NCBI GenBank assembly: GCA_001858525.1 | Contig: LAPX01000007.1 | Span: 248,001-312,000 of the forward strand | DNA length: 64,000 nucleotides | DNA from: Vampirovibrio chlorellavorus | GTDB lineage: Bacteria > Cyanobacteriota > Vampirovibrionia > Vampirovibrionales > Vampirovibrionaceae | Direction: 5' to 3' | Part shown: positions 1 to 64,000 of the stretch, piece after piece | Position numbering within the stretch: position 1 is the stretch's first letter | How the letters are laid out: every line of letters starts with the position of its first letter | The notes under the pieces: generated by a model | Database searches by the model: none | Told to the model about the DNA's origin: nothing | Seen by the model: only the letters and a program-made list of their open reading frames with translations | Made by a program: the position numbers and the translations under genes

Positions 1-1548
1 TCAGCGGTCGATTTAACCGCCATTGGGGTGGGAGCCATTATTGGGGCGGGCATTTTTGTGCTGACTGGCACCGCTGCCCGGGATGCGGCAGGCCCTGCCA
101 TCATGCTTTCTTATGTGTTTGCGGGTATTACCTGTATTTTGGCGGCCCTGTGCTATACGGAGTTCGCCACCCGCTTGCCCATTTCCGGTTCCGCTTATAG
201 TTATGCCTATGCCAGTGTGGGGGAATTGTTCGCCTGGATTATCGGCTGGGATTTGATTCTGGAATACACCATCGGTTCTTCTACGGTGGCCGTGGGGTGG
301 ACGCATTATCTAAGTGAGTGCTTAAAGGGCTTTGGCCTGACGGTGCCGACCTGGTTGCTGGCCTTGCCGGTTGGACCATTGCAGGTAAATGTGGCTGCTG
401 TTTTGCTGATTGTCGGTTTAACGGGCCTGTTGTGCTTTGGCATTAAGGAATCGGCCCGCTTTAACGCCTTGATGGTGCTGATCAAGCTGGCCGTGGTGCT
501 GTTTGTGATTGTAGCAGGCATTCCCTGGGTGCAACCGGCCAACTGGCATCCGTTTTTCCCCTTTGGGGTGTCTGGGGTCTTTCAGGGGGCCGCCCTGATT
601 TTCTTTGCCTACATTGGCTTCGATGCCGTTTCGACTGCGGCGGAAGAAGTGAAAAATCCGCAGCGAGATTTGCCCATTGGCATTATCGCTTCCCTGTTGA
701 TTTGTACGGTGCTATATGTGGCCGTATCCGCCGTGATTACCGGTATGGTGCCTTTCTCTCAAATTGACGCCGGTGCGCCTTTAGCAGCGGCCTTTGGCAG
801 TGTGGGTAATGCCTTGGCCCAAAAGCTGATTGGTCTGGGGGGCTTTGTGGGCCTGACCACGGTGGTGCTGATTTTACTGATGTCTCAGCCTCGTATTTAT
901 TACGCCATGGCCCGGGATGGTTTGCTGTTTCCCTGGTTCTCCAAAATTCATCCCAAATTCAGAACGCCGGTGAATGCCAGCGTGGTGACTGGCCTGATTG
1001 CGGCAATCATGGCCGCAGCGGTGCCCATGGAGGAATTGCACCATATGGTGAGTATCGGTACCCTGTTTGCCTTTGTGGTGGTCTCTGGCAGCGTGTTAAT
1101 TATGCGCTACAAAACCGAGGAGACACCTCAACACAGTGTAGGGGCCGTCTTACAACTGGCCTTGGGCCTAACGGTATTTTGCTTTGGGCTGGCTCACGAC
1201 TTTAGCAAGCCCGTCCAACTATTTGGACTCTCTTTGACCACACCCGCCTTTTTCTTGCAGCCGGTGGGTCTGTTGGGGCTGTCCTTGGCTCAGGCGCTCA
1301 AAATACTGACAGGTTTACTGATTATGGCCAAGCCTTTATACACCTTGTTTACAGCCAAGCAGGTCAATATCCCCACCGGTTTTAAATGCCCGTGGATGCC
1401 AGTTATCCCGATTTTAGCCATGGCCGGAAATATTTACATGATGGTCAATTTAAATATAGATGCCTGGATTCGGCTGGTGGTCTGGTTAGTGGCTGGTCTG
1501 ATCTTTTACTTTGTGTACGGTCAAAAACGCAGTAAGCTGGCCGAATAA
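1..1548 (+). CDS. APC-family amino acid permease (5' end cut by window)
   Basis: Integral inner-membrane amino acid transporter of the APC superfamily, probably a cationic amino acid transporter (CAT/YhdG-like) working by proton-coupled uptake or exchange. The frame is open to base 1, so the N-terminus lies outside the window; visible residues begin SAVDLTAIGVGAIIGAGIF, which contains the glycine-rich first-helix signature of APC transporters. Roughly a dozen hydrophobic segments follow, with the family's GFDAVSTAAEEVKNPQRDLP loop near residue 200. The C-terminal helices resemble the extra pair seen in CAT proteins. The substrate cannot be told from the sequence. It is followed by a convergent hypothetical gene. 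Confidence 0.9.
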   Translation, partial: SAVDLTAIGVGAIIGAGIFVLTGTAARDAAGPAIMLSYVFAGITCILAALCYTEFATRLPISGSAYSYAYASVGELFAWIIGWDLILEYTIGSSTVAVGWTHYLSECLKGFGLTVPTWLLALPVGPLQVNVAAVLLIVGLTGLLCFGIKESARFNALMVLIKLAVVLFVIVAGIPWVQPANWHPFFPFGVSGVFQGAALIFFAYIGFDAVSTAAEEVKNPQRDLPIGIIASLLICTVLYVAVSAVITGMVPFSQIDAGAPLAAAFGSVGNALAQKLIGLGGFVGLTTVVLILLMSQPRIYYAMARDGLLFPWFSKIHPKFRTPVNASVVTGLIAAIMAAAVPMEELHHMVSIGTLFAFVVVSGSVLIMRYKTEETPQHSVGAVLQLALGLTVFCFGLAHDFSKPVQLFGLSLTTPAFFLQPVGLLGLSLAQALKILTGLLIMAKPLYTLFTAKQVNIPTGFKCPWMPVIPILAMAGNIYMMVNLNIDAWIRLVVWLVAGLIFYFVYGQKRSKLAE

Positions 1549-1605
1549 AAGTAAACGAGCAAATCGCCAAAGGGAAAGCCATTGATGCGCTTGAGAAAAC
1601 CAACC

Positions 1606-2166
1606 TTATACCGTTGGATTGATCGCCTTCTTGCCGGGGCGTTTGGGGCTTCTGTATCCGAGCCAATAATATAAAATGGCGTTGGGAATACCCAGTATTT
1701 CCGCTAACTTTTTGGTTTTCAGATCTGGATTTTCTCTAGCAGCCTGCCGTGCCAACTGGATGACCTTTTTGGGGTAAGGACCTCTTTTTTTATGGTCACG
1801 CAACAGTGGCTCAATTTCTTTTTTAATCTTCTCTAAACTTGGGTAGTCATCCAGAGACTGCTGGCTTGAGGCTTTGGGGAGCCTTAATGTCTTTAATTTG
1901 GGAAATGGTGCTGCTGTAGCTGAAAAGGGGTTATTGGCCTTTTTGACTTGCGGTGTTTCGGGGGGATGACACTTGATAAACTGATCGTTAGCGCCAGAGT
2001 CTGAGGTGTCAATGTCTGGATCAATAAATTCGATGGATTGAGGAACGAGTTGAAGCGCTGGGGGAAGTCCAAAATCGTAAAAAAAGGTGGTGTCACTATC
2101 AGTCGCTGAAAGGCTGATTTTTTGAGGTGTGTTGAAAGAGGGAAGTCCCACTTTGGTCATAAACAT
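1606..2166 (-). CDS. Hypothetical protein with C-terminal HTH-like segment
   Basis: I do not recognise this 186-residue protein. The first 110 residues are polar, proline-rich and probably disordered. The last 60 residues (YPKKVIQLARQAARENPDL then LKTKKLAEILGIPNAILYYW) look like the helix-turn-helix of transposase-type or Myb-like small DNA-binding proteins, ending in a basic KRPGKK tail. That suggests DNA binding, but there is no catalytic domain and no inverted repeat to indicate an insertion sequence. The start is uncertain: ATG at 2166 and ATG at 2160 both lack a clear Shine-Dalgarno site. Confidence 0.55.
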   Translation of the reverse strand: MFMTKVGLPSFNTPQKISLSATDSDTTFFYDFGLPPALQLVPQSIEFIDPDIDTSDSGANDQFIKCHPPETPQVKKANNPFSATAAPFPKLKTLRLPKASSQQSLDDYPSLEKIKKEIEPLLRDHKKRGPYPKKVIQLARQAARENPDLKTKKLAEILGIPNAILYYWLGYRSPKRPGKKAINPTV

Positions 2167-2306
2167 TGTCTAAACGATCCCACAAGAATAGTATGAACTG
2201 CATGTCCAAAGTATCTCATAAAGGCGCTTGAGATTAAGCGGTGAATGCTGGGGTTCATTCAATATTCCGGACAATCGCCCTAAGTTGGGCCACAGGCTTC
2301 CGGCGT

Positions 2307-4124
2307 TCAATCCGGCAAACGGCAAGTGGTCTCAAGCCATGCGCTCTCTTCAGCGGACAGGCTGGAGGCGATTTTTTCCACAATGGCCTGATAGTAACTT
2401 CTGAGCCAATCCAGTTGATCCGGATTCAGCAATGCCCAGTCGATCAACTTGGGGTCAAAAGGAATGTAGGTCAGGCTTTCAAAGCCGTACCAACTTTGGC
2501 CGTTGGCATCTGTTTGCCGAAGCACCGTCAGGTACAGGTTCTCCAGACGAATACCACCCCAGCCGGGTTCATAAAACCCGGGTTCAATGCTGGTAATCAT
2601 CCCCGGCTCCAGGGGCTTGTGGGCCAACTTGTGAATGCCATTGGGACCTTCGTGCACATTCAAAAAGGCGCCCACCCCGTGTCCGGTCCCATGTCCGTAA
2701 TCCAGCCCGTGTTGCCACAAGGTGGCCCGGGTAATGCCGTCCAGTCTGGCCCCATCGGTCCCCTTGGGGAACTGTTGGCTGGCGCAATTGATGTGCGCTT
2801 TTAGCACTTCCGTGTAGCGCAGTTTTTGCCTTGGGGTGGCCGTATCGCCGACCAGCAAGGTGCGGGTGTCATCGGTGGTGCCACCCATAAACTGGCAGCC
2901 GGAATCAATCAGGAACAGTTCGCCTGTCTCCAGTCGCTTGTTGGGGTTGGGGGTGCCGTAATGCACGATGGAGCCGTTGGCCCCTGCCCCTGAAATGGTG
3001 TTGAAGCTGAGGCCGAAAAACCCGTCCTCCTCGGCGTAAAATCGTTCAATGGCTTGCTGAAAGTCCACTTCGGTGACGGTTTCACCCGCTTTGAGCTGAG
3101 CGTCCAGCCAGGCCCAGGCCCGGATTTTTCCCCGGCTGGCCTTGAGGTTGGCCGCTTGCATGCCCGCAATTTCCACCGGATTTTTGACGGCCTTCATCAG
3201 TTCAATGGGATGTTCTCCCTCTTGAATGGCGCCGCCGTTCTCCTGAATGATGTTTAATGTACCGCAAGTGGTGTGCTTGGCATCAATCAGTGCGGTTTTC
3301 TGGGCGCTTAGTGATTTTAGCGTGTCCGTGTAGGCCGTGTAGGGGTGGAGCGTCACCCGTCCTGCAATGCATTGCAAGGCCTCAGGCTCCACGCGAGTGC
3401 TATCCATAAATAGATGGGCCGCATCGGGGGTCACAAGGGCATACGCGGTAAACAGCGGATTGTAGGGAATGTCCTGTCCTCGCCAGTTGAGGAGCCAAGC
3501 CACCTGATCCAGCTTGGTGACGGGCAGTAAATCGGCTTTCAGCGCTTTGAGTTTGCCTTGCACTGCCGTGATCTTCTCCATCGTGCTTTGCCCGGTCAGG
3601 CTATCGGGAAGGGCAAACACCTTGGAACGTATGGCCTTCGGCGCCTCCTGCCACAGCGGATCAATCAGGTTCCCGGCCACCGGAACCAATTCGATGGCCG
3701 TATTTTTAAAGGCTTTTTGAAAACTCTGGAATTGTAGAACCGTCAAGGTAAAAGGATCAAAGCCCAGTTTAAAGACGGCTGCCGCCCCGGCCAATTTTTT
3801 CACGGACTCCGCCACGCTGGGGTGCCCCTCCAGACCCAGTTTGCTGATGTGAATGTGCGCAGTGTCCACTTCATAATCGGCTTGCTCGTAATATCTGGAA
3901 TCGGCGAAGACCCAGGCTTCTGTTTTACCAGTTACAAAATCCCCGGCAGAGCCGGTAAACCCGCTAATCCAGGCCCGGCGCTGCTTGTTATCCGGCAAGT
4001 ACTCGTTAATATGCTCATCCACGGAGGGCACCAAATAGGCATCCAGACCGTGTGCGGCCATGGTTTCCCGCAGGGCCTGTAACTTTGCTTCCGTGCTGTT
4101 CAGCGCTTGGGTTCCTGCGGTCAT
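2307..4124 (-). CDS. Xaa-Pro aminopeptidase, M24B family
   Basis: Cytosolic dinuclear-metal peptidase that removes the N-terminal residue from peptides with proline in second position. At 605 residues it is of the long, XPNPEP1-like type: two creatinase-type N domains (about 1-310), then the pita-bread catalytic domain and a short M24 C-terminal extension. The metal ligands are visible: Asp in LIDSG (about 406), Asp in TDDTRT (about 418), His in GHGTGHGVG (about 481), Glu in SIEPGF (about 513) and Glu in RLENL (about 528). The ATG at 4124 is preceded by GAGAGGA. A TATAAT-like -10 box lies upstream on the minus strand at 4187-4192. It appears to be a single-gene unit. Confidence 0.93.
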   Translation of the reverse strand: MTAGTQALNSTEAKLQALRETMAAHGLDAYLVPSVDEHINEYLPDNKQRRAWISGFTGSAGDFVTGKTEAWVFADSRYYEQADYEVDTAHIHISKLGLEGHPSVAESVKKLAGAAAVFKLGFDPFTLTVLQFQSFQKAFKNTAIELVPVAGNLIDPLWQEAPKAIRSKVFALPDSLTGQSTMEKITAVQGKLKALKADLLPVTKLDQVAWLLNWRGQDIPYNPLFTAYALVTPDAAHLFMDSTRVEPEALQCIAGRVTLHPYTAYTDTLKSLSAQKTALIDAKHTTCGTLNIIQENGGAIQEGEHPIELMKAVKNPVEIAGMQAANLKASRGKIRAWAWLDAQLKAGETVTEVDFQQAIERFYAEEDGFFGLSFNTISGAGANGSIVHYGTPNPNKRLETGELFLIDSGCQFMGGTTDDTRTLLVGDTATPRQKLRYTEVLKAHINCASQQFPKGTDGARLDGITRATLWQHGLDYGHGTGHGVGAFLNVHEGPNGIHKLAHKPLEPGMITSIEPGFYEPGWGGIRLENLYLTVLRQTDANGQSWYGFESLTYIPFDPKLIDWALLNPDQLDWLRSYYQAIVEKIASSLSAEESAWLETTCRLPD

Positions 4125-4284
4125 GTGGGTTTGTCCTCTCTGATGCCGACTTGTTTGTGTCTTGGGCTGCTTGCCCCTTCCTGTACATTATAGTAGTTGT
4201 TGGCGCTTATTGCTGGAGCTGGAATGGGTTTAAGCTGTTTGATCTGTGTAAAACAAACAAAAGTCTTGCCAGCACAGTCTAAAT

Positions 4285-4311
4285 TAAAGTTTTTATCCGT
4301 TGGGTCGATAG
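4285..4311 (+). promoter_or_regulatory. Sigma-28 (FliA)-type promoter of pseudopilin gene 1
   Basis: TAAAGTTT (4285-4292), 11 bases, then GTCGATAG (4304-4311). This matches the flagellar sigma-28 consensus TAAAGTTT-N11-GCCGATAA at all -35 positions and all but two -10 positions. The gene starts 38 bases downstream. The same layout precedes the other three pseudopilin-like genes. Confidence 0.8.
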
Positions 4312-4349
4312 TAAAAAAAGGTGAGTATTAAAGGTTAGGAAAAAACAAA

Positions 4350-4946
4350 ATGGGCCAACGGCAAACATGGGTCAAAGGCTTTACCCTGGCAGAATTGCTG
4401 ATTTCCCTCGCTATTTTGGGCGTGATTGCCACCTTTACCATCCCCAAAATCCTTTCAAGTCAACAAGCTTCTGCCAGTAACGCCAAGGCTAAAGAGGTTG
4501 CCGGAATGTTATCGGCTGCCTATCAACAGGCAAAATACGACGGCATTATATCAAGTGCTACCAAACCTTCTGATATTTTGCCCTATTTGAACTATGCGCA
4601 AAGAGATACCAGTGGCGCTTTAATTGATCATGTTCCTACTTTGAGCTCTGCGGCATGTAACACAACCTACCCTTGTGCGAGGCTCCATAATGGAGGAGTG
4701 TTGTTGTTTGATGATGGTGCCACTTTTGGCGGTACCAGCAATTTACATATTTTGAATATTTATTTTGATCCAGATGGTGTCTACAGCGGGAGTGCGGCCG
4801 ATGGTCCCTCTAAAGCGGTGGAATTTTTTGTTTATTACGATGGATCTATAACCACTCGTGCAAAAATGAAACCTGGCAGCACTTATAGCGTTGGGTTGAT
4901 TTCGGCAATGCCAGCAGCCGATCCTTTATGGTTTAGTTGGCAGTAA
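4350..4946 (+). CDS. Type IV pilin-like/pseudopilin protein 1 (WFSW family)
   Basis: Prepilin-like protein of 198 residues. A 10-residue leader ends in KG and is followed by FTLAELLISLAILGVIATF, the class III prepilin peptidase signal (cleavage G/F, Glu at mature position 5) and hydrophobic spine. The globular part has a Cys pair (CNTTYPC), LHNGGVLLF, FDPDG, a GPSKAVEFF strand and a C-terminal WFSWQ; all recur in the three other pseudopilin-like proteins of the window. It is expected to be inserted in the inner membrane and assembled as a pilin or pseudopilin in a type IV pilus or type II secretion apparatus, whose machinery is not in this window. TTAGGA precedes the ATG at good spacing. Its own sigma-28-type promoter lies upstream, suggesting co-expression with late flagellar genes. 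Confidence 0.88.
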   Translation: MGQRQTWVKGFTLAELLISLAILGVIATFTIPKILSSQQASASNAKAKEVAGMLSAAYQQAKYDGIISSATKPSDILPYLNYAQRDTSGALIDHVPTLSSAACNTTYPCARLHNGGVLLFDDGATFGGTSNLHILNIYFDPDGVYSGSAADGPSKAVEFFVYYDGSITTRAKMKPGSTYSVGLISAMPAADPLWFSWQ

Positions 4947-4975
4947 GGCACTTTAAGCGGGTTTTGGTCATTTTT

Positions 4976-5002
4976 TAAAGTTTTTGGGAATCGGGTCGAT
5001 AC
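4976..5002 (+). promoter_or_regulatory. Sigma-28 (FliA)-type promoter of pseudopilin gene 2
   Basis: TAAAGTTT (4976-4983), exactly 11 bases, then GTCGATAC (4995-5002). The next gene begins 38 bases downstream, the same distance as in the first copy. Having its own promoter 30 bases after the preceding stop suggests the two tandem genes are separate transcription units. Confidence 0.8.
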
Positions 5003-5039
5003 TAAAAAGGTGAATGTGAAAGGCTTGGAATAAGACAAA

Positions 5040-5633
5040 ATGAATCAACGGCAAACATGGCTCAAAGGCTTTACCCTGGCGGAATTACTGATTTCGCTGG
5101 CCATTTTGGGCGTGATTGCCACCTTTACCATTCCTAAAATCCTCACGGCACAGCAAAACTCTCAAAACGTAGCCAAAGCCAAAGAAGCCGCAGCAATGTT
5201 TTCGGCAGCCTTCCAAGCGTATCAACAAGAGCATACCCTTCAAACGAGTTTTACAGCCTATGAATTAACGCCTTACCTGAACTACGTCAGCATTGATACC
5301 AGTAATAGTCAAATTGATGCGCACGTTTCAAATACCTCAAGAACCTGTTCGGCAGCCACCCCCTGTATTCGATTTCATAATGGTGGCGCTATGTGGATTA
5401 ATGCCAGTCAGACTTTTGGCGTGTTGGACGCTTATCATTGTGTAGATTTAGGTTTTGACCCGGATGGGGTTTTAAATGCTGGTTTTGGAGATGGGCCGGG
5501 CAAAGCGATACAGTTTCAACTATACGCGAACGGACAAATAACGACTTTGGGTCAAGTCAAACCTGGCACGATGGACGCTTGGGGGACGTTCCCTCAAAAC
5601 CCTTCTTTTGATCCCTCCTGGTTTAGCTGGTAA
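5040..5633 (+). CDS. Type IV pilin-like/pseudopilin protein 2 (WFSW family)
   Basis: Tandem paralogue (197 residues) of the gene at 4350. It has the same 10-residue leader style, the G/FTLAE cleavage site and an identical hydrophobic spine. The globular domain has diverged but keeps the Cys pair (CSAATPC), RFHNGGAMW, FDPDG, GPGKAIQFQLYANGQITT and the C-terminal DPSWFSW. The near-identical first 30 codons against a divergent remainder suggest strong constraint, or gene conversion, on the signal region. A GGA sits 10 bases before the ATG. The 3' end overlaps the convergent membrane-protein gene by 11 bases. Confidence 0.88.
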   Translation: MNQRQTWLKGFTLAELLISLAILGVIATFTIPKILTAQQNSQNVAKAKEAAAMFSAAFQAYQQEHTLQTSFTAYELTPYLNYVSIDTSNSQIDAHVSNTSRTCSAATPCIRFHNGGAMWINASQTFGVLDAYHCVDLGFDPDGVLNAGFGDGPGKAIQFQLYANGQITTLGQVKPGTMDAWGTFPQNPSFDPSWFSW

Positions 5634-6003
5634 TAAGGCCTTCGCCGGTTTTGCGCTGGCGGATAAGCCGAACCCGTTGCATTGCCAGGTCAAAGAGTCG
5701 CACCAGGCACCCGTAGTAAATTAAATTTAATATCAGGCAAAGCACTAAAATTGGCAGGATTTGCAGGCATAAAACCTGCGGGCCCAGGGCTTTAAGCTGT
5801 AGCAAGGCCATTGAAAACCACTTTAAGTTTCCTGGGAGGGAAGTCAAGTCCTGTAAAAACTGCTGCAAGTCTATCCAGGGACGCAATGCGGTGTTCAGTA
5901 GCCACCAAGTGGGGGAAAGCACGGTTGAAACCACGGTGGCCAGAAGCCACGCCAAAAATGGAACGCCTTGCTTGACCAGATCGGGTGGGGTCGGCTGAAC
6001 CAT
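5623..6003 (-). CDS. Small hypothetical membrane protein
   Basis: Unrecognised protein of about 126 residues. Two strongly hydrophobic stretches (FLAWLLATVVSTVLSP, and the segment following LGPQVLCLQILPILVLCL) indicate at least two membrane helices, with a basic C-terminal tail (RVRLIRQRK). I place the start at 6003 (MVQPTPPD) because GGAG lies 7 bases upstream; the frame stays open to an ATG at 6096. It lies between pseudopilin 2 and flhB on the opposite strand. Its position invites a guess of a role in pilus or flagellar assembly, but nothing in the sequence shows it. Confidence 0.55.
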   Translation of the reverse strand: MVQPTPPDLVKQGVPFLAWLLATVVSTVLSPTWWLLNTALRPWIDLQQFLQDLTSLPGNLKWFSMALLQLKALGPQVLCLQILPILVLCLILNLIYYGCLVRLFDLAMQRVRLIRQRKTGEGLITS

Positions 6004-6236
6004 GAATGCACTCCAAAAGTATTGCGTTCCTATATTGATAATAAAAAAGAAATCAAGGGCGAAAGTGCCTGAATGAACTGTTGTGTAAAGGCCCATTTTT
6101 GGGAAATCCGGGTAAGGCGATTATAATAAAGCAGTTGTAGTCATCCATCGGGAGTGAGGATTGACTGCTCCATCGCACGGGCACCCATGGGACGCTCCGC
6201 TTCGCTTAGTCCCCCGCAACAGAAGGATGTTCGGCC

Positions 6237-7310
6237 TTGGCCGATGAGAATAAACAGTTTGAGGCTTCTGCCCAGAAGCTGAAAAAAGCTAAAGATGAAG
6301 GCCAGGTCTTTAAAAGCAAGGACCTATCCACGGCGGTCTTTCTCATGCTGATGTTTATGATGCTGTTTGGCATGGCCCCCTTCATCTGGAAGGAAATCGC
6401 CACCCTGTTTATTCTGGTGTTTGAGCAAATCCCCAACAAAAGCATTGAAAACATTGGCTGGCAGTACTTAACCCTGATTACCCTGAAAGCGGTGGCCTTT
6501 TTGATTGCCCCGTTTATTCTGGTGGCGGCGCTGCTGGGCATTGCCGGAGATTTTTTCCAGGTGGGGCCTATTTTTGCCACCAAAGCGGTCAGTCCCAAGT
6601 TCGATAAACTTAATCCGGTCAAGGGCTTCCAGAATATTTTTTCTCAACGAACGGTCATCGAGCTGGTCAAGAACATCATCAAGATGCTGGTGCTGGGAGT
6701 GATGGCCTGGATTGTCTTTCAAAAGTATCTGGGACACATGCTGGCCGTGGGCGGCACGGAAAACATCTTCGCTATTCTGGGTCTGTTGGGCGAAGTGCTG
6801 ATGCAGTTTATTTTTTACGCCGGTGGGGCTTTCCTGGCCCTGGGCATGGCCGATTTTCTGTATCAGCGCTGGAAGTTCATGCAGGATCAAAAAATGTCCT
6901 TCAAAGAGGTGAAGGATGAGTTTAAGAACACCGAAGGCGATCCCATGGTCAAACACGCCATCCGACAGCGGCGCATGCAAATGTTGCAGCAAAGTATGTT
7001 GGAGGCGGTTCCTACAGCTGATGTAGTTACAACCAATCCCATACACATCGCTGTCGCCTTAAAGTATAATGCTGATGTAATGGAGGCGCCCAGAGTGGTG
7101 GCCAAAGGCACTGAATTATTTGCGGAACGCATCAAAAAAATAGCGGCCGAAAATGGAGTGCCAGTGGTAGAAAACCCGGTGGTGGCCAGAGCGTTATTTC
7201 GGTTGGTAGAGATTGATCAGGAAATTCCCCCCGATTTATACCAGGCAGTGGCTGAGATTTTAATGTTCGCCTGGCGCACCAAAGGAAAGACGCCTCCCTT
7301 GCAGAATTAA
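6237..7310 (+). CDS. flhB: Flagellar export apparatus protein FlhB
   Basis: Inner-membrane component of the flagellar type III export gate that switches substrate class after autocleavage. Length (357) matches FlhB. Order: a short basic N-terminus (FEASAQKLKKAKDEGQ), four hydrophobic segments (about 30-60, 80-105, 135-160, 180-205), then the cytoplasmic domain. The cleavage site reads NPIH at residues 267-270 instead of the usual NPTH; the Asn-Pro scissile pair is kept. Start is TTG at 6237, with AGAAGGA nine bases upstream; the nearby ATG at 6227 stops after a few codons. A type III secretion SctU homologue is possible, but the following FliA-type gene favours FlhB. The sigma gene begins 29 bases downstream, so the two are probably co-transcribed. 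Confidence 0.9.
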   Translation: MADENKQFEASAQKLKKAKDEGQVFKSKDLSTAVFLMLMFMMLFGMAPFIWKEIATLFILVFEQIPNKSIENIGWQYLTLITLKAVAFLIAPFILVAALLGIAGDFFQVGPIFATKAVSPKFDKLNPVKGFQNIFSQRTVIELVKNIIKMLVLGVMAWIVFQKYLGHMLAVGGTENIFAILGLLGEVLMQFIFYAGGAFLALGMADFLYQRWKFMQDQKMSFKEVKDEFKNTEGDPMVKHAIRQRRMQMLQQSMLEAVPTADVVTTNPIHIAVALKYNADVMEAPRVVAKGTELFAERIKKIAAENGVPVVENPVVARALFRLVEIDQEIPPDLYQAVAEILMFAWRTKGKTPPLQN

Positions 7311-7339
7311 GGTACCCGAAATGGTTGGACTGAGCTGAC

Positions 7340-8044
7340 GTGTCATCATCACCCAAAAAAGTACCCGGCAAAGTGAACATTACCCAGTTTCTACCATTGG
7401 TGGAGCGGGTGGCCAAGGTGGAGTACCGCCGTATCCCCTCGCACATGGTGGATTACGAAGAATTGGTGAGCATTGGGGCCATTGCCATTCAGGCATTGCT
7501 CAAAAATAAAACGGCCGAAGAGGTGGAAAAACTGAACACCTCTTATATGGCCACCGCCACCCGGTGGGCCATTCGGAATGAATTGCGCTCCCGCTACAAG
7601 TGGTACACCCTGAAACATGCCAAAACGGATGAAGAACAAGAGGGCGCACCGGCCTCTACAGAAGGCGGCCACGCGCCTCATGGGGCCACGGCCAACAACC
7701 CGTCTCAGGAAAACGTGCGGGAAGCCATTTACGAGACCATTCTATCCATTGAAGGCATTCAGGAAGGCCAAGATGGCGACACCTCTTACGATTTTATCAG
7801 CGATGGGTCGGCCACCCCGGAAGAAAGCCTGGAAATCGTCGAGTTGGGGCGTGCCATTAAACGGGCCATTGAAAGTTTACCCCCCAAAGACCGCACCATT
7901 ATGGAATATCGCTTTTACCGCAATATGCAGGTGAAAGATATTGCCGCCATGGTGGGCTTGTCCAGTTCCCGCATTACCCGTATTGTGCAGGCTTCGCTGA
8001 ATCAGGTTCGGGAATACCTGCGGGAAAACAATCATCTGGACTAG
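7340..8044 (+). CDS. fliA: RNA polymerase sigma factor, FliA/WhiG-like (sigma-28)
   Basis: Alternative sigma factor of 234 residues that lacks region 1.1. Region 2: FLPLVERVAKVEYRRIP, then YEELVSIGAIAIQALL and ATRWAIRNELRSRYKW, whose LRSR-W matches the DELRSRDW segment of FliA. A polar, variable region 3 follows (about 95-150), then region 4 with LPPKDRTIMEYRFY and the recognition helix GLSSSRITRIVQASL. Family assignment is from these resemblances; SigB-type factors are the main alternative. GTG start at 7340, with only weak Shine-Dalgarno support. It lies 29 bases behind flhB. Four promoters in this window match the sigma-28 consensus and all drive pseudopilin genes, so this protein is their probable activator. 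Confidence 0.82.
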   Translation: MSSSPKKVPGKVNITQFLPLVERVAKVEYRRIPSHMVDYEELVSIGAIAIQALLKNKTAEEVEKLNTSYMATATRWAIRNELRSRYKWYTLKHAKTDEEQEGAPASTEGGHAPHGATANNPSQENVREAIYETILSIEGIQEGQDGDTSYDFISDGSATPEESLEIVELGRAIKRAIESLPPKDRTIMEYRFYRNMQVKDIAAMVGLSSSRITRIVQASLNQVREYLRENNHLD

Positions 8045-8230
8045 TGAGGCTTCAGGCAAAGTCTTGGCGGGATCGTTGGCGGTCAGGCGCTTGATGGGCT
8101 TGTAGCACGGAACTTTTTCCCGCGCCAGTCATCATCTTTTCAATCATCAATAGGACAAAAGGGGTTCGATTCCGAGCCACTTTCTGTATAATGATGGCTA
8201 TCCGTCAGTTGAAAAAGTTTTCTGATTTGC

Positions 8231-9391
8231 ATGCGTAAGCCTTTCTCGTTCAAACTGGTGTTAAGCGCGGTTCTGCTTTTGGCCCTCACTGTGTTAGGGG
8301 TGGCCTTCTCCGGATTATGGCCGTCCCAGCCTGCTTTTAAACTGGCCGGTGAGGTGCAGGCCCGCGAATTTCGAAATGGTTCTCGCTTCGGCGGGCGTGT
8401 TTTACAGGTTTTGGTGCAGGAAGGCCAAGTGGTCCAGAAGGGCCAGCCTTTAATCGTGTTTGATGAAACCGATTTGCAGGCCAAAATCGCCGATGCCAAA
8501 GCCACCTTGGCTCAGGCACTGGCTCAGGAAAAGCTGCTGGCCAAAGGGGCCGATACCGGTCAGTTGCGTCAGGCCAGCGCCGGTGTTCAACAGGCTGAAC
8601 AGCGTTTAAGAATCGTCACCACCGGGGCGCGCCCGGAAGAGATTGCTCAGGCCCAAAGCAAGGTGCAAATTGCGGAAACGCAAGCCCAGCAGGCCCAGCA
8701 AGCACTGGATGGCGCCAAATCCATGCTGGATGAAGGGATTATTTCCCGCCAGAAGTATGACGGCCTAGTTGCTTCAGCGGAATCGGCCCAAAGCAGCCTG
8801 AGTGCCGCCAAAGCCGCTTTATCCCTGATGAAATCAGGGGGGCGCTCTGAAGAAAAGCGTATTGCCAGTGCCCAGTTATCGGCAGCCAAGGCCCAGTATG
8901 GCCAATTGGCCAAAGGGGCCCAATCCGAAGAGTTGAGCATTGCCTCTGCCAATGTGGAAAAGGCGCGGAGCAATGTAAAAGCCTTGGAAGCCCAGTTATC
9001 AGAACTGAGAATTCAAGCTCCGGCTGCCGGATACGTGAGCGTGGTGGCCGTGGCTCCCGGCGATTTGGTGGCTCCCGGTCGACCGGTGATTACCATCATT
9101 GACTATGACCACCTGTGGGCCGATGTGTTTATGCCGGAATCCAAGCTGGCCGCCCTGTCCATTCATCCGGGGCAAGCGGTTTCCGTGACCCCCCGCAGCA
9201 ACGCCAAAGCCCATTTTCAAGGTCAGGTGGCTCTCGTCAATCCCAAAAGCGAGTTTATTCCCAACAGTGGCGGCGATAGCAGCAGTGAGGAATCCACCTT
9301 TCGCCTGAAGATTACCGTTGCCAACAAGGATGAAACCGGCAAAATTTCTCTCTACCCTGGCATGAAGGTCGACGTTTCCTTTGCCCGGTAA
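8231..9391 (+). CDS. HlyD-family periplasmic adaptor (membrane fusion protein)
   Basis: Membrane-anchored periplasmic adaptor linking an inner-membrane ABC exporter to an outer-membrane TolC-type channel. It has an N-terminal membrane anchor (LVLSAVLLLALTVLGVAF), the first half of the lipoyl/barrel-sandwich domain (VLQVLVQEGQVVQKGQPL), a long Ala/Gln-rich coiled-coil hairpin (about 90-260) with internal GA-SEE/GARPEE repeats, and the second half (RIQAPAAGYVSVVAVAPGDL) with a beta-barrel. Length 386, typical of YbhG-like adaptors. A TATAAT hexamer at 8187-8192 may be its -10 element. First gene of a four-gene tripartite exporter operon; the transported substrate is unknown. Confidence 0.88.
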   Translation: MRKPFSFKLVLSAVLLLALTVLGVAFSGLWPSQPAFKLAGEVQAREFRNGSRFGGRVLQVLVQEGQVVQKGQPLIVFDETDLQAKIADAKATLAQALAQEKLLAKGADTGQLRQASAGVQQAEQRLRIVTTGARPEEIAQAQSKVQIAETQAQQAQQALDGAKSMLDEGIISRQKYDGLVASAESAQSSLSAAKAALSLMKSGGRSEEKRIASAQLSAAKAQYGQLAKGAQSEELSIASANVEKARSNVKALEAQLSELRIQAPAAGYVSVVAVAPGDLVAPGRPVITIIDYDHLWADVFMPESKLAALSIHPGQAVSVTPRSNAKAHFQGQVALVNPKSEFIPNSGGDSSSEESTFRLKITVANKDETGKISLYPGMKVDVSFAR

Positions 9392-9464
9392 GTGCCCTGT
9401 GTCGTTGGGTGGTAACTGTCTTACAGCGGTTAGCGCCACGCACTAACCTTAATTCAAAGTATTC

Positions 9465-10535
9465 ATGATGACCCTTCCCGCCGAAACCCAGCCCCGCAAG
9501 CAGTTGTCCGAACCGGCCATTCTGACTGAAAATCTGGTGCGCACCTTTGGGGAGAAAGTGGCGGTGGATCACCTCAATCTGCACATCGAGAAGGGTGAGA
9601 TTTTTGGCTTTTTGGGGCCCAATGGCTCTGGCAAGTCTACCACCATTAAAATGCTGTGCGGGCTGCTGGCCCCCACCTCCGGGAAAGCATTGGTCAGCGG
9701 CATTGATGTCCGCCGCGATCCTGAGCGTATTCGTTCCAAAATCGGCTATATGCCCCAAAAGTTTAGCCTCTACGAAGATCTCACGGTGAAAGAGAATATC
9801 GACTTTTACGCCCAGCTATACGGGGTCAAGGGCTCCGGGGCCAAGCGTCGCAAGGAAGAAGTGATTGATCTTGTGGGGATTGGGCATTACCGGGGCTTTC
9901 TGGCCCGGCAGTTATCGGGTGGCTGGAAACAGCGCCTGGCCTTGTGTTGTGCTTTGGTGCATCAGCCTGAAATTATCTTTCTGGATGAACCCACCGCCTC
10001 GATGGATCCGGTGGCCCGCCGTGGCTTGTGGGATTTGCTGTTTACGCTGGCCAGTAATGGGGTCACACTGTTTGTGACCACCCACTATATGGATGAAGCC
10101 GAGCGTTGTAGTAGCCTTGGCTATATTTATAACTCCAAACTGATTGTCAGTGGTGGACTGGAAGAGTTAAAACACGCCAAAGCCGTGGTCGGCGAGGGAA
10201 ATGTTCGCCTGGAAGTGCTGTGCAAACCATTGGTGAAAACCTTTAACCAGATCAAGGCGCTCCCTTATGTACAGGATGTGACCATTTTTGGGCAGGCCTT
10301 GCACGTGGTCAGTGAAGATGCCGATGTCTTGGCCCGGCTAACCCATGATCTAGATCGGGCCGATGTGGCCGTGCAGCAGATTCGGGCCATTGAACCGTCG
10401 CTGGAAGACGTATTTGTGACCTTGACCAAGGCCAGCATGGCCGAGGATGAAATCCGCCAAAAGGATTTGGGCCATAAGCTGGCACAGACCCACGCCAGTG
10501 GCTTTGATGACGATGAGGACGGCAACGATGCTTGA
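9465..10535 (+). CDS. ABC transporter ATP-binding protein (drug/lipid exporter type)
   Basis: Cytoplasmic ATPase of an ABC-2 exporter (CcmA/YbhF-like). Walker A GPNGSGKST at about 52-60, Q-loop MPQKFSLYEDLT, signature LSGGWKQRL (about 150), Walker B IIFLDEPTASMD and H-loop TTHYMDEAE. The C-terminal 100 residues form the extra regulatory domain seen in this subgroup (ending near EPSLEDVFVTLTKA). The start ATG at 9465 is directly followed by a second ATG. The stop overlaps the start of the permease gene by eight bases, so translation is probably coupled. Confidence 0.93.
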   Translation: MMTLPAETQPRKQLSEPAILTENLVRTFGEKVAVDHLNLHIEKGEIFGFLGPNGSGKSTTIKMLCGLLAPTSGKALVSGIDVRRDPERIRSKIGYMPQKFSLYEDLTVKENIDFYAQLYGVKGSGAKRRKEEVIDLVGIGHYRGFLARQLSGGWKQRLALCCALVHQPEIIFLDEPTASMDPVARRGLWDLLFTLASNGVTLFVTTHYMDEAERCSSLGYIYNSKLIVSGGLEELKHAKAVVGEGNVRLEVLCKPLVKTFNQIKALPYVQDVTIFGQALHVVSEDADVLARLTHDLDRADVAVQQIRAIEPSLEDVFVTLTKASMAEDEIRQKDLGHKLAQTHASGFDDDEDGNDA

Positions 10536-11694
10536 GGCCCTAAAGCGCGGCGAATTTTTGGGCCTAAGCTGGGCTGGCATTCAGTCCATCTTCCGCAAGG
10601 AGATTATCCAGCTCTTGCGAGACCCTTATCTGGTCATGTTTATCATTGCCTTGCCGGTCATTCAGCTCATGGTAACGGGCTTGGCCGTACAGCGGGATCT
10701 CAAGCACATTGCCACAGTAGTGGTTAACTACGATCAGGGCAGCGCTTCCCGGGATTTGATGGCTGATTTCCAGAACAGTACCTTGTTTGATCTGGATCAG
10801 GTGCCCTCGGATGCGGTCATGATGCAGAAAATTCGCAATGGCAACTATCGGGTGGGTATTATCATCCCGCCAGACTACTCTGAGAAAGCCTTGACGGGGG
10901 CCACCGCGCCGCAAATCAACATTATTGTGGATGGCACTCAGGGGACTATTGCCAAAACCATTGTGGATGGGGCCAGTCAGGTGGTTTTTAACCACAACCG
11001 TAAACTGCTGGCGGAAGCCGGTTTGGGAAACGCCGACAGCAGCCTGCCCGCAGGCATCGAGCTAAAAACCAAGGTGCTGTACAACCCCAAAATGTCGTCT
11101 GCCTATTATTTGGTGCCGGCTATTTTGGCCATTGTGATGCACATGTTGACCATTTTATTTACCAGTTTTGCCGTGGTGCGGGAACGAGAGTCTGGCACCC
11201 TGGAGCAATTAATGGTCAGTCCGGTAAAAGTGCCGGATCTCATGTTGGGGAAAGTCCTGCCTTATGCCTTTATCGGCTTCCTTGATATGTTGCTGACCCT
11301 GGGCGTGATGGTGTGGTTCTTTAATATCAGCATTACCGGCAGTTTCTTTTTCCTGTGCGTGGCCTCCTTCATTTTCATTCTGACCTCCCTGGGCATTGGC
11401 TTGTTGATTTCCATTTTGTGCCGCACCCAGGTTCAGGCCATTCAGCTGACCGTGGCCATCTTTCTGCCCAGCTTGCTGTTGACCGGCTTTGTCTTCCCGT
11501 TGGAGCCCATGCCCTGGTTCATCAAGATTATCAGTTACTCACTGCCCCTGACCTATTATCTGGATATCATTCGCGGGGTGGTGATTAAGGGGATTGGCGG
11601 CGGCGATCTGTGGTTTCAAACCCTGATTTTGCTACTTATGGCCGTAATCACCCTAGGGGCCAGTATTCTGCGCTTTAACAAGCAAATTAACTAG
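10528..11694 (+). CDS. ABC-2 type permease (exporter membrane subunit)
   Basis: Inner-membrane subunit of the exporter encoded by this operon, 388 residues. Topology is that of ABC2_membrane_3 proteins: helix 1 (YLVMFIIALPVIQLMVTGLA), a large periplasmic loop (about 55-200), then five helices, with the EREsGTLEQLMVSP cytoplasmic coupling motif before helix 3. I chose ATG at 10528 (MLEALKRG); it overlaps the ATPase stop and follows GAGGA. An in-frame upstream ATG at 10447 lies well inside the ATPase gene. The combination adaptor, ATPase, permease and TolC is a complete efflux pump. Confidence 0.92.
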   Translation: MLEALKRGEFLGLSWAGIQSIFRKEIIQLLRDPYLVMFIIALPVIQLMVTGLAVQRDLKHIATVVVNYDQGSASRDLMADFQNSTLFDLDQVPSDAVMMQKIRNGNYRVGIIIPPDYSEKALTGATAPQINIIVDGTQGTIAKTIVDGASQVVFNHNRKLLAEAGLGNADSSLPAGIELKTKVLYNPKMSSAYYLVPAILAIVMHMLTILFTSFAVVRERESGTLEQLMVSPVKVPDLMLGKVLPYAFIGFLDMLLTLGVMVWFFNISITGSFFFLCVASFIFILTSLGIGLLISILCRTQVQAIQLTVAIFLPSLLLTGFVFPLEPMPWFIKIISYSLPLTYYLDIIRGVVIKGIGGGDLWFQTLILLLMAVITLGASILRFNKQIN

Positions 11695-11736
11695 GTAGCC
11701 GGTAAAATAATTCCAGCATGCATGATAGAGGCAGCC

Positions 11737-13101
11737 ATGAGTCTATTTTCCAAATCACATTCCCCCAATCTCACCCTGAGCCTGGCAATAGGCTTGGGAC
11801 TGTTGCTGTCTCAGACGACGCTCCCGGTGCTGGCGGCTCGTCCGGCCAGTAAGGCCCTGCCTCTGGATGTGTTGTCCCCCATGCCCACTGTGAATGGCCC
11901 GCTGGAAAAGCCCGCCAAGATATCAAGAGCCTCTCGTAAACCCTTTGCCAAGTCCGAAAAAATGGAGTCCAATGCCACGGTCGCCCCTTCCGATGCTTCG
12001 GTGATCGCCGAAGTGCTGAAATTGAAATGGCAGGCCGCTCCGTTGTATGGCAATGTGGGCGACCTGCAAAAGATCGGTCTGGAAAAAGTGCTGAAAACAG
12101 CCGCTGAACGGAATTTATCCGTGCGTCAGGCTGAGGCACAGGCCAAAGAGGCCGAAGCCCAAGCCAAAGATCTAATCGAATCTAATCCGCTCATCCTGTT
12201 AAACCCCATTCAGTTGGGCTTGATGAAGCAGGCGGAAAGTGCCAACGTGCAAGCCACCCGCTCTCATGTTCAGGTGGCTCGCCAAAAGGCCTTGTTGGAA
12301 AGCGCCTCCCGCTATTACACCCTGACGCAGGCTTATTTAGCCAAATACTCAGCGTTTCAGGCCATTGAGCAAGGAAAAACCCAACTCAAAGTGGAAGAAA
12401 GCCGTTTTCTGAGTGGGGAATCCGACCGCTTTGGAGTGACCCAAACGGAAATGGCGCTGATCGATCGGTATAGCCGTTATATGAGCGCCGATCATGCCTA
12501 TTACTCGGCTTCAGTGGCCTTGAGCAACTTCCTGGACTTGCCCGAGGACAAAGTGCTGGTGCCCGAGGAAGTCAGCCTGCAAAGCGAAATCAATATGGTG
12601 CCCACCCTCAAGTTATTTCCAGACAGTTTAACGTTGGAGAAGGCCCAAAAAGTTGCCCTGACCCGCCCGGACATTCAGGAGTTTGTATTGCGACGGGAAG
12701 CCTTGCAGAAACTGATCAAGGCCAGCTTTGGGCAGGAGAAGCGCAAGCGGGAAGCGGATTTAAAACAACTGGATCTGCAAGCCGAACAGGGTGTTGATTT
12801 GGTATCGGCGGCAGTGAACCGGGCTTATGCGCAGGTGCAAACGGCCAAAAAAAATCTGCAACTGGCCCAACAGCGTTATGAATTGGCCATTTCATTGGTG
12901 CACCAATTGGAAGTCAGCAACAAGGCTGGCTTTAGCAGCACCAAGGACGTGCTGGATGGTCAGCTGGAGTTGGCTCGCAGCAATTCCAACCTGATTGAAG
13001 CCCGCTTGGGAAGTAATCTTGCCCAGATTCAACTGGCTTACGAACTGGGCCTGCTACAGGACGAGTTGATTTCCCATCCCCTGCCGGTGAATCTGCTTTA
13101 A
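11737..13101 (+). CDS. TolC-family outer membrane efflux protein
   Basis: Outer-membrane/periplasmic channel for the exporter upstream, about 454 residues. It has an N-terminal signal peptide (hydrophobic LTLSLAIGLGLLLSQTTLPV, cleavage likely after LAA) and a Pro/Lys-rich linker. The long alpha-helical OEP repeats follow, with the typical KKNLQLAQQRYELA segment and a C-terminal LAQIQLAYELG. ATG at 11737 is preferred because AGAGG precedes it; an in-frame ATG lies at 11722. Last gene of the operon, 42 bases after the permease, followed by a strong inverted-repeat region. Confidence 0.88.
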   Translation: MSLFSKSHSPNLTLSLAIGLGLLLSQTTLPVLAARPASKALPLDVLSPMPTVNGPLEKPAKISRASRKPFAKSEKMESNATVAPSDASVIAEVLKLKWQAAPLYGNVGDLQKIGLEKVLKTAAERNLSVRQAEAQAKEAEAQAKDLIESNPLILLNPIQLGLMKQAESANVQATRSHVQVARQKALLESASRYYTLTQAYLAKYSAFQAIEQGKTQLKVEESRFLSGESDRFGVTQTEMALIDRYSRYMSADHAYYSASVALSNFLDLPEDKVLVPEEVSLQSEINMVPTLKLFPDSLTLEKAQKVALTRPDIQEFVLRREALQKLIKASFGQEKRKREADLKQLDLQAEQGVDLVSAAVNRAYAQVQTAKKNLQLAQQRYELAISLVHQLEVSNKAGFSSTKDVLDGQLELARSNSNLIEARLGSNLAQIQLAYELGLLQDELISHPLPVNLL

Positions 13102-13109
13102 ATAATGGG

Positions 13110-13249
13110 GGTGAGTCTCCCCTCCCTACACGTTTTTAACTGTTTGAGTAAAGCGAGTTAAAAAAAGGGTTCGGCACTCTTGCCAGAAGCACGATTGGTT
13201 TGTCTGAGCTGCACGAGTTTTAGAAACGTGTAGGGAGGAGAGACTCACC
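13110..13249. repeat. 140-bp nested inverted repeat
   Basis: A 26-base arm at 13110-13135 (GGTGAGTCTCCCCTCCC then TACACGTTT) is repeated in inverted orientation at 13224-13249 with a single mismatch. Weaker pairing continues outwards into AAATAA/TTATTT. Inside lies a second inverted repeat, TTTTTAACT (13133-13141) with AGTTAAAAA (13156-13164), whose flanking T and A runs could act as a terminator on either strand. It has no coding capacity. It could be a MITE-like element or an oversized transcription terminator after the efflux operon. Confidence 0.75.
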
Positions 13250-13280
13250 GCAGTTATTTTTCTGGGACACTCCACACGAA

Positions 13281-13311
13281 GAACCGCCTCAGGGGTGACC
13301 TCAGGCGGTTC
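13281..13311. terminator. Hairpin between convergent genes
   Basis: GAACCGCCT (13281-13289) pairs with AGGCGGTTC (13303-13311), with AGG/CCT extending the stem inside. It lies between the convergent efflux operon and the minus-strand gene at 13350. No T-tract follows on either strand, so terminator function is tentative. Confidence 0.45.
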
Positions 13312-13349
13312 AGGTTTGAAACTGTTACCTTACAACGATTGGTTGAAGA

Positions 13350-13550
13350 TTAGTTGATGCTGTGCCAGGGGAGCAAATCGGCCCAGAAATCCGGGTTGGC
13401 TCTACCCACTTCAACGGTTTGGACTTTGTTAATGCAGAAAACCTGCTTGAGGTACATAATTTCCGCTTGTAGCAGGGGATCAATATAAACTTTATTCTGT
13501 TCAGGCTCCACCACGAGTCCCAATGTTAAAGACAGTTCAGTTTCAGTCAT
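13350..13550 (-). CDS. Small hypothetical protein (66 aa)
   Basis: Unrecognised acidic protein, MTETELSLTLGLVVEPEQNK at its start. No membrane segment or known motif; it may be a small cytosolic regulator or adaptor. Support for coding: an uninterrupted frame, AGGA shortly before the ATG, and a position between two hairpins. Roughly 290 bases upstream are free of genes and include an AT-rich stretch (13620-13650) that could hold its promoter. Confidence 0.5.
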   Translation of the reverse strand: MTETELSLTLGLVVEPEQNKVYIDPLLQAEIMYLKQVFCINKVQTVEVGRANPDFWADLLPWHSIN

Positions 13551-13784
13551 GTGTCCTGCTCTCTCTTTCTTTTCCTATAGTCCGCCAAGGCTGCTCAAGG
13601 CTTACTTCAGCTTTATATAGATAAAAAAACAAATAAAAAACAGGAATTGCTTCCATGAGCGCATCTTGTTACGAAGTGCAATGGAAGCAGAACGAGCATC
13701 CCCAGATAGCTGAGGGCATGGATTCATTTGTCCCCAGTCTCTCCGCACCCGGGTTTTCAGGATGCCATTTTTCTCAGCACCATA

Positions 13785-13812
13785 AAGGCCTCCTGAGCAT
13801 CAGAGAGGCCTT
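13785..13812 (-). terminator. Hairpin terminator for the gene at 13838
   Basis: AAGGCCTC (13785-13792) and GAGGCCTT (13805-13812) form a perfect 8-bp stem with a 12-base loop, just past the stop of the minus-strand gene. Only a short T-run (TTTAT) follows on the minus strand. Confidence 0.55.
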
Positions 13813-13837
13813 GTCATTAATTCAATACTTCTAGTGC

Positions 13838-14218
13838 CTAGCCCAGTTCGGACTGCGGCATCAAGTGCGCCTGTGGGCCTTCATGTAACAGGGGTAGTTC
13901 GCTCATGCCACCATCCAGAATGTAGATGTAGTTGATGAGTTTTACGGCAATGGCTTGCTGACTATCTACAGAAAGGTGCTTCAGCAGCTCCACCAAATGA
14001 CGAGCATGCATCTCAAAGCCGCTGCGACGAAAACTGGGGAAGATAAAGCGCACCCGTTCGGACTTGGTTCGCAGCTCCGCAGAGTCTAAAAGTCCCTCTG
14101 TTTCCATTACTGAGAACAGATAACGAGCAGTCATTTCCTGATGCGTGCGCGAGGCATTCTGCAGGAGGCTGACAGCCATGGAAAGAGTGGGGTCTTTATC
14201 ATACCAACGCTGTTTCAT
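13838..14218 (-). CDS. Hypothetical protein, RWYD family (126 aa)
   Basis: Unrecognised, probably cytosolic helical protein. It begins MKQRWYDKDPTLSMAVSLL, closely resembling SYIRWYDRQPKLSEACKLL at the start of the protein at 34526. Both continue with a helical segment ending in a long stretch before YI (AVKLINYIYI here, ILKMVHYIQ there). I take the two as diverged members of one lineage-specific family of unknown function. It stands alone on the minus strand with its own apparent terminator. The upstream 130 bases contain no gene. Confidence 0.7.
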   Translation of the reverse strand: MKQRWYDKDPTLSMAVSLLQNASRTHQEMTARYLFSVMETEGLLDSAELRTKSERVRFIFPSFRRSGFEMHARHLVELLKHLSVDSQQAIAVKLINYIYILDGGMSELPLLHEGPQAHLMPQSELG

Positions 14219-14353
14219 AGGCCTTAAACTCCCAGTTTGCGCACAGAAACCCGACCATAGAAGTAGGGATACTATGGGTCTCGGTTCAAAGTGCTCAAAA
14301 GTTTAGGGTTTTGGGGCTAATTTTAACAATTAGAAACAATCACACCCGTAAAC

Positions 14354-15592
14354 TCAGTAAACTTCTGTGGGAGCCAAAGAAAACAACCGGGTCAAACGGC
14401 CCACGGCAGACCCCCGGCTAAAGCGTGGCGGATCCAGATAGATGTTGTAGAGACCCAAGCCGCACCACAGCCAGTTTTGGGCGTAATAATCGTTTTTAGT
14501 GTTCCATTGACCACCCGGCTTCAGGTTGGGCACAATCTTTTTTTGCAGCAGTTCTTCACCCAGACGTTCATCTTGCAAGTATAAACCCGGGAAAACCGCG
14601 CCGTAAATGGCTCCAGACTTTAAATCAGGATGACGCACAATGCCGTCCCAGGTGATGGAAATGGGCAAATCCTTGCGGATTTTCCAGTAGCGGGGCAGCA
14701 TGTTTTTGGTTTTCAGCAGTTGGGTAGCCCGCTTCTCCAGTGGATTCATCAGGGCATCCAGCCCCACCCGCCAGTAAACCCGGATGGCCTCATAACCAAA
14801 GTCACTGCGGGCATCCAGCGGATCGTTGTACAACTGGATGCTGTCATTGTCCAGAGAGATTTCCACCCAGTCCGGCATCAGGCCGCTTTCAGTCTGGGTG
14901 ACCGCCCGGCTCATAATCTCGTAGGAAGAATCAATCAGCAAGGTCCAGTCGTGGTTGTCATCCACTTCCGCAAAGACCCGATAGGCATAAGGCGCAAAGT
15001 AGGATGGGTTGATTTGGTAGGTGCGACCTTTTTGCGGCCAGTCGCCCGGCAATAAGACCCGCCCCAGTGGCGCATTCAAGGTCAACCGATCCCAAATCTC
15101 GTTCAGAATGGGCAGAGCCTCGCTTTGATACTGAGGTTCATTCCAGATTTTGGCAGCCAGCAGCAAGGCCAAAGCGATGTCCTGATCGGCGTCCGTGGCG
15201 CTGGTGGTATCCAGGGCTCCCCAGGTTTTGTCGGCCTTCTGGCCCCATTTCCAGGAAAACAGATGGTCGCCCCGTGGGATTTGCAGATTGTCTTTAGCCC
15301 AGCGGTAAGTGGCATCAAAAGTGGCCTTGTCCCGCATCCAGAAAGCCCGCAACATGGCATAAGCTTGCCCTTCGGAGGTGCTGATGTTGCCGTTGTAGTC
15401 GATAACTCGGCCATCCGCCTGGATGAAGGTGCTTTTGTACTGGGACCAGCTGCTCTGCATCAGGCCGCGCACTTCCAGTTCGTTCAGGGGGCTGGCGGCG
15501 ATGGCCCTGGGCAGGCAAAAACCAACCAGCAAGATCAGGGCAAGTATCGCCCCTATCCAGACCGAGGGTCGACGCGCTGGCCTAACCGGCAT
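14354..15592 (-). CDS. Glycoside hydrolase family 8 (endoglucanase/BcsZ-like)
   Basis: Exported (alpha/alpha)6-barrel glycanase of 412 residues; GH8 members cleave beta-1,4-glucans, chitosan or xylan. An N-terminal signal peptide (WIGAILALILLVGFCLP, then ASPLNELE) is followed by the catalytic acid in STSEGQAYAM (Glu about 73), the ATDADQDIALALLLA motif (about 134) and a later Asp-rich region (YNDPLDARSDFGYEA) likely to hold the base. It resembles the BcsZ cellulase of cellulose-synthase operons, but no bcs genes are here. It starts 3 bases after the thrS stop and is probably co-transcribed with it. If the organism preys on algae, a wall-degrading role is possible; that is inference. Confidence 0.87.
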   Translation of the reverse strand: MPVRPARRPSVWIGAILALILLVGFCLPRAIAASPLNELEVRGLMQSSWSQYKSTFIQADGRVIDYNGNISTSEGQAYAMLRAFWMRDKATFDATYRWAKDNLQIPRGDHLFSWKWGQKADKTWGALDTTSATDADQDIALALLLAAKIWNEPQYQSEALPILNEIWDRLTLNAPLGRVLLPGDWPQKGRTYQINPSYFAPYAYRVFAEVDDNHDWTLLIDSSYEIMSRAVTQTESGLMPDWVEISLDNDSIQLYNDPLDARSDFGYEAIRVYWRVGLDALMNPLEKRATQLLKTKNMLPRYWKIRKDLPISITWDGIVRHPDLKSGAIYGAVFPGLYLQDERLGEELLQKKIVPNLKPGGQWNTKNDYYAQNWLWCGLGLYNIYLDPPRFSRGSAVGRLTRLFSLAPTEVY

Positions 15593-15595
15593 CGC

Positions 15596-17587
15596 CTAGC
15601 CGACCTGCTGAGGCACTTGGAGCATCTGCTTGCCCTTGGTGGTGATTTCAGCGAGCAGTTGCTCGGCAAACACACTGAGGGACACAGCGCCCAAGTCTCC
15701 TTGGCTGCGGCTACGCACGGCCACCTGGTAGGCTTCCAGTTCCTTATCGCCGATAATCAGCATATACGGAATTTTAGCCAACTGCGCCTGGCGAATCTTG
15801 TGGCCGATGCCTTCGTTGGAGATATCCGTCTTGGCTCGCACCATGTCTGCCCGTAGGGTGGCTTCCACTTGTTGGGCGTATTCCACGTGCCGATCGGAGA
15901 TGGGTAGGATGGCCACCTGTTGCGGGGCTAACCATGAGGGGAAGGCACCGGAGTAATGCTCGATGAGGGTGCCCGCAAAGCGCTCCAGGCTGCCAAAAAT
16001 AGCCCGGTGAATCATGATGGGCCGTTTGGCCTGACCATCCCGGTCGGTGTACTTCAGGTCAAAACGTTCTGGCAAGTTGAAATCCAGCTGCACGGTGGAA
16101 CATTGCCAGGTGCGGCCAATGGCATCCTTCAGCTTGAAGTCGATTTTGGGTCCGTAGAAGGCCCCATCGCCTTCGTTGATGACATAGTTCAGGCCATATT
16201 CTTCCAAGGCTTCTTTCAGCGCTTGCTCAGCCTGATCCCAAATGGCGATATCGCCAATGCACTTTTCAGGACGGGTGGACAGCTCTACTTCAAAGCTCAT
16301 ATCAAACAGCTTTAAGGTGTCATCCACAAAGCGAATGACTTCTACTACTTCGCTGCGAATCTGATCAATGCGGCAGAACAGGTGGGCGTCATCTTGCGTA
16401 AAGCCCCGCACCCGGCTTAGCCCGTGCATGGTGCCGGATTTCTCGTAGCGATACACGGTGCCCAGCTCGCTCAGGCGCAAGGGCAGTTCCCGGTAGCTGC
16501 GAATGCGTCCCTTAAAAATAAGGACGTGCATGGGGCAGTTCATGGGTTTGACGATGTATTCTTGCTCGTCGATTTCCATGGTGTACATGTTTTCCATGTA
16601 GTAGCCGGTGTGGCCAGAGGTGTCCCAGAGATCCCGCTTGGCGATGTGTGGGGTGTAGACCAAATCGTAACCCCTTTTACGGTGCTCCCGACGCCAGTAG
16701 TTTTCCAGTTCTTCCCGCACCGTGGCCAGGTTGGGATGCCATAGAATCAGGCCGGAGCCCACTTCTTCTTCAATGCTAAAAAAGTCGTATTCCTTGGACA
16801 GTTTGCGGTGATCCCGCTTGTCGGCCTCTTCCATCTGGTGCAGGTAAGCGTCAATGTCTTTTTGCTCCCAGAAGGCGGTGGCGTAAACCCGCTGCAACAT
16901 GGGGTTGTTGGCATCGCCACGCCAGTAAGCACCGGCCACGCTGAGGATTTTAAAGGCCTTCAACCAGGATGAATCCGGCAAGTGGGGGCCTTCGCACAGG
17001 TCAAACCAGATGTCAGCGCCCGTTTTGGCATCTTTGTTGATGTACAGGGTACTTTCCGGGGCGTCTTTGTATTTTTCCAGAATTTCGGCTTTATAGCGTT
17101 CCCCGGTGCTCTTAAATTCAGCGATTTTGGCCTCGACATCGGGAATCACATAGCGTTCAAACAGTTGTCCTTCTTTGGCAATGCGCTGCATTTCCGCTTC
17201 AATTTTGGGAAAATCATCGGGACTGAGCTTGTGATTGGGAATGTCTAAATCGTAGTAAAAACCCGTCTCAATGGAAGGGCCGGTAGCGACTTTGGTGCCC
17301 GGCCACAGGGTTTGCACCGCTTGGGCCAGTATATGCGCGGCGGAATGGCGCAGCACATCCAGCGATTCGGCGTCCTTTTTGGTGAGGATGCGCACGGTGT
17401 CCCCATCGTTTAAGGGGGTACGCAGATCTTTGACGGTTCCATTAATGACCGAGGCCATAGCGGCTCTGGCCAGCCCTGCCCCAATGGAGGACGCTAAATC
17501 TTGAACGGTAGCGCCTTGGGGAAGTTGTTTTTCGCTGCCATCAGGAAGTTTGATTTGAATCGTGTTTGTCATGGGAACCATCGCCAT
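15596..17587 (-). CDS. thrS: Threonyl-tRNA synthetase
   Basis: Class II aminoacyl-tRNA synthetase that charges tRNA-Thr, 663 residues at most. Domains in order: TGS (about 8-65), editing domain with HSAAH (about 80), class II catalytic core with zinc-binding MNCPMH, the motif 2 region (RYEKSGTMHGLSRVRGFTQDD) split around its loop, and motif 3 in the segment RPIMIHRAIFGSLERF, then the anticodon-binding domain (VAILPISDRHVEYAQ). Three in-frame ATGs lie close together (17587, 17581 and 17572, the last giving MTNTIQIKLPDG); the shortest fits family N-termini best. A promoter and a leader hairpin lie upstream. Confidence 0.97.
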   Translation of the reverse strand: MAMVPMTNTIQIKLPDGSEKQLPQGATVQDLASSIGAGLARAAMASVINGTVKDLRTPLNDGDTVRILTKKDAESLDVLRHSAAHILAQAVQTLWPGTKVATGPSIETGFYYDLDIPNHKLSPDDFPKIEAEMQRIAKEGQLFERYVIPDVEAKIAEFKSTGERYKAEILEKYKDAPESTLYINKDAKTGADIWFDLCEGPHLPDSSWLKAFKILSVAGAYWRGDANNPMLQRVYATAFWEQKDIDAYLHQMEEADKRDHRKLSKEYDFFSIEEEVGSGLILWHPNLATVREELENYWRREHRKRGYDLVYTPHIAKRDLWDTSGHTGYYMENMYTMEIDEQEYIVKPMNCPMHVLIFKGRIRSYRELPLRLSELGTVYRYEKSGTMHGLSRVRGFTQDDAHLFCRIDQIRSEVVEVIRFVDDTLKLFDMSFEVELSTRPEKCIGDIAIWDQAEQALKEALEEYGLNYVINEGDGAFYGPKIDFKLKDAIGRTWQCSTVQLDFNLPERFDLKYTDRDGQAKRPIMIHRAIFGSLERFAGTLIEHYSGAFPSWLAPQQVAILPISDRHVEYAQQVEATLRADMVRAKTDISNEGIGHKIRQAQLAKIPYMLIIGDKELEAYQVAVRSRSQGDLGAVSLSVFAEQLLAEITTKGKQMLQVPQQVG

Positions 17588-17619
17588 TTCTTGATTATTG
17601 CTTGAGTGGGCTTAGAGAG

Positions 17620-17656
17620 GAGCGATTCGGCAAGAGCCAAGTGGAGGGAATCGCTC
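17620..17656 (-). promoter_or_regulatory. Leader hairpin of thrS
   Basis: GAGCGATTC (17620-17628) and GAATCGCTC (17648-17656) form a perfect 9-bp stem in the thrS 5' leader, with a nested GGC/GCC pairing in the loop. It sits immediately downstream of the predicted transcription start. No T-box sequence is present. Autoregulation by a leader structure, as known for E. coli thrS, is a possibility only. Confidence 0.5.
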
Positions 17657-17666
17657 AGTGTGACCC

Positions 17667-17695
17667 ATTATATGCGCAACAAACAGAAACCCCAA
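17667..17695 (-). promoter_or_regulatory. Sigma-70-type promoter of thrS
   Basis: On the minus strand TTGGGG (17695-17690) and TATAAT (17672-17667) are 17 bases apart. The -10 is a perfect consensus and the -35 matches at its TTG. Transcription would start near 17660, giving a leader of about 75 bases. Confidence 0.55.
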
Positions 17696-17760
17696 ATGAC
17701 AGCGGCCAAAGATAAAGAAAGGATAAATTCCGAATCAGAGAAAAGCCTGTCAGAAGGTGG

Positions 17761-18426
17761 TTATGGGGTGTTTTTCCGGTATTCTTCCAGCCATTTTAAA
17801 AGCCCCTGAGCTTCGAGAGAAGGGTTGGCTCGGACATAATCAGCCGCTGTATGGCCGTCATTATCCTGAGCGCGAATGTCTGCGCCGTTCTCCAGCAAGA
17901 GATTGATCAACGGCAAATCATAGGTGATACACGCGAGCATTAAAGGTGTTTTTCCAAAGCAATCTCGGGCATTAAAATCGACACCAAACAATTTACACAT
18001 CAGGATAATAGTGCGGAGTGTATTGAAGGACTGATCGGCTCGAAACAGTTTTCCACCTGCCAGAACATGAAGCGGTGTCCGCTCACTTTCGTCATCCGCA
18101 GTGTTGAACAGGCTGCTTTGACGCACCACCGAAGTTTGATTTTCAAGGATCTTTTTAATGCCAGGAACATCAGCCTGTTGCATGGCCATTAAAAATTCGA
18201 CCTGGGCTATCTCCCAAGCCCTGTCACTCATTGCTTTCAGGAAACGAGTACGGGGAGTAGGGGTAAATCTGGACAATTCAGACTCAATGCTCTCACCAGA
18301 CTCAATGCTTTCATTAGACTCACTTGCGCCAAAGTAAGGAGACTTTGGCAGAGGCACTTTGGGCCGATTTGTATTGGGTGTTTGGGGTAAACGAATGGGG
18401 CTGTGTCGACTGGAAAACATAATCAT
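17761..18426 (-). CDS. Ankyrin-repeat protein
   Basis: Protein of about 221 residues. The N-terminal 60 residues are Ser/Pro/Glu-rich and include a short internal repeat (ESNESIESGESIESE). The rest forms ankyrin repeats: one around SERTPLHVLA, a clear one at GKTPLMLACITYDLPLINLL with LENGADIRAQDNDG, and a capping repeat HTAADYVRANPSLEA. No signal peptide or catalytic motif. Ankyrin repeats mediate protein binding; in host-associated bacteria they often occur in secreted effectors, but there is no evidence of secretion here. Two ATGs (18426 and 18420) are possible starts. It lies upstream of thrS on the same strand with a 170-base gap that contains the thrS promoter. Confidence 0.72.
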   Translation of the reverse strand: MIMFSSRHSPIRLPQTPNTNRPKVPLPKSPYFGASESNESIESGESIESELSRFTPTPRTRFLKAMSDRAWEIAQVEFLMAMQQADVPGIKKILENQTSVVRQSSLFNTADDESERTPLHVLAGGKLFRADQSFNTLRTIILMCKLFGVDFNARDCFGKTPLMLACITYDLPLINLLLENGADIRAQDNDGHTAADYVRANPSLEAQGLLKWLEEYRKNTP

Positions 18427-18487
18427 AACGTTTTTACTACACTCCTAGGGGCCTAATCGTGGGCGAGAGAGACACAAACAGCGCTGA

Positions 18488-18907
18488 TTAACGAAGTCCC
18501 AGCGTTTGCTTGAGTCCGTCCACCAGTTTGCCAATGATGTCTTTATCTTCATGGGCTTTAATGCGCTTCAGGGCCTCCTGAGCGGTATGATTGGTGGCTT
18601 CAATTTTAGAATCCAGATAGGCGAGCCGGTTGTTCAATTCACCCAGCGATTGCTCCTGAGATTCCAGGCGGCTTTTGACATCACTGCTTTTCAGGGTGTC
18701 GTTCACAGTGGCCAGTTGCCCAGACAGTTGGCTGATTTGGAATTGCTGGTAACCCACCAACAGGACGAGGACCACGACGATGCCCGCAAGGGCATAAGTG
18801 GATTGCTTGCCGAGGCGAATCCCCTGAGTGGAAGAGGAAAACTGGGGGGCTGCCGGATGGGCAAACGGTTTTACGTTGGAAGTGGCAGGGTTTTGAGTAT
18901 CCGTCAT
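18488..18907 (-). CDS. Membrane-anchored coiled-coil protein A
   Basis: Unrecognised protein of 139 residues. A polar N-terminus of about 38 residues precedes one membrane helix (YALAGIVVVLVLLVGY), then a coiled coil (QISQLSGQLATVNDTLK through RLAYLDSKIEATNHTAQEA) and an amphipathic end (IIGKLVDGLKQTLGLR). The ATG at 18907 has AAGGAG at ideal distance. It shares layout and an xYxDSKxxx motif with the gene just upstream (19047-19412), so the two are likely paralogues. Single-pass topology with an extracytoplasmic or cytoplasmic coiled coil; function unknown. Confidence 0.7.
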   Translation of the reverse strand: MTDTQNPATSNVKPFAHPAAPQFSSSTQGIRLGKQSTYALAGIVVVLVLLVGYQQFQISQLSGQLATVNDTLKSSDVKSRLESQEQSLGELNNRLAYLDSKIEATNHTAQEALKRIKAHEDKDIIGKLVDGLKQTLGLR

Positions 18908-19046
18908 AAGGCATCTCCTTGGGGCTAATGGCCGAAGCGAGAAATCCCGTATCAGGCTCACGCATTTACTAAAAAAACAAATCCTAATTTTAAATTGCCG
19001 GATTGTCACGCAAGGTCAAAAAATAATTGCAAGCAAACAGACCTAT

Positions 19047-19412
19047 TTAATGGAAAAGTTGTTGCAGACTGTCTAAAATGCCACCTTCCTGCTTTTGGGG
19101 AGAGGTTTCCTCGCTGTCCCCAGCTTCGACAGCTTCAGTCTCATCACTGTGTGGCAAACGTTCGGTGGTGCTTCGTTTGTCCATGACTTTGGCCACCTTG
19201 CTATCCATATAACCAACCCGGGCATTGATCTGCTCCAGGAGAGACTGGGTTTGCTCATTCTGGGCTTCCAGATCGTGCAAACGATTCAGCAAGTTCAGGT
19301 TTTGGCTATTGAGGATCTTGTACTCGTTGCGCAGTTGTCTGAGTTGTCCTTGCTGATAGACGGTGACCAGGGTGAGCGCTAGAGCCAGCGCAATCACGGC
19401 TTTATTTCGCAT
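19047..19412 (-). CDS. Membrane-anchored coiled-coil protein B
   Basis: Unrecognised protein of 121 residues. An N-terminal hydrophobic helix (AVIALALALTLVTVY) acts as a signal-anchor. Then comes a leucine-heptad coiled coil (LRNEYKILNSQNLNLLNRL through LLEQINARVGYMDSKVAKV), an acidic linker and a C-terminal amphipathic piece (GGILDSLQQLFH). GGAG lies 8 bases before the ATG. It precedes protein A on the same strand with a gap of about 140 bases; both end in a short GxLxxLxQ-type amphipathic helix, suggesting a tandem duplication with divergence. No FtsL/FtsB division-cluster neighbours are present to support a septum role. Confidence 0.68.
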   Translation of the reverse strand: MRNKAVIALALALTLVTVYQQGQLRQLRNEYKILNSQNLNLLNRLHDLEAQNEQTQSLLEQINARVGYMDSKVAKVMDKRSTTERLPHSDETEAVEAGDSEETSPQKQEGGILDSLQQLFH

Positions 19413-19632
19413 GAGGGGGACTCCTTATAAAACGGGGCCACACGGCGGTTTGGGTGGGGTGGGAATAATCGTCCGGGGCATGGGTATATGGCAAATATAG
19501 TGTAGCGGAAATACCACTAACCTGTGGGCCGTTGGCCCGGGCCGATTGGTAGAAGGCGCTGCGTTTTTTCTTGGTTTTCAGGTAAAATGCCCCTGAATCC
19601 GTTTTATTTTGTGAGCGAGAGGCTTTATTTGT

Positions 19633-20595
19633 ATGTCTGCCACCCTGAGTGCCCCGGTAATGCCGGAATATTTAAAAGGCCGCGATTTTTTAACCTTTCT
19701 GGAATACTCCCCAGAAGAATTACAGGAATTATTGACCCTGGCTGCCCAACTCAAGCAGCTTAAGCGCAACCGCATTCCCCACAAATTGCTGGAAGGCCTG
19801 AGTGTGGCCATGTACTTTGAAAAGCCCAGCAACCGTACCCGCGTCAGTTTTGAGGTGGGGATCTACGATCTGGGGGCTCATCCCTTCATGTTGCGTAAGG
19901 ATGAAATCAATCTGGGCGTGCGGGAAACCATTGCCGACACCGCCCGTACCCTGTCCCGTTACGTGGATTGCATTATGATTCGCACCTTTGCCCAAAAGGA
20001 CGTGGAAGAACTGGCCCAGTGGGCGGATGTGCCGGTAATTAATGGCTTGACTGATGATTATCACCCCTGCCAAGTGCTAGCCGATTTATTGACCGTGCAA
20101 GAGCGCTTTGGCAGCTTTAAGGGCCGTAAACTGACCTATGTGGGCGATGGCAATAATATGGCCAACAGCCTGATGCTGGGTTGCGCCATGGTGGGCATGG
20201 ATGTCACTATTGCCAGCCCGTCCGGGTATCAGCCCCAACCCGCCGTGGTAGAAAAGGCCCAAAGCATTGCCGCCCAGAGTGGGGCCACTGTGGCGGTGTC
20301 AGATGATGTGAAGGCGGCGGTGAAAGACGCTTCCGTGGTTTACACCGATGTGTGGGCCAGCATGGGACAGGAAGCCGAAGCCGAGGCCCGTAAGCAGATC
20401 TTTAAGGCCTATCAGGTTAATGCCGAGAATTTGGCGCTGGCTTTGCCGGAGGCCATTGTGCTGCACTGCTTACCGGCCCACCGGGGCGAGGAAATCACCG
20501 CTGAGGTGCTGGAGAAACACGCCGATGTGATTTTTGAGCAGGCCGAAAACCGCCTGCACGCTCAAAAAGCAGTATTGGCGGCTATTGTTCGATAA
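19633..20595 (+). CDS. argF: Ornithine carbamoyltransferase
   Basis: Cytosolic enzyme of arginine synthesis: carbamoyl phosphate plus ornithine gives citrulline. Length 320 fits. The carbamoyl-phosphate loop reads SNRTR (residues 66-70), a variant of the usual STRTR; HPCQ is at 144-147 and the ornithine loop HCLPAHRGEE at about 278. SNRTR occurs in some bacterial OTCs, but acetyl- or succinyl-ornithine specificity cannot be excluded from sequence alone. Single gene; no other arg gene nearby. Confidence 0.93.
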   Translation: MSATLSAPVMPEYLKGRDFLTFLEYSPEELQELLTLAAQLKQLKRNRIPHKLLEGLSVAMYFEKPSNRTRVSFEVGIYDLGAHPFMLRKDEINLGVRETIADTARTLSRYVDCIMIRTFAQKDVEELAQWADVPVINGLTDDYHPCQVLADLLTVQERFGSFKGRKLTYVGDGNNMANSLMLGCAMVGMDVTIASPSGYQPQPAVVEKAQSIAAQSGATVAVSDDVKAAVKDASVVYTDVWASMGQEAEAEARKQIFKAYQVNAENLALALPEAIVLHCLPAHRGEEITAEVLEKHADVIFEQAENRLHAQKAVLAAIVR

Positions 20596-20618
20596 TCCAG
20601 ATTTTTTAAGCTTGAATC

Positions 20619-20642
20619 CCCGTCAGTGAGCGCATTGGCGGG
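20619..20642 (+). terminator. Possible terminator after argF
   Basis: CCCGTCA (20619-20625) can pair with TGGCGGG (20636-20642, one G-T pair), followed by CATTCTTT. A weak T-rich tail makes this tentative. Confidence 0.35.
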
Positions 20643-20811
20643 CATTCTTTACTGTTGTGCTGAGGGGCTTCACTCCTGACATCCACCCCCAGACATAAAC
20701 CCATGGATCAATATTTGGCTCTCTAAAATCTCCACCACATGGCGGTGAAATTGGCAGGATCCTATTTGTTATATTTCATATATAGGCAGAGCGACTCTCT
20801 TGGGGTGAAAC

Positions 20812-20919
20812 ATGATACGCATTCTGGAATTCTTGAAAAAAGCCTGGTTCCCCCGTGTCAGAGACCCTTTTACCAGCACTCGGCTAAGATGGTTGTTTCA
20901 CCATAGTTATCAATACTAA
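20812..20919 (+). CDS. Possible 35-residue basic peptide
   Basis: In the 390-base gap between argF and surE a short frame encodes a peptide starting MIRILEFLKKAWFPRVRD, rich in Arg, Trp and Phe. GGGGTG lies four bases before the ATG and an AT-rich stretch (TTATATTTCATATATA, 20769-20784) precedes it as a possible promoter. No homologue is recognised; it could be chance. The remainder of the gap shows only the weak argF hairpin. Confidence 0.3.
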   Translation: MIRILEFLKKAWFPRVRDPFTSTRLRWLFHHSYQY

Positions 20920-20985
20920 ACCTGCTCTCTATTCTTTTCAGGAACGCACTTCCCTAGAATGGCCGGGCCGTATTACACTAGGGGT

Positions 20986-21759
20986 ATGCTTAAAGTTTTA
21001 ATTTCTAATGATGATGGCATTTATGCCACAGGCCTTCAGACATTGGCCGCCAAATTATCCCAGCATTACGAGGTTTATGTGGTGGCTCCCGATCGGGAGC
21101 GTAGCGCCATGGGCCACGCCCTGACCTTGCACAAGCCTATTCGCATTGACGAAGTGGAAATGAAGTTTCCGGTGGCCAAGGCCTTTTCCACCAGCGGTAC
21201 CCCTAGCGATTGCGTCAAGCTGGCCTTAAATGCCTTGCTGGATGTGAAGATCGACGTGGTGGTCTCTGGCATTAACCATGGCCCCAATTTGGGCTCCGAT
21301 GTCATTTATTCCGGCACGGTCAGCGCGGCGCTGGAAGGGGCCATTCATGGCATTCCCAGTATGGCGGTGTCCTTGGTTAACGGCTCGGACAAGCTGGCTG
21401 ATTTCAATCATGGGGCGGAATTCATCGCCGAATTTTTACCCACAGCCATGAAAGTGGGTATTCCGGCCAAAAGTATTTTGAATGTGAACATCCCGGCGGT
21501 TTCAAAACACCATTTTGCAGGTGTGCAAATTACAGAATTGGGCACCCGCATGTACACCGATAGCTACGAGCGTCGAGTGGATCCCCGTGGTGGGGTTTAC
21601 TACTGGTTGGCCGGGGAAGTCATTGAAACCAGCGAAGCCGAAGGCACCGATGTGGAGGCCATCCGCAACAATATGGTGGCGGTGTCCCCGGTACATTACA
21701 ACTTGTCCAACTACAGCGCCCTCACCTTGCTGAAAGAAAAACTGGACGTTCAGCATTAA
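20986..21759 (+). CDS. surE: 5'/3'-nucleotidase SurE
   Basis: Metal-dependent survival protein/nucleotidase that dephosphorylates nucleoside monophosphates, 257 residues from the chosen start. SNDDG (7-11) supplies the acidic metal ligands, with SGTPSDCVKLAL, SGINHGPNLGSDVIYSGTV and AVSL also typical. The ATG at 20986 (MLKVLISNDDGI) matches family N-termini and follows AGGGG; an in-frame ATG at 20959 would add nine residues without a good ribosome site. A lone gene. Confidence 0.94.
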   Translation: MLKVLISNDDGIYATGLQTLAAKLSQHYEVYVVAPDRERSAMGHALTLHKPIRIDEVEMKFPVAKAFSTSGTPSDCVKLALNALLDVKIDVVVSGINHGPNLGSDVIYSGTVSAALEGAIHGIPSMAVSLVNGSDKLADFNHGAEFIAEFLPTAMKVGIPAKSILNVNIPAVSKHHFAGVQITELGTRMYTDSYERRVDPRGGVYYWLAGEVIETSEAEGTDVEAIRNNMVAVSPVHYNLSNYSALTLLKEKLDVQH

Positions 21760-21921
21760 CCAAAACGAGTTGAATCAAGGGCAAGGCCGCAGGTCGAATT
21801 TTTGCTTGTCCATTCTGCGTTGGAGCATAGGCAGTCCTTGCTGTTTGGGGCACAATAAAGGCTGATCATTTTTATGGCGATACGCTCGTCAGCGTGTGTT
21901 TTTATCAGGAGGAGAGTAGTA

Positions 21922-22737
21922 ATGACCCAATCTCAGGAAGATTTGATGGTGCAATCAGCCCAGCCCATGGCCCGTCGGGAATTTTTAAAGCTGGCCGCGG
22001 CCGTCGGTGGCAGTGCCCTGGCCCTCAGTCAGTTTCGGTTGAATGCTCAAGCTGCCCCCAAAGCCGCCCCAAAAAATTTGCCCGGCAAAGGCATGCCCAA
22101 AGATCACCCCATGCACCCTTATGACGCCAAGGAAGCCATTCAGGCCAAGACCTTCGAGAACCTGTCCACCGTGGAAGGCATCAGCCAAAATCAACTGGAG
22201 CAGCACTTGGGTTTGTACAAAGGGTATGTCGGTAAAATCAACGATATTGAAAACCAGATTAGCGCCATGCAGCCGGATCTGGAGAAAATGAACGCCACCT
22301 ACAGCCCCTATCGGGAATTGCATGCCGAGCAGACCTACGCCCTGAACGGGGTGATTTTGCACGAGTACTACTTTGAAAACATGGGCGGGTCCAAGACTGC
22401 GGCCACTGCCACAGCGTTGGTGCACAAAATTTTCACCCAGGAATTTGGCACCTGGGAGAATTACGTCAATCACCTGCTGGCCGTGGGCAAATCCTCTCGC
22501 GGGTGGGCTTTAACCGGCTACAACATGCGCGATCACCGAGTGCACAACTACGGGCTGGATCTGCACAACCAGGGCGTACCGGTGAATGTGATCCCTTTGT
22601 TGGTGCTGGATGTTTACGAGCATGCCTACATGATCGATTTTGGCACCAAGCGCCCCTCCTATCTACAGGCCTTTATGAACAACGTGAACTGGGCTGTGGT
22701 GGACGCGCGCCTGAAAACCATGATCCTGCATGGGTAA
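21922..22737 (+). CDS. Tat-exported Fe/Mn superoxide dismutase
   Basis: Protein of 271 residues that should detoxify superoxide outside the cytoplasm. A twin-arginine signal (MARREFLKLAAAVGGSALAL, Arg 18-19) precedes an iron/manganese SOD domain. Ligands align with E. coli SodB: His in QLEQHLGLYKGYV, His in ILHEYYFENMGG, and Asp and His in LDVYEHAYMIDFGTKRPSYL. The Lys/Pro-rich linker (about 45-65) separates signal and domain. ATG at 21922 has a strong AGGAGGAGA upstream; a longer in-frame start lies at 21874. The metal (Fe or Mn) is not decided by sequence. Most Fe/Mn SODs are cytosolic, so the Tat signal is notable. It is followed by a clear terminator. Confidence 0.88.
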   Translation: MTQSQEDLMVQSAQPMARREFLKLAAAVGGSALALSQFRLNAQAAPKAAPKNLPGKGMPKDHPMHPYDAKEAIQAKTFENLSTVEGISQNQLEQHLGLYKGYVGKINDIENQISAMQPDLEKMNATYSPYRELHAEQTYALNGVILHEYYFENMGGSKTAATATALVHKIFTQEFGTWENYVNHLLAVGKSSRGWALTGYNMRDHRVHNYGLDLHNQGVPVNVIPLLVLDVYEHAYMIDFGTKRPSYLQAFMNNVNWAVVDARLKTMILHG

Positions 22738-22772
22738 TCTAATTGGATAAAAATTACTGAGCAGAAACCCTA

Positions 22773-22809
22773 TAAACCCCGGCACTTTTTGAGTTTCGGG
22801 GTTTATTTT
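22773..22809 (+). terminator. Rho-independent terminator after the SOD gene
   Basis: TAAACCCCG (22773-22781) and CGGGGTTTA (22797-22805) form a perfect 9-bp stem, followed by TTTT. Confidence 0.8.
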
Positions 22810-22986
22810 CCCCCTCAGTCGCAATTTCACGTTCACGACTTCAATGAGTAAAATCCATCTCTGAATGCGTAAAAGCCTCTCCATAGCGTTGCGTGATCCA
22901 ATCAGAGCCTCCTCCAAACAACCACTTTAATTCTCAAAAATGCACTGTAAAATGAATTAGAGCCCCTTTAAAAGAGAGTAAAGTGT

Positions 22987-23733
22987 ATGACCGTGGAAAC
23001 CCCAGAGCAACTCGCTAAACTACGGAAAATTGGACGAATTGTGGCCCAGACCATTCAGCTTATGGGCAGGCACATTCAACCCGGCATCACCACGCTGGAA
23101 TTGGACGCCATTGGTCGTCAGCACCTGGAATCCCACGGGGCACGCTCCGCACCAGAGCTAATCTACCAGTTCCCCGGTGCCACTTGCATCAGCGTCAATC
23201 ATGAAGTGGCCCACGGTGTACCCGGAGACCAGACCATTAAACCGGGTGATCTGGTGAACATTGACGTTTCTGCAGAGCTGGACGGATACTTTGCCGACAG
23301 CGGTTACACTTTTTTAGTGGAACCCGTCCCTCATCTTAAAAAAAAGGTGGCTCAAACAGCAAAAATGGCTCTGAAGCGGGCTATTTCAGTGGTCAAAGCA
23401 GGCGTACCCCTCAATCAGATTGGCCGAGCCATTGAAAAGACCGCCCAGGAATCGGGTTGCTCTATTATTTTAAACCTGGGGAGCCACGGTGTTGGCACAG
23501 GCTTGCATGAAGAACCCTTTTTCATTCCCCCTTACTTCGATATGGCCGATGATCGGATGCTGGAAGAAGGCATGGTAATCACCATTGAACCCTTTATCTC
23601 CAGTGGCGCCTGGGATGCCGTTCAAGCGGAAGACGGCTGGACGCTGTACACCGCGCCGCACTTTGTGACCGCCCAATACGAACATTCCATGGTCATCACC
23701 CGAACCGGGGTCACGCTGTTAACCGCCGCTTAA
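22987..23733 (+). CDS. map: Methionine aminopeptidase, type I
   Basis: Cytosolic M24A metallopeptidase that removes initiator Met from nascent proteins; 248 residues, the standard type Ia length without N-terminal zinc finger. Dimetal ligands: Asp in NIDVSAEL, Asp in YFADSGYT, His in SHGVGTGLHEEP, Glu in ITIEPF and Glu in QYEHSMVI. The substrate-gating His lies in SVNHEVAHGVPG. ATG at 22987 follows AGAGAG. The context (no rpl/secY cluster) suggests either a relocated housekeeping gene or a second copy. Confidence 0.95.
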   Translation: MTVETPEQLAKLRKIGRIVAQTIQLMGRHIQPGITTLELDAIGRQHLESHGARSAPELIYQFPGATCISVNHEVAHGVPGDQTIKPGDLVNIDVSAELDGYFADSGYTFLVEPVPHLKKKVAQTAKMALKRAISVVKAGVPLNQIGRAIEKTAQESGCSIILNLGSHGVGTGLHEEPFFIPPYFDMADDRMLEEGMVITIEPFISSGAWDAVQAEDGWTLYTAPHFVTAQYEHSMVITRTGVTLLTAA

Positions 23734-23783
23734 CCGGCACCTAAATAGCAGCCTAGGCATTCAACCCGGTTTTTCCAGACTTT

Positions 23784-24758
23784 TTACTGGTGAGCTTTGG
23801 GTAAGCGGGGATTCATGGTCTCTTTGAGAGGCATGGATAGTGGTTCAGTTTGCAAACCCTTTCTCTGACGATCCTTTTCACGATCCAGGGGAGAACCCAC
23901 CACCTGAGTGGCTAGCCCCAGCTTGCGGAACAGGGAAATGATCCAGTAAGTCACATCCAGCTCGTACCAGACAAACCCCATTTTAGCGGAACGGGCATGG
24001 GCGTGGTGATTGTTATGCCAACCCTCGCCCCAGGTCAGGAGGGCCACCCACCAGTTGTTTCGACTGGTGTCCGGGGTGTCATAACGACGGTATCCCCACA
24101 GGTGTGCTGCGGAATTGACCAACCAGGTAACGTTAAGCCCATAAATAATGCGCAAAAAGCCGCCCCAAACCAATATGGACAGCCCCATTTTCAGACCGCC
24201 GCCCAGCCAGTAGCCCAAGGCAAACAGTAACAGTAAAAACAGGACATTGATGCCGTTATAATGACGCTCCAAAAAGCGCATGCCCGGATCTTTCCACAAA
24301 TCAGGCGCCAAGCGCTGCAACATTTCTTCCGAATCATCCAATTGTGGATGCCAGAAAAAAGGCCACAAAAAATGCGCCCACCACACACTATACTTGGGAG
24401 AATGCGGATCGCCCTCTTTATCGGTTTTACTGTGGTGCAGGCGATGGGTAGCCGTCCACCAGATAGGGCCCCGCTGAAAGGCCAGGCAGCCCAACAACGC
24501 CAAAAAGTAAGTAATGGGCTTGACCAGTTTATAGCTTTGATGGGCCAACAACCGGTGATAACAAAGCGTAATACCCAGACAAATGGTAGAGAATGACATC
24601 ACCACCATGACCAGCAAACCTTGCCAGCTAAAGGTGAAGAATCCGGCCAAAGCCACCACATGCAGTAAAACATACAAGGTGAACAACGGGGCGTTAAAGC
24701 GCTGCCAAGTGGCATAAGGGGGTAAGGCGGAGAACGGTAGAAGACGGGAAAGGATCAA
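23784..24758 (-). CDS. Membrane fatty acid desaturase (delta-9 type)
   Basis: Di-iron integral-membrane desaturase of 324 residues that would put a double bond into acyl chains. The three histidine boxes are complete: HRLLAH (about 66), HRLHH (about 106) and HNNHH (about 247). Four hydrophobic stretches surround them. This is the acyl-CoA/lipid desaturase family also seen in cyanobacteria (DesC-like). Start is taken as TTG at 24758; upstream ATGs run into a stop. It converges with map. An AT-rich region (TATATAAAA on the top strand near 24796) may contain the promoter. Confidence 0.92.
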   Translation of the reverse strand: MILSRLLPFSALPPYATWQRFNAPLFTLYVLLHVVALAGFFTFSWQGLLVMVVMSFSTICLGITLCYHRLLAHQSYKLVKPITYFLALLGCLAFQRGPIWWTATHRLHHSKTDKEGDPHSPKYSVWWAHFLWPFFWHPQLDDSEEMLQRLAPDLWKDPGMRFLERHYNGINVLFLLLLFALGYWLGGGLKMGLSILVWGGFLRIIYGLNVTWLVNSAAHLWGYRRYDTPDTSRNNWWVALLTWGEGWHNNHHAHARSAKMGFVWYELDVTYWIISLFRKLGLATQVVGSPLDREKDRQRKGLQTEPLSMPLKETMNPRLPKAHQ

Positions 24759-24927
24759 AAAAGTCTGCTCTCTTGCAATTAAAAAACGAAGATTTTATAT
24801 AAAAGCATCATACCGCAAATACGGCCCCCCTCGCCATACACGGTTTTTCTTGTAACCCCAGTCTGTTTAAGATACAAAAAAAGGCTAACGAACTTTAAAC
24901 TTGTAAAAAAGATTGGAAAAACCCCTC

Positions 24928-25308
24928 ATGACAGATCATAGTAACCAAGAAGCATTGATTGATGCCTTAAACAACATCGCCAGTGAACTTAAGCGCATCA
25001 ACCAGGCCCTAACTGGATTGGGGGGACAAGCCGTTTCCAGACCATCCGCACCCGGCGCATCTCGTGGTCCTGCCTCATACAGAAGTTCCGCAACCTCCAG
25101 AGGCCCGGCGCCTCGTGGCGATAAGCCTGCCTATGGCAAGCCTCGCAGAGAAGGCTTTGGCGCCACGGAGTCCGAAGGTGAAGAGCGCGAAGGCTCACCC
25201 CGCTTCGCTGGTAAAAAGCCCCCCTTGCGCTCTGGCATTAAAAAGAAACCTACCAAAAGCCCGATGTCTTTCAAGAAAAAAGAAGGCTACCCCAAGCGTC
25301 CTAAATAG
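24928..25308 (+). CDS. Basic, disordered Gly/Arg/Ser/Pro-rich protein
   Basis: Protein of 126 residues. A short N-terminal helix (NQEALIDALNNIASELKRIN) could be a coiled-coil oligomeriser. The rest is a low-complexity basic tail with RGPA, SYRS, KKP and SPMSFKKKEGY stretches, like RNA-binding tails. I do not recognise the family. ATG at 24928 chosen; an in-frame TTG lies at 24913. Ends 21 bases from the convergent pseI. Confidence 0.65.
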   Translation: MTDHSNQEALIDALNNIASELKRINQALTGLGGQAVSRPSAPGASRGPASYRSSATSRGPAPRGDKPAYGKPRREGFGATESEGEEREGSPRFAGKKPPLRSGIKKKPTKSPMSFKKKEGYPKRPK

Positions 25309-25329
25309 GGCCTTAACAAGATAGTCAGC

Positions 25330-26400
25330 CTATTCAAACATCTCCCAGGCCAGAGGCTTACCTCGCTTGAGAGATGTTTTGGCGCGTTTGCCCAACACGT
25401 CATCCCAATGCTTGGGCGGTAAACCCAAACCCGGGCGAATGGCCCGGATATTCTGCGGGGTCAATGTCTCCCCTTGGGCAATATCGGCGGTGACATACAA
25501 GGAACGGCGAAACACCAGATTCTTGCGCTCGTTCTCGGTCGGGTTTAAGCCCACGCCCCCCAAAGCCCGATGGGCCAGCCGGGTTTCTTCGACCAGGCGC
25601 TTTAACTCCGATGGCTCCAGTGAGAACGCCGAATCCACGCCCCCTTCGGATCGAGAGAGGGTCACGTGCTTCTCAATGGCCACAGCGCCCAAGGCCACGC
25701 TGGCCACAGCGGCGGCGGTGCCCAAGGTGTGGTCTGACAAGCCCGCATAAACCCCAAAGCGCTCCTGAATATAAGGGATGGTGCGCAAATTACTATCCTT
25801 GGGGTCGGCCGGATAACTGCTGGTGCACTTCAGCAAAATCAGCGGTCCGCCGTTGGCCTGCTGAAAAGCCTGCACCGCTTCGGCCACCTCTTGTTCATTC
25901 GAAAGACCGGTGGACATAATGGTGGGCTTGCCCGTAGCGGCCACCTTACGGATTAACGGGATATCCACAATCTCAAACGAGGCGATTTTAAACAGAGGCA
26001 CGTTCAGGTCCTGCAAAAAATCGACGGCTGTGGCATCAAAGGGGGAGCTAAAGCCGATCAAGCCCTTTTCCCGGCACCGATCAAAAATGGGTTTATGCCA
26101 ATCCCATGGGGTGTGGGCCTTTTGGTACAAGTTATACAGCGATTCCCCTTTCCACAGGCTGGTGGGGTCTTCAATAAAAAACTCGCCCTCACTGAGATCG
26201 AGGGTCATGGTGTCCGCGGTGTAGGTCTGAATCTTCAAGGCGTCCGCTCCGGCCTCCGCCACGGCATCCACGATGGCCAGGGCCTTTTCCAGCGAACCGT
26301 TATGGTTGCCTGACATCTCGGCAATGATAAAGGGCGGGTGATCGGGCCCCACCGGGCGGTTGCCCACCTGAAAATTGGCCTGACTAGAACCGGTAGACAT
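25330..26400 (-). CDS. pseI: Pseudaminic acid synthase (NeuB family)
   Basis: Cytosolic TIM-barrel synthase that condenses a 2,4-diacetamido-trideoxy-altrose with phosphoenolpyruvate to form pseudaminic acid, used to decorate flagellin or surface glycans. 356 residues from the chosen start. Characteristic segments: IIAEMSGNHNGSLEKALAIV, ADALKIQTYTADTMTLD (strongly PseI-like), FSSPFD, LKCTSSYPA, SDHTLG and EKHVTLSR, with a C-terminal antifreeze-like SAF domain (GETLTPQNIRAIRPG). ATG at 26400 follows AGGGG; the frame stays open upstream. It overlaps pseH by 17 bases, so the two are coupled. Confidence 0.92.
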   Translation of the reverse strand: MSTGSSQANFQVGNRPVGPDHPPFIIAEMSGNHNGSLEKALAIVDAVAEAGADALKIQTYTADTMTLDLSEGEFFIEDPTSLWKGESLYNLYQKAHTPWDWHKPIFDRCREKGLIGFSSPFDATAVDFLQDLNVPLFKIASFEIVDIPLIRKVAATGKPTIMSTGLSNEQEVAEAVQAFQQANGGPLILLKCTSSYPADPKDSNLRTIPYIQERFGVYAGLSDHTLGTAAAVASVALGAVAIEKHVTLSRSEGGVDSAFSLEPSELKRLVEETRLAHRALGGVGLNPTENERKNLVFRRSLYVTADIAQGETLTPQNIRAIRPGLGLPPKHWDDVLGKRAKTSLKRGKPLAWEMFE

Positions 26401-26851
26401 ACTGCAAAATCCCCTGTTGCGCTTGTGGAGACACCGCTTGGTATCCCGCTCTTTCAAAAACTTTAATGGAGGCCACATTGCCCGGTACAATCTGGGCATT
26501 CAGTTGCCGCACCTGAGGATAGTGGGATGAGAGCCATTCGTGTCCCGCCACCAACAAGGGCGCTCCCAGACCTTGCCCCATCCGTTGCGGGACTAAATAA
26601 ACAGACACCAGGGCTTCCGCTCCAGCCACATCGTAGCGTAGCACCCCCACCGGCGCACCGTCCTGCGCCCCCATTAGCAAGGCCCGTTGAGGGTTCTGGA
26701 GTGTCGCATCCAGCCAACGGCAATGGCTCTCCCAGTCAATTTCATCCGCCTGCAAGGCATACTGACGCACCGCCGCATGATTGCGCCAGTGAAATAAATT
26801 CTCCCGATCGCTCAGAACAACCGGCCGTAGCTGAATGGGTGTCTCACTCAA
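26384..26851 (-). CDS. pseH: GNAT acetyltransferase, probable PseH
   Basis: Acetyl-CoA N-acyltransferase of 155 residues. The GNAT fold is recognisable: an N-terminal strand-helix (LRPVVLSDRENLFHWRN), a strand (VSVYLVPQRMGQGLG) with the acetyl-CoA pyrophosphate loop, and the late NVASIKVFERAGYQ signature. RN in the first helix is typical of sugar-nucleotide N-acetyltransferases such as PseH. Coupling to pseI supports acetylation of the 4-amino sugar made by PseC. Family certain, exact substrate inferred. Confidence 0.82.
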   Translation of the reverse strand: MSETPIQLRPVVLSDRENLFHWRNHAAVRQYALQADEIDWESHCRWLDATLQNPQRALLMGAQDGAPVGVLRYDVAGAEALVSVYLVPQRMGQGLGAPLLVAGHEWLSSHYPQVRQLNAQIVPGNVASIKVFERAGYQAVSPQAQQGILQYVYRF

Positions 26852-27099
26852 AACGCATCTGCCTCAAATCCGGCTCCAAAACGGCAGCCCTTCAAGGCGA
26901 GCCACCCTTCCTTATCATAGGCATAGACGGGCAAGTGAACAAGTCTAATTCCCTGGATTTCTCATTAGTTTTCCCAATCCCCTCGCCCTTATTTTCCATC
27001 CAATGGCCGAACCCATCGCCCCAAACTACAGTTATACTGAACAGGCAGCCCCTCTTTTGCCATTCTTTCCCATCCAATTTGTACGAGGTGAGAATCCCC

Positions 27100-28260
27100 A
27101 TGCAGCCTTTCATTCCCTACGGCAGACAAAGCATTAACGAGGCCGATATTCAGGCGGTGGTGGATGTACTGAAGTCAGATTTCATCACCCAGGGGCCGGC
27201 CATCGAACGCTTTGAACAAGCCGTGGCCCAGTATTGTGGCGTCAAGTTCGCTGTGTCCGTAAGCAACGCCACCGCCGCCCTGCACATGGCCTGTCTGGCT
27301 TTGGACCTGGGGCCAGATGACACCTTATGGACGGCGCCCAACACCTTTGTAGCTTCTGCCAACTGCGGACGCTACTGCGGGGCCAGCGTGGATTTTGTGG
27401 ATATTGACCCAGCCACCTACGTCATGGATGTGGCCGCCTTGGAAGCCAAGCTAAAAGCGGCTCAAGCCAAGGGGCAAGCGATGCCTAAAGTGGTCATTCC
27501 CGTGCAATTTGCCGGGCAGTGTGTGGAAATGGACCGCTTGGCCCAGCTGGCCAAGGTCTACGGCTTTGCGGTGGTGGAAGACGCCGCCCACGGCATTGGT
27601 GGGAAATACCGTCAAAAACCCATTGGCAGCTGCCAATTTTCCGAAATGACCGTATTCAGCTTCCACCCGGTCAAAATCATCACCACTGCGGAAGGGGGTA
27701 TGATTACCACCAACCGGGAAGATCTCTACCAAACGCTCCTGCGCCTGCGCTCCCACGGCATAACCCGGGATGAACGCTTCATGCGCAATCCCTCGGAAGG
27801 CCCCTGGTACTACGAGCAAACCGAGCTGGGTCTGAACTACCGCATGACCGATATGCAAGCGGCCTTGGGGCACAGCCAGATGGAACGGCTGGACGCCTTT
27901 GTGGCCAAGCGGCACGCATTGGCCAAGCGCTATGACGCCCTCCTCGCTGATCTGCCGGTCACACGCCCCCAGCAACACCCGGACAGTTACTCGGCCCTGC
28001 ATTTGTACCCGATTCAGGTCAACCGCCCAGAGCTGCGTAGACCGGTCTTTGAGGCTTTACGGGCCGCCAATATCGGGGTGAATGTACATTATATGCCCGT
28101 TTATCTGCAACCTTACTACCGGGATCTGGGCTTTGAACCGGACCTGTGCCCCAATGCGGAAGCCTATTATCAGCGGGCCATTAGCCTCCCCCTATACTAC
28201 GATCTCACCGAGGCAGAACAAGACCGGGTGATTGAAACGTTGAAAGCAGCCCTGTCATGA
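27100..28260 (+). CDS. pseC: PLP aminotransferase PseC (DegT/AHBA family)
   Basis: Cytosolic pyridoxal-phosphate aminotransferase of 386 residues that adds the C4 amino group to the UDP-4-keto sugar in pseudaminic acid synthesis. Start MQPFIPYGRQSINEADI; the PLP region includes VSNATAALHMACLAL, VVEDAAHGIGGKY and SFHPVKIITTAEGG, with Lys 192 as the Schiff-base residue. The SDFITQGP motif is family-typical. ATG at 27100 follows GAGGTGAG; the frame is open far upstream (to 26527) but that part overlaps pseH antisense. It is divergent from pseH/pseI and overlaps the next gene by four bases. The dehydratase PseB and hydrolase PseG are not in this window. Confidence 0.9.
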   Translation: MQPFIPYGRQSINEADIQAVVDVLKSDFITQGPAIERFEQAVAQYCGVKFAVSVSNATAALHMACLALDLGPDDTLWTAPNTFVASANCGRYCGASVDFVDIDPATYVMDVAALEAKLKAAQAKGQAMPKVVIPVQFAGQCVEMDRLAQLAKVYGFAVVEDAAHGIGGKYRQKPIGSCQFSEMTVFSFHPVKIITTAEGGMITTNREDLYQTLLRLRSHGITRDERFMRNPSEGPWYYEQTELGLNYRMTDMQAALGHSQMERLDAFVAKRHALAKRYDALLADLPVTRPQQHPDSYSALHLYPIQVNRPELRRPVFEALRAANIGVNVHYMPVYLQPYYRDLGFEPDLCPNAEAYYQRAISLPLYYDLTEAEQDRVIETLKAALS

Positions 28261-28988
28261 GCTGTGTGATTATCATCCAGGCCCGTATGACTTCCACCCG
28301 ACTGCCGGGCAAAGTGCTGATGCCGGTCTTGGGCAAGCCCCTGCTGGCTTACGAAATCGAGCGTTTGCAACGTTGCCAGCAAGCCGATGCCCTGATGGTG
28401 GCCACCACCACCAACGCCAGTGATGACCCCGTGGTGACCTTGTGTGAAAGCCTGAACATTCCCGTGTTTCGGGGTTCTGAGCAGGATGTACTGAGTCGGT
28501 ATCACGGTGCTGCCCAGCAAGCCCAGGCCCAAACCGTGATTCGAGTCACCGCCGATTGCCCCCTGATTGACCCTGCCGTGGTGGATCGGGTCATTGCCCA
28601 CTTTAAATCTGCCAACGGCACGCTGGACTATGCCTCCAACACCCTGGTGCGAAGCTACCCACGCGGGCTGGATGTGGAAGTGTTCCCCCGGGCGGCGCTG
28701 GAAATGGCCCAGCAAGAAGCCACTGAGCCCGCCCACCGGGAACATGTCACCCCGTTTTTCTACAAAAAACCGCAACGCTTTAGACTGGCCAACCTAGAAG
28801 CTCCCGACAATTGGGGGCATCACCGGTGGACCGTGGACACCTCTGAGGATTTTGAACTGGCCAAGCGCATATTAGAGGCCCTTTACCCTGTAAAGCCCAA
28901 TTTTGACTGTCAGGATGTGCTAACCCTACTGGATCAACACCCGGACTGGGTCAGCCTCAACGCCCACATTGAGCAAATTAAGGTTTAG
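28257..28988 (+). CDS. SpsF-like cytidylyltransferase
   Basis: Nucleotidyltransferase of 243 residues, of the type called spore coat polysaccharide protein SpsF. N-terminal nucleotide loop IIIQARMTSTRLPGKVL, then GKPLLAYEIERLQRC, ADCPLIDP with the metal-binding Asp, and a C-terminal HHRWTVDTSEDFELA. ATGA overlap with pseC indicates coupling. In this place it may act as the CMP-sugar synthetase (PseF step), but canonical PseF has a different N-terminal motif, so the activity is inferred. Confidence 0.82.
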   Translation: MSCVIIIQARMTSTRLPGKVLMPVLGKPLLAYEIERLQRCQQADALMVATTTNASDDPVVTLCESLNIPVFRGSEQDVLSRYHGAAQQAQAQTVIRVTADCPLIDPAVVDRVIAHFKSANGTLDYASNTLVRSYPRGLDVEVFPRAALEMAQQEATEPAHREHVTPFFYKKPQRFRLANLEAPDNWGHHRWTVDTSEDFELAKRILEALYPVKPNFDCQDVLTLLDQHPDWVSLNAHIEQIKV

Positions 28989-30993
28989 CGCTGGGTTGAA
29001 CTGTTAAAGAAACGCCCAGATGCCTGGCGTTTTTCTCAGCCTGACGGCGCCAGTATTTTTCGTCCTTGGGCTCTGTGGCGTACTGTGCGGCCAAGCGCTG
29101 ATGCAACAAGGCCAACGCATCTTGCTCCCGACGTTCCAGACTGCGGGCCACCAGTCCATGCGCTCGCCCATTGGCACTACCCACCTTCAGGGTTTCTGTC
29201 ACGGCATTTTGCCAATAAGCACTGGAGATCCGCTTGGGGAGCATGGACAAAGAGGCCATATGCTCTGCCAGCAAGCGTTGATCGTGGCTAATGCGCTGCT
29301 GGAGCTTTTGAGCCTCTTCCGCCTGAGCCAAATCACTAAAAGTTTTGGCGGCAAGCAGACTTTGAGCCCCGCTGTAATCCCCCAGATCATACAATGCCCG
29401 GGCCAGTGTCAGGCCATTGACGGACGAGGAGCTGGCATAGTTCAACAACCGTTGGTATTGTGCCTGATTTCCCTGTAAAAAATACAACTGAATCGCCTTC
29501 CCCAGTTGGGCATCGGAGGGAGTGTATTGGTCTGGCAAAGGTGGCAAGGTGGCCAGTGGGTCCAGAAACAGCAGATTCAGGCGATTGATAATATCATAGC
29601 CGTTGGCGGGCTCTCCATCGGCCACCACGGCATTGAGACGTGCCTCGGCGAACTGACGAGCCTTGGCGGTAACCGGGTCCTTCAACAAATCCAGGCGGTT
29701 GATCAACCCCCGCCCGTGCTGATAAGCCGCTTGCAAATACAGATTCACCACCGCCTGTTGGTCGATCACGTTGGCGTTGGTGTCCGACAAAATAACGCCC
29801 ACAAAGCCCTGCCCTTCGGCGTAGGCCTCGCCCCCCTGCCCGGCCTCTAACAGGCGCGATAACAACAACTGAGCTAGATAAGGCTGGTTAGGACGATCTT
29901 TAAGCAAGCTCTTCAGCAACAAAATACTGCGATCCGCTTGCTTGCGCTGATCGTAAATCTTGAGCAAAGCGTCCACGGAGTCCACATCCGAGGGATTGAG
30001 GGCAATGGCCTTCTCCAACGCCTGGGCGGCATCTTCCGGCTTCATTTTCAATTCGTAGGACTGACTGAGCAACTTCAAGCCATCGGCATCTTCCGGCACA
30101 ATTTGCAGCATTTGCTTCAGGTTGATAATGGCATCGTCCACCTTACCCGTATCCAGAGAGGCTTTGGCCAACTGCAAAAACACTTCCGGCTCTCGGGTGG
30201 TGGTTTTTTTAATGCCGTATAAATGCTGCAAGGCCTCTTCCGGCTTTTTTTGAGCCAGCAGTAATTCGGTTTCGGCCAGCTGAACGCTTAAATTATTGGG
30301 GCCATAACTTTTGGCCTTTTTAACCCATTGCTCGGCCTCGCTAACCTGCCGGTTAGACAGGGCCACCTTGCCCAAACCAGCCCAAGCGTAAGCCATGTTT
30401 GGCACCAACCGGGTGGCCTGACGAAAAGCCCCATCCGCCGCAGAGAGACCAGCCTCAAAGCCGGTTTTATCTCCCCGCTTTTGAGAGTACAAAGCCTTGT
30501 AATAATAGGTCCACCCCAGACCATTGAGAGCACCGGCCCGCACGGTTTTGGACTTGCTCCGATTTTTTTCCAGAATTTCAGTGTATTGAACAATGGCTTC
30601 CTGAAAATTCCCATCGGAGCGCAAGATTTGCCCCCGCATCATTTGCAACGACAAATTGTTGGGCGACTTGTTCAGTCGTCCATTCACCAAGCGCAAGGCA
30701 TCGTAGTAACGGTGCTCGTCCAGCAAAGTCAACAACGGATCGCGTGGCTTGACCGGCCTGACTTTTTCCACAGAAATGGTTTTGATAATGATCTGCTTAC
30801 CCCCGGGGACAGGCTGAATAATGACCGTCGGGGCAGGCTCAGCGGGAGGCGAAGCAGTGGGCAACAACTTTTGATCCGAAGGCGGCACAAAACCTGGGGG
30901 GTAGTATTTTTTAGCGGCCTGTACCGGTGTCTGTGTGGTCGCGCAAAGCAATAGTCCGACCAGACACAGCAGCGTACCCTGATTCTTCATCAA
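28978..30993 (-). CDS. Exported TPR-repeat protein
   Basis: Large protein (671 residues) with a Sec signal peptide (TLLCLVGLLLCATTQTPVQA) and then tetratricopeptide repeats over most of its length: for example GRLNKSPNNLSLQMMRGQIL, AYAWAGLGKVALSNRQVSEA, PEVFLQLAKASLDTGKVDDA and KPEDAAQALEKAIALNPSDV. A second, less regular helical half ends in a basic tail (YWRRQAEKNARHLG). Probably a periplasmic or outer-membrane scaffold that binds proteins or glycans, as BcsC/PelB/PilF-type TPR proteins do; the exact partner is unknown. It converges with the SpsF-like gene (11-base overlap). Confidence 0.8.
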   Translation of the reverse strand: MMKNQGTLLCLVGLLLCATTQTPVQAAKKYYPPGFVPPSDQKLLPTASPPAEPAPTVIIQPVPGGKQIIIKTISVEKVRPVKPRDPLLTLLDEHRYYDALRLVNGRLNKSPNNLSLQMMRGQILRSDGNFQEAIVQYTEILEKNRSKSKTVRAGALNGLGWTYYYKALYSQKRGDKTGFEAGLSAADGAFRQATRLVPNMAYAWAGLGKVALSNRQVSEAEQWVKKAKSYGPNNLSVQLAETELLLAQKKPEEALQHLYGIKKTTTREPEVFLQLAKASLDTGKVDDAIINLKQMLQIVPEDADGLKLLSQSYELKMKPEDAAQALEKAIALNPSDVDSVDALLKIYDQRKQADRSILLLKSLLKDRPNQPYLAQLLLSRLLEAGQGGEAYAEGQGFVGVILSDTNANVIDQQAVVNLYLQAAYQHGRGLINRLDLLKDPVTAKARQFAEARLNAVVADGEPANGYDIINRLNLLFLDPLATLPPLPDQYTPSDAQLGKAIQLYFLQGNQAQYQRLLNYASSSSVNGLTLARALYDLGDYSGAQSLLAAKTFSDLAQAEEAQKLQQRISHDQRLLAEHMASLSMLPKRISSAYWQNAVTETLKVGSANGRAHGLVARSLERREQDALALLHQRLAAQYATEPKDEKYWRRQAEKNARHLGVSLTVQPSAKP

Positions 30994-31252
30994 TTCTTCA
31001 CCCTTGGCTCCCTGAAAATAACAGTTTCTGATTAGTCAATGATCACGCCTCAAGCCGACTACCTATAAGCCTTTACAACTCAATCATCTTGAGCAAGACG
31101 CTGTCTTGTCGCAAAAGTTTCTGTGGGTTCTTTTGTACTACTCAACTTTGTCTATTGTACGAAAAAAACCAGGAAGCAGAGTATAATAATCGGACATTTA
31201 AAGTGCTTCGGCATTTTGAGGTACTGGTGAACGCTGGAAAGGACAACAAACC

Positions 31253-31951
31253 ATGGAAAATGTTACGTCCACCAAATCCCAGGTGATTCGTTTATTTATC
31301 GTGGAAGATTACCACCTGACTCGCATGGGCCTGATGGCCGTATTGGGCGAGTTCCCCCAAATTCAGTTTATCGGGGAAGCGGAATCGGCAGAAGAGGCCT
31401 TAAGCAAGCTGGATCATAACTGCCCGGATATTTTACTGCTGGACTTGGGCCTGCCGGGCATGAACGGTATTGATATGGCGCAAGAAGTGCGCAAACGCTA
31501 TCCGGATGTAAAAATCGTCATCCTCACCTCCCACAGTGAAGAGCAGGAAGTCATTGCCGCTCTGGGCGCAGGTGCCAACGCATACGTGCTAAAAGACGTC
31601 AAACCGGAGCGACTGGTTCATATTATTGAAACGGTTCAGGATGGGGCTGTCTGGCTAGACCCGGCCATTGCCTCCCTCGTGCTGACCCTGGTTAACGATC
31701 CCGCCGCTTTGGCCCAGCAAAAACGCCAAATCAATCAGGCAGATAATCCCACCACCGAGTCGGATTTGACCGACCGTGAACTGGAAGTGCTGCAACTGAT
31801 TGTGGAAGGCAAAAGCAACCCGGAAATCGCTGAACAACTGTGCATCAGTATCCATACGGCCAAAGCGCATGTCGGCAGCATTTTAAACAAACTGTGCGTC
31901 AACGATCGGGTTCAGGCAGCCATTAAAGCCCTCAAAGAAAATATCGTTTAA
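31253..31951 (+). CDS. NarL/FixJ-family response regulator
   Basis: Two-component response regulator of 232 residues. Receiver domain (about 12-130): acidic pair ED in FIVEDYHLTRMG, phosphorylation site Asp 64 in LLLDLGLPGMNG, switch residue in ILTSHS and Lys in YVLKDVKPE. C-terminal LuxR-type HTH (about 172-230): LTDRELEVLQLIVEGKSNPE and LCISIHTAKAHVGSILNKL. It should act as a phosphorylation-dependent transcription factor. No partner kinase is adjacent; the window's histidine kinase is 31 kb away. AAAGGA precedes the ATG. A TATAAT hexamer lies at 31182-31187. Confidence 0.94.
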   Translation: MENVTSTKSQVIRLFIVEDYHLTRMGLMAVLGEFPQIQFIGEAESAEEALSKLDHNCPDILLLDLGLPGMNGIDMAQEVRKRYPDVKIVILTSHSEEQEVIAALGAGANAYVLKDVKPERLVHIIETVQDGAVWLDPAIASLVLTLVNDPAALAQQKRQINQADNPTTESDLTDRELEVLQLIVEGKSNPEIAEQLCISIHTAKAHVGSILNKLCVNDRVQAAIKALKENIV

Positions 31952-32070
31952 GGCAATCTATCGGCCACACAAATTGAAAGCGCCCTGATACAACGCCTGC
32001 CTTGCCTGGAAAATTACGTTCAAACCGCAGTGATCCCCATACCGTTTTTTGAATAAAGGAGAGAGAATTT

Positions 32071-32595
32071 ATGTACCCAAAACAGTTCGTAGCGCTGTTT
32101 AGCGTTGCCCTGTGCGCAAGCGCCCTTTTCACACTGACTGGCTGCGATGAAAAAACAGCCGCCAAAGCCTCATCATCAACAACCACCGCTGAGTCCTCCT
32201 CAGCAAGCACCCAAACCGTTGAAACAAGCGCCAGCGTGACAACGTCTTCCAGCAGCACCAAAACCATCAACGGCATTCAGATTGAAGACGTGGAAGTGGG
32301 CGACGGCACAGAAGCCAAACGCGGTAACACTGTTTCCGTCAACTATTTGGGAACCCTGGCCACCAACGGACGGAAATTTGACAGTTCTTACGATCGCAAT
32401 GAGCCCTTTACCTTCAAACTAGGTTCCGGCCAGGTGATTGAAGGCTGGGAAAAAGGCATTGTGGGCATGAAAGAAGGCGGTAAGCGCATTTTGACCATCC
32501 CCCCGGACAAAGCCTATGGCCCCAGTGGCTACCCCCCGGTCATTCCGGCCAACGCCACCTTAAAGTTTGAAGTCGAACTGGTTGAAGTTCAATAA
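32071..32595 (+). CDS. FKBP-type peptidyl-prolyl isomerase, lipoprotein
   Basis: Folding catalyst of 174 residues that isomerises X-Pro bonds in the periplasm. Signal peptide and lipobox LTGC (Cys about 25) indicate a lipid-anchored protein. A 40-residue Ser/Thr-rich linker (SSTTTAESSSASTQTVET) leads to a single FKBP domain: VSVNYLGTLATNGRKFDSSY, FTFKLGSGQVIEGWEKGIVG, LTIPPDKAYGPSGYPPVIPA, LKFEVELVEV. AAAGGAGAGAG precedes the ATG. It is 13 bases from the terC-like gene, so the two probably form an operon. Confidence 0.93.
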   Translation: MYPKQFVALFSVALCASALFTLTGCDEKTAAKASSSTTTAESSSASTQTVETSASVTTSSSSTKTINGIQIEDVEVGDGTEAKRGNTVSVNYLGTLATNGRKFDSSYDRNEPFTFKLGSGQVIEGWEKGIVGMKEGGKRILTIPPDKAYGPSGYPPVIPANATLKFEVELVEVQ

Positions 32596-32608
32596 GGATC
32601 ATTAACGC

Positions 32609-33346
32609 GTGCTAGAACTACTGCAACAGCCCCAAACCTATGTGAGTTTGGCCAGTTTAACCTTGCTGGAAATTGTACTGGGGATCGATAACATCATTTT
32701 CATCTCCATTCTGGCGGGAAAACTTCCCAAGGAGCAACGTAATCAAGCCCGGGTGGCCGGGTTAATTCTGGCTTTGGGAGGACGACTGGGACTGTTGCTG
32801 AGTATTGCCTGGCTCACCAAGCTCACCCAGCCTTTATTCAGCCTGGGTGGGCTTGCGTTGTCCGGTAAAGATTTAGTGCTGCTGGCCGGAGGCTTGTTCC
32901 TGATTGTCAAAAGCGCCCAGGAAATTTACGAAAAAGTGGAAGGTCACCAGAGTGAAGGCAGCACCCTGACGCCCAAGTCGGTGACAATGACCAGTGTTAT
33001 TTTCCAGATCATCCTGATTGACATGGTCTTCTCTCTGGATTCCATCATCACCGCCGTGGGTCTGGTGTCTCAAATTCCCATTATGGTCACAGCCATTGTC
33101 ATTTCCCTGGTTATTATGATTCTGGCATCGGCGACCATTGGTGACTTTATCGATCGCCACCCCTCGGTCAAAGTACTGGCCCTCAGCTTTTTGCTGATGA
33201 TTGGAACCTTGCTGGTGGGCGAATCCTTCGGGGCGCACATTCCCAAGGGGTATGTGTACTTCTCACTCACGTTCTCTCTGTTTGTGGAATTTATCAACAT
33301 TCGGGCCCACACCCGTCCACCTGTTAAAACACTAGAGACCGAGTAG
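32609..33346 (+). CDS. TerC-family integral membrane protein
   Basis: Inner-membrane protein of 245 residues with about seven helices, of the TerC/YgdQ/YceF group, linked in other bacteria to manganese export and metal loading of exoenzymes. Diagnostic acidic helix motifs: LEIVLGIDNIIFISILAGKL near the start and LIDMVFSLDSIITAVGLV in the middle. GTG start at 32609 with AAGGAT upstream. Downstream of the FKBP lipoprotein in the same orientation. Metal specificity is not shown by sequence. Confidence 0.88.
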   Translation: MLELLQQPQTYVSLASLTLLEIVLGIDNIIFISILAGKLPKEQRNQARVAGLILALGGRLGLLLSIAWLTKLTQPLFSLGGLALSGKDLVLLAGGLFLIVKSAQEIYEKVEGHQSEGSTLTPKSVTMTSVIFQIILIDMVFSLDSIITAVGLVSQIPIMVTAIVISLVIMILASATIGDFIDRHPSVKVLALSFLLMIGTLLVGESFGAHIPKGYVYFSLTFSLFVEFINIRAHTRPPVKTLETE

Positions 33347-33383
33347 CAAGCAATCGCCTGCAAAACGCTGTCCAGCCGACCCT

Positions 33384-34157
33384 TTATTTTTTTCGGACAG
33401 TCAGCCAATAGTGTTGAGGAGTCTCTTTAAAGGGGTAATACCAGGCCGGATTTTTACGCACGCCCTTCACCAGTACCTCAAAATGCAAATGCGGCCCGGT
33501 AGAATGCCCCGATGAGCCCACTTTGGCAATGGGCTGGCCTTTTGTCACCACCTGACCCACCGGCACCAGCAATTGGGAGCAATGGGCATAGCGGGTCTCT
33601 AGGCCGTGCCCATGATCCATCACCACGCTTTGCCCGTAGCCGGGCTCCCAGCCACTATGGGTAACCGTGCCATCGGCAATGGCATAAATGGGCTGCCCGG
33701 TTTGAGCGGCTAAATCAATGCCCTGATGGGGTCGCCCCCAGCGCTGACCAAACGGAGAAGAGACATAAGCATACTCTACGGGCAAGGGAATCTGAACCGC
33801 TTTAGGGGAAGGGCCTAAATGCCCCAAGCCCAAGGTCTGAAACACAGACTGTTGCAGCGGCGCTGGCAGCAAAGCGAATACAACCAAGGCCACCAACCCA
33901 CGACTGAGCGCCGCTTTTAGAGCCTCTTTCGCAGAAAATGAGCGCGGGGCAGGTAACCGATCAATACGGTCAAGCCCACCTGTGGCCGTGAGCCATCGAA
34001 CCTTGGCACCCGCAGCACTGGAACGTTGCCGCACAAACGCAGAAGGTTTTACCCGTAAAAACGGGTTCTCCAGAAAGCTTGGCTTTTTTTGCGCTGAAAA
34101 GTGCATCAGGCCCATTTCCACAGAAAAACAGGGGTACGGCAAGCAGTCTAAAGGCAA
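33384..34157 (-). CDS. M23 (LytM) metallopeptidase
   Basis: Cell-wall endopeptidase or endopeptidase activator. The C-terminal LytM domain (about 125-245) has HQGIDLA, VVMDHGHGLETRYAHCSQL and GPHLHFEVL, giving the zinc ligands His and Asp and the HxH pair. The N-terminal 100 residues are basic with one likely membrane segment (GLVALVVFALLPAPLQQSVF), so it may be a single-pass protein with the peptidase outside. The start is unsure: ATG at 34157, 34115 or 34106 are in frame and none has a strong ribosome site. Confidence 0.85.
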   Translation of the reverse strand: MPLDCLPYPCFSVEMGLMHFSAQKKPSFLENPFLRVKPSAFVRQRSSAAGAKVRWLTATGGLDRIDRLPAPRSFSAKEALKAALSRGLVALVVFALLPAPLQQSVFQTLGLGHLGPSPKAVQIPLPVEYAYVSSPFGQRWGRPHQGIDLAAQTGQPIYAIADGTVTHSGWEPGYGQSVVMDHGHGLETRYAHCSQLLVPVGQVVTKGQPIAKVGSSGHSTGPHLHFEVLVKGVRKNPAWYYPFKETPQHYWLTVRKK

Positions 34158-34451
34158 GCCGGTTACAGGCTTTTATAAATACACAAAACAAAAAACCACG
34201 CCAACCCCAAAACCAGGACCGTTTCCACAGAGCCAATGCAACAACCAGCAGCATTGCAAAAAAAAGAACCCCATCAGACGAGAAGAGGTTCCGCGAATTG
34301 ATTCAACCAACGTAGAGCTTCACTATAAAGAATCCACAACACTCTGTACCGGTTAAATCTTCGGTTTTGCAAAGAACCCTTAAAAAAACCAACGCCGTGG
34401 GCGAATCATTTGAGGCCGATGAGATTAAGAAAAATCACAAAAAACCAAAGG

Positions 34452-34490
34452 CCCGTTTAGGAACAGGGGATGAACGGGAAAAATCCTGTT
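34452..34490 (+). promoter_or_regulatory. Possible H-type RNA pseudoknot in a 5' leader
   Basis: Two interleaved 6-bp inverted repeats occur upstream of the gene at 34526. CCCGTT (34452-34457) pairs with AACGGG (34473-34478), and AACAGG (34462-34467) pairs with CCTGTT (34485-34490). The order a-b-a'-b' with an A-rich connector is that of an H-type pseudoknot, as in small riboswitches. Ligand and function unknown. The rest of the 34158-34525 gap shows no gene. Confidence 0.4.
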
Positions 34491-34525
34491 ATTACGGAAG
34501 GACAGAAAGCAATTGACGCTGCCGC

Positions 34526-35119
34526 ATGAATCAATCGTCTAGCTATATTCGCTGGTATGATCGCCAGCCCAAACTGTCAGAGGCTTGCAAACTGTTGTTT
34601 GGCTTCCCGGATGAAATCAAAAGCCTCATCAGTGAAGCCGTGCTGATTATCGCCGACCGGGAAATTAAACAAAAAGAACAACGGGAGCAAATGCGCTCTT
34701 TGGGAAGCGAAAAAATCCTGGGGCTTTATAAGTCGAAAAATCGACGTCGGGAATACGACATTAATCCCTATCTGCATCAGGCCATGAACTATTTATACCT
34801 GCTTTCCGAAAAGAATCGGGACTTTATGGCCGAACATATTTTAAAAATGGTGCACTATATTCAGCATTACCTACAAACCTGTCACATCACCGAGACCCCA
34901 CCCTCCATGGAAGATGTGGCCACCATCACCAATCTCTATATCCATTCAGGGGATCCTGAAGTAAAAAGCTTCCTGAAACAATTGCACTTTGAGTTTTGTC
35001 TCAAACTGCAGGATGGAAAAAGCCCCACTTTGCCCAATCCTTTGTTGGACATCATCGAAAACGTCACCCAGATCAACGGCTCCGGTATGAAAATCAGTCA
35101 CAGGGATTTGCCTTTATAA
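34526..35119 (+). CDS. Hypothetical protein, RWYD family (197 aa)
   Basis: Unrecognised helical protein, presumably cytosolic. The N-terminus SYIRWYDRQPKLSEACKLL matches the protein encoded at 13838-14218; the central INPYLHQAMNYLYLLSEK aligns with its SGFEMHARHLVELLKHLS. The C-terminal 70 residues have no counterpart there. No signal peptide or membrane segment. Shine-Dalgarno support at the ATG is poor. It precedes the DUF2752 gene by 8 bases, suggesting an operon, and carries the possible pseudoknot in its leader. Confidence 0.7.
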   Translation: MNQSSSYIRWYDRQPKLSEACKLLFGFPDEIKSLISEAVLIIADREIKQKEQREQMRSLGSEKILGLYKSKNRRREYDINPYLHQAMNYLYLLSEKNRDFMAEHILKMVHYIQHYLQTCHITETPPSMEDVATITNLYIHSGDPEVKSFLKQLHFEFCLKLQDGKSPTLPNPLLDIIENVTQINGSGMKISHRDLPL

Positions 35120-35127
35120 TATAGAAG

Positions 35128-35598
35128 ATGGCCAATTCAGCAACTGTAAAACCCACGCCTAAAAAGCCTCAAACCAGCATTGCGGCCCTAAGCATACTAT
35201 CCTGGCTGGCCTTAACCTACACTTGGGCACTGGGTCATATCCATCCCTTGGCCCAATGGCTTTCTCACCTACCTGGGCCTTCCCCGCACAATGCGTTTGG
35301 ACCACCCTCCTGGTGCCTGTTTAAACTCTCCTTGCATTTACCCTGCCTATTTTGTGGCTTTACCCGCAGCTTTATTTTAATCAGCCAAGGGAAACTCTCC
35401 GAATCCTGGCTTTACCACCCCCTGGGTATTCCCGTATATTTATTAACGCTAACTTTCGCCTTAATTGGAATCCTGAAACCCATCTGGGGAGAAGGGATAC
35501 TCCGGTTCCTCACCCAAAGATCCAGCCTGATTTTGATTTCCGGCCTGTTAAGCTTGGGTTGGCTCTGGAAATTACTACATTCTCCCCACTTTTGGTAG
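35128..35598 (+). CDS. DUF2752 membrane protein
   Basis: Small inner-membrane protein of 156 residues. It matches the DUF2752 pattern: WCLFKLSLHLPCLFCGFTRS, a conserved CxxCG-xTR motif between helices, followed by HPLGIPVYLLTL. Three to four hydrophobic segments. Function unknown in the family. Eight bases after the RWYD-family gene. Confidence 0.82.
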   Translation: MANSATVKPTPKKPQTSIAALSILSWLALTYTWALGHIHPLAQWLSHLPGPSPHNAFGPPSWCLFKLSLHLPCLFCGFTRSFILISQGKLSESWLYHPLGIPVYLLTLTFALIGILKPIWGEGILRFLTQRSSLILISGLLSLGWLWKLLHSPHFW

Positions 35599-35612
35599 GC
35601 AGAACCGATCTC

Positions 35613-35642
35613 TTGACGGCAGTGCTAGGTTTGCAATACATT
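35613..35642 (+). promoter_or_regulatory. Sigma-70-type promoter of rplS
   Basis: TTGACG (35613-35618), 18 bases, then TACATT (35637-35642). It would give a leader of about 130 bases before the L19 gene. That leader holds a good hairpin: TGATTGTGG (35679-35687) with CCATAATCA (35691-35699). Confidence 0.55.
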
Positions 35643-35779
35643 ACTGAGACTGCATTGGGATCATCATGCGGTTGATCATGATTGTGGGTTCCATAATCAA
35701 TGAGTCCACAGTTCACCTCACATGATGTTCCACCCCTTAAAGTTTCTATCACTGGCTCTCACAAAAAGGATTGCAAACA

Positions 35780-36142
35780 ATGACCACTGAGCTCATTAGA
35801 GAAATCGAAAAAGAGTATCTGAAACCAGAAGGCGAACTGCCCGCTCTGAATCCCGGCGACTCCGTCAAGGTAATGGTTCGCATTCGGGAAGGTAACAAAG
35901 AGCGTTTGCAGGGTTACGAAGGCGTCATCATCAAATTGGCTGGCGCTGGCGTAAGCAAAACCATCACCGTGCGCCGTGTTTTCCAGGGTGTTGGCGTGGA
36001 GCGGGTCTTCTTGCTGCACTCCCCCAAAGTGGAAAGCATTAAAGTTCTGCGTCGTGGCGATGTGCGTCGTGCCAAGCTTTACTACCTGCGTGAGCGTACC
36101 GGTAAGGCCGCCCGTATTCGTGAGAAAACCACCCAGAAATAA
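35780..36142 (+). CDS. rplS: 50S ribosomal protein L19
   Basis: Large-subunit ribosomal protein of 120 residues at the 30S-50S interface. Typical features: [54 protein letters not shown] and the basic C-terminus [22 protein letters not shown] at 35780 has AAAAGGA nine bases upstream. The usual neighbours trmD/rimM are not here; rbgA and rnhB follow, a combination also found in other bacteria. A terminator follows. Confidence 0.97.
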
Positions 36143-36164
36143 GGGTCTCACAGCACTTTATTTA

Positions 36165-36203
36165 ACAAAGAACGAAGAGTTTCCTCTTCGTTCTTTTGTT
36201 TCC
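36165..36203 (+). terminator. Rho-independent terminator after rplS
   Basis: ACAAAGAACGAAGAG (36165-36179) pairs with CTCTTCGTTCTTTTGT (36184-36199) and a T-rich tail (TTTTGTTT) follows. Confidence 0.8.
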
Positions 36204-36246
36204 AGCCCCGCCTCACCAGGCCTCAACCCCACCGGAGCCCCCGCCC

Positions 36247-37188
36247 ATGCAACAGTCGGACGTTATTACCCCTAAAATCCAGTGGTACCCTGGACATATT
36301 GCCAAATACGAACGCAAACTCAGCGAGCTATTAAAACTGGTGGACGTTGTGGTGGAAGTGCTGGATGCCCGCTTACCAGTGGCTTCGGTCAACCACCGAC
36401 TGGAAACCACCATACGCAACAAACCCACGCTGATTATTCTCAATAAAAGCGATTTGGCAGACCCAGTGCAAAATAAGCGCTGGCAAAAAGCACTGGCCGG
36501 AGAAAACCGCCGGGTCATGCTGTATGACGCCAAAGGGGGTCAGGCCAAATCCCAGCTCATCCAACACGTGCTGGCCCTGGGCGAAGCCAGCATGCAAAAA
36601 CTGATGGCCAAGGGGCGCAAACGGCGGCCCGTTCGTGTGTTGGTGGCAGGCATGCCCAACGTGGGCAAATCCACGCTTATTAACAGTATTGTCGGCCAGA
36701 AAAAAACCAAGACCGGCCATCGGGCAGGGGTCACCCGAGACACCCAATGGGTGCGCATCCACCCCGAGGTCGAGCTGATGGACTCCCCGGGCGTCATCCC
36801 GCCGCAGCTGGATTCAGATGAAGCCGGAGCCTTACTGGCCACAGTCAGCTCCATTGGAGATGCCGCCTTTGATGAAGAGGAAGTGGCCCGCTTTTTGATT
36901 GAAACCATCGACGGTCTTTACCCTGGGCAATTATCCCGTTACTTCAAGCTAGACGATGCGGAAGCACTGTCTCTTGAAAATATGGCGCTGGCCCGGCATT
37001 ATAAACTGAGTGGGGATCAACCGGACTTACTACGCACGGCCCAAGCCCTGCTCACCGAGTTTCGTCATGCCCGACTGGGAAGGATGACCCTGGAACATGC
37101 CCAGCACAGCCCCAAAGAGCGAGAAGTCAGCGAAGCAGAAGCAACCAGCCCGACGCCAGAGCCAACTGAGCCGCCTGCTGAAATTTGA
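36247..37188 (+). CDS. rbgA: Ribosome biogenesis GTPase RbgA/YlqF
   Basis: Circularly permuted GTPase that acts in late 50S subunit assembly. 313 residues from ATG at 36247, which has GGAG upstream; the longer frame would begin inside the terminator. Order of G motifs is permuted: N-terminal KIQWYPGHIAKYERKLSELL, then G4 LNKSD (about 66), then G1 GMPNVGKST (135-143), G2 in the RAGVTRDTQW segment and G3 DSPG. The C-terminus turns into a Pro/Glu-rich tail whose final 92 bases overlap the start of rnhB. Confidence 0.95.
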   Translation: MQQSDVITPKIQWYPGHIAKYERKLSELLKLVDVVVEVLDARLPVASVNHRLETTIRNKPTLIILNKSDLADPVQNKRWQKALAGENRRVMLYDAKGGQAKSQLIQHVLALGEASMQKLMAKGRKRRPVRVLVAGMPNVGKSTLINSIVGQKKTKTGHRAGVTRDTQWVRIHPEVELMDSPGVIPPQLDSDEAGALLATVSSIGDAAFDEEEVARFLIETIDGLYPGQLSRYFKLDDAEALSLENMALARHYKLSGDQPDLLRTAQALLTEFRHARLGRMTLEHAQHSPKEREVSEAEATSPTPEPTEPPAEI

Positions 37189-37840
37189 TCAGGCTCTCTT
37201 AAAGCAACAAAACCCGGAATGCCACCTGATTGGCCTGGACGAAGTGGGTCGGGGCAGCCTGATTAGCAGTGTGGTGGGCGGAGCGGTGTGCATTCCTCGC
37301 AAACTAACACCCAGCCAAAAACGGCTGCTGCACTGGCTGGATGACTCCAAGAAATTAACGCCCACACTGCGGGCCGAATTATCGGAAGGCATCCACAGCT
37401 TTTGCTGGACGGGTATTGGAGAAGCCAGCATAGAGGAAATTCAGGCGCTGAACATTCACTACGCCTCCTTGTTGTGCCTGTACCGGGCCTTGGAGCAGCT
37501 TTGCCACAAAGCCGGACTGACCCTTGTAAATAACGACTTAAGGGTCATCATGGACGGCCGAGCAACCATTCCGGACTTGCCAGCTGATATGCAAACCGCC
37601 ATTGTCAAAGGGGACGGTTCATCCGCGGCCATTGCCGCCGCCTCGGTCATTGCCAAACATCACCGGGATATGGCCATTCAACGCTTAGCCGAGCACTATC
37701 CAGGCTACGGCTGGGAAGTGAATATGGGTTATCCCACGCCAGCCCACCTGCAAGGCCTGGAAACACTGGGTGTGACCCCACTCCATCGCAAGACCTTCAA
37801 AAAAGTGTATCAGCAACTCGCCCTGCCCTTAAACGCTTAA
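37097..37840 (+). CDS. rnhB: Ribonuclease HII
   Basis: Cytosolic endonuclease that cuts RNA in RNA-DNA hybrids and removes misincorporated ribonucleotides. The catalytic DEVGRG (Asp and Glu), DDSKKL, MDGRA and AIAAASVIAKHHRD motifs are all present. The annotated ATG at 37097 gives 247 residues with a basic N-terminal extension and a 92-base overlap with rbgA in another frame; a start further in is possible because the family core begins near LLKFDQALL. Confidence 0.94.
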   Translation: MPSTAPKSEKSAKQKQPARRQSQLSRLLKFDQALLKQQNPECHLIGLDEVGRGSLISSVVGGAVCIPRKLTPSQKRLLHWLDDSKKLTPTLRAELSEGIHSFCWTGIGEASIEEIQALNIHYASLLCLYRALEQLCHKAGLTLVNNDLRVIMDGRATIPDLPADMQTAIVKGDGSSAAIAAASVIAKHHRDMAIQRLAEHYPGYGWEVNMGYPTPAHLQGLETLGVTPLHRKTFKKVYQQLALPLNA

Positions 37841-38142
37841 AGCCCCTCAAGGTCATCTGATCCAATGGCCAAACCCAGTGCTCGTCAAGAAGATCAGAGT
37901 GTTGTCTTGATGCCCATTGACAAGTCCCTGATCCCACATCAAGGGATGTAACAGTTCATGGCAGAGGGAACAATTTACCTCAATTAATTGTTTTTATTTT
38001 TAAAAGAAAAGTAATTTCCTAAAGCGCAGTTAGTCAATAAACCAACCCTAAAAGCCAGTCGATTCCCGCTGGCAAAAATTACTTGTGTTCCCTAATGGGC
38101 CAAGTCATTTCCCTGTTTGAGAGTTAGATTTGAGGAAAGCGC
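37841..38142. other. Intergenic stretch without a clear gene
   Basis: About 300 bases between rnhB and the HExxH protein. I see an AT-rich segment (37978-38025) that may carry a promoter for the downstream gene, and only a 28-codon frame at 37865 with no ribosome site. No terminator hairpin with a T-tail and no RNA gene were found. Confidence 0.5.
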
Positions 38143-38937
38143 ATGATCGGTCAAGTATCGTCATTCGGATTAAATCCGTTCCAAAAGCCCCTGAATCCGG
38201 TGATTCAACCAGCACTAGCACCGCAGCTGACCACACCTGCATTGGCACCGCAAATAGATTTGAGTGCCGCTCCGCTTGATAAAAGTGCCGGTCTTTTAAG
38301 CGCCATTGGCAGCGTTCTCCAAATGGCAGCGCTTCTTCTGTCAGGAAGATCTGGAGGGTACGCGCCTCAATCTTTACCGACCGCATCAGGACTGCCCTTG
38401 GGTGGTTTTGGAGGCGCTGCCCCACAAGGACTGACAACCTCTCAAGATCCCCGTCTCAACAATACCCTGAGCGCTATTTCCAACGATCCGGAAGGCGCTA
38501 GATTACTGGCAGCAGCAAAAGCCAATGGGTACACGATTGAAATTGGTAATCCTGCTGCAGCTTTGGGAGGCTCCTTTGATAAATCCAGCGTCAGCTGCCC
38601 TCACTGTAGAGCCGCTTTAGATGCCGGCCAGCAAGTCAACGGCGTGACTCTGCCGGACCAGAAAAAAATCATCATCAACCCCAACGCACCCGACTTTGAA
38701 AAAACAGTGGTCCATGAACTGGTACACGCTGCAACCCCCGGTGATGGTAACTCCCAGGCAGAAGAAGGGATTGCAGACGTCATTGGGTTCCGTGTAGCCA
38801 ATCGAATTACCGGTAAAGCACAACCAGGAAACGCCACTTCCATCTTCTTCAACAAAATTGCCAACTATCAAAACTTGACTGGCAGCAACGCCATTAGAAG
38901 TACCCTGGCCAGCCTCGGAATCAACGCGGGGATTTAG
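38143..38937 (+). CDS. Unusual HExxH zinc-protease-like protein
   Basis: Unrecognised 264-residue protein. The N-terminal third has a proline-rich repeat (PLNPVIQPALAP, TTPALAPQIDLSAAPL), a hydrophobic patch (LSAIGSVLQMAALLL) and Gly-rich linkers. The C-terminal half contains SCPHC (a CxxC pair), FEKTVVHELVHAATPGDG and AEEGIADVIGFRVA. HELVH with a Glu about 15 residues on fits a gluzincin metalloprotease active site. There is no Sec signal peptide. It may be a cytosolic peptidase or a secreted effector; neither is shown. It ends with a 4-base convergent overlap with the PBP gene. Confidence 0.68.
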   Translation: MIGQVSSFGLNPFQKPLNPVIQPALAPQLTTPALAPQIDLSAAPLDKSAGLLSAIGSVLQMAALLLSGRSGGYAPQSLPTASGLPLGGFGGAAPQGLTTSQDPRLNNTLSAISNDPEGARLLAAAKANGYTIEIGNPAAALGGSFDKSSVSCPHCRAALDAGQQVNGVTLPDQKKIIINPNAPDFEKTVVHELVHAATPGDGNSQAEEGIADVIGFRVANRITGKAQPGNATSIFFNKIANYQNLTGSNAIRSTLASLGINAGI

Positions 38938-41225
38938 TAGCGGGCACGCCCACTATCCACCGCAGAGTCGTTGGCAGGAACCGGGGAAGCCCCGTAACTT
39001 TGAGCCGCCGTATTCCCTGAATCGTAGCGCCCTCGGCGGGCCCGTTCCAGCGGAATCACCCCATATCCCACTCTCGGACTTGCCGGTGCGGGTGCACTGC
39101 CGTAACCCGGCATGGGTTGCTGCTGAACCGGGGCCTGTGTCTCTGATGGCGTGACCGGAACCAATGGCCGTCCCGAATTTTCAGACGGAACAGCAGAATC
39201 GAAAGCAGGGCGCACCGGCGTGTTGGGCTCTCCAGCGTTGGCCGGATCGCCATTGACCGTACCCTCAGCACCCTCGGTGGCATTGGGGTCGGCTACCGGT
39301 TCTAACACCGGGTCCTGCTGAATTTCACCATCCTTCATTTCTCCGGTGGCCAAACTGTTTCCCGCATCGTTGGTGGTCAGGTTCTTGAGGTCGTAAGTCA
39401 CAAAATCAGCATCTTCCAATGCTTTGCTGTAGGCCAAATCAAAGTCTTTGGCCGGACGGCTGGCCATATAAGGCTGCATAAACGAACGCCAAATGCTGGC
39501 AGGCAAAGAACCACCGGTCATACCCGGCATGGTGGTGTTGTTGTCATTCCCCACCCAAACCCCGGTGACCACATCCGGGGTAAAGGCCACAAACCAGGCA
39601 TCCCGATAATCATCGCTGGTTCCGGTCTTACCGGCCACAGGACGGCCAATGCTTCCGGCCTTACCCGTACCACGGGCAACCACCCCTTCCATCATTTTAA
39701 CCATGGTGTCTACAGTAGTGCGATTAAGCACGTTGGTTTTAACCGGATGCTCCCGGTAAATCTCATGCCCGCTGTCATCCACAATACGATCGATGGCATA
39801 AGGCTCCACCCGAACCCCTTGATTGGCCAACACCCCAAAAGCAGAAGTAATATCCATCAACTTGACCCCGGAGCCTCCCAAGGTCAGCCCCAAATAAGGC
39901 TCCATGGGCGTATGAATACCCATTTGCTCAGCCATGCGCACCACCGCATCGGCCCCCAGTTCATGAATGACCTTAACCGCCACAATGTTATTGGACGTGA
40001 TCAGCGCTTTGGCAATGGTCATGTAACCGTGATAAGACTTGTCGTAGTTTTTGGGTTGCCATTCAGCAATTTTAATGGGCTCATCCAAATAAACCCGGGT
40101 GGGCTCGTAACCCCGATCAATGGCTGTGGTGTATGTAAAAATCTTGAACAGTGAGCCAGGGGATCGCACCGCATCATTGACCCGATCAAACTGACTGTTC
40201 TGATAATTTTTGCCGCCCACATAGGCCAAAATGGCCCCGGATTGGGGGTTAATGGACACTAGAGCCGCTTGCTGGTTTTTACCAGTCCGTCCATACACAG
40301 CCGACTGACGACTGACCGCACCCTGGGCCAGATTTTGGGCCCGCAAATCCAGCGTGGTGAAAATCTTCAGGCCACTTTGCCAGAAGGATTGTTCATCCAG
40401 ATTGAAGTAGCGCATCACCTGAGTCATAACGTAGCGGTTAAAAAAGGGCGCCCGATCCGAGGAAGAAAGCCCCCGCCCACCCTGATTCAAGGCAATGGGC
40501 TGTTTTTTGTAACGTTCAAATTCATCCTGAGAAATTTTACCCACTTCCAGTAAGTTATGTAGAACCTCATCCCGACGGGCTTTGGCCCCTTTCATATTTT
40601 GAAACGGGTTATAACCGGAGGGCGCCTGAGGCATCCCGGCCAACATGGCCGCTTCCGGCACCGTGAGCGCGGCAGGCTTTTTGCCAAAATAAATTTCACT
40701 GGCCGCCTGAATCCCGTAAGCCCCTTCCCCAAAATAGGTGTTGTTTATGTACAACTCCAGAATCTGGGCTTTGGTCAGTTTTTTCTCCAACTCCATAGCC
40801 AGAGCGGCTTCCCGCATTTTACGGCTAAAAGAGCGCTCATTGCTCAAAAATACATTTCGAGCCAGCTGCTGGGTAATGGTACTACCCCCTTCCCGCAGCT
40901 TTTGATGGGTTAAATCGCGAACCACCGCCCGCAAAACAGCTACCGGATCCACGCCGTTGTGCTCGTAAAAACGACGATCTTCCGTGGCAATCAGAGACTC
41001 GATGAAATAGGGAGAAACGTTTTTTATTCTCACGTTGGTATGGCGAAACTTTCCGAAGGACATAATAGGCGTCCCATCGGCGGCAAAAACCTGGGTCCAC
41101 TGCGTGGGATTAATCCCGTCTCGCAGCACTTTTTCCACCGAGGGCAATTCCTGAGTCACCACAAAAAAGTAGCCAAAAACAACCAAAACGCCGGTCACCA
41201 GCAGAGCCATCAAAGAGCGCAACAT
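38934..41225 (-). CDS. Class A penicillin-binding protein (PBP1A-like)
   Basis: Bifunctional peptidoglycan synthase of 763 residues anchored by one N-terminal helix (LMALLVTGVLVVFGYFFVV). Glycosyltransferase family 51 domain: ATEDRRFYEHNGVD (catalytic Glu about 83), EGGSTITQQLARN, LELYINNTYFGEGAYGIQAA. Transpeptidase domain: SxxK in SPGSLFKIF (about 355), SxN in LITSNNIVAVK and KTG in GKTGTSDDYRDAWF (about 530). The C-terminal 130 residues are Pro/Gln/Glu-rich and probably disordered. It builds glycan strands and cross-links them at the periplasmic face. Confidence 0.95.
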   Translation of the reverse strand: MLRSLMALLVTGVLVVFGYFFVVTQELPSVEKVLRDGINPTQWTQVFAADGTPIMSFGKFRHTNVRIKNVSPYFIESLIATEDRRFYEHNGVDPVAVLRAVVRDLTHQKLREGGSTITQQLARNVFLSNERSFSRKMREAALAMELEKKLTKAQILELYINNTYFGEGAYGIQAASEIYFGKKPAALTVPEAAMLAGMPQAPSGYNPFQNMKGAKARRDEVLHNLLEVGKISQDEFERYKKQPIALNQGGRGLSSSDRAPFFNRYVMTQVMRYFNLDEQSFWQSGLKIFTTLDLRAQNLAQGAVSRQSAVYGRTGKNQQAALVSINPQSGAILAYVGGKNYQNSQFDRVNDAVRSPGSLFKIFTYTTAIDRGYEPTRVYLDEPIKIAEWQPKNYDKSYHGYMTIAKALITSNNIVAVKVIHELGADAVVRMAEQMGIHTPMEPYLGLTLGGSGVKLMDITSAFGVLANQGVRVEPYAIDRIVDDSGHEIYREHPVKTNVLNRTTVDTMVKMMEGVVARGTGKAGSIGRPVAGKTGTSDDYRDAWFVAFTPDVVTGVWVGNDNNTTMPGMTGGSLPASIWRSFMQPYMASRPAKDFDLAYSKALEDADFVTYDLKNLTTNDAGNSLATGEMKDGEIQQDPVLEPVADPNATEGAEGTVNGDPANAGEPNTPVRPAFDSAVPSENSGRPLVPVTPSETQAPVQQQPMPGYGSAPAPASPRVGYGVIPLERARRGRYDSGNTAAQSYGASPVPANDSAVDSGRARY

Positions 41226-41424
41226 GAATGCGGTTTTCCTTAAAATTGAGTGAGGGGAGAAGAGGCCTGAAATGGGTACGCCTCAGTGAAAAATGTTCCC
41301 TAATTTAAACTGTGCCCATTGTACTCGAAAGATCAATTTCAAAGATCAATCCCAGATGCTCAGTAAAGTAAAACCATGAATCACCCGAAAAACTGCCTAT
41401 CCAGAGGCAGCAATCAGTCTCGAC

Positions 41425-41817
41425 TTAAAAGGGCAAGGCCCGTCCTAGCCGAGCGCCCAAAAGCACCAGCAGCAATCCCAACACGATACTGCCCAAAATA
41501 TAAATCAGGGCCCGCTCCCAAGCCCCTTGACGCAGCAACACAAAAGCTTCCAGTTCGTAACTGGAAAACGTGGTAAAAGCACCCAGAAACCCGGTCATTA
41601 ACATCAGTCTTAATTCCACCGGTACCGCCGCCAAGGCCTCAAACCGACGTTCAAAGCCACCCAGCAAAAGCCCAATCAAGAGGCATCCCAACAAGTTTAC
41701 CAATAAGGTGCCGTACGGAAAAAAAACACCCCAGCGATGCTGCCCCCAATCGGCCACATAATAGCGACACAGGGTGCCAAGGCTTCCACCCAAAATTAAT
41801 AGCAACACCTTGTTCAT
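41425..41817 (-). CDS. crcB: Fluoride channel CrcB/FluC
   Basis: Dual-topology fluoride exporter of 130 residues with four membrane helices. Family motifs: GGSLGTLCRYYV, PYGTLLVNLLGCLLIG (with the conserved Asn), and MTGFLGAFTTFSSYELE (the TTFS-E signature). No fluoride riboswitch was recognised upstream. It lies 97 bases after the small gene at 41915 on the same strand. Confidence 0.95.
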   Translation of the reverse strand: MNKVLLLILGGSLGTLCRYYVADWGQHRWGVFFPYGTLLVNLLGCLLIGLLLGGFERRFEALAAVPVELRLMLMTGFLGAFTTFSSYELEAFVLLRQGAWERALIYILGSIVLGLLLVLLGARLGRALPF

Positions 41818-41914
41818 TTAGTTTGATTCATGCAATTTCGTTGATGCATTTTTGTCTTTTGTCCCCGACCATGCCTGCACGGACATCGACCATTTTCTGG
41901 GCGTCAACAGGAAA

Positions 41915-42196
41915 CTACCACTTTTTTCCTTGTCGCCGCAACTCATTTAACTGACTAATAAAGCGAGGACGCAACTGATTGGCATAAGCCAGCAGTTTTT
42001 CTTCAAAAAGGGCGCTTTCCACCTTCATTTCCATCATACGACTTTGCTCTAATCCCCGTTCCACAACGGCCTTGACCAGCGGAAGCGGTAAAGTATGCAC
42101 CTGATAGGCCCGTTTCAAAACTTTGATGACCACGCTGGACAGAGCGGGGTTGTTCGGTACAAACTTAAAAACGCAACCTTGTATATCAGGTGGCAC
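41915..42196 (-). CDS. Small hypothetical protein (93 aa)
   Basis: Unrecognised basic, helical protein (ALSSVVIKVLKRAYQV, LVKAVVERGLEQSRMMEM, LLAYANQLRPRFISQLNEL). No membrane segment or motif. The start is GTG at 42196, preceded by AAAGG. The region just upstream holds a Fur-like palindrome (42236-42250), so iron- or zinc-dependent control is possible but unproven. Confidence 0.55.
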   Translation of the reverse strand: MPPDIQGCVFKFVPNNPALSSVVIKVLKRAYQVHTLPLPLVKAVVERGLEQSRMMEMKVESALFEEKLLAYANQLRPRFISQLNELRRQGKKW

Positions 42197-42235
42197 CAGT
42201 CAAAACCTTTTAATAACAATTACCATTACTGATTT

Positions 42236-42250
42236 TAACAATTATTCTCA
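42236..42250. promoter_or_regulatory. Fur/Zur-like box
   Basis: TAACAATTATTCTCA; on the other strand TGAGAATAATTGTTA, matching the 15-base Fur core TGATAATNATTATCA at 11 of the 14 defined positions. AT-rich AATAACAATTACCATTA lies 10 bases to the left. It lies between the GTG of the minus-strand gene and pfkA. A chance AT-rich match is possible. Confidence 0.3.
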
Positions 42251-42381
42251 TGAAAAATCGTCAATCACCTGATGGAGTGACCCGCCGCTCATCAAACAAA
42301 CAGCAACCATACACTTCCCTCACCACCCCACTCAATCATCCTCAAGCGCTCTGTAAGGCATTCAGATTCCGGGATGGCCGT

Positions 42382-42409
42382 TTGACAAATGGATACCCGT
42401 TAATACATT
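42382..42409 (+). promoter_or_regulatory. Sigma-70-type promoter of pfkA
   Basis: A consensus TTGACA (42382-42387), 16 bases, then TACATT (42404-42409), placing the start site about 30 bases before the ATG. Confidence 0.6.
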
Positions 42410-42443
42410 CTATGATTTGAAAAGGCAGGAGAATTACTCAACA

Positions 42444-43541
42444 ATGGCTAAGAAACGAATACTGGTCATGACCGGCGGCGGCGATTGCCCTGGTTTAAAC
42501 GCAGTAATCCGTGCAATTGTACGACGCACTGAGCAGGAAGATGACTGGGAAGTCATCGGTAGCATTGAGGCCTTCAACGGCTTGCTGCGCGACCCTATGG
42601 AAGTTGTCTTGCTGGACAGCAAGACGGTATCCGGTATCCATATCCGGGGCGGCACCATTCTAAAGACCACCAACAAGGGCGGCCCGTTCCACTGGCCGGT
42701 TAAAAACGCGGATGGTACCTTCTCTTACGTGGATCGCTGCGATGATTTGATTGCCCGCCTGGAAAAACTGGGCATCAACGCCGTCATCAGCATCGGTGGC
42801 GAAGGGTCCATGGACATCGCCCAACGCCTCTTTGAAAAAGGCATCCCCATCATTGGCGTACCCAAAACCATTGATAACGACTTATCCTCAACTGATTTGA
42901 CCTTCGGCTATCAAACCTCCGTTCAAATCGCCACTGAGGCCGTGGATAGACTGATTACCACCGCAGCCAGCCACAACCGACTCATGATTCTGGAAGTTAT
43001 GGGCCGTGATGCCGGCTGGATTGGCCTGAGTGCCGCCATTGCCGGTGGTGCTCACGTGGCACTGATTCCGGAAATCCCCTACGACATTGACAAAGTAGCC
43101 GCTGAAATCAACGATCGGGTTGAAAACGGCCGTGGCTTTGCCATCGTGGTCATCTCCGAAGGGGCCAAATCCCTCGGCGGCGACACCTTCTCCAGAGACA
43201 GCGATCAGCCCGGCTACCAGAACAAAATTCTGGGTGGCGTGGGACACCGCTTACTGGAAGAAATTAAAGACAAAATTGCCGTGGAAGCCCGGGTTATGAT
43301 TCTGGGTCACTTGCAACGCGGCGGCTCACCCATTGCCTACGACCGGGTGTTGGCCACCCAGTTCGGGGTAAAAGCAGTGGAATTGGTACTGGAAGGCAAG
43401 TTTGGGCACATGGTGTCCTACCGCCATCCCAATGTGGTCTCCGTGCCCATTGCCAACGCCATTGAAGAATACAACTACGTGAAGCTGGATAGCGCCCTGG
43501 TGCATACAGCCCGCGGCGTGGGTATCTCCCTGGGAGACTAA
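42444..43541 (+). CDS. pfkA: 6-phosphofructokinase
   Basis: Glycolytic enzyme that phosphorylates fructose 6-phosphate, 365 residues from ATG 42444, which has AGGAG 12 bases upstream (an in-frame TTG lies at 42417). Motifs: GGGDCPGLNAVIRAIVRR, GGEGSMD (118-124), PKTIDNDL (Lys 141), EVMGRDAGWIGL and LGHLQRGGSP. Gly at position 121 is the ATP-type residue, whereas Lys at 141 is the PPi/mixed-type residue (Gly in E. coli PfkA). This Gly/Lys combination is typical of group III enzymes, some of which use ATP. The phosphoryl donor is therefore probably ATP but not certain. Confidence 0.93.
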   Translation: MAKKRILVMTGGGDCPGLNAVIRAIVRRTEQEDDWEVIGSIEAFNGLLRDPMEVVLLDSKTVSGIHIRGGTILKTTNKGGPFHWPVKNADGTFSYVDRCDDLIARLEKLGINAVISIGGEGSMDIAQRLFEKGIPIIGVPKTIDNDLSSTDLTFGYQTSVQIATEAVDRLITTAASHNRLMILEVMGRDAGWIGLSAAIAGGAHVALIPEIPYDIDKVAAEINDRVENGRGFAIVVISEGAKSLGGDTFSRDSDQPGYQNKILGGVGHRLLEEIKDKIAVEARVMILGHLQRGGSPIAYDRVLATQFGVKAVELVLEGKFGHMVSYRHPNVVSVPIANAIEEYNYVKLDSALVHTARGVGISLGD

Positions 43542-43569
43542 CCTTTACCATCCTCACTTATCCAGACTA

Positions 43570-43612
43570 AAAAACCGCCTAAGGCCACTCATACTGGCAT
43601 TAGGCGGTTTTT
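43570..43612 (+). terminator. Rho-independent terminator after pfkA
   Basis: AAAAACCGCCTAA (43570-43582) and TTAGGCGGTTTTT (43600-43612) form a perfect stem ending in a T-tract; the A-run also allows bidirectional use. Confidence 0.85.
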
Positions 43613-43740
43613 GCATGGTGCTTTCGATAAAAGCCGCTCACAAGCCTGCCCCTGACTATGACGAATGTCACCCTGAAAGAAGGTATTTAAAAAATGCTGA
43701 CCCGCAGGCAACCGTTTTAATCGGAGATTTTTGGACCCTG

Positions 43741-44265
43741 CTAGTCTGCAACTGTGGGTGAGGTCTGAAACAATCGCTGCATAGGCACCGGTAGCAACAA
43801 CAGCACCCCCATGCCCAACCAAAGCCAAGCCTGATGCTGGGCCAAGGCCGCCCCCAGAACCACCAGCAGGGTATTGCGCACCAAACGGGCTGCCGTGAAA
43901 ATCAAAGCCAGCCGCACCCGACTATAATCGCTGATTAGGGCCAAAAAGCGTATAAAATCCAAGGGCAAAGGCAAAGCGTTGAACACAAACAGCCAAAACC
44001 CCAAGCGCTTCAGGAACAATTGGCGATATGCTTCGGGAATCCGCTCCACCACCTGAGGTTTCCGCTGTATCCAGCGCTTTAAAAAACCCTCAAGGCATAG
44101 CCAGCCCAGCAGAGACCCCAACGTCGCCACAAACACAACCACCACCGGTGTTTTAAACTGGCCCAGCCACAGGACCGTGGCAGTCAAAGGCAAAGGCACC
44201 GGCGCACTGCCCAGAAAACTGATACAAAAGAGGATGAACAACCCCGACAGCCAGCCCACACTCAT
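43741..44265 (-). CDS. VTT/DedA-like small membrane protein
   Basis: Integral membrane protein of 174 residues with about five hydrophobic segments. The N-terminus resembles the VTT (SNARE-associated/DedA) domain: re-entrant segment FLGSAPVPLPLTATVLWLG, GSLLGWLCLEGFLKRW, and NALPLPLDFIRFLALISDYSR. DedA-type proteins act in lipid flipping or membrane homeostasis. The match is partial, so the family call is tentative. It overlaps the upstream nucleotidyltransferase gene by four bases. Confidence 0.65.
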   Translation of the reverse strand: MSVGWLSGLFILFCISFLGSAPVPLPLTATVLWLGQFKTPVVVVFVATLGSLLGWLCLEGFLKRWIQRKPQVVERIPEAYRQLFLKRLGFWLFVFNALPLPLDFIRFLALISDYSRVRLALIFTAARLVRNTLLVVLGAALAQHQAWLWLGMGVLLLLPVPMQRLFQTSPTVAD

Positions 44266-45089
44266 GGAACCACGGTCTCAGGGGTTGACGCTGAGTGATT
44301 TTGCCCTTGACTACCACGGCGCTTCAAAATCACTTCGGCCAGCGCTTTATCAGAAGGCTTATCAACATCCATACAGCACTCGGCAAAGGGCATCACCACC
44401 ACATCGGTCTGGCAACGCAACAAGCGAGAGGCCTCCTGGGCCACCTGAGCCATAGTGAATTGACGAAATAAAATTTTAAGCAAGGACACAGGATTCAGCA
44501 TAAACGCATTTTTCCAGGGCTTCTTGCGGTTGGCGTCAATGGTTTCCATCACCGCGACATTGGCCTGAAACTTTCGGCGATTGATTAAAAACAGATTACC
44601 ACCAGAAAAAGCCCCATCCCGGGCGTGGAAATAAGTACGCTGGCTCTCGGGATAAGCGGCCTGAACCACCGAACGCTCCACCACAGCGACCGCCAAGGCC
44701 AAATCCTTGCGCAAGCCTTCTCTCACAAAGTAGTTCAGCATCTCCGGGGTCAACAACGGGTGATCGCCGGAGACAAACAAAACCCACTCCCCTTCTTCCG
44801 GCAGAGAGTGCAAGGCTGTTAACAAAGAACGAACCGCCCCAGAGGCATTCGGGATGGCTTCAAAGCCATACTCGGTGGACAAAGCCCGGACTTGTGGGTC
44901 CTGTGTACTGACCCAAAGGCGTGCGGCAAAGTCAGAGGCCGCCACAGCCTTGAATACCGAGGTCAACATGGGCTGTCCGCCGACCGGTAGCAGGGGTTTA
45001 CTTTGCAAGCCGGTACCAGCCAGCAAGGGCCCGTGCACTTGGCGACTACCGGTCAGGATGACCACATGGAGTTTTTCAGGAAAGATCAT
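44262..45089 (-). CDS. MobA-like nucleotidyltransferase
   Basis: Protein of 275 residues of the NTP_transf_3 fold. The nucleotide-binding loop is an atypical VVILTGSRQVHGPLLAG, followed by KPLLPVGGQPMLTSVFKAV and a metal-binding SGDHPLLTPEML. It should transfer a nucleotidyl group to a sugar phosphate, a cofactor or a lipid precursor; the substrate is unknown. Coupling to a DedA-like membrane protein may hint at a lipid or polysaccharide precursor. The ATG at 45089 is the likely start. Confidence 0.75.
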   Translation of the reverse strand: MIFPEKLHVVILTGSRQVHGPLLAGTGLQSKPLLPVGGQPMLTSVFKAVAASDFAARLWVSTQDPQVRALSTEYGFEAIPNASGAVRSLLTALHSLPEEGEWVLFVSGDHPLLTPEMLNYFVREGLRKDLALAVAVVERSVVQAAYPESQRTYFHARDGAFSGGNLFLINRRKFQANVAVMETIDANRKKPWKNAFMLNPVSLLKILFRQFTMAQVAQEASRLLRCQTDVVVMPFAECCMDVDKPSDKALAEVILKRRGSQGQNHSASTPETVVP

Positions 45090-45167
45090 GCGCTCGATAA
45101 TAACACAGCAGGCGACTCACTCGAATGTTGCGGGCCTGAAACTTTCTCGATTTTTTTGAAAAGAGAC

Positions 45168-45196
45168 TTGAGATCAAATCACGCCTTCGATACAAT
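45168..45196 (+). promoter_or_regulatory. Sigma-70-type promoter of tRNA-His
   Basis: TTGAGA (45168-45173), 17 bases, then TACAAT (45191-45196). The predicted start is about 20 bases before the tRNA. Confidence 0.65.
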
Positions 45197-45226
45197 AAGC
45201 CCACTTAACAACTTGATACTTTTCGT

Positions 45227-45303
45227 GGCGGGTGTCGCCAAGAGGTTAAGGCCCCGGGTTGTGGTCCCGGTATTCGTGGGTTCGAGTCCCATCATCCGCC
45301 CCA
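45227..45303 (+). tRNA. tRNA-His (GTG anticodon)
   Basis: A full cloverleaf: acceptor stem GCGGGTG/CATCCGC with the extra G-1 opposite C73 that marks tRNA-His, D arm GCC/GGC, anticodon stem CCGGG/CCCGG with loop TTGTGGT (anticodon GTG) and T arm GTGGG-TTCGAGT-CCCAT. CCA is encoded at the 3' end. Confidence 0.97.
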
Positions 45304-45455
45304 TTTAATTCTTAATTCCAATCAAAACATCCATCCATTAACAGACTATCCAAATACTCAGCGAGCGAATACGCACCAAGAGGGTGGAAAGTACAACATC
45401 AGCATCCTCAAGCCAAGACTTGAGGGCGGAAAGTCGGATAGGAAAGTCGAAATTA

Positions 45456-45773
45456 ATGCAGGCTGCGCTGTTACCCGTCATTGTAAGAAAGATCAAGATT
45501 GCCGCAGTCCGGGGGATTCTTCTGCGCCTGGGTATTGCCTGCCTGCCGTTGATCGCGGTCATTTTATTATGTCTCATCATGTTCAGCGGATTGGGAAAAT
45601 CCCGGATGACACCGGCGTTTGCCCCCACGGCCCCATTGCTGCCACAAGCTCAGACGACCCAGGCCATCATGATGGAACCGGCCCAAGTGACTCAGGCGGC
45701 CAGGCCCAACCTCATTCAAGCTGGCTTCAGGCGCCTTGGGGTGACCCACGCCACCATTCACGTCCCAGATTAA
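45456..45773 (+). CDS. Possible small membrane protein
   Basis: Unrecognised frame of 105 residues from ATG 45456 (the frame is open to a GTG at 45384). One strong membrane helix (IACLPLIAVILLCLIMFSG) is preceded by a basic segment and followed by a Pro/Ala/Gln-rich extracytoplasmic tail. Ribosome-site support is poor and no family is recognised. It lies between tRNA-His and purM. Confidence 0.42.
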   Translation: MQAALLPVIVRKIKIAAVRGILLRLGIACLPLIAVILLCLIMFSGLGKSRMTPAFAPTAPLLPQAQTTQAIMMEPAQVTQAARPNLIQAGFRRLGVTHATIHVPD

Positions 45774-45873
45774 GACCAACATGCATTTGAGGCCTTGCCC
45801 CTCCCCCCAATGACAGCGGCGTGCTTTTGGGCTACCCTTACCGGTATGGGCAGCAATCACTGTGAGGTAATTC

Positions 45874-46935
45874 ATGACCACGCTTTCTTCCGATGAGGCA
45901 TACCGGCAGGCCGGAGTTGACCTGAAAAGTGCCGAGGCCGTGGTCGATATTGCCAAGCAGGCCGCTTTTAAAACCAAGCAGCCCTGGTTACTAGGGGCCA
46001 TTGGCGGGTTTAGCGGAGCCTTTGAAATTCCGCAGGGCTATAAACAGCCGGTCTTGCTGTGCGGCTGCGATGGCGTGGGCACCAAGCTGAAACTGGCCTT
46101 TCAGGCCGACCGTCACGACACGGTGGGCATCGATCTGGTGGCCATGAGCGTCAATGACATTCTGGTGAATGGCGGACAACCGCTGGTTTTTCTGGATTAT
46201 CTGGCCACCCAGAAAATTCAGGGGGAACAGCTCCGTCAAATTCTCAGCGGCATTGCTGAGGGCTGCCAGCAAGCCAATTGCGCTTTAATCGGCGGGGAAA
46301 CTGCCGAAATGCCCGGCTTTTATGAGCCCAACGAATATGATCTGGCTGGTTTTTGCGTCGGTGTAGCCGAAAAAGAGAACCTCTACCCCCGCAAAGAGCA
46401 CATTCAAGCCGGAGACGTGCTGATTGGCCTGGCCAGCAACGGCTTGCACAGCAATGGGTACAGCCTAGTGCGCAAAATCCTGTTTCAGGATAACGCCCTG
46501 GGCTTGCAAGCGTTTGTCCCCGAATTACAAGCCCCCTTGGCCGATGTACTGCTGGCCCCAACCCGTATTTACGTGCAGCCGGTTCTTAAAATTCTAGAAC
46601 AACACCCCCAAGCGGTGCATGCCATGGTGCATGTCACCGGCGGCGGCTTTTACGACAACATTCCCCGAGTGCTGACCCCATCCGTATCTGCTCAAATCAA
46701 TGCAGGTAGCTGGGCCATGCCGCCTATTTTCCAGTACTTGCAGCAATTGGGTAATCTTTCCAACGAGACCCTTTGGCATACCTTCAACTGTGGCATCGGC
46801 TACATTTTAGTGGTGGCCGCCGATCAAGCTCAGGCCGTGCTAGACAGCTTCCGGCAAACGACCGATGAACAAGCCTTCATTATTGGGAAACTCATCCCCG
46901 CCGCCGATGGGCAAGCCCAGGTCATGATCCAATGA
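45874..46935 (+). CDS. purM: Phosphoribosylformylglycinamidine cyclo-ligase (AIR synthetase)
   Basis: Fifth step of purine synthesis: ATP-dependent closure of FGAM to AIR. 353 residues. Features: N-terminal SDEAYRQAGVDLKSAEAVVD, the glycine-rich GFSGAFEIP, the ATP-binding CDGVGTKLKLAF, ALIGGETAEMPGFY and GLASNGLHSNGYSLVRKIL. GAGG precedes the ATG. Its stop overlaps purN by four bases, a common pairing. Confidence 0.97.
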   Translation: MTTLSSDEAYRQAGVDLKSAEAVVDIAKQAAFKTKQPWLLGAIGGFSGAFEIPQGYKQPVLLCGCDGVGTKLKLAFQADRHDTVGIDLVAMSVNDILVNGGQPLVFLDYLATQKIQGEQLRQILSGIAEGCQQANCALIGGETAEMPGFYEPNEYDLAGFCVGVAEKENLYPRKEHIQAGDVLIGLASNGLHSNGYSLVRKILFQDNALGLQAFVPELQAPLADVLLAPTRIYVQPVLKILEQHPQAVHAMVHVTGGGFYDNIPRVLTPSVSAQINAGSWAMPPIFQYLQQLGNLSNETLWHTFNCGIGYILVVAADQAQAVLDSFRQTTDEQAFIIGKLIPAADGQAQVMIQ

Positions 46936-47603
46936 TTTCCCCAGTGAACCCTCCAATAAAGCATGCAGGGCCATTTCGGCTGGGGGTATTACTTTCCGGA
47001 CGCGGCAGTAACTTTTTGGCCATTCAGGAAGCCATTGAATCCGGCCAACTGCCCAACACCCTGATCAGTGTGGTCATTTCCAACCATACGGAAGCCTTGG
47101 GACTGCAAACGGCCAAAGAAAAACAACTCCCCACAGCCGTTTTTGAAAAAGCCGATTACGCGAGTCGAACCGCTCTGGATGAAGGTATCGCCGACTGCCT
47201 GAAAGCCCATCAAGTCGATCTGGTGGTGCTGGCCGGCTACGATCGCATCATCAGCGCGCCCATTTTGGCCGCTTTTGAGCAACGTATCCTGAACATTCAC
47301 CCCAGCTTATTGCCCGCTTACGGCGGCAAAGGCATGGTGGGCCTCAAGGTGCATCAGGCCGTACTGGTCAACGGAGAACGGGAATCCGGGTGCAGTGTGC
47401 ACTTGGTCACTGCTCAGGTGGATGAGGGTCCCATTTTGGGGCAAAGCCGGGTGCCCGTGTTAGCAGACGACACCCCGGAAAGCTTGGCCGCCAGAGTGCT
47501 GGCCCAGGAGCATCAGCTCTACCCCGGCGTCATTCGCCAATATCTGCAAAATCATTTGAATCGGAAGGAGAATCAGGAAGCCCATGACCCAGTCCTTCAG
47601 TAA
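46932..47603 (+). CDS. purN: Phosphoribosylglycinamide formyltransferase
   Basis: Third step of purine synthesis, 10-formyl-THF-dependent transfer to GAR. 223 residues. Features: VLLSGRGSNFLAIQEAI (phosphate loop), the catalytic NIHPSLLPAY (Asn and His) and VTAQVDEGPIL (catalytic Asp). The C-terminal tail (NHLNRKENQEAHDPVLQ) is somewhat longer than usual because the frame runs 20 bases into the next gene. Confidence 0.96.
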   Translation: MISPVNPPIKHAGPFRLGVLLSGRGSNFLAIQEAIESGQLPNTLISVVISNHTEALGLQTAKEKQLPTAVFEKADYASRTALDEGIADCLKAHQVDLVVLAGYDRIISAPILAAFEQRILNIHPSLLPAYGGKGMVGLKVHQAVLVNGERESGCSVHLVTAQVDEGPILGQSRVPVLADDTPESLAARVLAQEHQLYPGVIRQYLQNHLNRKENQEAHDPVLQ

Positions 47604-48195
47604 CGGCGTGAAAGCCATGGCCCTATCCGTGGCCGTTGTCGGCATGAGCCTTGTATTAACAGGCTGTCAGCAAAACGTGGTTTATCAGCGCTCTATGGCC
47701 GAACTCAACGAAAAGGCCCAAGCCCTGATGGCTTCTGGCGATATTGATGGCGCGGTTTCCCGCCTGGAAGCGGCCCATGATCTCCAGCCCGATGAGCCCA
47801 ACACCACCTATAACCTGGCCATTGCCTACCAAACCCAGGGCAGTTACGACAAAGCCATTCCCCTCTTGAAGCAACTGGTGGAAAAATCGCAGTTGGATAA
47901 GGCCCAAGTGCAAAAAACGCTGGGCATTACCTACGAGGCCAAGGCCGATCAGCTGGCCTTTAAAGTGAGTGAGGCCGAGAGCGATCCCAAGGCGGACAAG
48001 GCTAAAATCCCGCAAATGAAGGCCGAGACCCAACAGGCGTATGAACTGGCCATTGAGAGTTACCAGCAAGCCCTGCCCGGACTGAAAAACGCCGCTGAAG
48101 TCGAGAAACAGATTGAAGCGCTGGAAGCCCGACTCAAGAAAAGTCAGGCAGCAGCTGAACCGGGCAGCCCAAGCTCAGCCGCCGCCAATCCATAA
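47584..48195 (+). CDS. TPR lipoprotein
   Basis: Exported lipid-anchored protein of 203 residues. Signal peptide MALSVAVVGMSLVLTGC with lipobox LTGC (Cys about 28), then tetratricopeptide repeats (KAQALMASGDIDGAVSRLEA, TTYNLAIAYQTQGSYDKAIP) and a coiled C-terminal end rich in Glu/Ala/Ser/Pro. Resembles PilF/YfgM-type TPR lipoproteins, but not closely enough for a name. AAGGAG precedes the ATG inside purN, so expression is probably coupled. Confidence 0.8.
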   Translation: MTQSFSNGVKAMALSVAVVGMSLVLTGCQQNVVYQRSMAELNEKAQALMASGDIDGAVSRLEAAHDLQPDEPNTTYNLAIAYQTQGSYDKAIPLLKQLVEKSQLDKAQVQKTLGITYEAKADQLAFKVSEAESDPKADKAKIPQMKAETQQAYELAIESYQQALPGLKNAAEVEKQIEALEARLKKSQAAAEPGSPSSAAANP

Positions 48196-48236
48196 GGCAT
48201 GACCCGTGAGGCTTTACCCCTGGGCCGCTTACGGGT

Positions 48237-49304
48237 ATGATTAACGCTATGAAAGAGACGTTGAGCAAAATTATTTCCCGGCTAAACCAGGGCCGTGTGC
48301 TAGTGGTTGGCGATATGGTCATTGATGAAATGGTCTACGGTACCACCCATCGCCTGTCCCGGGAAGCCCCCGTGCTGATTTTACGCCACGAACGGGCCGA
48401 TATTATTCTGGGAGGCGGAGCCAATGCCGCCCACAACGTTTCCAAACTGAAGGCCAAACGCACCACGGTGGTGGGCATTTCCGGGAAAGATTACTACGCC
48501 TCTCTCCTCAATGACGCCTTGCAGCGGGATGGCATTGACACCGCCGGGCTGATTCAGGATGAAGACCGCCCCACCAGTACCAAAACCCGCATCTCTGGCA
48601 TTGCCAACCACTCGGTCACCCAGCAGATTGTGCGTATCGATCGGGAATCCAACGCCCCCATCTCGGCCAAGATTGAAAATCAGGTGCTGGATACCCTGAG
48701 CCAGTTAGCCCCAGCCTTCGACGCCCTGCTACTTTCCGATTACGGATTGGGTGTCTTCACCCCGGAAGTAATTGCCCACTGTCAGGCGCTGAGTAAAAAA
48801 CACGGCTTGATTATGGCCGTGGATAGCCAACAAGATCTCGGCGCTTTCCAGGGAGCCACCATCCTCACGCCCAACCAGCCGGAAGCGGAGAAGAACGTCG
48901 GTTACTTGCTAGACACCCCCCAAGCGGTGCTGCAAGCCGGGCAAGACTTACTCAACAAGACCAACGGCCAAAACGTGCTAATCACCCGTGGGGAATCCGG
49001 GATGAGCCTGTTTGAACGGCAAGACGGCAGCGCCGAGCCCTTGGCCACCAACATTCCTGTGTTCAACCACAGCGAAGTGTTTGATGTGACCGGCGCTGGC
49101 GATACCGTGGTAGGCACCCTGACCTTGGCATTGACCGCCGGAGCGACCCTGCTGGAGGCGTCCATTTTAGGGAATTTAGCAGCCAGCATTGTGGTGAAAC
49201 GCTTTGGGGCGGCCACCACCAACCCACAGGAATTACAAGCCGCTCTGGAGAGTGTGGATGAAACCCTGCTCAAGCAGGTTCAGCAGGCTGTGGTCAGCGC
49301 TTAA
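48237..49304 (+). CDS. rfaE1: Heptose 7-phosphate kinase (PfkB family, RfaE1-like)
   Basis: Ribokinase-fold sugar kinase of 355 residues that phosphorylates D-glycero-beta-D-manno-heptose 7-phosphate for LPS core or glycan heptose. Features: VLVVGDMVIDEMVYG, REAPVLILRHERADIILGGG, NAAHNVSKL, and the ATP/catalytic DVTGAGDTVVGTLTLAL. It lacks the nucleotidyltransferase half found in HldE, so a separate adenylyltransferase is expected elsewhere. ATG at 48237; a second in-frame ATG lies at 48249. 41 bases after the TPR lipoprotein gene. Confidence 0.86.
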   Translation: MINAMKETLSKIISRLNQGRVLVVGDMVIDEMVYGTTHRLSREAPVLILRHERADIILGGGANAAHNVSKLKAKRTTVVGISGKDYYASLLNDALQRDGIDTAGLIQDEDRPTSTKTRISGIANHSVTQQIVRIDRESNAPISAKIENQVLDTLSQLAPAFDALLLSDYGLGVFTPEVIAHCQALSKKHGLIMAVDSQQDLGAFQGATILTPNQPEAEKNVGYLLDTPQAVLQAGQDLLNKTNGQNVLITRGESGMSLFERQDGSAEPLATNIPVFNHSEVFDVTGAGDTVVGTLTLALTAGATLLEASILGNLAASIVVKRFGAATTNPQELQAALESVDETLLKQVQQAVVSA

Positions 49305-49366
49305 AGTATACACCTTTGGCAAATGTATCCGGCAAATTTAACCAATAGAGGCACAGGACGACTTTC

Positions 49367-49924
49367 ATGACGTTGATCGATCAATCTGGCAAGTTATTTG
49401 GCAAAATCAATATTTTCGACTTTGGGGGTCTGGCCCTTGGGCTCTTGGTAGCAGGCGGCATTATGCTCACCCAGTCCGGCATGTACCGCACCTCCGGGCA
49501 GGTCATCCAGGGGGAAGGCGACATTCAGTACACCGTCTACATCCGCAACCTGAAAACCCTGGAACCCAATCTGTTTCAACCCGGCAAGAAGCTGTCCATC
49601 ACCATTCGCAACCAGCCCCGGGGTCAAGTGGAAATACTGGATGTCAAGCAGACTCCCAAACACAGCTCCTATCTGTTGCCCAATGGTAGCCTGAAAACGG
49701 TAGAAGATCCCGCCGATCCCTACGGTTACGACTATCTGGTCACCCTCAAGGATCACGCCCTGTTCAGTGCGGACGGCTATGTGACCGAGGGCATCAAGGT
49801 GAAAATCGGTCTGGGCATTGAAGTGGAAGGGCATGATTACCGGGTTTCCGGTGCCATTGTGGACATCAAACCCACCAATGCTCCCTCGACAAAGCCTTTA
49901 CCAGCCCCCACCAAAGCGCATTAA
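49367..49924 (+). CDS. DUF4330 membrane-anchored protein
   Basis: Single-pass protein of 185 residues matching DUF4330, a family seen mainly in cyanobacteria and relatives: LIDQSGKLFGKINIFDFGG then a helix (LALGLLVAGGIMLTQ) and a beta-rich extracytoplasmic domain (YTVYIRNLKTLEPNLFQPGK, VKIGLGIEVEGHDYRVSG). Function unknown. It sits between the heptose kinase and the O-antigen ligase-like gene, so a surface-glycan role is possible by context. Confidence 0.85.
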   Translation: MTLIDQSGKLFGKINIFDFGGLALGLLVAGGIMLTQSGMYRTSGQVIQGEGDIQYTVYIRNLKTLEPNLFQPGKKLSITIRNQPRGQVEILDVKQTPKHSSYLLPNGSLKTVEDPADPYGYDYLVTLKDHALFSADGYVTEGIKVKIGLGIEVEGHDYRVSGAIVDIKPTNAPSTKPLPAPTKAH

Positions 49925-49945
49925 GCCATCATTGGACGTACGACG

Positions 49946-51415
49946 ATGATTCTGAAGGACGCACTGGAAGGTTCTCGGCTGCTAGGTCTCTGGACCCGGC
50001 TGGCGGAAACCACGGGCTTGCAAATTGCGGAATGGTTGCGGGCCTCGAAGATACTGAGCGGGCCGGTACAAGTCCTCAATTACCTGCCCCATCAACAGGC
50101 CAATGCCATGTGGTATGGTTCCGCCGTGCGTTTTTTACTGACCCTTGGGGTTTTCGGCTTATTGGGCTTGCTCACCTTTAGCAGCACTGGCATTATTGGG
50201 GCGGTCACCTGGCTATTGTTCGGGGTAGTCCTTGGCGCGGCCCTGCTCCTGCGCCCCAACTGGCTCAATCAACTGACCATCGTGGATGTACTGGTGGCCT
50301 GCTTTCTGGGATCAGCGGTGATCTCCACGGCATTTTCCTCGTTTTTCCTGACCAGCCTGATTGGCTTGGCCAAAATGCTGACCTTTGTGGCAGGCTACAT
50401 CGTCTTTCGGACCATCAGCCAAAGCGGCAGCAGCACCATTATAGCCATCATGGGCTTATTGGTCTGTCTGGGGCTGGGAGAGGCCCTGATTGGCTTCTAT
50501 CAGCACTTCAATCACATTCAGCCGCTGGCCACCTGGAGCGATACCAGCATTAACCCTGAACTACAGATGGATCGCATCTTCGGTACCTTAAAGCCCTCCA
50601 ACCCCAACTTGCTGGCCGGATTTCTAGTGCCCTGCTTTGCCACCGCCGCCGGAATTTGCGGTATTTTCGCCAAACCCAAAACCTGGGTCATCTCGCTAAT
50701 CAGCCTGTTGTCCGGCATTTTAATTCTGGTGGCCTTGGTTTTAACCGGTTCTCGGGGTGGATTTTTGGCCATGGGCAGCATGTTTATTTGCCTGTTTGCC
50801 TGTCTAGGCCATCTCATTTGGCATCATCCCACCTTGCGCACCTTCCGGTGGATGAAACCAGCTTGGCTCATCATTCTGCTGGTTAGCGTGATGGCCGTGG
50901 TTGGCGGGGTAATGAGTTCCGAGAAAATTCGCACCCGGGTGGCTTCTATTTTCGCCATGCGAGAGGATAGCAGTATTTCTTACCGGCTAAACGTATACAA
51001 CAGCGCCAGCCAAATGGTGCGAGATAACCCCATTGTGGGCATCGGACCGGGCAATAGTACCTTTAAACTGGTGTATGGCCTGTATATGGTGCCCGGTTAC
51101 AACGCTTTAGGTGCCTACAGCGTCCCTCTGGAAATTGCCGTGGAACAAGGCTTTATTGGCCTGGTTATTTTCCTCTCCTTGCTGTTTGTACTGGTGCTGC
51201 GGGCCTTTTTAGCCCTGGATGCCGCCTACTTATCACTGCCGGAAAAGCTCTTGGTCAGTGCCCTGCTGACCGGCATTGTGGGCTCCTTTATGTACGGCAT
51301 CTTCGATACCATTTGGTACCGTCCTTCGGTCAACTTGCTGTTCTGGTTTATGGTGGCTGCTCTCGCCAAGCTGACCGAACCCCAGCACCCCAACGCGTTT
51401 AAGGGCAAACTGTAA
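49946..51415 (+). CDS. O-antigen ligase/polymerase-like membrane protein
   Basis: Integral membrane protein of 489 residues with about 11-12 helices, of the WaaL/Wzy (Wzy_C) family. The hallmark is the late loop LTGSRGGFLAMGSMF, followed by a large periplasmic loop (RDNPIVGIGPGNSTFKLVYG) containing the H/R-rich region typical of ligases. It would join or polymerise polysaccharide on the periplasmic side. A 21-base gap from the DUF4330 gene and a 1-base overlap with the GT9 gene. Confidence 0.88.
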   Translation: MILKDALEGSRLLGLWTRLAETTGLQIAEWLRASKILSGPVQVLNYLPHQQANAMWYGSAVRFLLTLGVFGLLGLLTFSSTGIIGAVTWLLFGVVLGAALLLRPNWLNQLTIVDVLVACFLGSAVISTAFSSFFLTSLIGLAKMLTFVAGYIVFRTISQSGSSTIIAIMGLLVCLGLGEALIGFYQHFNHIQPLATWSDTSINPELQMDRIFGTLKPSNPNLLAGFLVPCFATAAGICGIFAKPKTWVISLISLLSGILILVALVLTGSRGGFLAMGSMFICLFACLGHLIWHHPTLRTFRWMKPAWLIILLVSVMAVVGGVMSSEKIRTRVASIFAMREDSSISYRLNVYNSASQMVRDNPIVGIGPGNSTFKLVYGLYMVPGYNALGAYSVPLEIAVEQGFIGLVIFLSLLFVLVLRAFLALDAAYLSLPEKLLVSALLTGIVGSFMYGIFDTIWYRPSVNLLFWFMVAALAKLTEPQHPNAFKGKL

Positions 51416-52536
51416 TGGAAAGCCGACGACTCAGACCAGACGCTATAAAGCGCATTGCCTTCATTAACTTTGGGGGCATTGGCGATGAAATTTTATTCGC
51501 CCCGGTCATTGAGGACATTAAACAAGCCCTGCCGCAAGCGCACTGCACCCTGTTTCTAGAAGGCCGCAGCCAGTCGGTGAAAGATCTGCTGACCCTCGAT
51601 GACGTGGTGCCTCTAAAAGTGCAAGGGCAATCCCGACAAAGCCTGTTCGCCGAACTGTGGGGCAAACTGCGGCAAGGACGCTTTGATGCGGTCATCTCCA
51701 GCGGCAGCAGTCCCTTTATCCCCATTTTGCTATTTGCCAGCGGGATTCCCATCCGGGTAGGCTTTCAAACCGGGGCCGTTAGCCGTGCCTTGCTCACCAC
51801 CGAAGCCCCCCTGGCCCCCAAGAATGATCGCAAGGGTTATGCCGCCGATATGTACTTTGCGCTGGCCAGTAGTTTCCTAAAACAGCTGTTGGGAGAAGCC
51901 TACCAGCCCATGCGGCCAGTGCTCCCGCATCTCAGAACCCCTTCCTTGGCCGATCAGCAATGGGCAGCCAGCCTGATGCCACCCCATCAGCCCGCACAAA
52001 AAATCCTCATTCACCCTGGGGTCAGCGCCATCAGTGTGCAGAAAAACATTCTGAAAGGCTGGCCACCTGCCCAGTGGGCAGCGTTAATCACCCAGCTCTG
52101 CCAAGAAGGGCATCAGGTTTATCTAGCCGGGGGGCCGGATGACGCGGAAGCGGTGCGGGAAATTCAACAAGCTCTGCCTGCGGCACTCCACGGATTCCAT
52201 AACCTGTATGGACAAACCAAAAACCTGCTGCAACTGGGGGCCCTGGTGCTAACCGCCGATGTACTGGTCTGCGTGGACTCCTCGCCCATGCACCTGGCTG
52301 TGGGCTATCAAAAGCCGGTTGTGGCTATTTTTGGCCCCACCGATGAGCGCAAATTATTGCCACCCAACGATGCCCGCTTTCAGGCCGTTACGGTGCAAAA
52401 CCTAAGCTGCCGCCCGTGCCTGTGGGACGTGCGCAATGACAACTGCGCCACGTCTGAGTGCCTGCAAGTGCCTGTATCCTTGGTGTTAGCCAAGGTGCAA
52501 CAAGCCCTTCAGGTCTCCGCCAGTCCCGCTGTGTAA
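51415..52536 (+). CDS. GT9 glycosyltransferase (heptosyltransferase-like)
   Basis: Cytoplasmic, membrane-associated glycosyltransferase family 9 protein of 373 residues. The N-terminal segment IAFINFGGIGDEILFAPVIED, the central IHPGVSA-KNILKGWPPAQW and the C-terminal TADVLVCVDSSPMHLAVGYQ with IFGPTDERK are as in WaaC/WaaF. Close to the C-terminus are Cys residues (LSCRPCLW-NDNCATSEC) also seen in this family. With rfaE1 upstream it probably adds heptose, although sugar specificity is inferred. Confidence 0.88.
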   Translation: MESRRLRPDAIKRIAFINFGGIGDEILFAPVIEDIKQALPQAHCTLFLEGRSQSVKDLLTLDDVVPLKVQGQSRQSLFAELWGKLRQGRFDAVISSGSSPFIPILLFASGIPIRVGFQTGAVSRALLTTEAPLAPKNDRKGYAADMYFALASSFLKQLLGEAYQPMRPVLPHLRTPSLADQQWAASLMPPHQPAQKILIHPGVSAISVQKNILKGWPPAQWAALITQLCQEGHQVYLAGGPDDAEAVREIQQALPAALHGFHNLYGQTKNLLQLGALVLTADVLVCVDSSPMHLAVGYQKPVVAIFGPTDERKLLPPNDARFQAVTVQNLSCRPCLWDVRNDNCATSECLQVPVSLVLAKVQQALQVSASPAV

Positions 52537-52564
52537 GTTGGGTTCAAGCGATTGGTATTTTTCG

Positions 52565-53206
52565 CTATTCGTATTTTTCTGGCAAAAACGGAGAACCCTT
52601 CACCAAAAAACGGGCGAACTTCAGGAGCTCTTCCCGACTGCGGTTCTGGGTTTCCACCACAAAGATAATTTCCCGATCATTTCGGGGCGATTGCTGCAAT
52701 GCCATCTCCGGCAAGTGCCGGGGCATGCCCATAAACAGGCGGGCGCCGATCATTCGGGCGCTATTGCCTTGAGCCTGAGTCGCCATATCTTCTAAAAACT
52801 TCCGAATCCCCGCAATGGGTGGTTGCTGCTCGTACACCAAACGCAGCCGAACCCGCTCCGGCATAGGCTTATCCGTATCAGAAACCGCTTCTTTCAAGGA
52901 GTCACTGAGTTTCTGGATTTGCCCCTTGGGAGTGACCAATTGGGGCTCTTCCCGAATATAAAAAACCTTCTGAAAGGTTCCCGGGTCGATAGGCTCTGGT
53001 GGCTCCTCAGCCACAGGCCCATTGTTGGCAAGCCCCGCCCCAAAGCGCTCGAAGCTTTGGCGGTAAATGGACTTTAAAGAGTCCCAATTATTGAGAGCTG
53101 GGGCTTTGAACATCGGTTTCGCCGGTGGAGCAACCAAGCCCCGGCGCTGTTTTTGTAATAAATCCGCCCTTGACCCCAACGAGGAAGAGAATAACGTTTT
53201 TTGCAT
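52565..53206 (-). CDS. Hypothetical protein (213 aa)
   Basis: Unrecognised protein. No signal peptide or membrane segment; the N-terminal 60 residues are basic and Pro-rich, the middle is acidic (EEPPEPIDPGTFQKVF), and the C-terminus has alpha/beta character (REIIFVVETQNRSREELLKF). ATG at 53206 has GAGGGG at good spacing; the frame stays open to 53245. Isolated on the minus strand between two plus-strand operons. Confidence 0.62.
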   Translation of the reverse strand: MQKTLFSSSLGSRADLLQKQRRGLVAPPAKPMFKAPALNNWDSLKSIYRQSFERFGAGLANNGPVAEEPPEPIDPGTFQKVFYIREEPQLVTPKGQIQKLSDSLKEAVSDTDKPMPERVRLRLVYEQQPPIAGIRKFLEDMATQAQGNSARMIGARLFMGMPRHLPEMALQQSPRNDREIIFVVETQNRSREELLKFARFLVKGSPFLPEKYE

Positions 53207-53350
53207 ATAGAACCCCTCTACTTGAATTTGAAGATATGAAACCAATCAGCAAGCGAAAAAAAGATCTTCAAACGGTGCCCCTGGCACTTGGACTTCTCAG
53301 GATGGAGCCATTGTAGAGACAACCCCGCCATTTAACAAGAGGGGGGGTAA

Positions 53351-54376
53351 ATGCTGCAAGGCGGTTTCACATCCAAGCCCTTGCAGGTGTACAATAAGCG
53401 TATGAGTCGATTGAGTGAGAGCCAAGCGCAAGAAAGTCAGGCCCTGTTAGAACGGGTCCTGTACGAGCTGAAAAAAGTCATTGTCGGGCAGGAGCATCTG
53501 CTGGAGCGCTTAATGGTGGCCATGATCGCTGGCGGTCATGTACTGGTGGAAGGGGCGCCGGGGCTGGCTAAAACGCTTACCCTCAAATGCCTCAGCCAGG
53601 TCATGGATCTGGAATTCAAGCGCATTCAATTCACCCCGGACTTGTTGCCTTCAGACCTGGTGGGCACTCGCATCTACAACCCGGCCAGCGGTATTTTCAG
53701 CACGGAAGTGGGCCCCCTGTTTGCCAACTTTGTGCTGGCCGATGAAATCAACCGGGCCCCGGCCAAGGTCCAAAGCGCCCTGCTAGAAGCCATGCAGGAG
53801 CATCAGGTCACCATCGGCAAAGAGACATTTACGCTCAATGAGCCCTTTATGGTGATGGCCACCCAGAACCCCATTGAGTCGGAAGGCACTTTCCCCTTGC
53901 CGGAAGCCCAACTGGATCGCTTCCTGTTCAAGCTAATCATCGACTACCCCTCCGCGGAAGAAGAACTGGTTATTATTCAGCGCATGAGCGGTGAAGTCTT
54001 GCCCACGCTGGAGGCCATCCTGGATCAGGAACGCCTTTTAGAAGTAAGACAACTGGCACAGTCCGTTTATCTGGACCCCAAACTAATGCAGTACATTGTG
54101 GCCCTGATTGACGCCACCCGACGTCCCGAGCAAAAGGGCATTCAGTACGGCTCCTCCCCACGGGGCTCCCTGGCCTTGGCCCACGCCAGCAAGGCGCTGG
54201 CCCTGATAAATGGGCGGACTTACGTAACCCCCAACGATATTGAAAAACTGATTCACGACTGCCTGCGCCATCGCATTATTTTGTCTTATGAAGGGCTGGC
54301 CAGCGGACTGACCCCGGACAATCTGCTGAAGGACATTCAGATCGCCATTCCCGCCCCGGTTATGACAGGAGCCTGA
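53351..54376 (+). CDS. MoxR-type AAA+ ATPase
   Basis: AAA+ chaperone-like ATPase of 341 residues. Walker A GAPGLAKT (about 70), Walker B VLADEINRAPAKVQSALLEA, sensor 1 ATQNPIESEGTFPLPEAQLD, and the C-terminal lid. MoxR proteins help assemble metal- or VWA-domain proteins and often sit with DUF58 and VWA genes, as here. The ATG at 53351 follows a GAGGGGG run; an in-frame ATG at 53402 is also possible, and its TACAAT-like sequence just upstream might be a promoter. Confidence 0.93.
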   Translation: MLQGGFTSKPLQVYNKRMSRLSESQAQESQALLERVLYELKKVIVGQEHLLERLMVAMIAGGHVLVEGAPGLAKTLTLKCLSQVMDLEFKRIQFTPDLLPSDLVGTRIYNPASGIFSTEVGPLFANFVLADEINRAPAKVQSALLEAMQEHQVTIGKETFTLNEPFMVMATQNPIESEGTFPLPEAQLDRFLFKLIIDYPSAEEELVIIQRMSGEVLPTLEAILDQERLLEVRQLAQSVYLDPKLMQYIVALIDATRRPEQKGIQYGSSPRGSLALAHASKALALINGRTYVTPNDIEKLIHDCLRHRIILSYEGLASGLTPDNLLKDIQIAIPAPVMTGA

Positions 54377-54380
54377 ACCC

Positions 54381-55367
54381 ATGGCAGCCTTCCTGCGTTG
54401 GTTCGATCCCATACTGGATCCGCTGGCTTGTCTGCCAACACCGCCCCCCCGGCCTGAAATCCCGGAAAACGCTGATGTATTATTAGCCCGTCTGGACGTC
54501 CTGCTGCGCCAGAAATTAAAATACGCCATGGCCGGCAACCAAAAAGGCATCTTGCGAGGAGCCGGTCTGGATTTTGCTGATTTACGGGAATATCGCCCCG
54601 GCGATGACATCCGCAAAATGGACTGGAGCGTCTTTGCCCGCACCATGACCCCGCACGTACGGGATTATCATGAGGAAAAGCAACTGACCTTGTGGATTGT
54701 GGTGGATTTTACCCCCTCCATGCACTTTGGACAGCACCAGACCAAACTATCCCAGGCCATTGAACTGTTTGGCCTGCTGGCCTTGCTGGCCCAAAAAGCA
54801 GGGCATAAACTGGGCGCCTGCCTGATTGGCCCGAACAGCAACGAAATACTGGCTCCCGGCAATGGCCCCGGCCATGCCAAGCACCTGACCCAAAAACTGC
54901 TTCAATGGGCAGCCAATCCGGCAATCCATAACCCACCTTCCGCCACAGATCCCCTGAAACGCACCTGGCAGGAATTGAACCGGGTGGCAGCCCGCCACAG
55001 CACGGTGGTCATCCTCAGCGATTTTCTGGATGGCGGGCACCCCGATGGCAGCCCTTGGCATGTGGCTTTGGGGGAATTAGCCCAGCGGGTCAAGTTGCTT
55101 TGCCTGATGCTCAGTGACCCTCTGGAAACTGCCTTTCCATCCAATCTGGGCACTTTGTCCTTAATCGATCCGGAAAGCGGCCACCGACTGGAGGTGGATA
55201 CCCATGCCTCAGCCTGCCTGCAAGCCTATACCAAGCAGGCAGCCGCTTATCAGGAGAGTCGTTTGCATCAACTGAAGGCACTGGGAGCGGCCACCCTCAT
55301 TTCCACCAGTCATCCCCCACTGGATGCCCTGTTGAGCTTGCTGAACAGTGAAAGCCGGTGGGCCTGA
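54381..55367 (+). CDS. DUF58 domain protein
   Basis: Protein of 328 residues with the DUF58 signature DFADLREYRPGDDIRKMDWS and a VWA-like fold behind it (LWIVVDFTPSMHFG, ELFGLLALLAQKAG, TVVILSDFLDGG). It likely works with the adjacent MoxR ATPase and the VWA membrane protein as a complex at the inner membrane. Four bases after moxR and overlapping the next gene (TGATG), so all three are translated as one operon. Confidence 0.9.
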   Translation: MAAFLRWFDPILDPLACLPTPPPRPEIPENADVLLARLDVLLRQKLKYAMAGNQKGILRGAGLDFADLREYRPGDDIRKMDWSVFARTMTPHVRDYHEEKQLTLWIVVDFTPSMHFGQHQTKLSQAIELFGLLALLAQKAGHKLGACLIGPNSNEILAPGNGPGHAKHLTQKLLQWAANPAIHNPPSATDPLKRTWQELNRVAARHSTVVILSDFLDGGHPDGSPWHVALGELAQRVKLLCLMLSDPLETAFPSNLGTLSLIDPESGHRLEVDTHASACLQAYTKQAAAYQESRLHQLKALGAATLISTSHPPLDALLSLLNSESRWA

Positions 55368-56374
55368 TGATCTGGCAAGATCTCTCTACCCTGTACTTGC
55401 AATGGCCCTGGATGCTTCTGCTGTTGCTGCTCATTCCCCTCTTCTGGTGGCTGTACCTGAACCGCTTGCGCCAGCGATTGGTGCAACAGGCCCTACACTT
55501 CAGTTACGCCGCCGTGGTAGAGCAGATTAAAATCGCCCCGCCGGTGTGGAAGCGACTGCTGTTTCCGGGTGCGGTCAGCCTGATTATGACCCTGCTGATT
55601 GTAGCGCTTTCTCGCCCTACCATTAGTACCCAGGTGCCGGTCAACTCGGCTGATATTATGCTGGTGCTGGATATTTCACTGAGCATGATGGCCAACGACA
55701 TTCAGCCGGATCGCATAACGGCGGCCAAGCAAGCGGCCATTGAATTTGTGGAAAGCCTGCCCCCGGATGCCCGCGTTGGTCTGGAGTTTTTCGCCGGTAG
55801 CACGTATGTGGTCACCCCGCCCGTTCCCCAGCACCAAGAGGTAGTGGGCTACCTGAAGGCCCTGAACCTGAAAGATCTGAAACCCCGCACCGAGATTGGC
55901 AGCGCCCTGCAAGCGGCCTTACAAGTGCTGACCCCACCCGGCACCTCCGGTCAGTTGCCCGCCAACAAGGAGAACCAGCCAGCTAAGAAAGCCCCGGATC
56001 GGGTGATTGTGTTGCTGAGCGATGGGGATAGCCACGAGGGTTTTCCCTGGGAGCTAGCCGCCCGGCAGGCCAAAGCCGCCAATGTCACCGTGTACACCAT
56101 TGGGGTGGGCAGCCCGGAAGGCGGCACCATTACTTACCAAGGCCTGCAATTGCCAGTCAATTTTGATGAAACCACCTTGCGGGAAACCGCACGGCTGGGC
56201 GGCGGCAGCTACTTCCGGGTGTTCAAGGAAGCCGACTTTCGCCAGGTCTACGATCAAATCCAGAAGCGCACCATCCATTACGAACAACGCACTGTGGATT
56301 TGGCCTTTCTACTGGCCGGAACGGCACTGGCCTCTCTGCTGATGGCCCTGGGTGTGGCTATGGTCTGGCTTTAA
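55367..56374 (+). CDS. VWA domain membrane protein (BatA-like)
   Basis: Inner-membrane protein of 335 residues with an N-terminal membrane segment (WPWMLLLLLLIPLFWW), a second helix near 65-85, a von Willebrand A domain and a C-terminal helix (AFLLAGTALASLLMALGVAM). The MIDAS motif DxSxS is intact: LVLDISLSM (Asp 102), followed by VIVLLSDGDSHEGFPW. The layout is that of BatA/BatB proteins. ATG at 55367 overlaps the DUF58 stop. Confidence 0.9.
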   Translation: MIWQDLSTLYLQWPWMLLLLLLIPLFWWLYLNRLRQRLVQQALHFSYAAVVEQIKIAPPVWKRLLFPGAVSLIMTLLIVALSRPTISTQVPVNSADIMLVLDISLSMMANDIQPDRITAAKQAAIEFVESLPPDARVGLEFFAGSTYVVTPPVPQHQEVVGYLKALNLKDLKPRTEIGSALQAALQVLTPPGTSGQLPANKENQPAKKAPDRVIVLLSDGDSHEGFPWELAARQAKAANVTVYTIGVGSPEGGTITYQGLQLPVNFDETTLRETARLGGGSYFRVFKEADFRQVYDQIQKRTIHYEQRTVDLAFLLAGTALASLLMALGVAMVWL

Positions 56375-58151
56375 GCCGAGCGTCCACTTGCTTCAGGGCA
56401 CTATTGGCTTCCGGGAAATCAGGCTTCATCACCAAAGCGCATTCGTAGGCAGCCCGGGCTTTATGCCACTGCTGTAGCTGCTCATAGTTCTGCCCTTTCA
56501 GGTAGTACAAGGCCTCATGCTGACCGTAGTACCGAATGGCCTCATCCAACGCCGCGTTGCTCTTCTCATACTCGGCCATACCATAGTAGAGCTGGGCAAA
56601 CCAGAAGGGAATATTGGTCTCCCCGGGATAGAAATAATAATTCTGCCAAGTCTGCTCCATCAGTAGCTTCAAATCCGCCACCTGAGAGTGTAAAGCTTGG
56701 GGCAAGGCATCGACCAATTGCTGGCCCATCACCAAAAACGCTTGAGGATCGCACAGGTTGAGGCGAATATGCGCTAACATCTGCTCCACATAGGCGGCTG
56801 GCCCAAACGCTTCTCGCCCCGGCATGGCGGCGCACACACTGTTGATGGCGTTGGCCCGGTTCAACTTGTGCCGATACAGATAATTCAGGTGCTCAAACTT
56901 CTGCACTGGGGCATTCAATTTCAGGCAGCAAACCGTTTGCAGACTCAGGCTGGTGCCTTCGGTGTGGAAATAGTGACCGCTCTGGTTTAAAAAGTACTGG
57001 CCAATGGCATCGTAGTTGACCATATAGGAAAAGGCCCCATCGTGTTGGGCATAATCATGCAGATAAAAACGGGTCATGTCCTCCACGCTGGTGTATGCCT
57101 TATCGGAGGAAATCAGCATCATCCCCTGATCTGACAAGGTTTCCAGATGCTGAATAACCTGAAATGCGCCCACCGGAAATAAAATACTGCCATTGCGAAC
57201 GGTATGCCGGTAATGCTTTAAAATGGCGTTCAAACGAGTATCGTCGTAATACTGGTCGCTGCGCAGATCCTGATACTGAAAGACCGGGGTAATTTCGCTC
57301 AGCAGGGGAGCTGAATCCGCATCGACCCCTTCCAGATTGCGCTCCAAGGTCACCAGACCTTCTTTCAGCACCTTGGATTCCACCCGGAACACATCCTGCT
57401 TAATGGAATCGAAAAAGTAGTTGGCAATGGCAATCACCGGATTTTTCAATGAGCCTGGCGATAACGCCTCACCACTGACCCGCAGGGTCAAGGAATCACT
57501 CACGAGAGGATTAAAGACGGCAAAATCCAGCATGCCTTTTTCCACAAAAGGGGCCAAACGCTCATGCTGCTCCCAAAAAGAGGGGTTGCTGTCGGTAAAG
57601 TCGGACATAATGTAACGAATACGGACCGATTCATATTTGGAAAAGCTGGACAACTTGCTTTCCAGCTCTTTCAGCATGTGATGGCTGAATCGACCGGTAC
57701 CCGTACCCAGTTCAATAATGGTCAGGGGCTCGCTCAAATCCAGATGCTCAAAGTAATCTTCGACGAAGGCCATCACCATCTCAGCGTAAGATTCGGCAAT
57801 GTAGGCACTGTTGGTAATAAACGAAGGGACACTCTGTTGCCAGGCGTTAATGCCAGCTTCCCGGTAATACTGCTCCTGCATGTCCCACAACAGAGACTCC
57901 GACAGGCGACATTGCTGACCCAATATGGTTTTGGCGGGCTTGAACACAGCCTCTTCTTCAGGCAAGGCCTGCTGAGTGACCACATTACCCAACAAGGAGC
58001 CCAAACCGGGCTTTAATAACAGATCCAGCGGGTTGGGCAGCGCCGTTTGCAAATGAACCAACAAATCTCGACCTTGAGAGGTGGACTGTAACTGGGCATC
58101 CGAGTTTACTTCCACAGAAAGCTGACTCTCTTGAGGCTGAAATGGCTGCAT
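56358..58151 (-). CDS. SAM-dependent methyltransferase with TPR tail
   Basis: Protein of about 597 residues. A methyltransferase core with IIELGTGTGRFSHHMLKEL (about 140) and IRYIMSDFTDSNP is of the MidA/NDUFAF7-like (COG1565) type. The middle of the protein (YDDTRLNAILKHYRHTVRNG) carries the rest of the fold. The C-terminus has TPR-like repeats (YYGMAEYEKSNAALDEAIRY, YLKGQNYEQLQQWHKARAAY). Such a pairing suggests a protein substrate, but the substrate is unknown. ATG at 58151 follows GGAG; the frame is open to 58214. It ends 17 bases inside the convergent VWA gene. Confidence 0.78.
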   Translation of the reverse strand: MQPFQPQESQLSVEVNSDAQLQSTSQGRDLLVHLQTALPNPLDLLLKPGLGSLLGNVVTQQALPEEEAVFKPAKTILGQQCRLSESLLWDMQEQYYREAGINAWQQSVPSFITNSAYIAESYAEMVMAFVEDYFEHLDLSEPLTIIELGTGTGRFSHHMLKELESKLSSFSKYESVRIRYIMSDFTDSNPSFWEQHERLAPFVEKGMLDFAVFNPLVSDSLTLRVSGEALSPGSLKNPVIAIANYFFDSIKQDVFRVESKVLKEGLVTLERNLEGVDADSAPLLSEITPVFQYQDLRSDQYYDDTRLNAILKHYRHTVRNGSILFPVGAFQVIQHLETLSDQGMMLISSDKAYTSVEDMTRFYLHDYAQHDGAFSYMVNYDAIGQYFLNQSGHYFHTEGTSLSLQTVCCLKLNAPVQKFEHLNYLYRHKLNRANAINSVCAAMPGREAFGPAAYVEQMLAHIRLNLCDPQAFLVMGQQLVDALPQALHSQVADLKLLMEQTWQNYYFYPGETNIPFWFAQLYYGMAEYEKSNAALDEAIRYYGQHEALYYLKGQNYEQLQQWHKARAAYECALVMKPDFPEANSALKQVDARLKARP

Positions 58152-58416
58152 AAGGCGGCGGTCTCCATAATTAATATTCGCTCTTAAAAAATAAAAACAT
58201 TCAAATGGGTGCAATTGTCTTTCAATATAAAAAACTTAAAAAATATATACGGATTTGTTAAAGGGCCAATCTCAGAAAAAAATTCAATATTTCACAGGAA
58301 CGGCCGAAACACTCATCAAGCCCCCTATCAAACTGATTTTCCATTGATGCCAATGCGGGCCTAACGTCAATCTTTCAGAGGTTATTCCAACTCAACGCTT
58401 ACAGGGAGACCCGGTG

Positions 58417-60969
58417 ATGAAGCCCTCACAGCAGGACGAAACCGAAAAGTCAAAGCTACACAACATTCTCAACATCATGGCCAAAGCGGCCTTAACCACG
58501 GTTGTGGTGACACTGATTTTGGGAACCTTCCTACTGGCGGGTATTGATCGCATGGTGGCCCAATTAGAGTTAAAAACCTATGACCTTCGGGCCCAAATGC
58601 AGTGGGGAGAAGTCACCAAGCGTCCCAGTAAAGATGTTTTAATTTTGCAGTTTGATGACTCCTCCCTGAACGTATTGAATGATGAATTCGGGGTCTGGCC
58701 GTGGCCACGGGATGTACACGCACGCATGATCCACTTTTTAAACCGGGCCGGGGCCCGCAGCCTGATTTACGACATTATGTTCGTGGCCCATCGCAAGGGC
58801 AGTGAGGATGCCGACCAAAAGCTGATAGACGCCTTCAAGCAATACAACAACGTCTTCCTGAGCATGAACTTTGACAACGAGCTGCTGCAAAACCAGAAAC
58901 TGGGCAAGGACTTCACACCCGAGGATATTGAGCACCTGCTGCCCTTGGCCGTGGAAGTTCGCTCCGAACTGAATCAGACTTCCGCGAACAGCATGTTAAA
59001 GCTGGAACGCAATGCCAATGATGGTTCCATCTTTTTTGATAACGACCATATGACCTTTAACCACTACCGCAGCATTATGGATGAACTGCTGGTCGTAGGG
59101 CGAAACATCGGTATTATCAACCACGGAGCCGATGTAGACGGGGTCAGCCGGAGCAACCCGCTGCTATTCCGTTTTCGGTATCAGCCCTTCATCCAAACCA
59201 GCCATAAGCCTTTGACACAACGGGATGGACACTGGTACGACAGCCAGGGCAATCGCACCGATGCCCGAGGTTACCTGTTTGCCAAAACCCAGTACTTACC
59301 AGTGGTCAAAATCAAGGAAGGGCATTATGAGGATCAAAACCCCACCAATCCTCAGCTGGTAGACGCCCAGGGCTACATACTGGATGACTATGGCAACCCG
59401 ATTTACGCACGGCAACCACACTTTGAGTACAAATACTTTCCTTATCTGGGCTTACGGGCCGTGCTGGACATGAAATACCCCCATAAAAAGCCGGTCATAA
59501 CCTTGACCAAAGATGGCCGGCTCAAGTTCTCCGGCTATAACATACCATTGGATGAAAGCGGTAATTTTTTAGTGAACTGGTACAACGTCAACGTCAAGCG
59601 AGACGACTACACTAAAAGCCTACGCGATTTAAAAATCTATCAAGCTTTTTTGAGTCAAAAAATCGAAGAGGCCGAAAAACACAGCAAGGAAAATCCTGGC
59701 AGCAAGACCCCAACCACCACCCTGGGCAAAGAACTTCGTAAAACCAAAACCGAGCAACAAAAAACAGAATCCGTCATCAAACTGCTGGAAGCCGCCCTAA
59801 ACAGCAAATACGTGCCGCAACCCTACAAAATGGTCTCCGCCTGGGAGGTCATTCGCACCATGAAAAAAGAAGAGGCTGGCCTTCCCCTGAATGAGGAAGA
59901 TGAAGCCTTAAAAAAACTGCTCAAAAACAAAGTCATTTTCGTAGGGGCCACCGCCGTCGGGGCTTACGACATTAAAAACACCTCCATCTACCCCACCATG
60001 CCGGGGGTGGTATTGCAAGCCAACCTGTTTGATAACATTTATCAAAACGATGGGCACTATGTGCAGCGAGTGCCTCCCTACGTCAACTTTTTGCTGACCC
60101 TTCTGATTTGCCTGTTAGCGTCCTGGGGATCGTTCAAAATGCGCTCTCCGCTGGCGGGTGTGCTGACCACGGCCAACATTTCGGTATTGTACGTCCTGTT
60201 TGCCATTGTCATGTATCAATCCCAGCACCTGTGGGTCAATGTGGCCATGCCCATGGTGTGCCTGGTCATCACCATTACGGTGACCTTTATGCTCAAGTAC
60301 TTCTTCCGAAACCAGGATTATGAAAAAACCTACGCGCTGGCCACCACCGACAGCATGACCAACCTTTACAACCACCGATTCTTTCAGGATCACATGCGCC
60401 GCTCCATTGATCAGGCCAACCGCTTCAAACACAAGTTCTCGCTGGTGCTCATCGACATCGACTTCTTCAAGAAGTTCAACGATACCTACGGCCACCAGGC
60501 CGGTGATGAAGTGCTGCGGCAAGTGGCTAAAAAATTACAAAAGACCGTGCGCAACGTAGACATGGTGGCCCGTTACGGAGGCGAGGAAATGGCCATCGTT
60601 CTGGACCGGGCCAACGAGGAAGAGGCCCTGGCCGTGGCCGAAAAAATCGTAAAAGCAGTGGCCGAAGAGGCCTACCCCATTGCCGAAGGCGTGGCCAAGC
60701 ACGTCACCATCAGTTGCGGAGTGGCCACCTACCCCACTCATGGCGAAACCCCCTCAGCCCTGATTGAATTTTCCGATGCCGGGCTGTACCGGGCCAAGGA
60801 AAATGGGCGAAACCAGGTAGGTGCCCAATATAGTACCGAACAAACAGAAACCGAGTCGGAAAAAGAGCCTGCCCCGCCAGAAGGGGGGCATATCGAGATC
60901 CCCCAAACTGAAAGCAACCCCGACACCCCTATGGAGTCGACTGAGCCAACTACAGACACCCATCACTAA
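58417..60969 (+). CDS. CHASE2-GGDEF diguanylate cyclase
   Basis: Membrane signalling protein of 850 residues. N-terminal helix (AALTTVVVTLILGTFLLAG), a large periplasmic CHASE2 domain (about 50-545; KDVLILQFDDSSLNVLNDEF, GVWPWPRDVHARMIHFLNRA, KNKVIFVGATAVGAYDIKNT), three further helices (about 545-635), then a GGDEF domain. The active site is GGEEM (721-725), keeping the Gly-Gly-Glu-Glu essentials with Met for Phe. An RxxD inhibitory site (RNVD, 712-715) sits five residues before it. It should make cyclic di-GMP in response to an external cue. The C-terminal 50 residues are acidic and Pro/Thr-rich. ATG 58417 is preceded by GGGAG. Confidence 0.92.
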   Translation: MKPSQQDETEKSKLHNILNIMAKAALTTVVVTLILGTFLLAGIDRMVAQLELKTYDLRAQMQWGEVTKRPSKDVLILQFDDSSLNVLNDEFGVWPWPRDVHARMIHFLNRAGARSLIYDIMFVAHRKGSEDADQKLIDAFKQYNNVFLSMNFDNELLQNQKLGKDFTPEDIEHLLPLAVEVRSELNQTSANSMLKLERNANDGSIFFDNDHMTFNHYRSIMDELLVVGRNIGIINHGADVDGVSRSNPLLFRFRYQPFIQTSHKPLTQRDGHWYDSQGNRTDARGYLFAKTQYLPVVKIKEGHYEDQNPTNPQLVDAQGYILDDYGNPIYARQPHFEYKYFPYLGLRAVLDMKYPHKKPVITLTKDGRLKFSGYNIPLDESGNFLVNWYNVNVKRDDYTKSLRDLKIYQAFLSQKIEEAEKHSKENPGSKTPTTTLGKELRKTKTEQQKTESVIKLLEAALNSKYVPQPYKMVSAWEVIRTMKKEEAGLPLNEEDEALKKLLKNKVIFVGATAVGAYDIKNTSIYPTMPGVVLQANLFDNIYQNDGHYVQRVPPYVNFLLTLLICLLASWGSFKMRSPLAGVLTTANISVLYVLFAIVMYQSQHLWVNVAMPMVCLVITITVTFMLKYFFRNQDYEKTYALATTDSMTNLYNHRFFQDHMRRSIDQANRFKHKFSLVLIDIDFFKKFNDTYGHQAGDEVLRQVAKKLQKTVRNVDMVARYGGEEMAIVLDRANEEEALAVAEKIVKAVAEEAYPIAEGVAKHVTISCGVATYPTHGETPSALIEFSDAGLYRAKENGRNQVGAQYSTEQTETESEKEPAPPEGGHIEIPQTESNPDTPMESTEPTTDTHH

Positions 60970-61007
60970 CCCGAAACGGCTTGCCTCTTTGTAAAAATGC
61001 CCCATTC

Positions 61008-61034
61008 TAAAGTTTTTGACGCCTCAGTCGATAA
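61008..61034 (+). promoter_or_regulatory. Sigma-28 (FliA)-type promoter of pseudopilin gene 3
   Basis: TAAAGTTT (61008-61015), 11 bases, then GTCGATAA (61027-61034): all but one base of the sigma-28 consensus. It begins 39 bases after the CHASE2-GGDEF stop, and the next ATG is 38 bases downstream of it. Confidence 0.82.
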
Positions 61035-61072
61035 TGATTCAAAATAGACCCAATGGAGCCAAGAAATAAAAA

Positions 61073-61702
61073 ATGGAACTCACTCAGCTAAAGCCTAAAT
61101 CAGTCCGACATCCTAAAACCGGCAAAACACAAGGCTTTACCCTGGCCGAATTACTCATTTCGCTGGCCATCTTAGGGGTCATCGCCACTTTTACCATCCC
61201 CAAAATCCTCAGCGCCCAGCAAGCCAGCGCCAACAATGCCAAAGCCAAAGAAGTGGCCGCCATGATCTCTGCGGCTTTCCAGCAGGCCAAGCTGGATGGG
61301 ACGATTACAGCAACGACATACTCCCGGGATTTGATTCCCTACCTGAATTATTTAAAGTTAGACACGAGTGGCACAGTCATCGACACTCTCCCCGGTTTTG
61401 CCTCAGCCAGCTGTTCCGTCGCCACACCCTGTGTCTACCTGCACAACGGCGGGGTCCTCTGGTTTCACGATACGGCGTTTGGAGGCACATCCAATTTAAA
61501 TGTCATTGAGTTTGCCTTTGATCCCGACCCCATCAACAATACTACAGCCACGGCAGATGGCCCCCTGAAAGCGGTGCAGTTCGGCGTTTACTACAACGGT
61601 TTTATTACCAGTCGAGGAAAATTTAAGTCAGGCTCAGTAAATCATATTGCAAGCTTAGGTCTGAACAGTGCGTTTGATCCCTCCTGGTTTAGCTGGAATT
61701 AG
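61073..61702 (+). CDS. Type IV pilin-like/pseudopilin protein 3 (WFSW family)
   Basis: Prepilin-like protein of 209 residues. A 21-residue basic leader (MELTQLKPKSVRHPKTGKTQ then G) precedes FTLAELLISLAILGVIATF. Globular features: Cys pair CSVATPC, YLHNGGVLWFHD, FAFDPDP in place of FDPDG, GPLKAVQFGVYYNGFITS and C-terminal DPSWFSWN. Its leader and 5' region are almost identical to those of gene 4 but with only two ACTC units. GGAG lies 13 bases before this ATG. An ATG 20 bases upstream, at 61053, is out of frame and stops shortly after the ACTC units. Confidence 0.88.
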   Translation: MELTQLKPKSVRHPKTGKTQGFTLAELLISLAILGVIATFTIPKILSAQQASANNAKAKEVAAMISAAFQQAKLDGTITATTYSRDLIPYLNYLKLDTSGTVIDTLPGFASASCSVATPCVYLHNGGVLWFHDTAFGGTSNLNVIEFAFDPDPINNTTATADGPLKAVQFGVYYNGFITSRGKFKSGSVNHIASLGLNSAFDPSWFSWN

Positions 61703-61724
61703 ACCCAGTTTTGTAAAAATACCC

Positions 61725-61751
61725 TCAAGTTTTTAAGCAGCCGGTCGATAC
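61725..61751 (+). promoter_or_regulatory. Sigma-28 (FliA)-type promoter of pseudopilin gene 4
   Basis: TCAAGTTT (61725-61732), 11 bases, then GTCGATAC (61744-61751). One -35 base differs from the other three copies. Distance to the ATG at 61816 is 64 bases, longer than in the other genes. Confidence 0.75.
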
Positions 61752-61815
61752 ATTCAACAGGTCCCTACAACCCGGGAATACGCCGCATGACTCCAACCGC
61801 CCCAAACTTAGACCC

Positions 61816-62562
61816 ATGGAGCCAAGAAATGAAACATGGAACTCACTCACTCTCTCACTCACTCTCTCACTCACTCACTCACTCACTCAGCTAAAGCCTA
61901 AATCAGTCCGACATCCTAAAACCGGCAAAACACAAGGCTTTACCCTGGCCGAATTACTCATTTCGCTGGCTATTTTGGGCATGATTGCCACCTTCACAAT
62001 CCCCAAAATCCTCAGTAACCAGCAAGCCAATGGTTACAACAGCAACGCTAAGCAAGTAGCCTCAATGGTTTCTGCAATCTTTCTCAATGAATATAACACT
62101 CAAGGGGGAGAAAGCTGGATTGACCAACAAGACGCCACATACGGCTGGGGCAGCGGATTAAGTTCTCTGTTACCCTCCAAAATGAACTATTCAAAATATC
62201 TGAATAATAACGAAGTCATGACCTATCCGCCTGGGGGAGCTATCGCTGTTTATGCCGGCATGAACACCTGTGGTGTGGGTCAAATGCGCTGCTATCAGCT
62301 CCACAATGGCGGTGTTTTATGGTGGGTTACCTATGGCTACGTTTGGGATGGACAATATGCTCAAATGTTCTATTTTGATCCAGACGGCACAGGACCGGCA
62401 GAAAGTGTCCCCTTTTATTTGGTAGCCAGTAAACGCAGCAAATGGAGCGATCCGAATGGTCAAAAGTACGCTCCAGGTAGGGTCATGACTCAGAAAGAAT
62501 TGGGGCATATCAGCTGGGGAGGCTATGGATCTGCCAACCCAAGTTGGTTCAGCTGGAATTAA
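61816..62562 (+). CDS. Pseudopilin protein 4 with tetranucleotide tract in its leader
   Basis: Prepilin-like protein of 248 residues in the present repeat state. A 41-residue leader of Ser/Leu/Thr repeats (SLTLSLTLSLTHSLT) from the ACTC tract is followed by TGKTQG/FTLAELLISLAILGMIATF. Globular features are kept: two Cys (CGVGQMRC), QLHNGGVLWW, FDPDG and a C-terminal NPSWFSWN. The prepilin cut would remove the whole variable leader. Three ATGs lie in three frames just upstream (61816, 61829, 61836). The reading frame joined now is that of 61816, while the best ribosome site (GGAG, 7 bases) serves 61829, which is out of frame. Confidence 0.82.
   Translation: MEPRNETWNSLTLSLTLSLTHSLTQLKPKSVRHPKTGKTQGFTLAELLISLAILGMIATFTIPKILSNQQANGYNSNAKQVASMVSAIFLNEYNTQGGESWIDQQDATYGWGSGLSSLLPSKMNYSKYLNNNEVMTYPPGGAIAVYAGMNTCGVGQMRCYQLHNGGVLWWVTYGYVWDGQYAQMFYFDPDGTGPAESVPFYLVASKRSKWSDPNGQKYAPGRVMTQKELGHISWGGYGSANPSWFSWN
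61841..61888 (+). repeat. ACTC-type tetranucleotide tract, 12 units
   Basis: Twelve consecutive 4-base units: ACTC in ten, TCTC in the fourth and seventh. The paralogue at 61073 has two units at the same place. Ten extra units equal 40 bases, which changes the reading frame. Confidence 0.92.
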
Positions 62563-62668
62563 AGCAGCCACAAAACACGGACTCGGGGCAGGGGGCAAAA
62601 GCGATCTGCTGCCTTAATGTTTCGTATGTTTACAACATTGTTAATTTTCGTGTCTATTCAGGTGTCTG

Positions 62669-62776
62669 TTGACTCATCCATTTGGGGATTCTGATAATAT
62701 ATGAATAGTCTAACCATTCCTTTCTTTCTTACGTAAAATTCAAAAGGCCCTTTTTCCGTAGGGCCTTTTTTTTTGC
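62669..62776 (+). ncRNA. Candidate small RNA with own promoter and terminator
   Basis: TTGACT (62669-62674), 18 bases and GATAAT (62693-62698) form a good sigma-70 promoter on the plus strand. A hairpin AAAAGGCCCT (62742-62751)/AGGGCCTTTT (62760-62769) with a T-tract ends about 40 bases later. No gene lies between, and the next gene is on the other strand. The predicted transcript is about 70 bases with a pyrimidine-rich 5' half (CCATTCCTTTCTTTC) that could pair with ribosome-binding sites. Confidence 0.5.
62742..62776. terminator. Bidirectional rho-independent terminator
   Basis: A perfect 10-bp stem (62742-62751 with 62760-62769), with T-runs on both strands (plus TTTTTTTT, minus TTTTGAATTTT). 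It separates the plus-strand side from the minus-strand histidine kinase. Confidence 0.85.
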
Positions 62777-62852
62777 CCTATCGAAACAGCAACCACAGCA
62801 AAGCCTGCCCACAAAACGGCCCCCATCAAAGCGCAGAGACTATCCGGAAAGC

Positions 62853-64000
62853 TTAAACGGACAAGGCGCTGGTGGCAGTGCCCTCACCGGGCAATTCAGA
62901 CCCCGGCTCGCCCAAAGGAATCCGGAAGCCAAAGGTACTGCCCACCCCCACTTCGCTTTTCACAAACACTTCCCCGCCGTGGTGCTTTTCAATGGCCACT
63001 TTCACCAAATGCAAGCCCAAGCCGGTGCCTTTGACCGTGTGCACTTTGTTTTCCACCCGATAAAACCGATCGAAGAGATGGGGCAAATGCTCTTCCGCGA
63101 TGCCACTACCAGTATCCTGCACCGACACTTCCAAAGCATCCCCAATTTCGGTCACTTCCGCCCGTACCCGAATGCGCCCACCCTCATCGGTGTATTTAAT
63201 GGCATTGCTCAGCAAGTTGCGCAGCACCCGCTCAATGCTATCGCTGTTAATGTACAACTTGGGCAAGCCGGATTCGATGGCGGTGCTGAGGGTAATCTTC
63301 TTCTGATCGGCCAATACCTTCACCGATTGCACAGTCAGGTTGATCACCGGACTCATGTCGGCCAACTCCCGCTCCAGCACCACGGTGCCTTCATCCAGTC
63401 GGGAGAAATCCAGAATATCGTTCACCAGTTTTTTCAGACGATCGGTTTCCGTGTTGATGGTCTCGATAAACTCATCGTAGGTTTCCGTGTCTAAATCTTT
63501 GCCGTGATTGTAGATGGTATCCACGTAACTTTTAATGGTGGTCACCGGCGTGCGCAACTCGTGGGACACGTTGGAAATGAAGCTGGTCTTCATCTTGTCC
63601 ACTTCGGTTTCCTTGGTCACATCGTGCATAATCAGCACAAAGCCCAGCATGTCCCCATCGGCGTCCTGAATGGGGGACAACATAATTTTCAGAGTGGTGC
63701 CCGGCACTTCCAGCTTATGGATAAACAAGGGGGGCAAGGCGGCTTGCTTGTTGGTCAGTATCTTTTCAAAATCCGTGATAATGGGCTCAAAGCAGCGAGT
63801 CCCATTTTCGGTTGTATAGTCCTTCAGGTTGCTTCCCATGGCCCATTCGCTGGATTTATAACCCAGCATATCGCAAGCGGCATCGTTGATAATGGCCACC
63901 TTGGCCTGCATATCACACACCACCACCCCATCAGCAATACTCAGAAGAATGGCCTTCAGCTTGTTGCGCTCAAAAGTAATGGTTTCCAGATTCTGATCTT
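62853..64000 (-). CDS. PAS-domain sensor histidine kinase (5' end cut by window)
   Basis: C-terminal part of a membrane sensor kinase; the frame runs off the window edge, so the sensor and any HAMP domain are outside. Visible order: FERNKLKAILLSIADGVVVC (start of a PAS domain), PAS core (VAIINDAACDMLGYKSSEWA), HisKA with the phosphorylated His in SNVSHELRTPVTTIK, and HATPase with N, G1 (VQDTGSGIAEEH), F and G2 boxes (GTGLGLHLVKVAIEKHHG). Closest in style to VicK/PhoR/NblS kinases. No response regulator gene is adjacent within the window. Confidence 0.93.
   Translation of the reverse strand, partial: DQNLETITFERNKLKAILLSIADGVVVCDMQAKVAIINDAACDMLGYKSSEWAMGSNLKDYTTENGTRCFEPIITDFEKILTNKQAALPPLFIHKLEVPGTTLKIMLSPIQDADGDMLGFVLIMHDVTKETEVDKMKTSFISNVSHELRTPVTTIKSYVDTIYNHGKDLDTETYDEFIETINTETDRLKKLVNDILDFSRLDEGTVVLERELADMSPVINLTVQSVKVLADQKKITLSTAIESGLPKLYINSDSIERVLRNLLSNAIKYTDEGGRIRVRAEVTEIGDALEVSVQDTGSGIAEEHLPHLFDRFYRVENKVHTVKGTGLGLHLVKVAIEKHHGGEVFVKSEVGVGSTFGFRIPLGEPGSELPGEGTATSALSV

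Follow-up and report, generated by a model that had tools for sequence, protein, structure and literature searches.

Does the intergenic DNA between two pseudopilin genes and a convergent histidine kinase gene carry a gene for an RNA of its own, and what might such an RNA do? The locus lies at 62669-62776 of the window, which is the whole stretch of 64,000 nucleotides that was analysed. The original prediction had placed there a promoter and a terminator with no gene between them, a small RNA of about 70 nt, and an antisense gene behind it. The features of the region are as follows.

61073-61702, plus strand: pseudopilin 1 (N_methyl), a neighbour outside the element
61816-62562, plus strand: pseudopilin 2 (N_methyl), a neighbour outside the element
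62669-62674, plus strand: -35-like hexamer TTGACT, moderately conserved in the same genus, degenerate elsewhere
62692-62700, plus strand: extended -10 TGA-TAATAT, overlapping the first-noted GATAAT at 62693-62698
62708-62774, plus strand: predicted small RNA of about 67 nt, its start placed by the -10 spacing and its end by the T-run
62708-62733, plus strand: unpaired C/U-rich conserved segment GTCTAACCATTCCTTTCTTTCTTACG, supported by 19-mer exactness and unpaired probability
62712-62726, plus strand: 15-nt core AACCATTCCTTTCTT, without variation in alignments A1 and A2
62742-62774, plus strand: intrinsic terminator, 10-pair stem and T-run; the stem sequence diverges and its pairing is kept in relatives
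62853-63926, minus strand: PAS-HisKA-HATPase histidine kinase, a convergent neighbour that runs off the window

The predicted parts were all present in the window. TTGACT-N18-GATAAT spanned 62669-62698, the 10-pair hairpin was followed by its T-run, and the histidine kinase gene lay on the minus strand, ending at 62853. No ORF was found between promoter and terminator in the window, where the core contained no ATG and had stops around it. An antisense micro-ORF (ATGGTTAGAC...) was rejected, since its length, judged by eye, varied among relatives. A consensus scan of 4 kb gave 6 promoter-like sites where 3.9 were expected, and for terminator-like sites the count was 8 and the expectation 5.1, so by such counts alone the pair is near chance and proves little. 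Among the sites listed in that scan, 62669-62698 was the top-scoring promoter and the hairpin at 62742-62774 had the longest stem. Furthermore, folding of the 70-nt stretch gave a z of -4.1, and the fold of 62705-62774 contained the terminator hairpin only, with no 5' stem-loop. The element stands far above chance because it is conserved in relatives, and not because of its consensus matches.

Conservation in relatives had been proposed as a check, and it was borne out: the element is present in 12 of the order's 18 genomes, and 112 of the 382 class genomes give a strong match. Against 39 genomes, the intergenic stretch showed 94% identity in two genomes of the same genus and 83% and 78% in two more. 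The more distant matches covered the middle only: another genus gave 89% over 62688-62751, and another family about 90%, over 62692-62734 alone. With up to 2 mismatches allowed, GTCTAACCATTCCTTTCTTTC matched once in each of the 12 order genomes, with 0 for the controls; it had no match in G009, G012 and four genomes of family f3. The G006 match was an mRNA leader and not the sRNA, which was found elsewhere in that genome, so that the count of order genomes bearing the sRNA stays at 12. In G013, a member of family f3, two direct repeats (L275:1100-1180 and 2320-2400) flank a pilin-like gene and contain a hairpin and TCTAACCTCCTTTCTTT, a form of the core shorter by 2 nt.

Within the class, the 16-mer TAACCATTCCTTTCTT (up to 1 mismatch) matched in 151 of 382 genomes; the exact matches with readable loci had the full layout, and the 1-mismatch loci examined lay mostly within genes. 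A covariance model built from 32 sequences matched 136 of 382 genomes at E ≤0.1, some of the counted genomes being in the model. The strong matches (best E ≤1.9e-5) were those of the 112 genomes, from 29 genera and 7 families. The other 24 genomes, with weak matches (best E 2.2e-4 to 0.09), were set aside; 20 such stretches were examined, proved mostly unrelated or only partly related, and were not counted. No strong match was obtained in 270 of the 382 genomes, among them those of families f3, f4, f5, f7, f8 and f9 and of many genera of f6. In genomes without the sRNA, loci L259, L261, L271 and L274 have AATTCCTTTCTTTA just before the terminator in the 3'UTR of a gene for a HEAT-like protein, perhaps a 3'UTR-borne substitute. 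In genus g34 (L258, L263, L264 and L266), an element GATAGTTTTGCATACTTGACTTACGCGG with a terminator has like flanks and another core; these genomes are without the exact core, and the element is possibly a paralogue with a swapped seed.

A search of 386 genomes drawn from the phylum gave 52 matches, every one with the 19-mer GTCTAACCATTCCTTTCTT exact; 203 of these genomes belong to other classes, and they gave no match. Named genomes gave at least 116 exact 19-mer loci, mostly of Candidatus Gastranaerophilales; the other named carriers among the matches listed were Vampirovibrionales, Vampirovibrio sp. and Melainabacteria records. NCBI places both Vampirovibrionales and Candidatus Gastranaerophilales in Candidatus Melainabacteria. 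By eye, 115 of the 116 named loci listed had the full layout. L128, named Acetobacterium, lacked the layout and was taken as a chance match. A contig titled 'uncultured Clostridia bacterium' (L119) bears a typical Gastranaerophilales-type sRNA and probably belongs to a mis-named genome.

The conserved columns also corrected the promoter. Unconserved promoter bases had been named beforehand as evidence against the RNA; TG-N-TA-NNN-T was without variation in all 12 order members. GATAAT is present as claimed, but these columns place an extended -10 two bases to its right. This motif was found in 12/12 order members against 14% in shuffles, and in 108 of the 116 named loci listed against 16%. It ends 7 bases before G62708, which is therefore the likely start, as judged from promoter spacing, of an RNA of about 67 nt. 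The -10 of Gastranaerophilales is shifted upstream by about 7 bases relative to the window's order, and the RNA there probably begins GTTAATAGTC, whereas the start in Vampirovibrionales is probably near GTCTAACC.

A terminator stood behind the core in 12/12 order members (0.3 in shuffles) and in 114 of the 115 named loci listed with at least 55 nt downstream (2.2 in shuffles), L165 being left out because its downstream sequence is too short. Across relatives, 91.3% of the stem cells were paired, and 20 cells with a double change were counted against 5.0 in shuffles; slid versions of the structure were 26-59% paired, a comparison biased towards the unslid version by the drawing of the structure from a single member. 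The unpaired probability of the 15-nt core had a mean of 0.96 and a minimum of 0.71 in 114 named loci listed, and a mean of 0.95 and a minimum of 0.54 in the 12 order members. Thus the order of promoter, core and terminator was constant while the stem sequence varied, and the predicted RNA length ranged over 54-98 nt. The conserved promoter, core and terminator agree with the prediction of a gene for a small RNA, some 70 nt long, that has signals of its own, and we regard a stand-alone gene for an RNA at 62669-62776 as almost certain.

The neighbouring genes bear on whether this gene is free-standing, although neighbour families were assigned by Pfam for the window only and by eye elsewhere. 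The largest cluster of neighbour genes covered 40 of 127 loci, and no cluster spanned the whole set. A histidine kinase is the convergent neighbour in G000, G001, G003, G004, G010 and G016. In the window's order, a CHASE2-GGDEF gene lies upstream in several genomes, and the pilins are inserted only in some (G000 and G004). The link to pilins suggested by position fails in G003, G006 and G007, where the pseudopilins are not beside the sRNA and the CHASE2-GGDEF gene stands immediately upstream instead; by predicted pairing, the two pseudopilins ranked 55 and 58 of 60 window genes. The changing neighbours point to a free-standing gene and remove the pilin link. As a separate observation, pseudopilin 2 (61816-61900) has a CTCA/CTCT repeat right after its native ATG (61836), which puts that start out of frame, and its reading frame is open only from the upstream ATG at 61816; these features suggest a pilin gene that is phase-variable through slippage.

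Two explanations would do without an independent gene. The element could be a mere bidirectional terminator for the convergent pilin and histidine kinase genes, with a promoter-like sequence by chance; the window hairpin is indeed T-rich on both flanks and folds on both strands. However, the highest conservation falls in the unpaired core and the extended -10 and not in the hairpin, and the element is kept amid quite different neighbours, so that this reading is already contradicted and we give it hardly any weight. The RNA could also be processed from the 3'UTR of an upstream gene, as 89-141 bp separate the end of the upstream CHASE2-GGDEF gene from the element in G003, G006 and G007. Such an origin is very unlikely, because the extended -10 is conserved at a fixed spacing, and in other genomes, such as G005, G008 and G010, the upstream genes differ or point away. 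An RNA with its own promoter and terminator amid varying neighbours, as seen at the sequence level, and with a conserved accessible seed shares these features with trans-acting sRNAs.

In the proposed mechanism, RNA polymerase would start at the extended -10 promoter and stop at the intrinsic terminator, and the product, going by its architecture, would have GUCUAACCAUUCCUUUCUU... as its open 5' segment and end in the terminator hairpin. The open segment probably pairs with ribosome-binding sites rich in purines (AAGAAAGGAAU...) on several mRNAs, which would block their translation. In 652 gene starts near sRNA loci, the commonest ribosome-site words were AAAGGA, AAGGAA and AGGAAT, the complement of AUUCCUUU; the predicted ability of the C/U-rich 5' half to pair with AAGGA-type sites is thus upheld. 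The core also has letters in common with the 16S tail, which was recovered with a shorter word in 4 of 8 genomes (a variable-gap word gave none). The tail of G000 is CACCTCCTTTCTAAGG, with TCCTTTCT common to tail and core, and UCCUUUCU is common to both in four genomes.

Two long complements were located at ribosome sites. In G006, whose own sRNA has a slightly changed sequence, an 18-nt perfect complement of that sRNA (L022:3106-3126) lies just upstream of a YfdX-family gene, and in G306 the 16-mer complement AAGAAAGGAATGGTTA (L103:1542-1557) precedes the ATG of a portal-like prophage gene by 6 bases. No recurrence of either was found among orthologues. YfdX was rejected as a general target: the examined sequence of the G000, G002 and G004 homologues has no such site, and a homologue is missing from 14 of the order's 18 genomes. 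The 11-mer GAAAGGAATGG had about 36 extra exact matches in 40 genomes, compared with 18 for the control word, of which only a handful were at gene starts and none were orthologous. The longest core matches in the 652 gene starts were not clearly above shuffles, and the threshold of at most 2 equally good shuffles in 40 was reached by just 2 of the 60 window genes, which is about chance. SLH-protein targets, considered by analogy with Yfr1, were rejected: at 30 gene starts the core had no advantage over shuffled versions of itself, 51 and 9 out of 100 of which paired as well. Some of these starts had been set by a crude rule, and at least 3 of the 30 look wrong in protein or start (L396, L401 and L412).

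The element also occurs in phage sequence. The 40-kb IMG/VR contig L224 (record G585) carries a copy with its own terminator at L224:2150-2226, which precedes a terminase large subunit gene with two ORFs between; its promoter has TATAAT at the window's -10 spacing, before GTC. In a further stretch of G585, the ORFs are phage-like by eye. A second copy in genome SIG29 (L178:1956-2040) follows a terminase large subunit gene at a distance of 122 bp and has a tRNA on its other side, in what is likely a prophage remnant; it has an unrelated promoter (ATGGCT...AGCCAT palindrome) and a different terminator. With the G306 portal site, the phage connections number three, too few to build on.

These results leave room for other functions of a real RNA. 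The core could be a protein-binding site, the RNA titrating or carrying an RNA-binding protein with no mRNA pairing. Its 19 nt are without any change, and such invariance exceeds what base pairing alone usually needs; the complements do not recur and the SLH and window tests were negative, and protein binding is therefore a serious rival. We nevertheless consider it unlikely, as the core is the exact complement of the clade's commonest ribosome sites and both complements of 16-18 nt are located at ribosome sites. Still more doubtful is a lineage-wide translation regulator that mimics the 16S 3' tail through UCCUUUCU in the 15-nt core and has been adopted by phages, next to their packaging genes, to steer the switch to late genes, the portal gene among them. 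A phage-related regulator, which phages carry or answer at their packaging genes and whose host copy serves the phages or works against them, would fit the copies beside the terminase genes in G585 and SIG29 and the G306 portal-like gene, whose ribosome site is perfectly complementary to the core. It is highly improbable, however, with only three cases and a host gene that is single-copy, stably kept and usually away from phage genes. We therefore favour a stand-alone, trans-acting sRNA of part of the Melainabacteria class whose open core likely pairs with ribosome-binding sites, with a probability of roughly 0.65; the masking of ribosome sites as its mechanism is slightly less sure, though probable. 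A core identical across many non-photosynthetic cyanobacterial relatives and phage suggests that the candidate is probably an important, so far undescribed regulator. In a mostly uncultured class, an invariant RNA core offers a concrete handle on post-transcriptional control, and the copies next to phage terminase genes make the sharing of an sRNA by host and phage open to test.

The candidate was compared with known sRNAs. In Rfam 15, only tRNA reached the cut-off in the window and in eight loci, and the best score of a permissive search was 29.4 against a cut-off of 50 bits; no sRNA from Melainabacteria, Gastranaerophilales or Vampirovibrio was found described in the open-licence PMC literature. 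RsaE/RoxS, LhrC and mmgR (suhB) are C/U-rich sRNAs that mask ribosome sites. The candidate shares with them an open C/U-rich segment and a terminator, but their motifs and lineages are different, and as identities they were rejected with scores far below the Rfam cut-offs (26.0 of 79 bits, 17.4 of 110 and 26.9 of 41, respectively). Yfr10/Yfr2 (PMC6778093) are likewise sRNAs spread across a lineage, in which a short motif stays invariant amid varying surroundings, but their motif and structure are different; the Yfr10 match in Rfam was a chance one (19.8 bits against a cut-off of 43). The closest likeness drawn is to Yfr1, which PMC2190773 presents as a short RNA of 54-69 nt with the motif ACUCCUCACAC between two stem-loops. 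Both RNAs are short, both carry an unpaired C/U-rich motif that is perfectly conserved, and both end in a terminator; Yfr1 is nearly universal in its lineage, the sister to the one studied here. The core here, however, is AACCAUUCCUUUCUU at the 5' end; ACUCCUCACAC is absent from the window element and is not the aligned core in A1 or A2, and the 6-10 bp 5' stem-loop before the motif is absent from the fold of 62705-62774, whereas a 3' intrinsic terminator, as in Yfr1, is present. The likeness seen is one of architecture, and the candidate sRNA may be a natural counterpart to Yfr1 of photosynthetic cyanobacteria.
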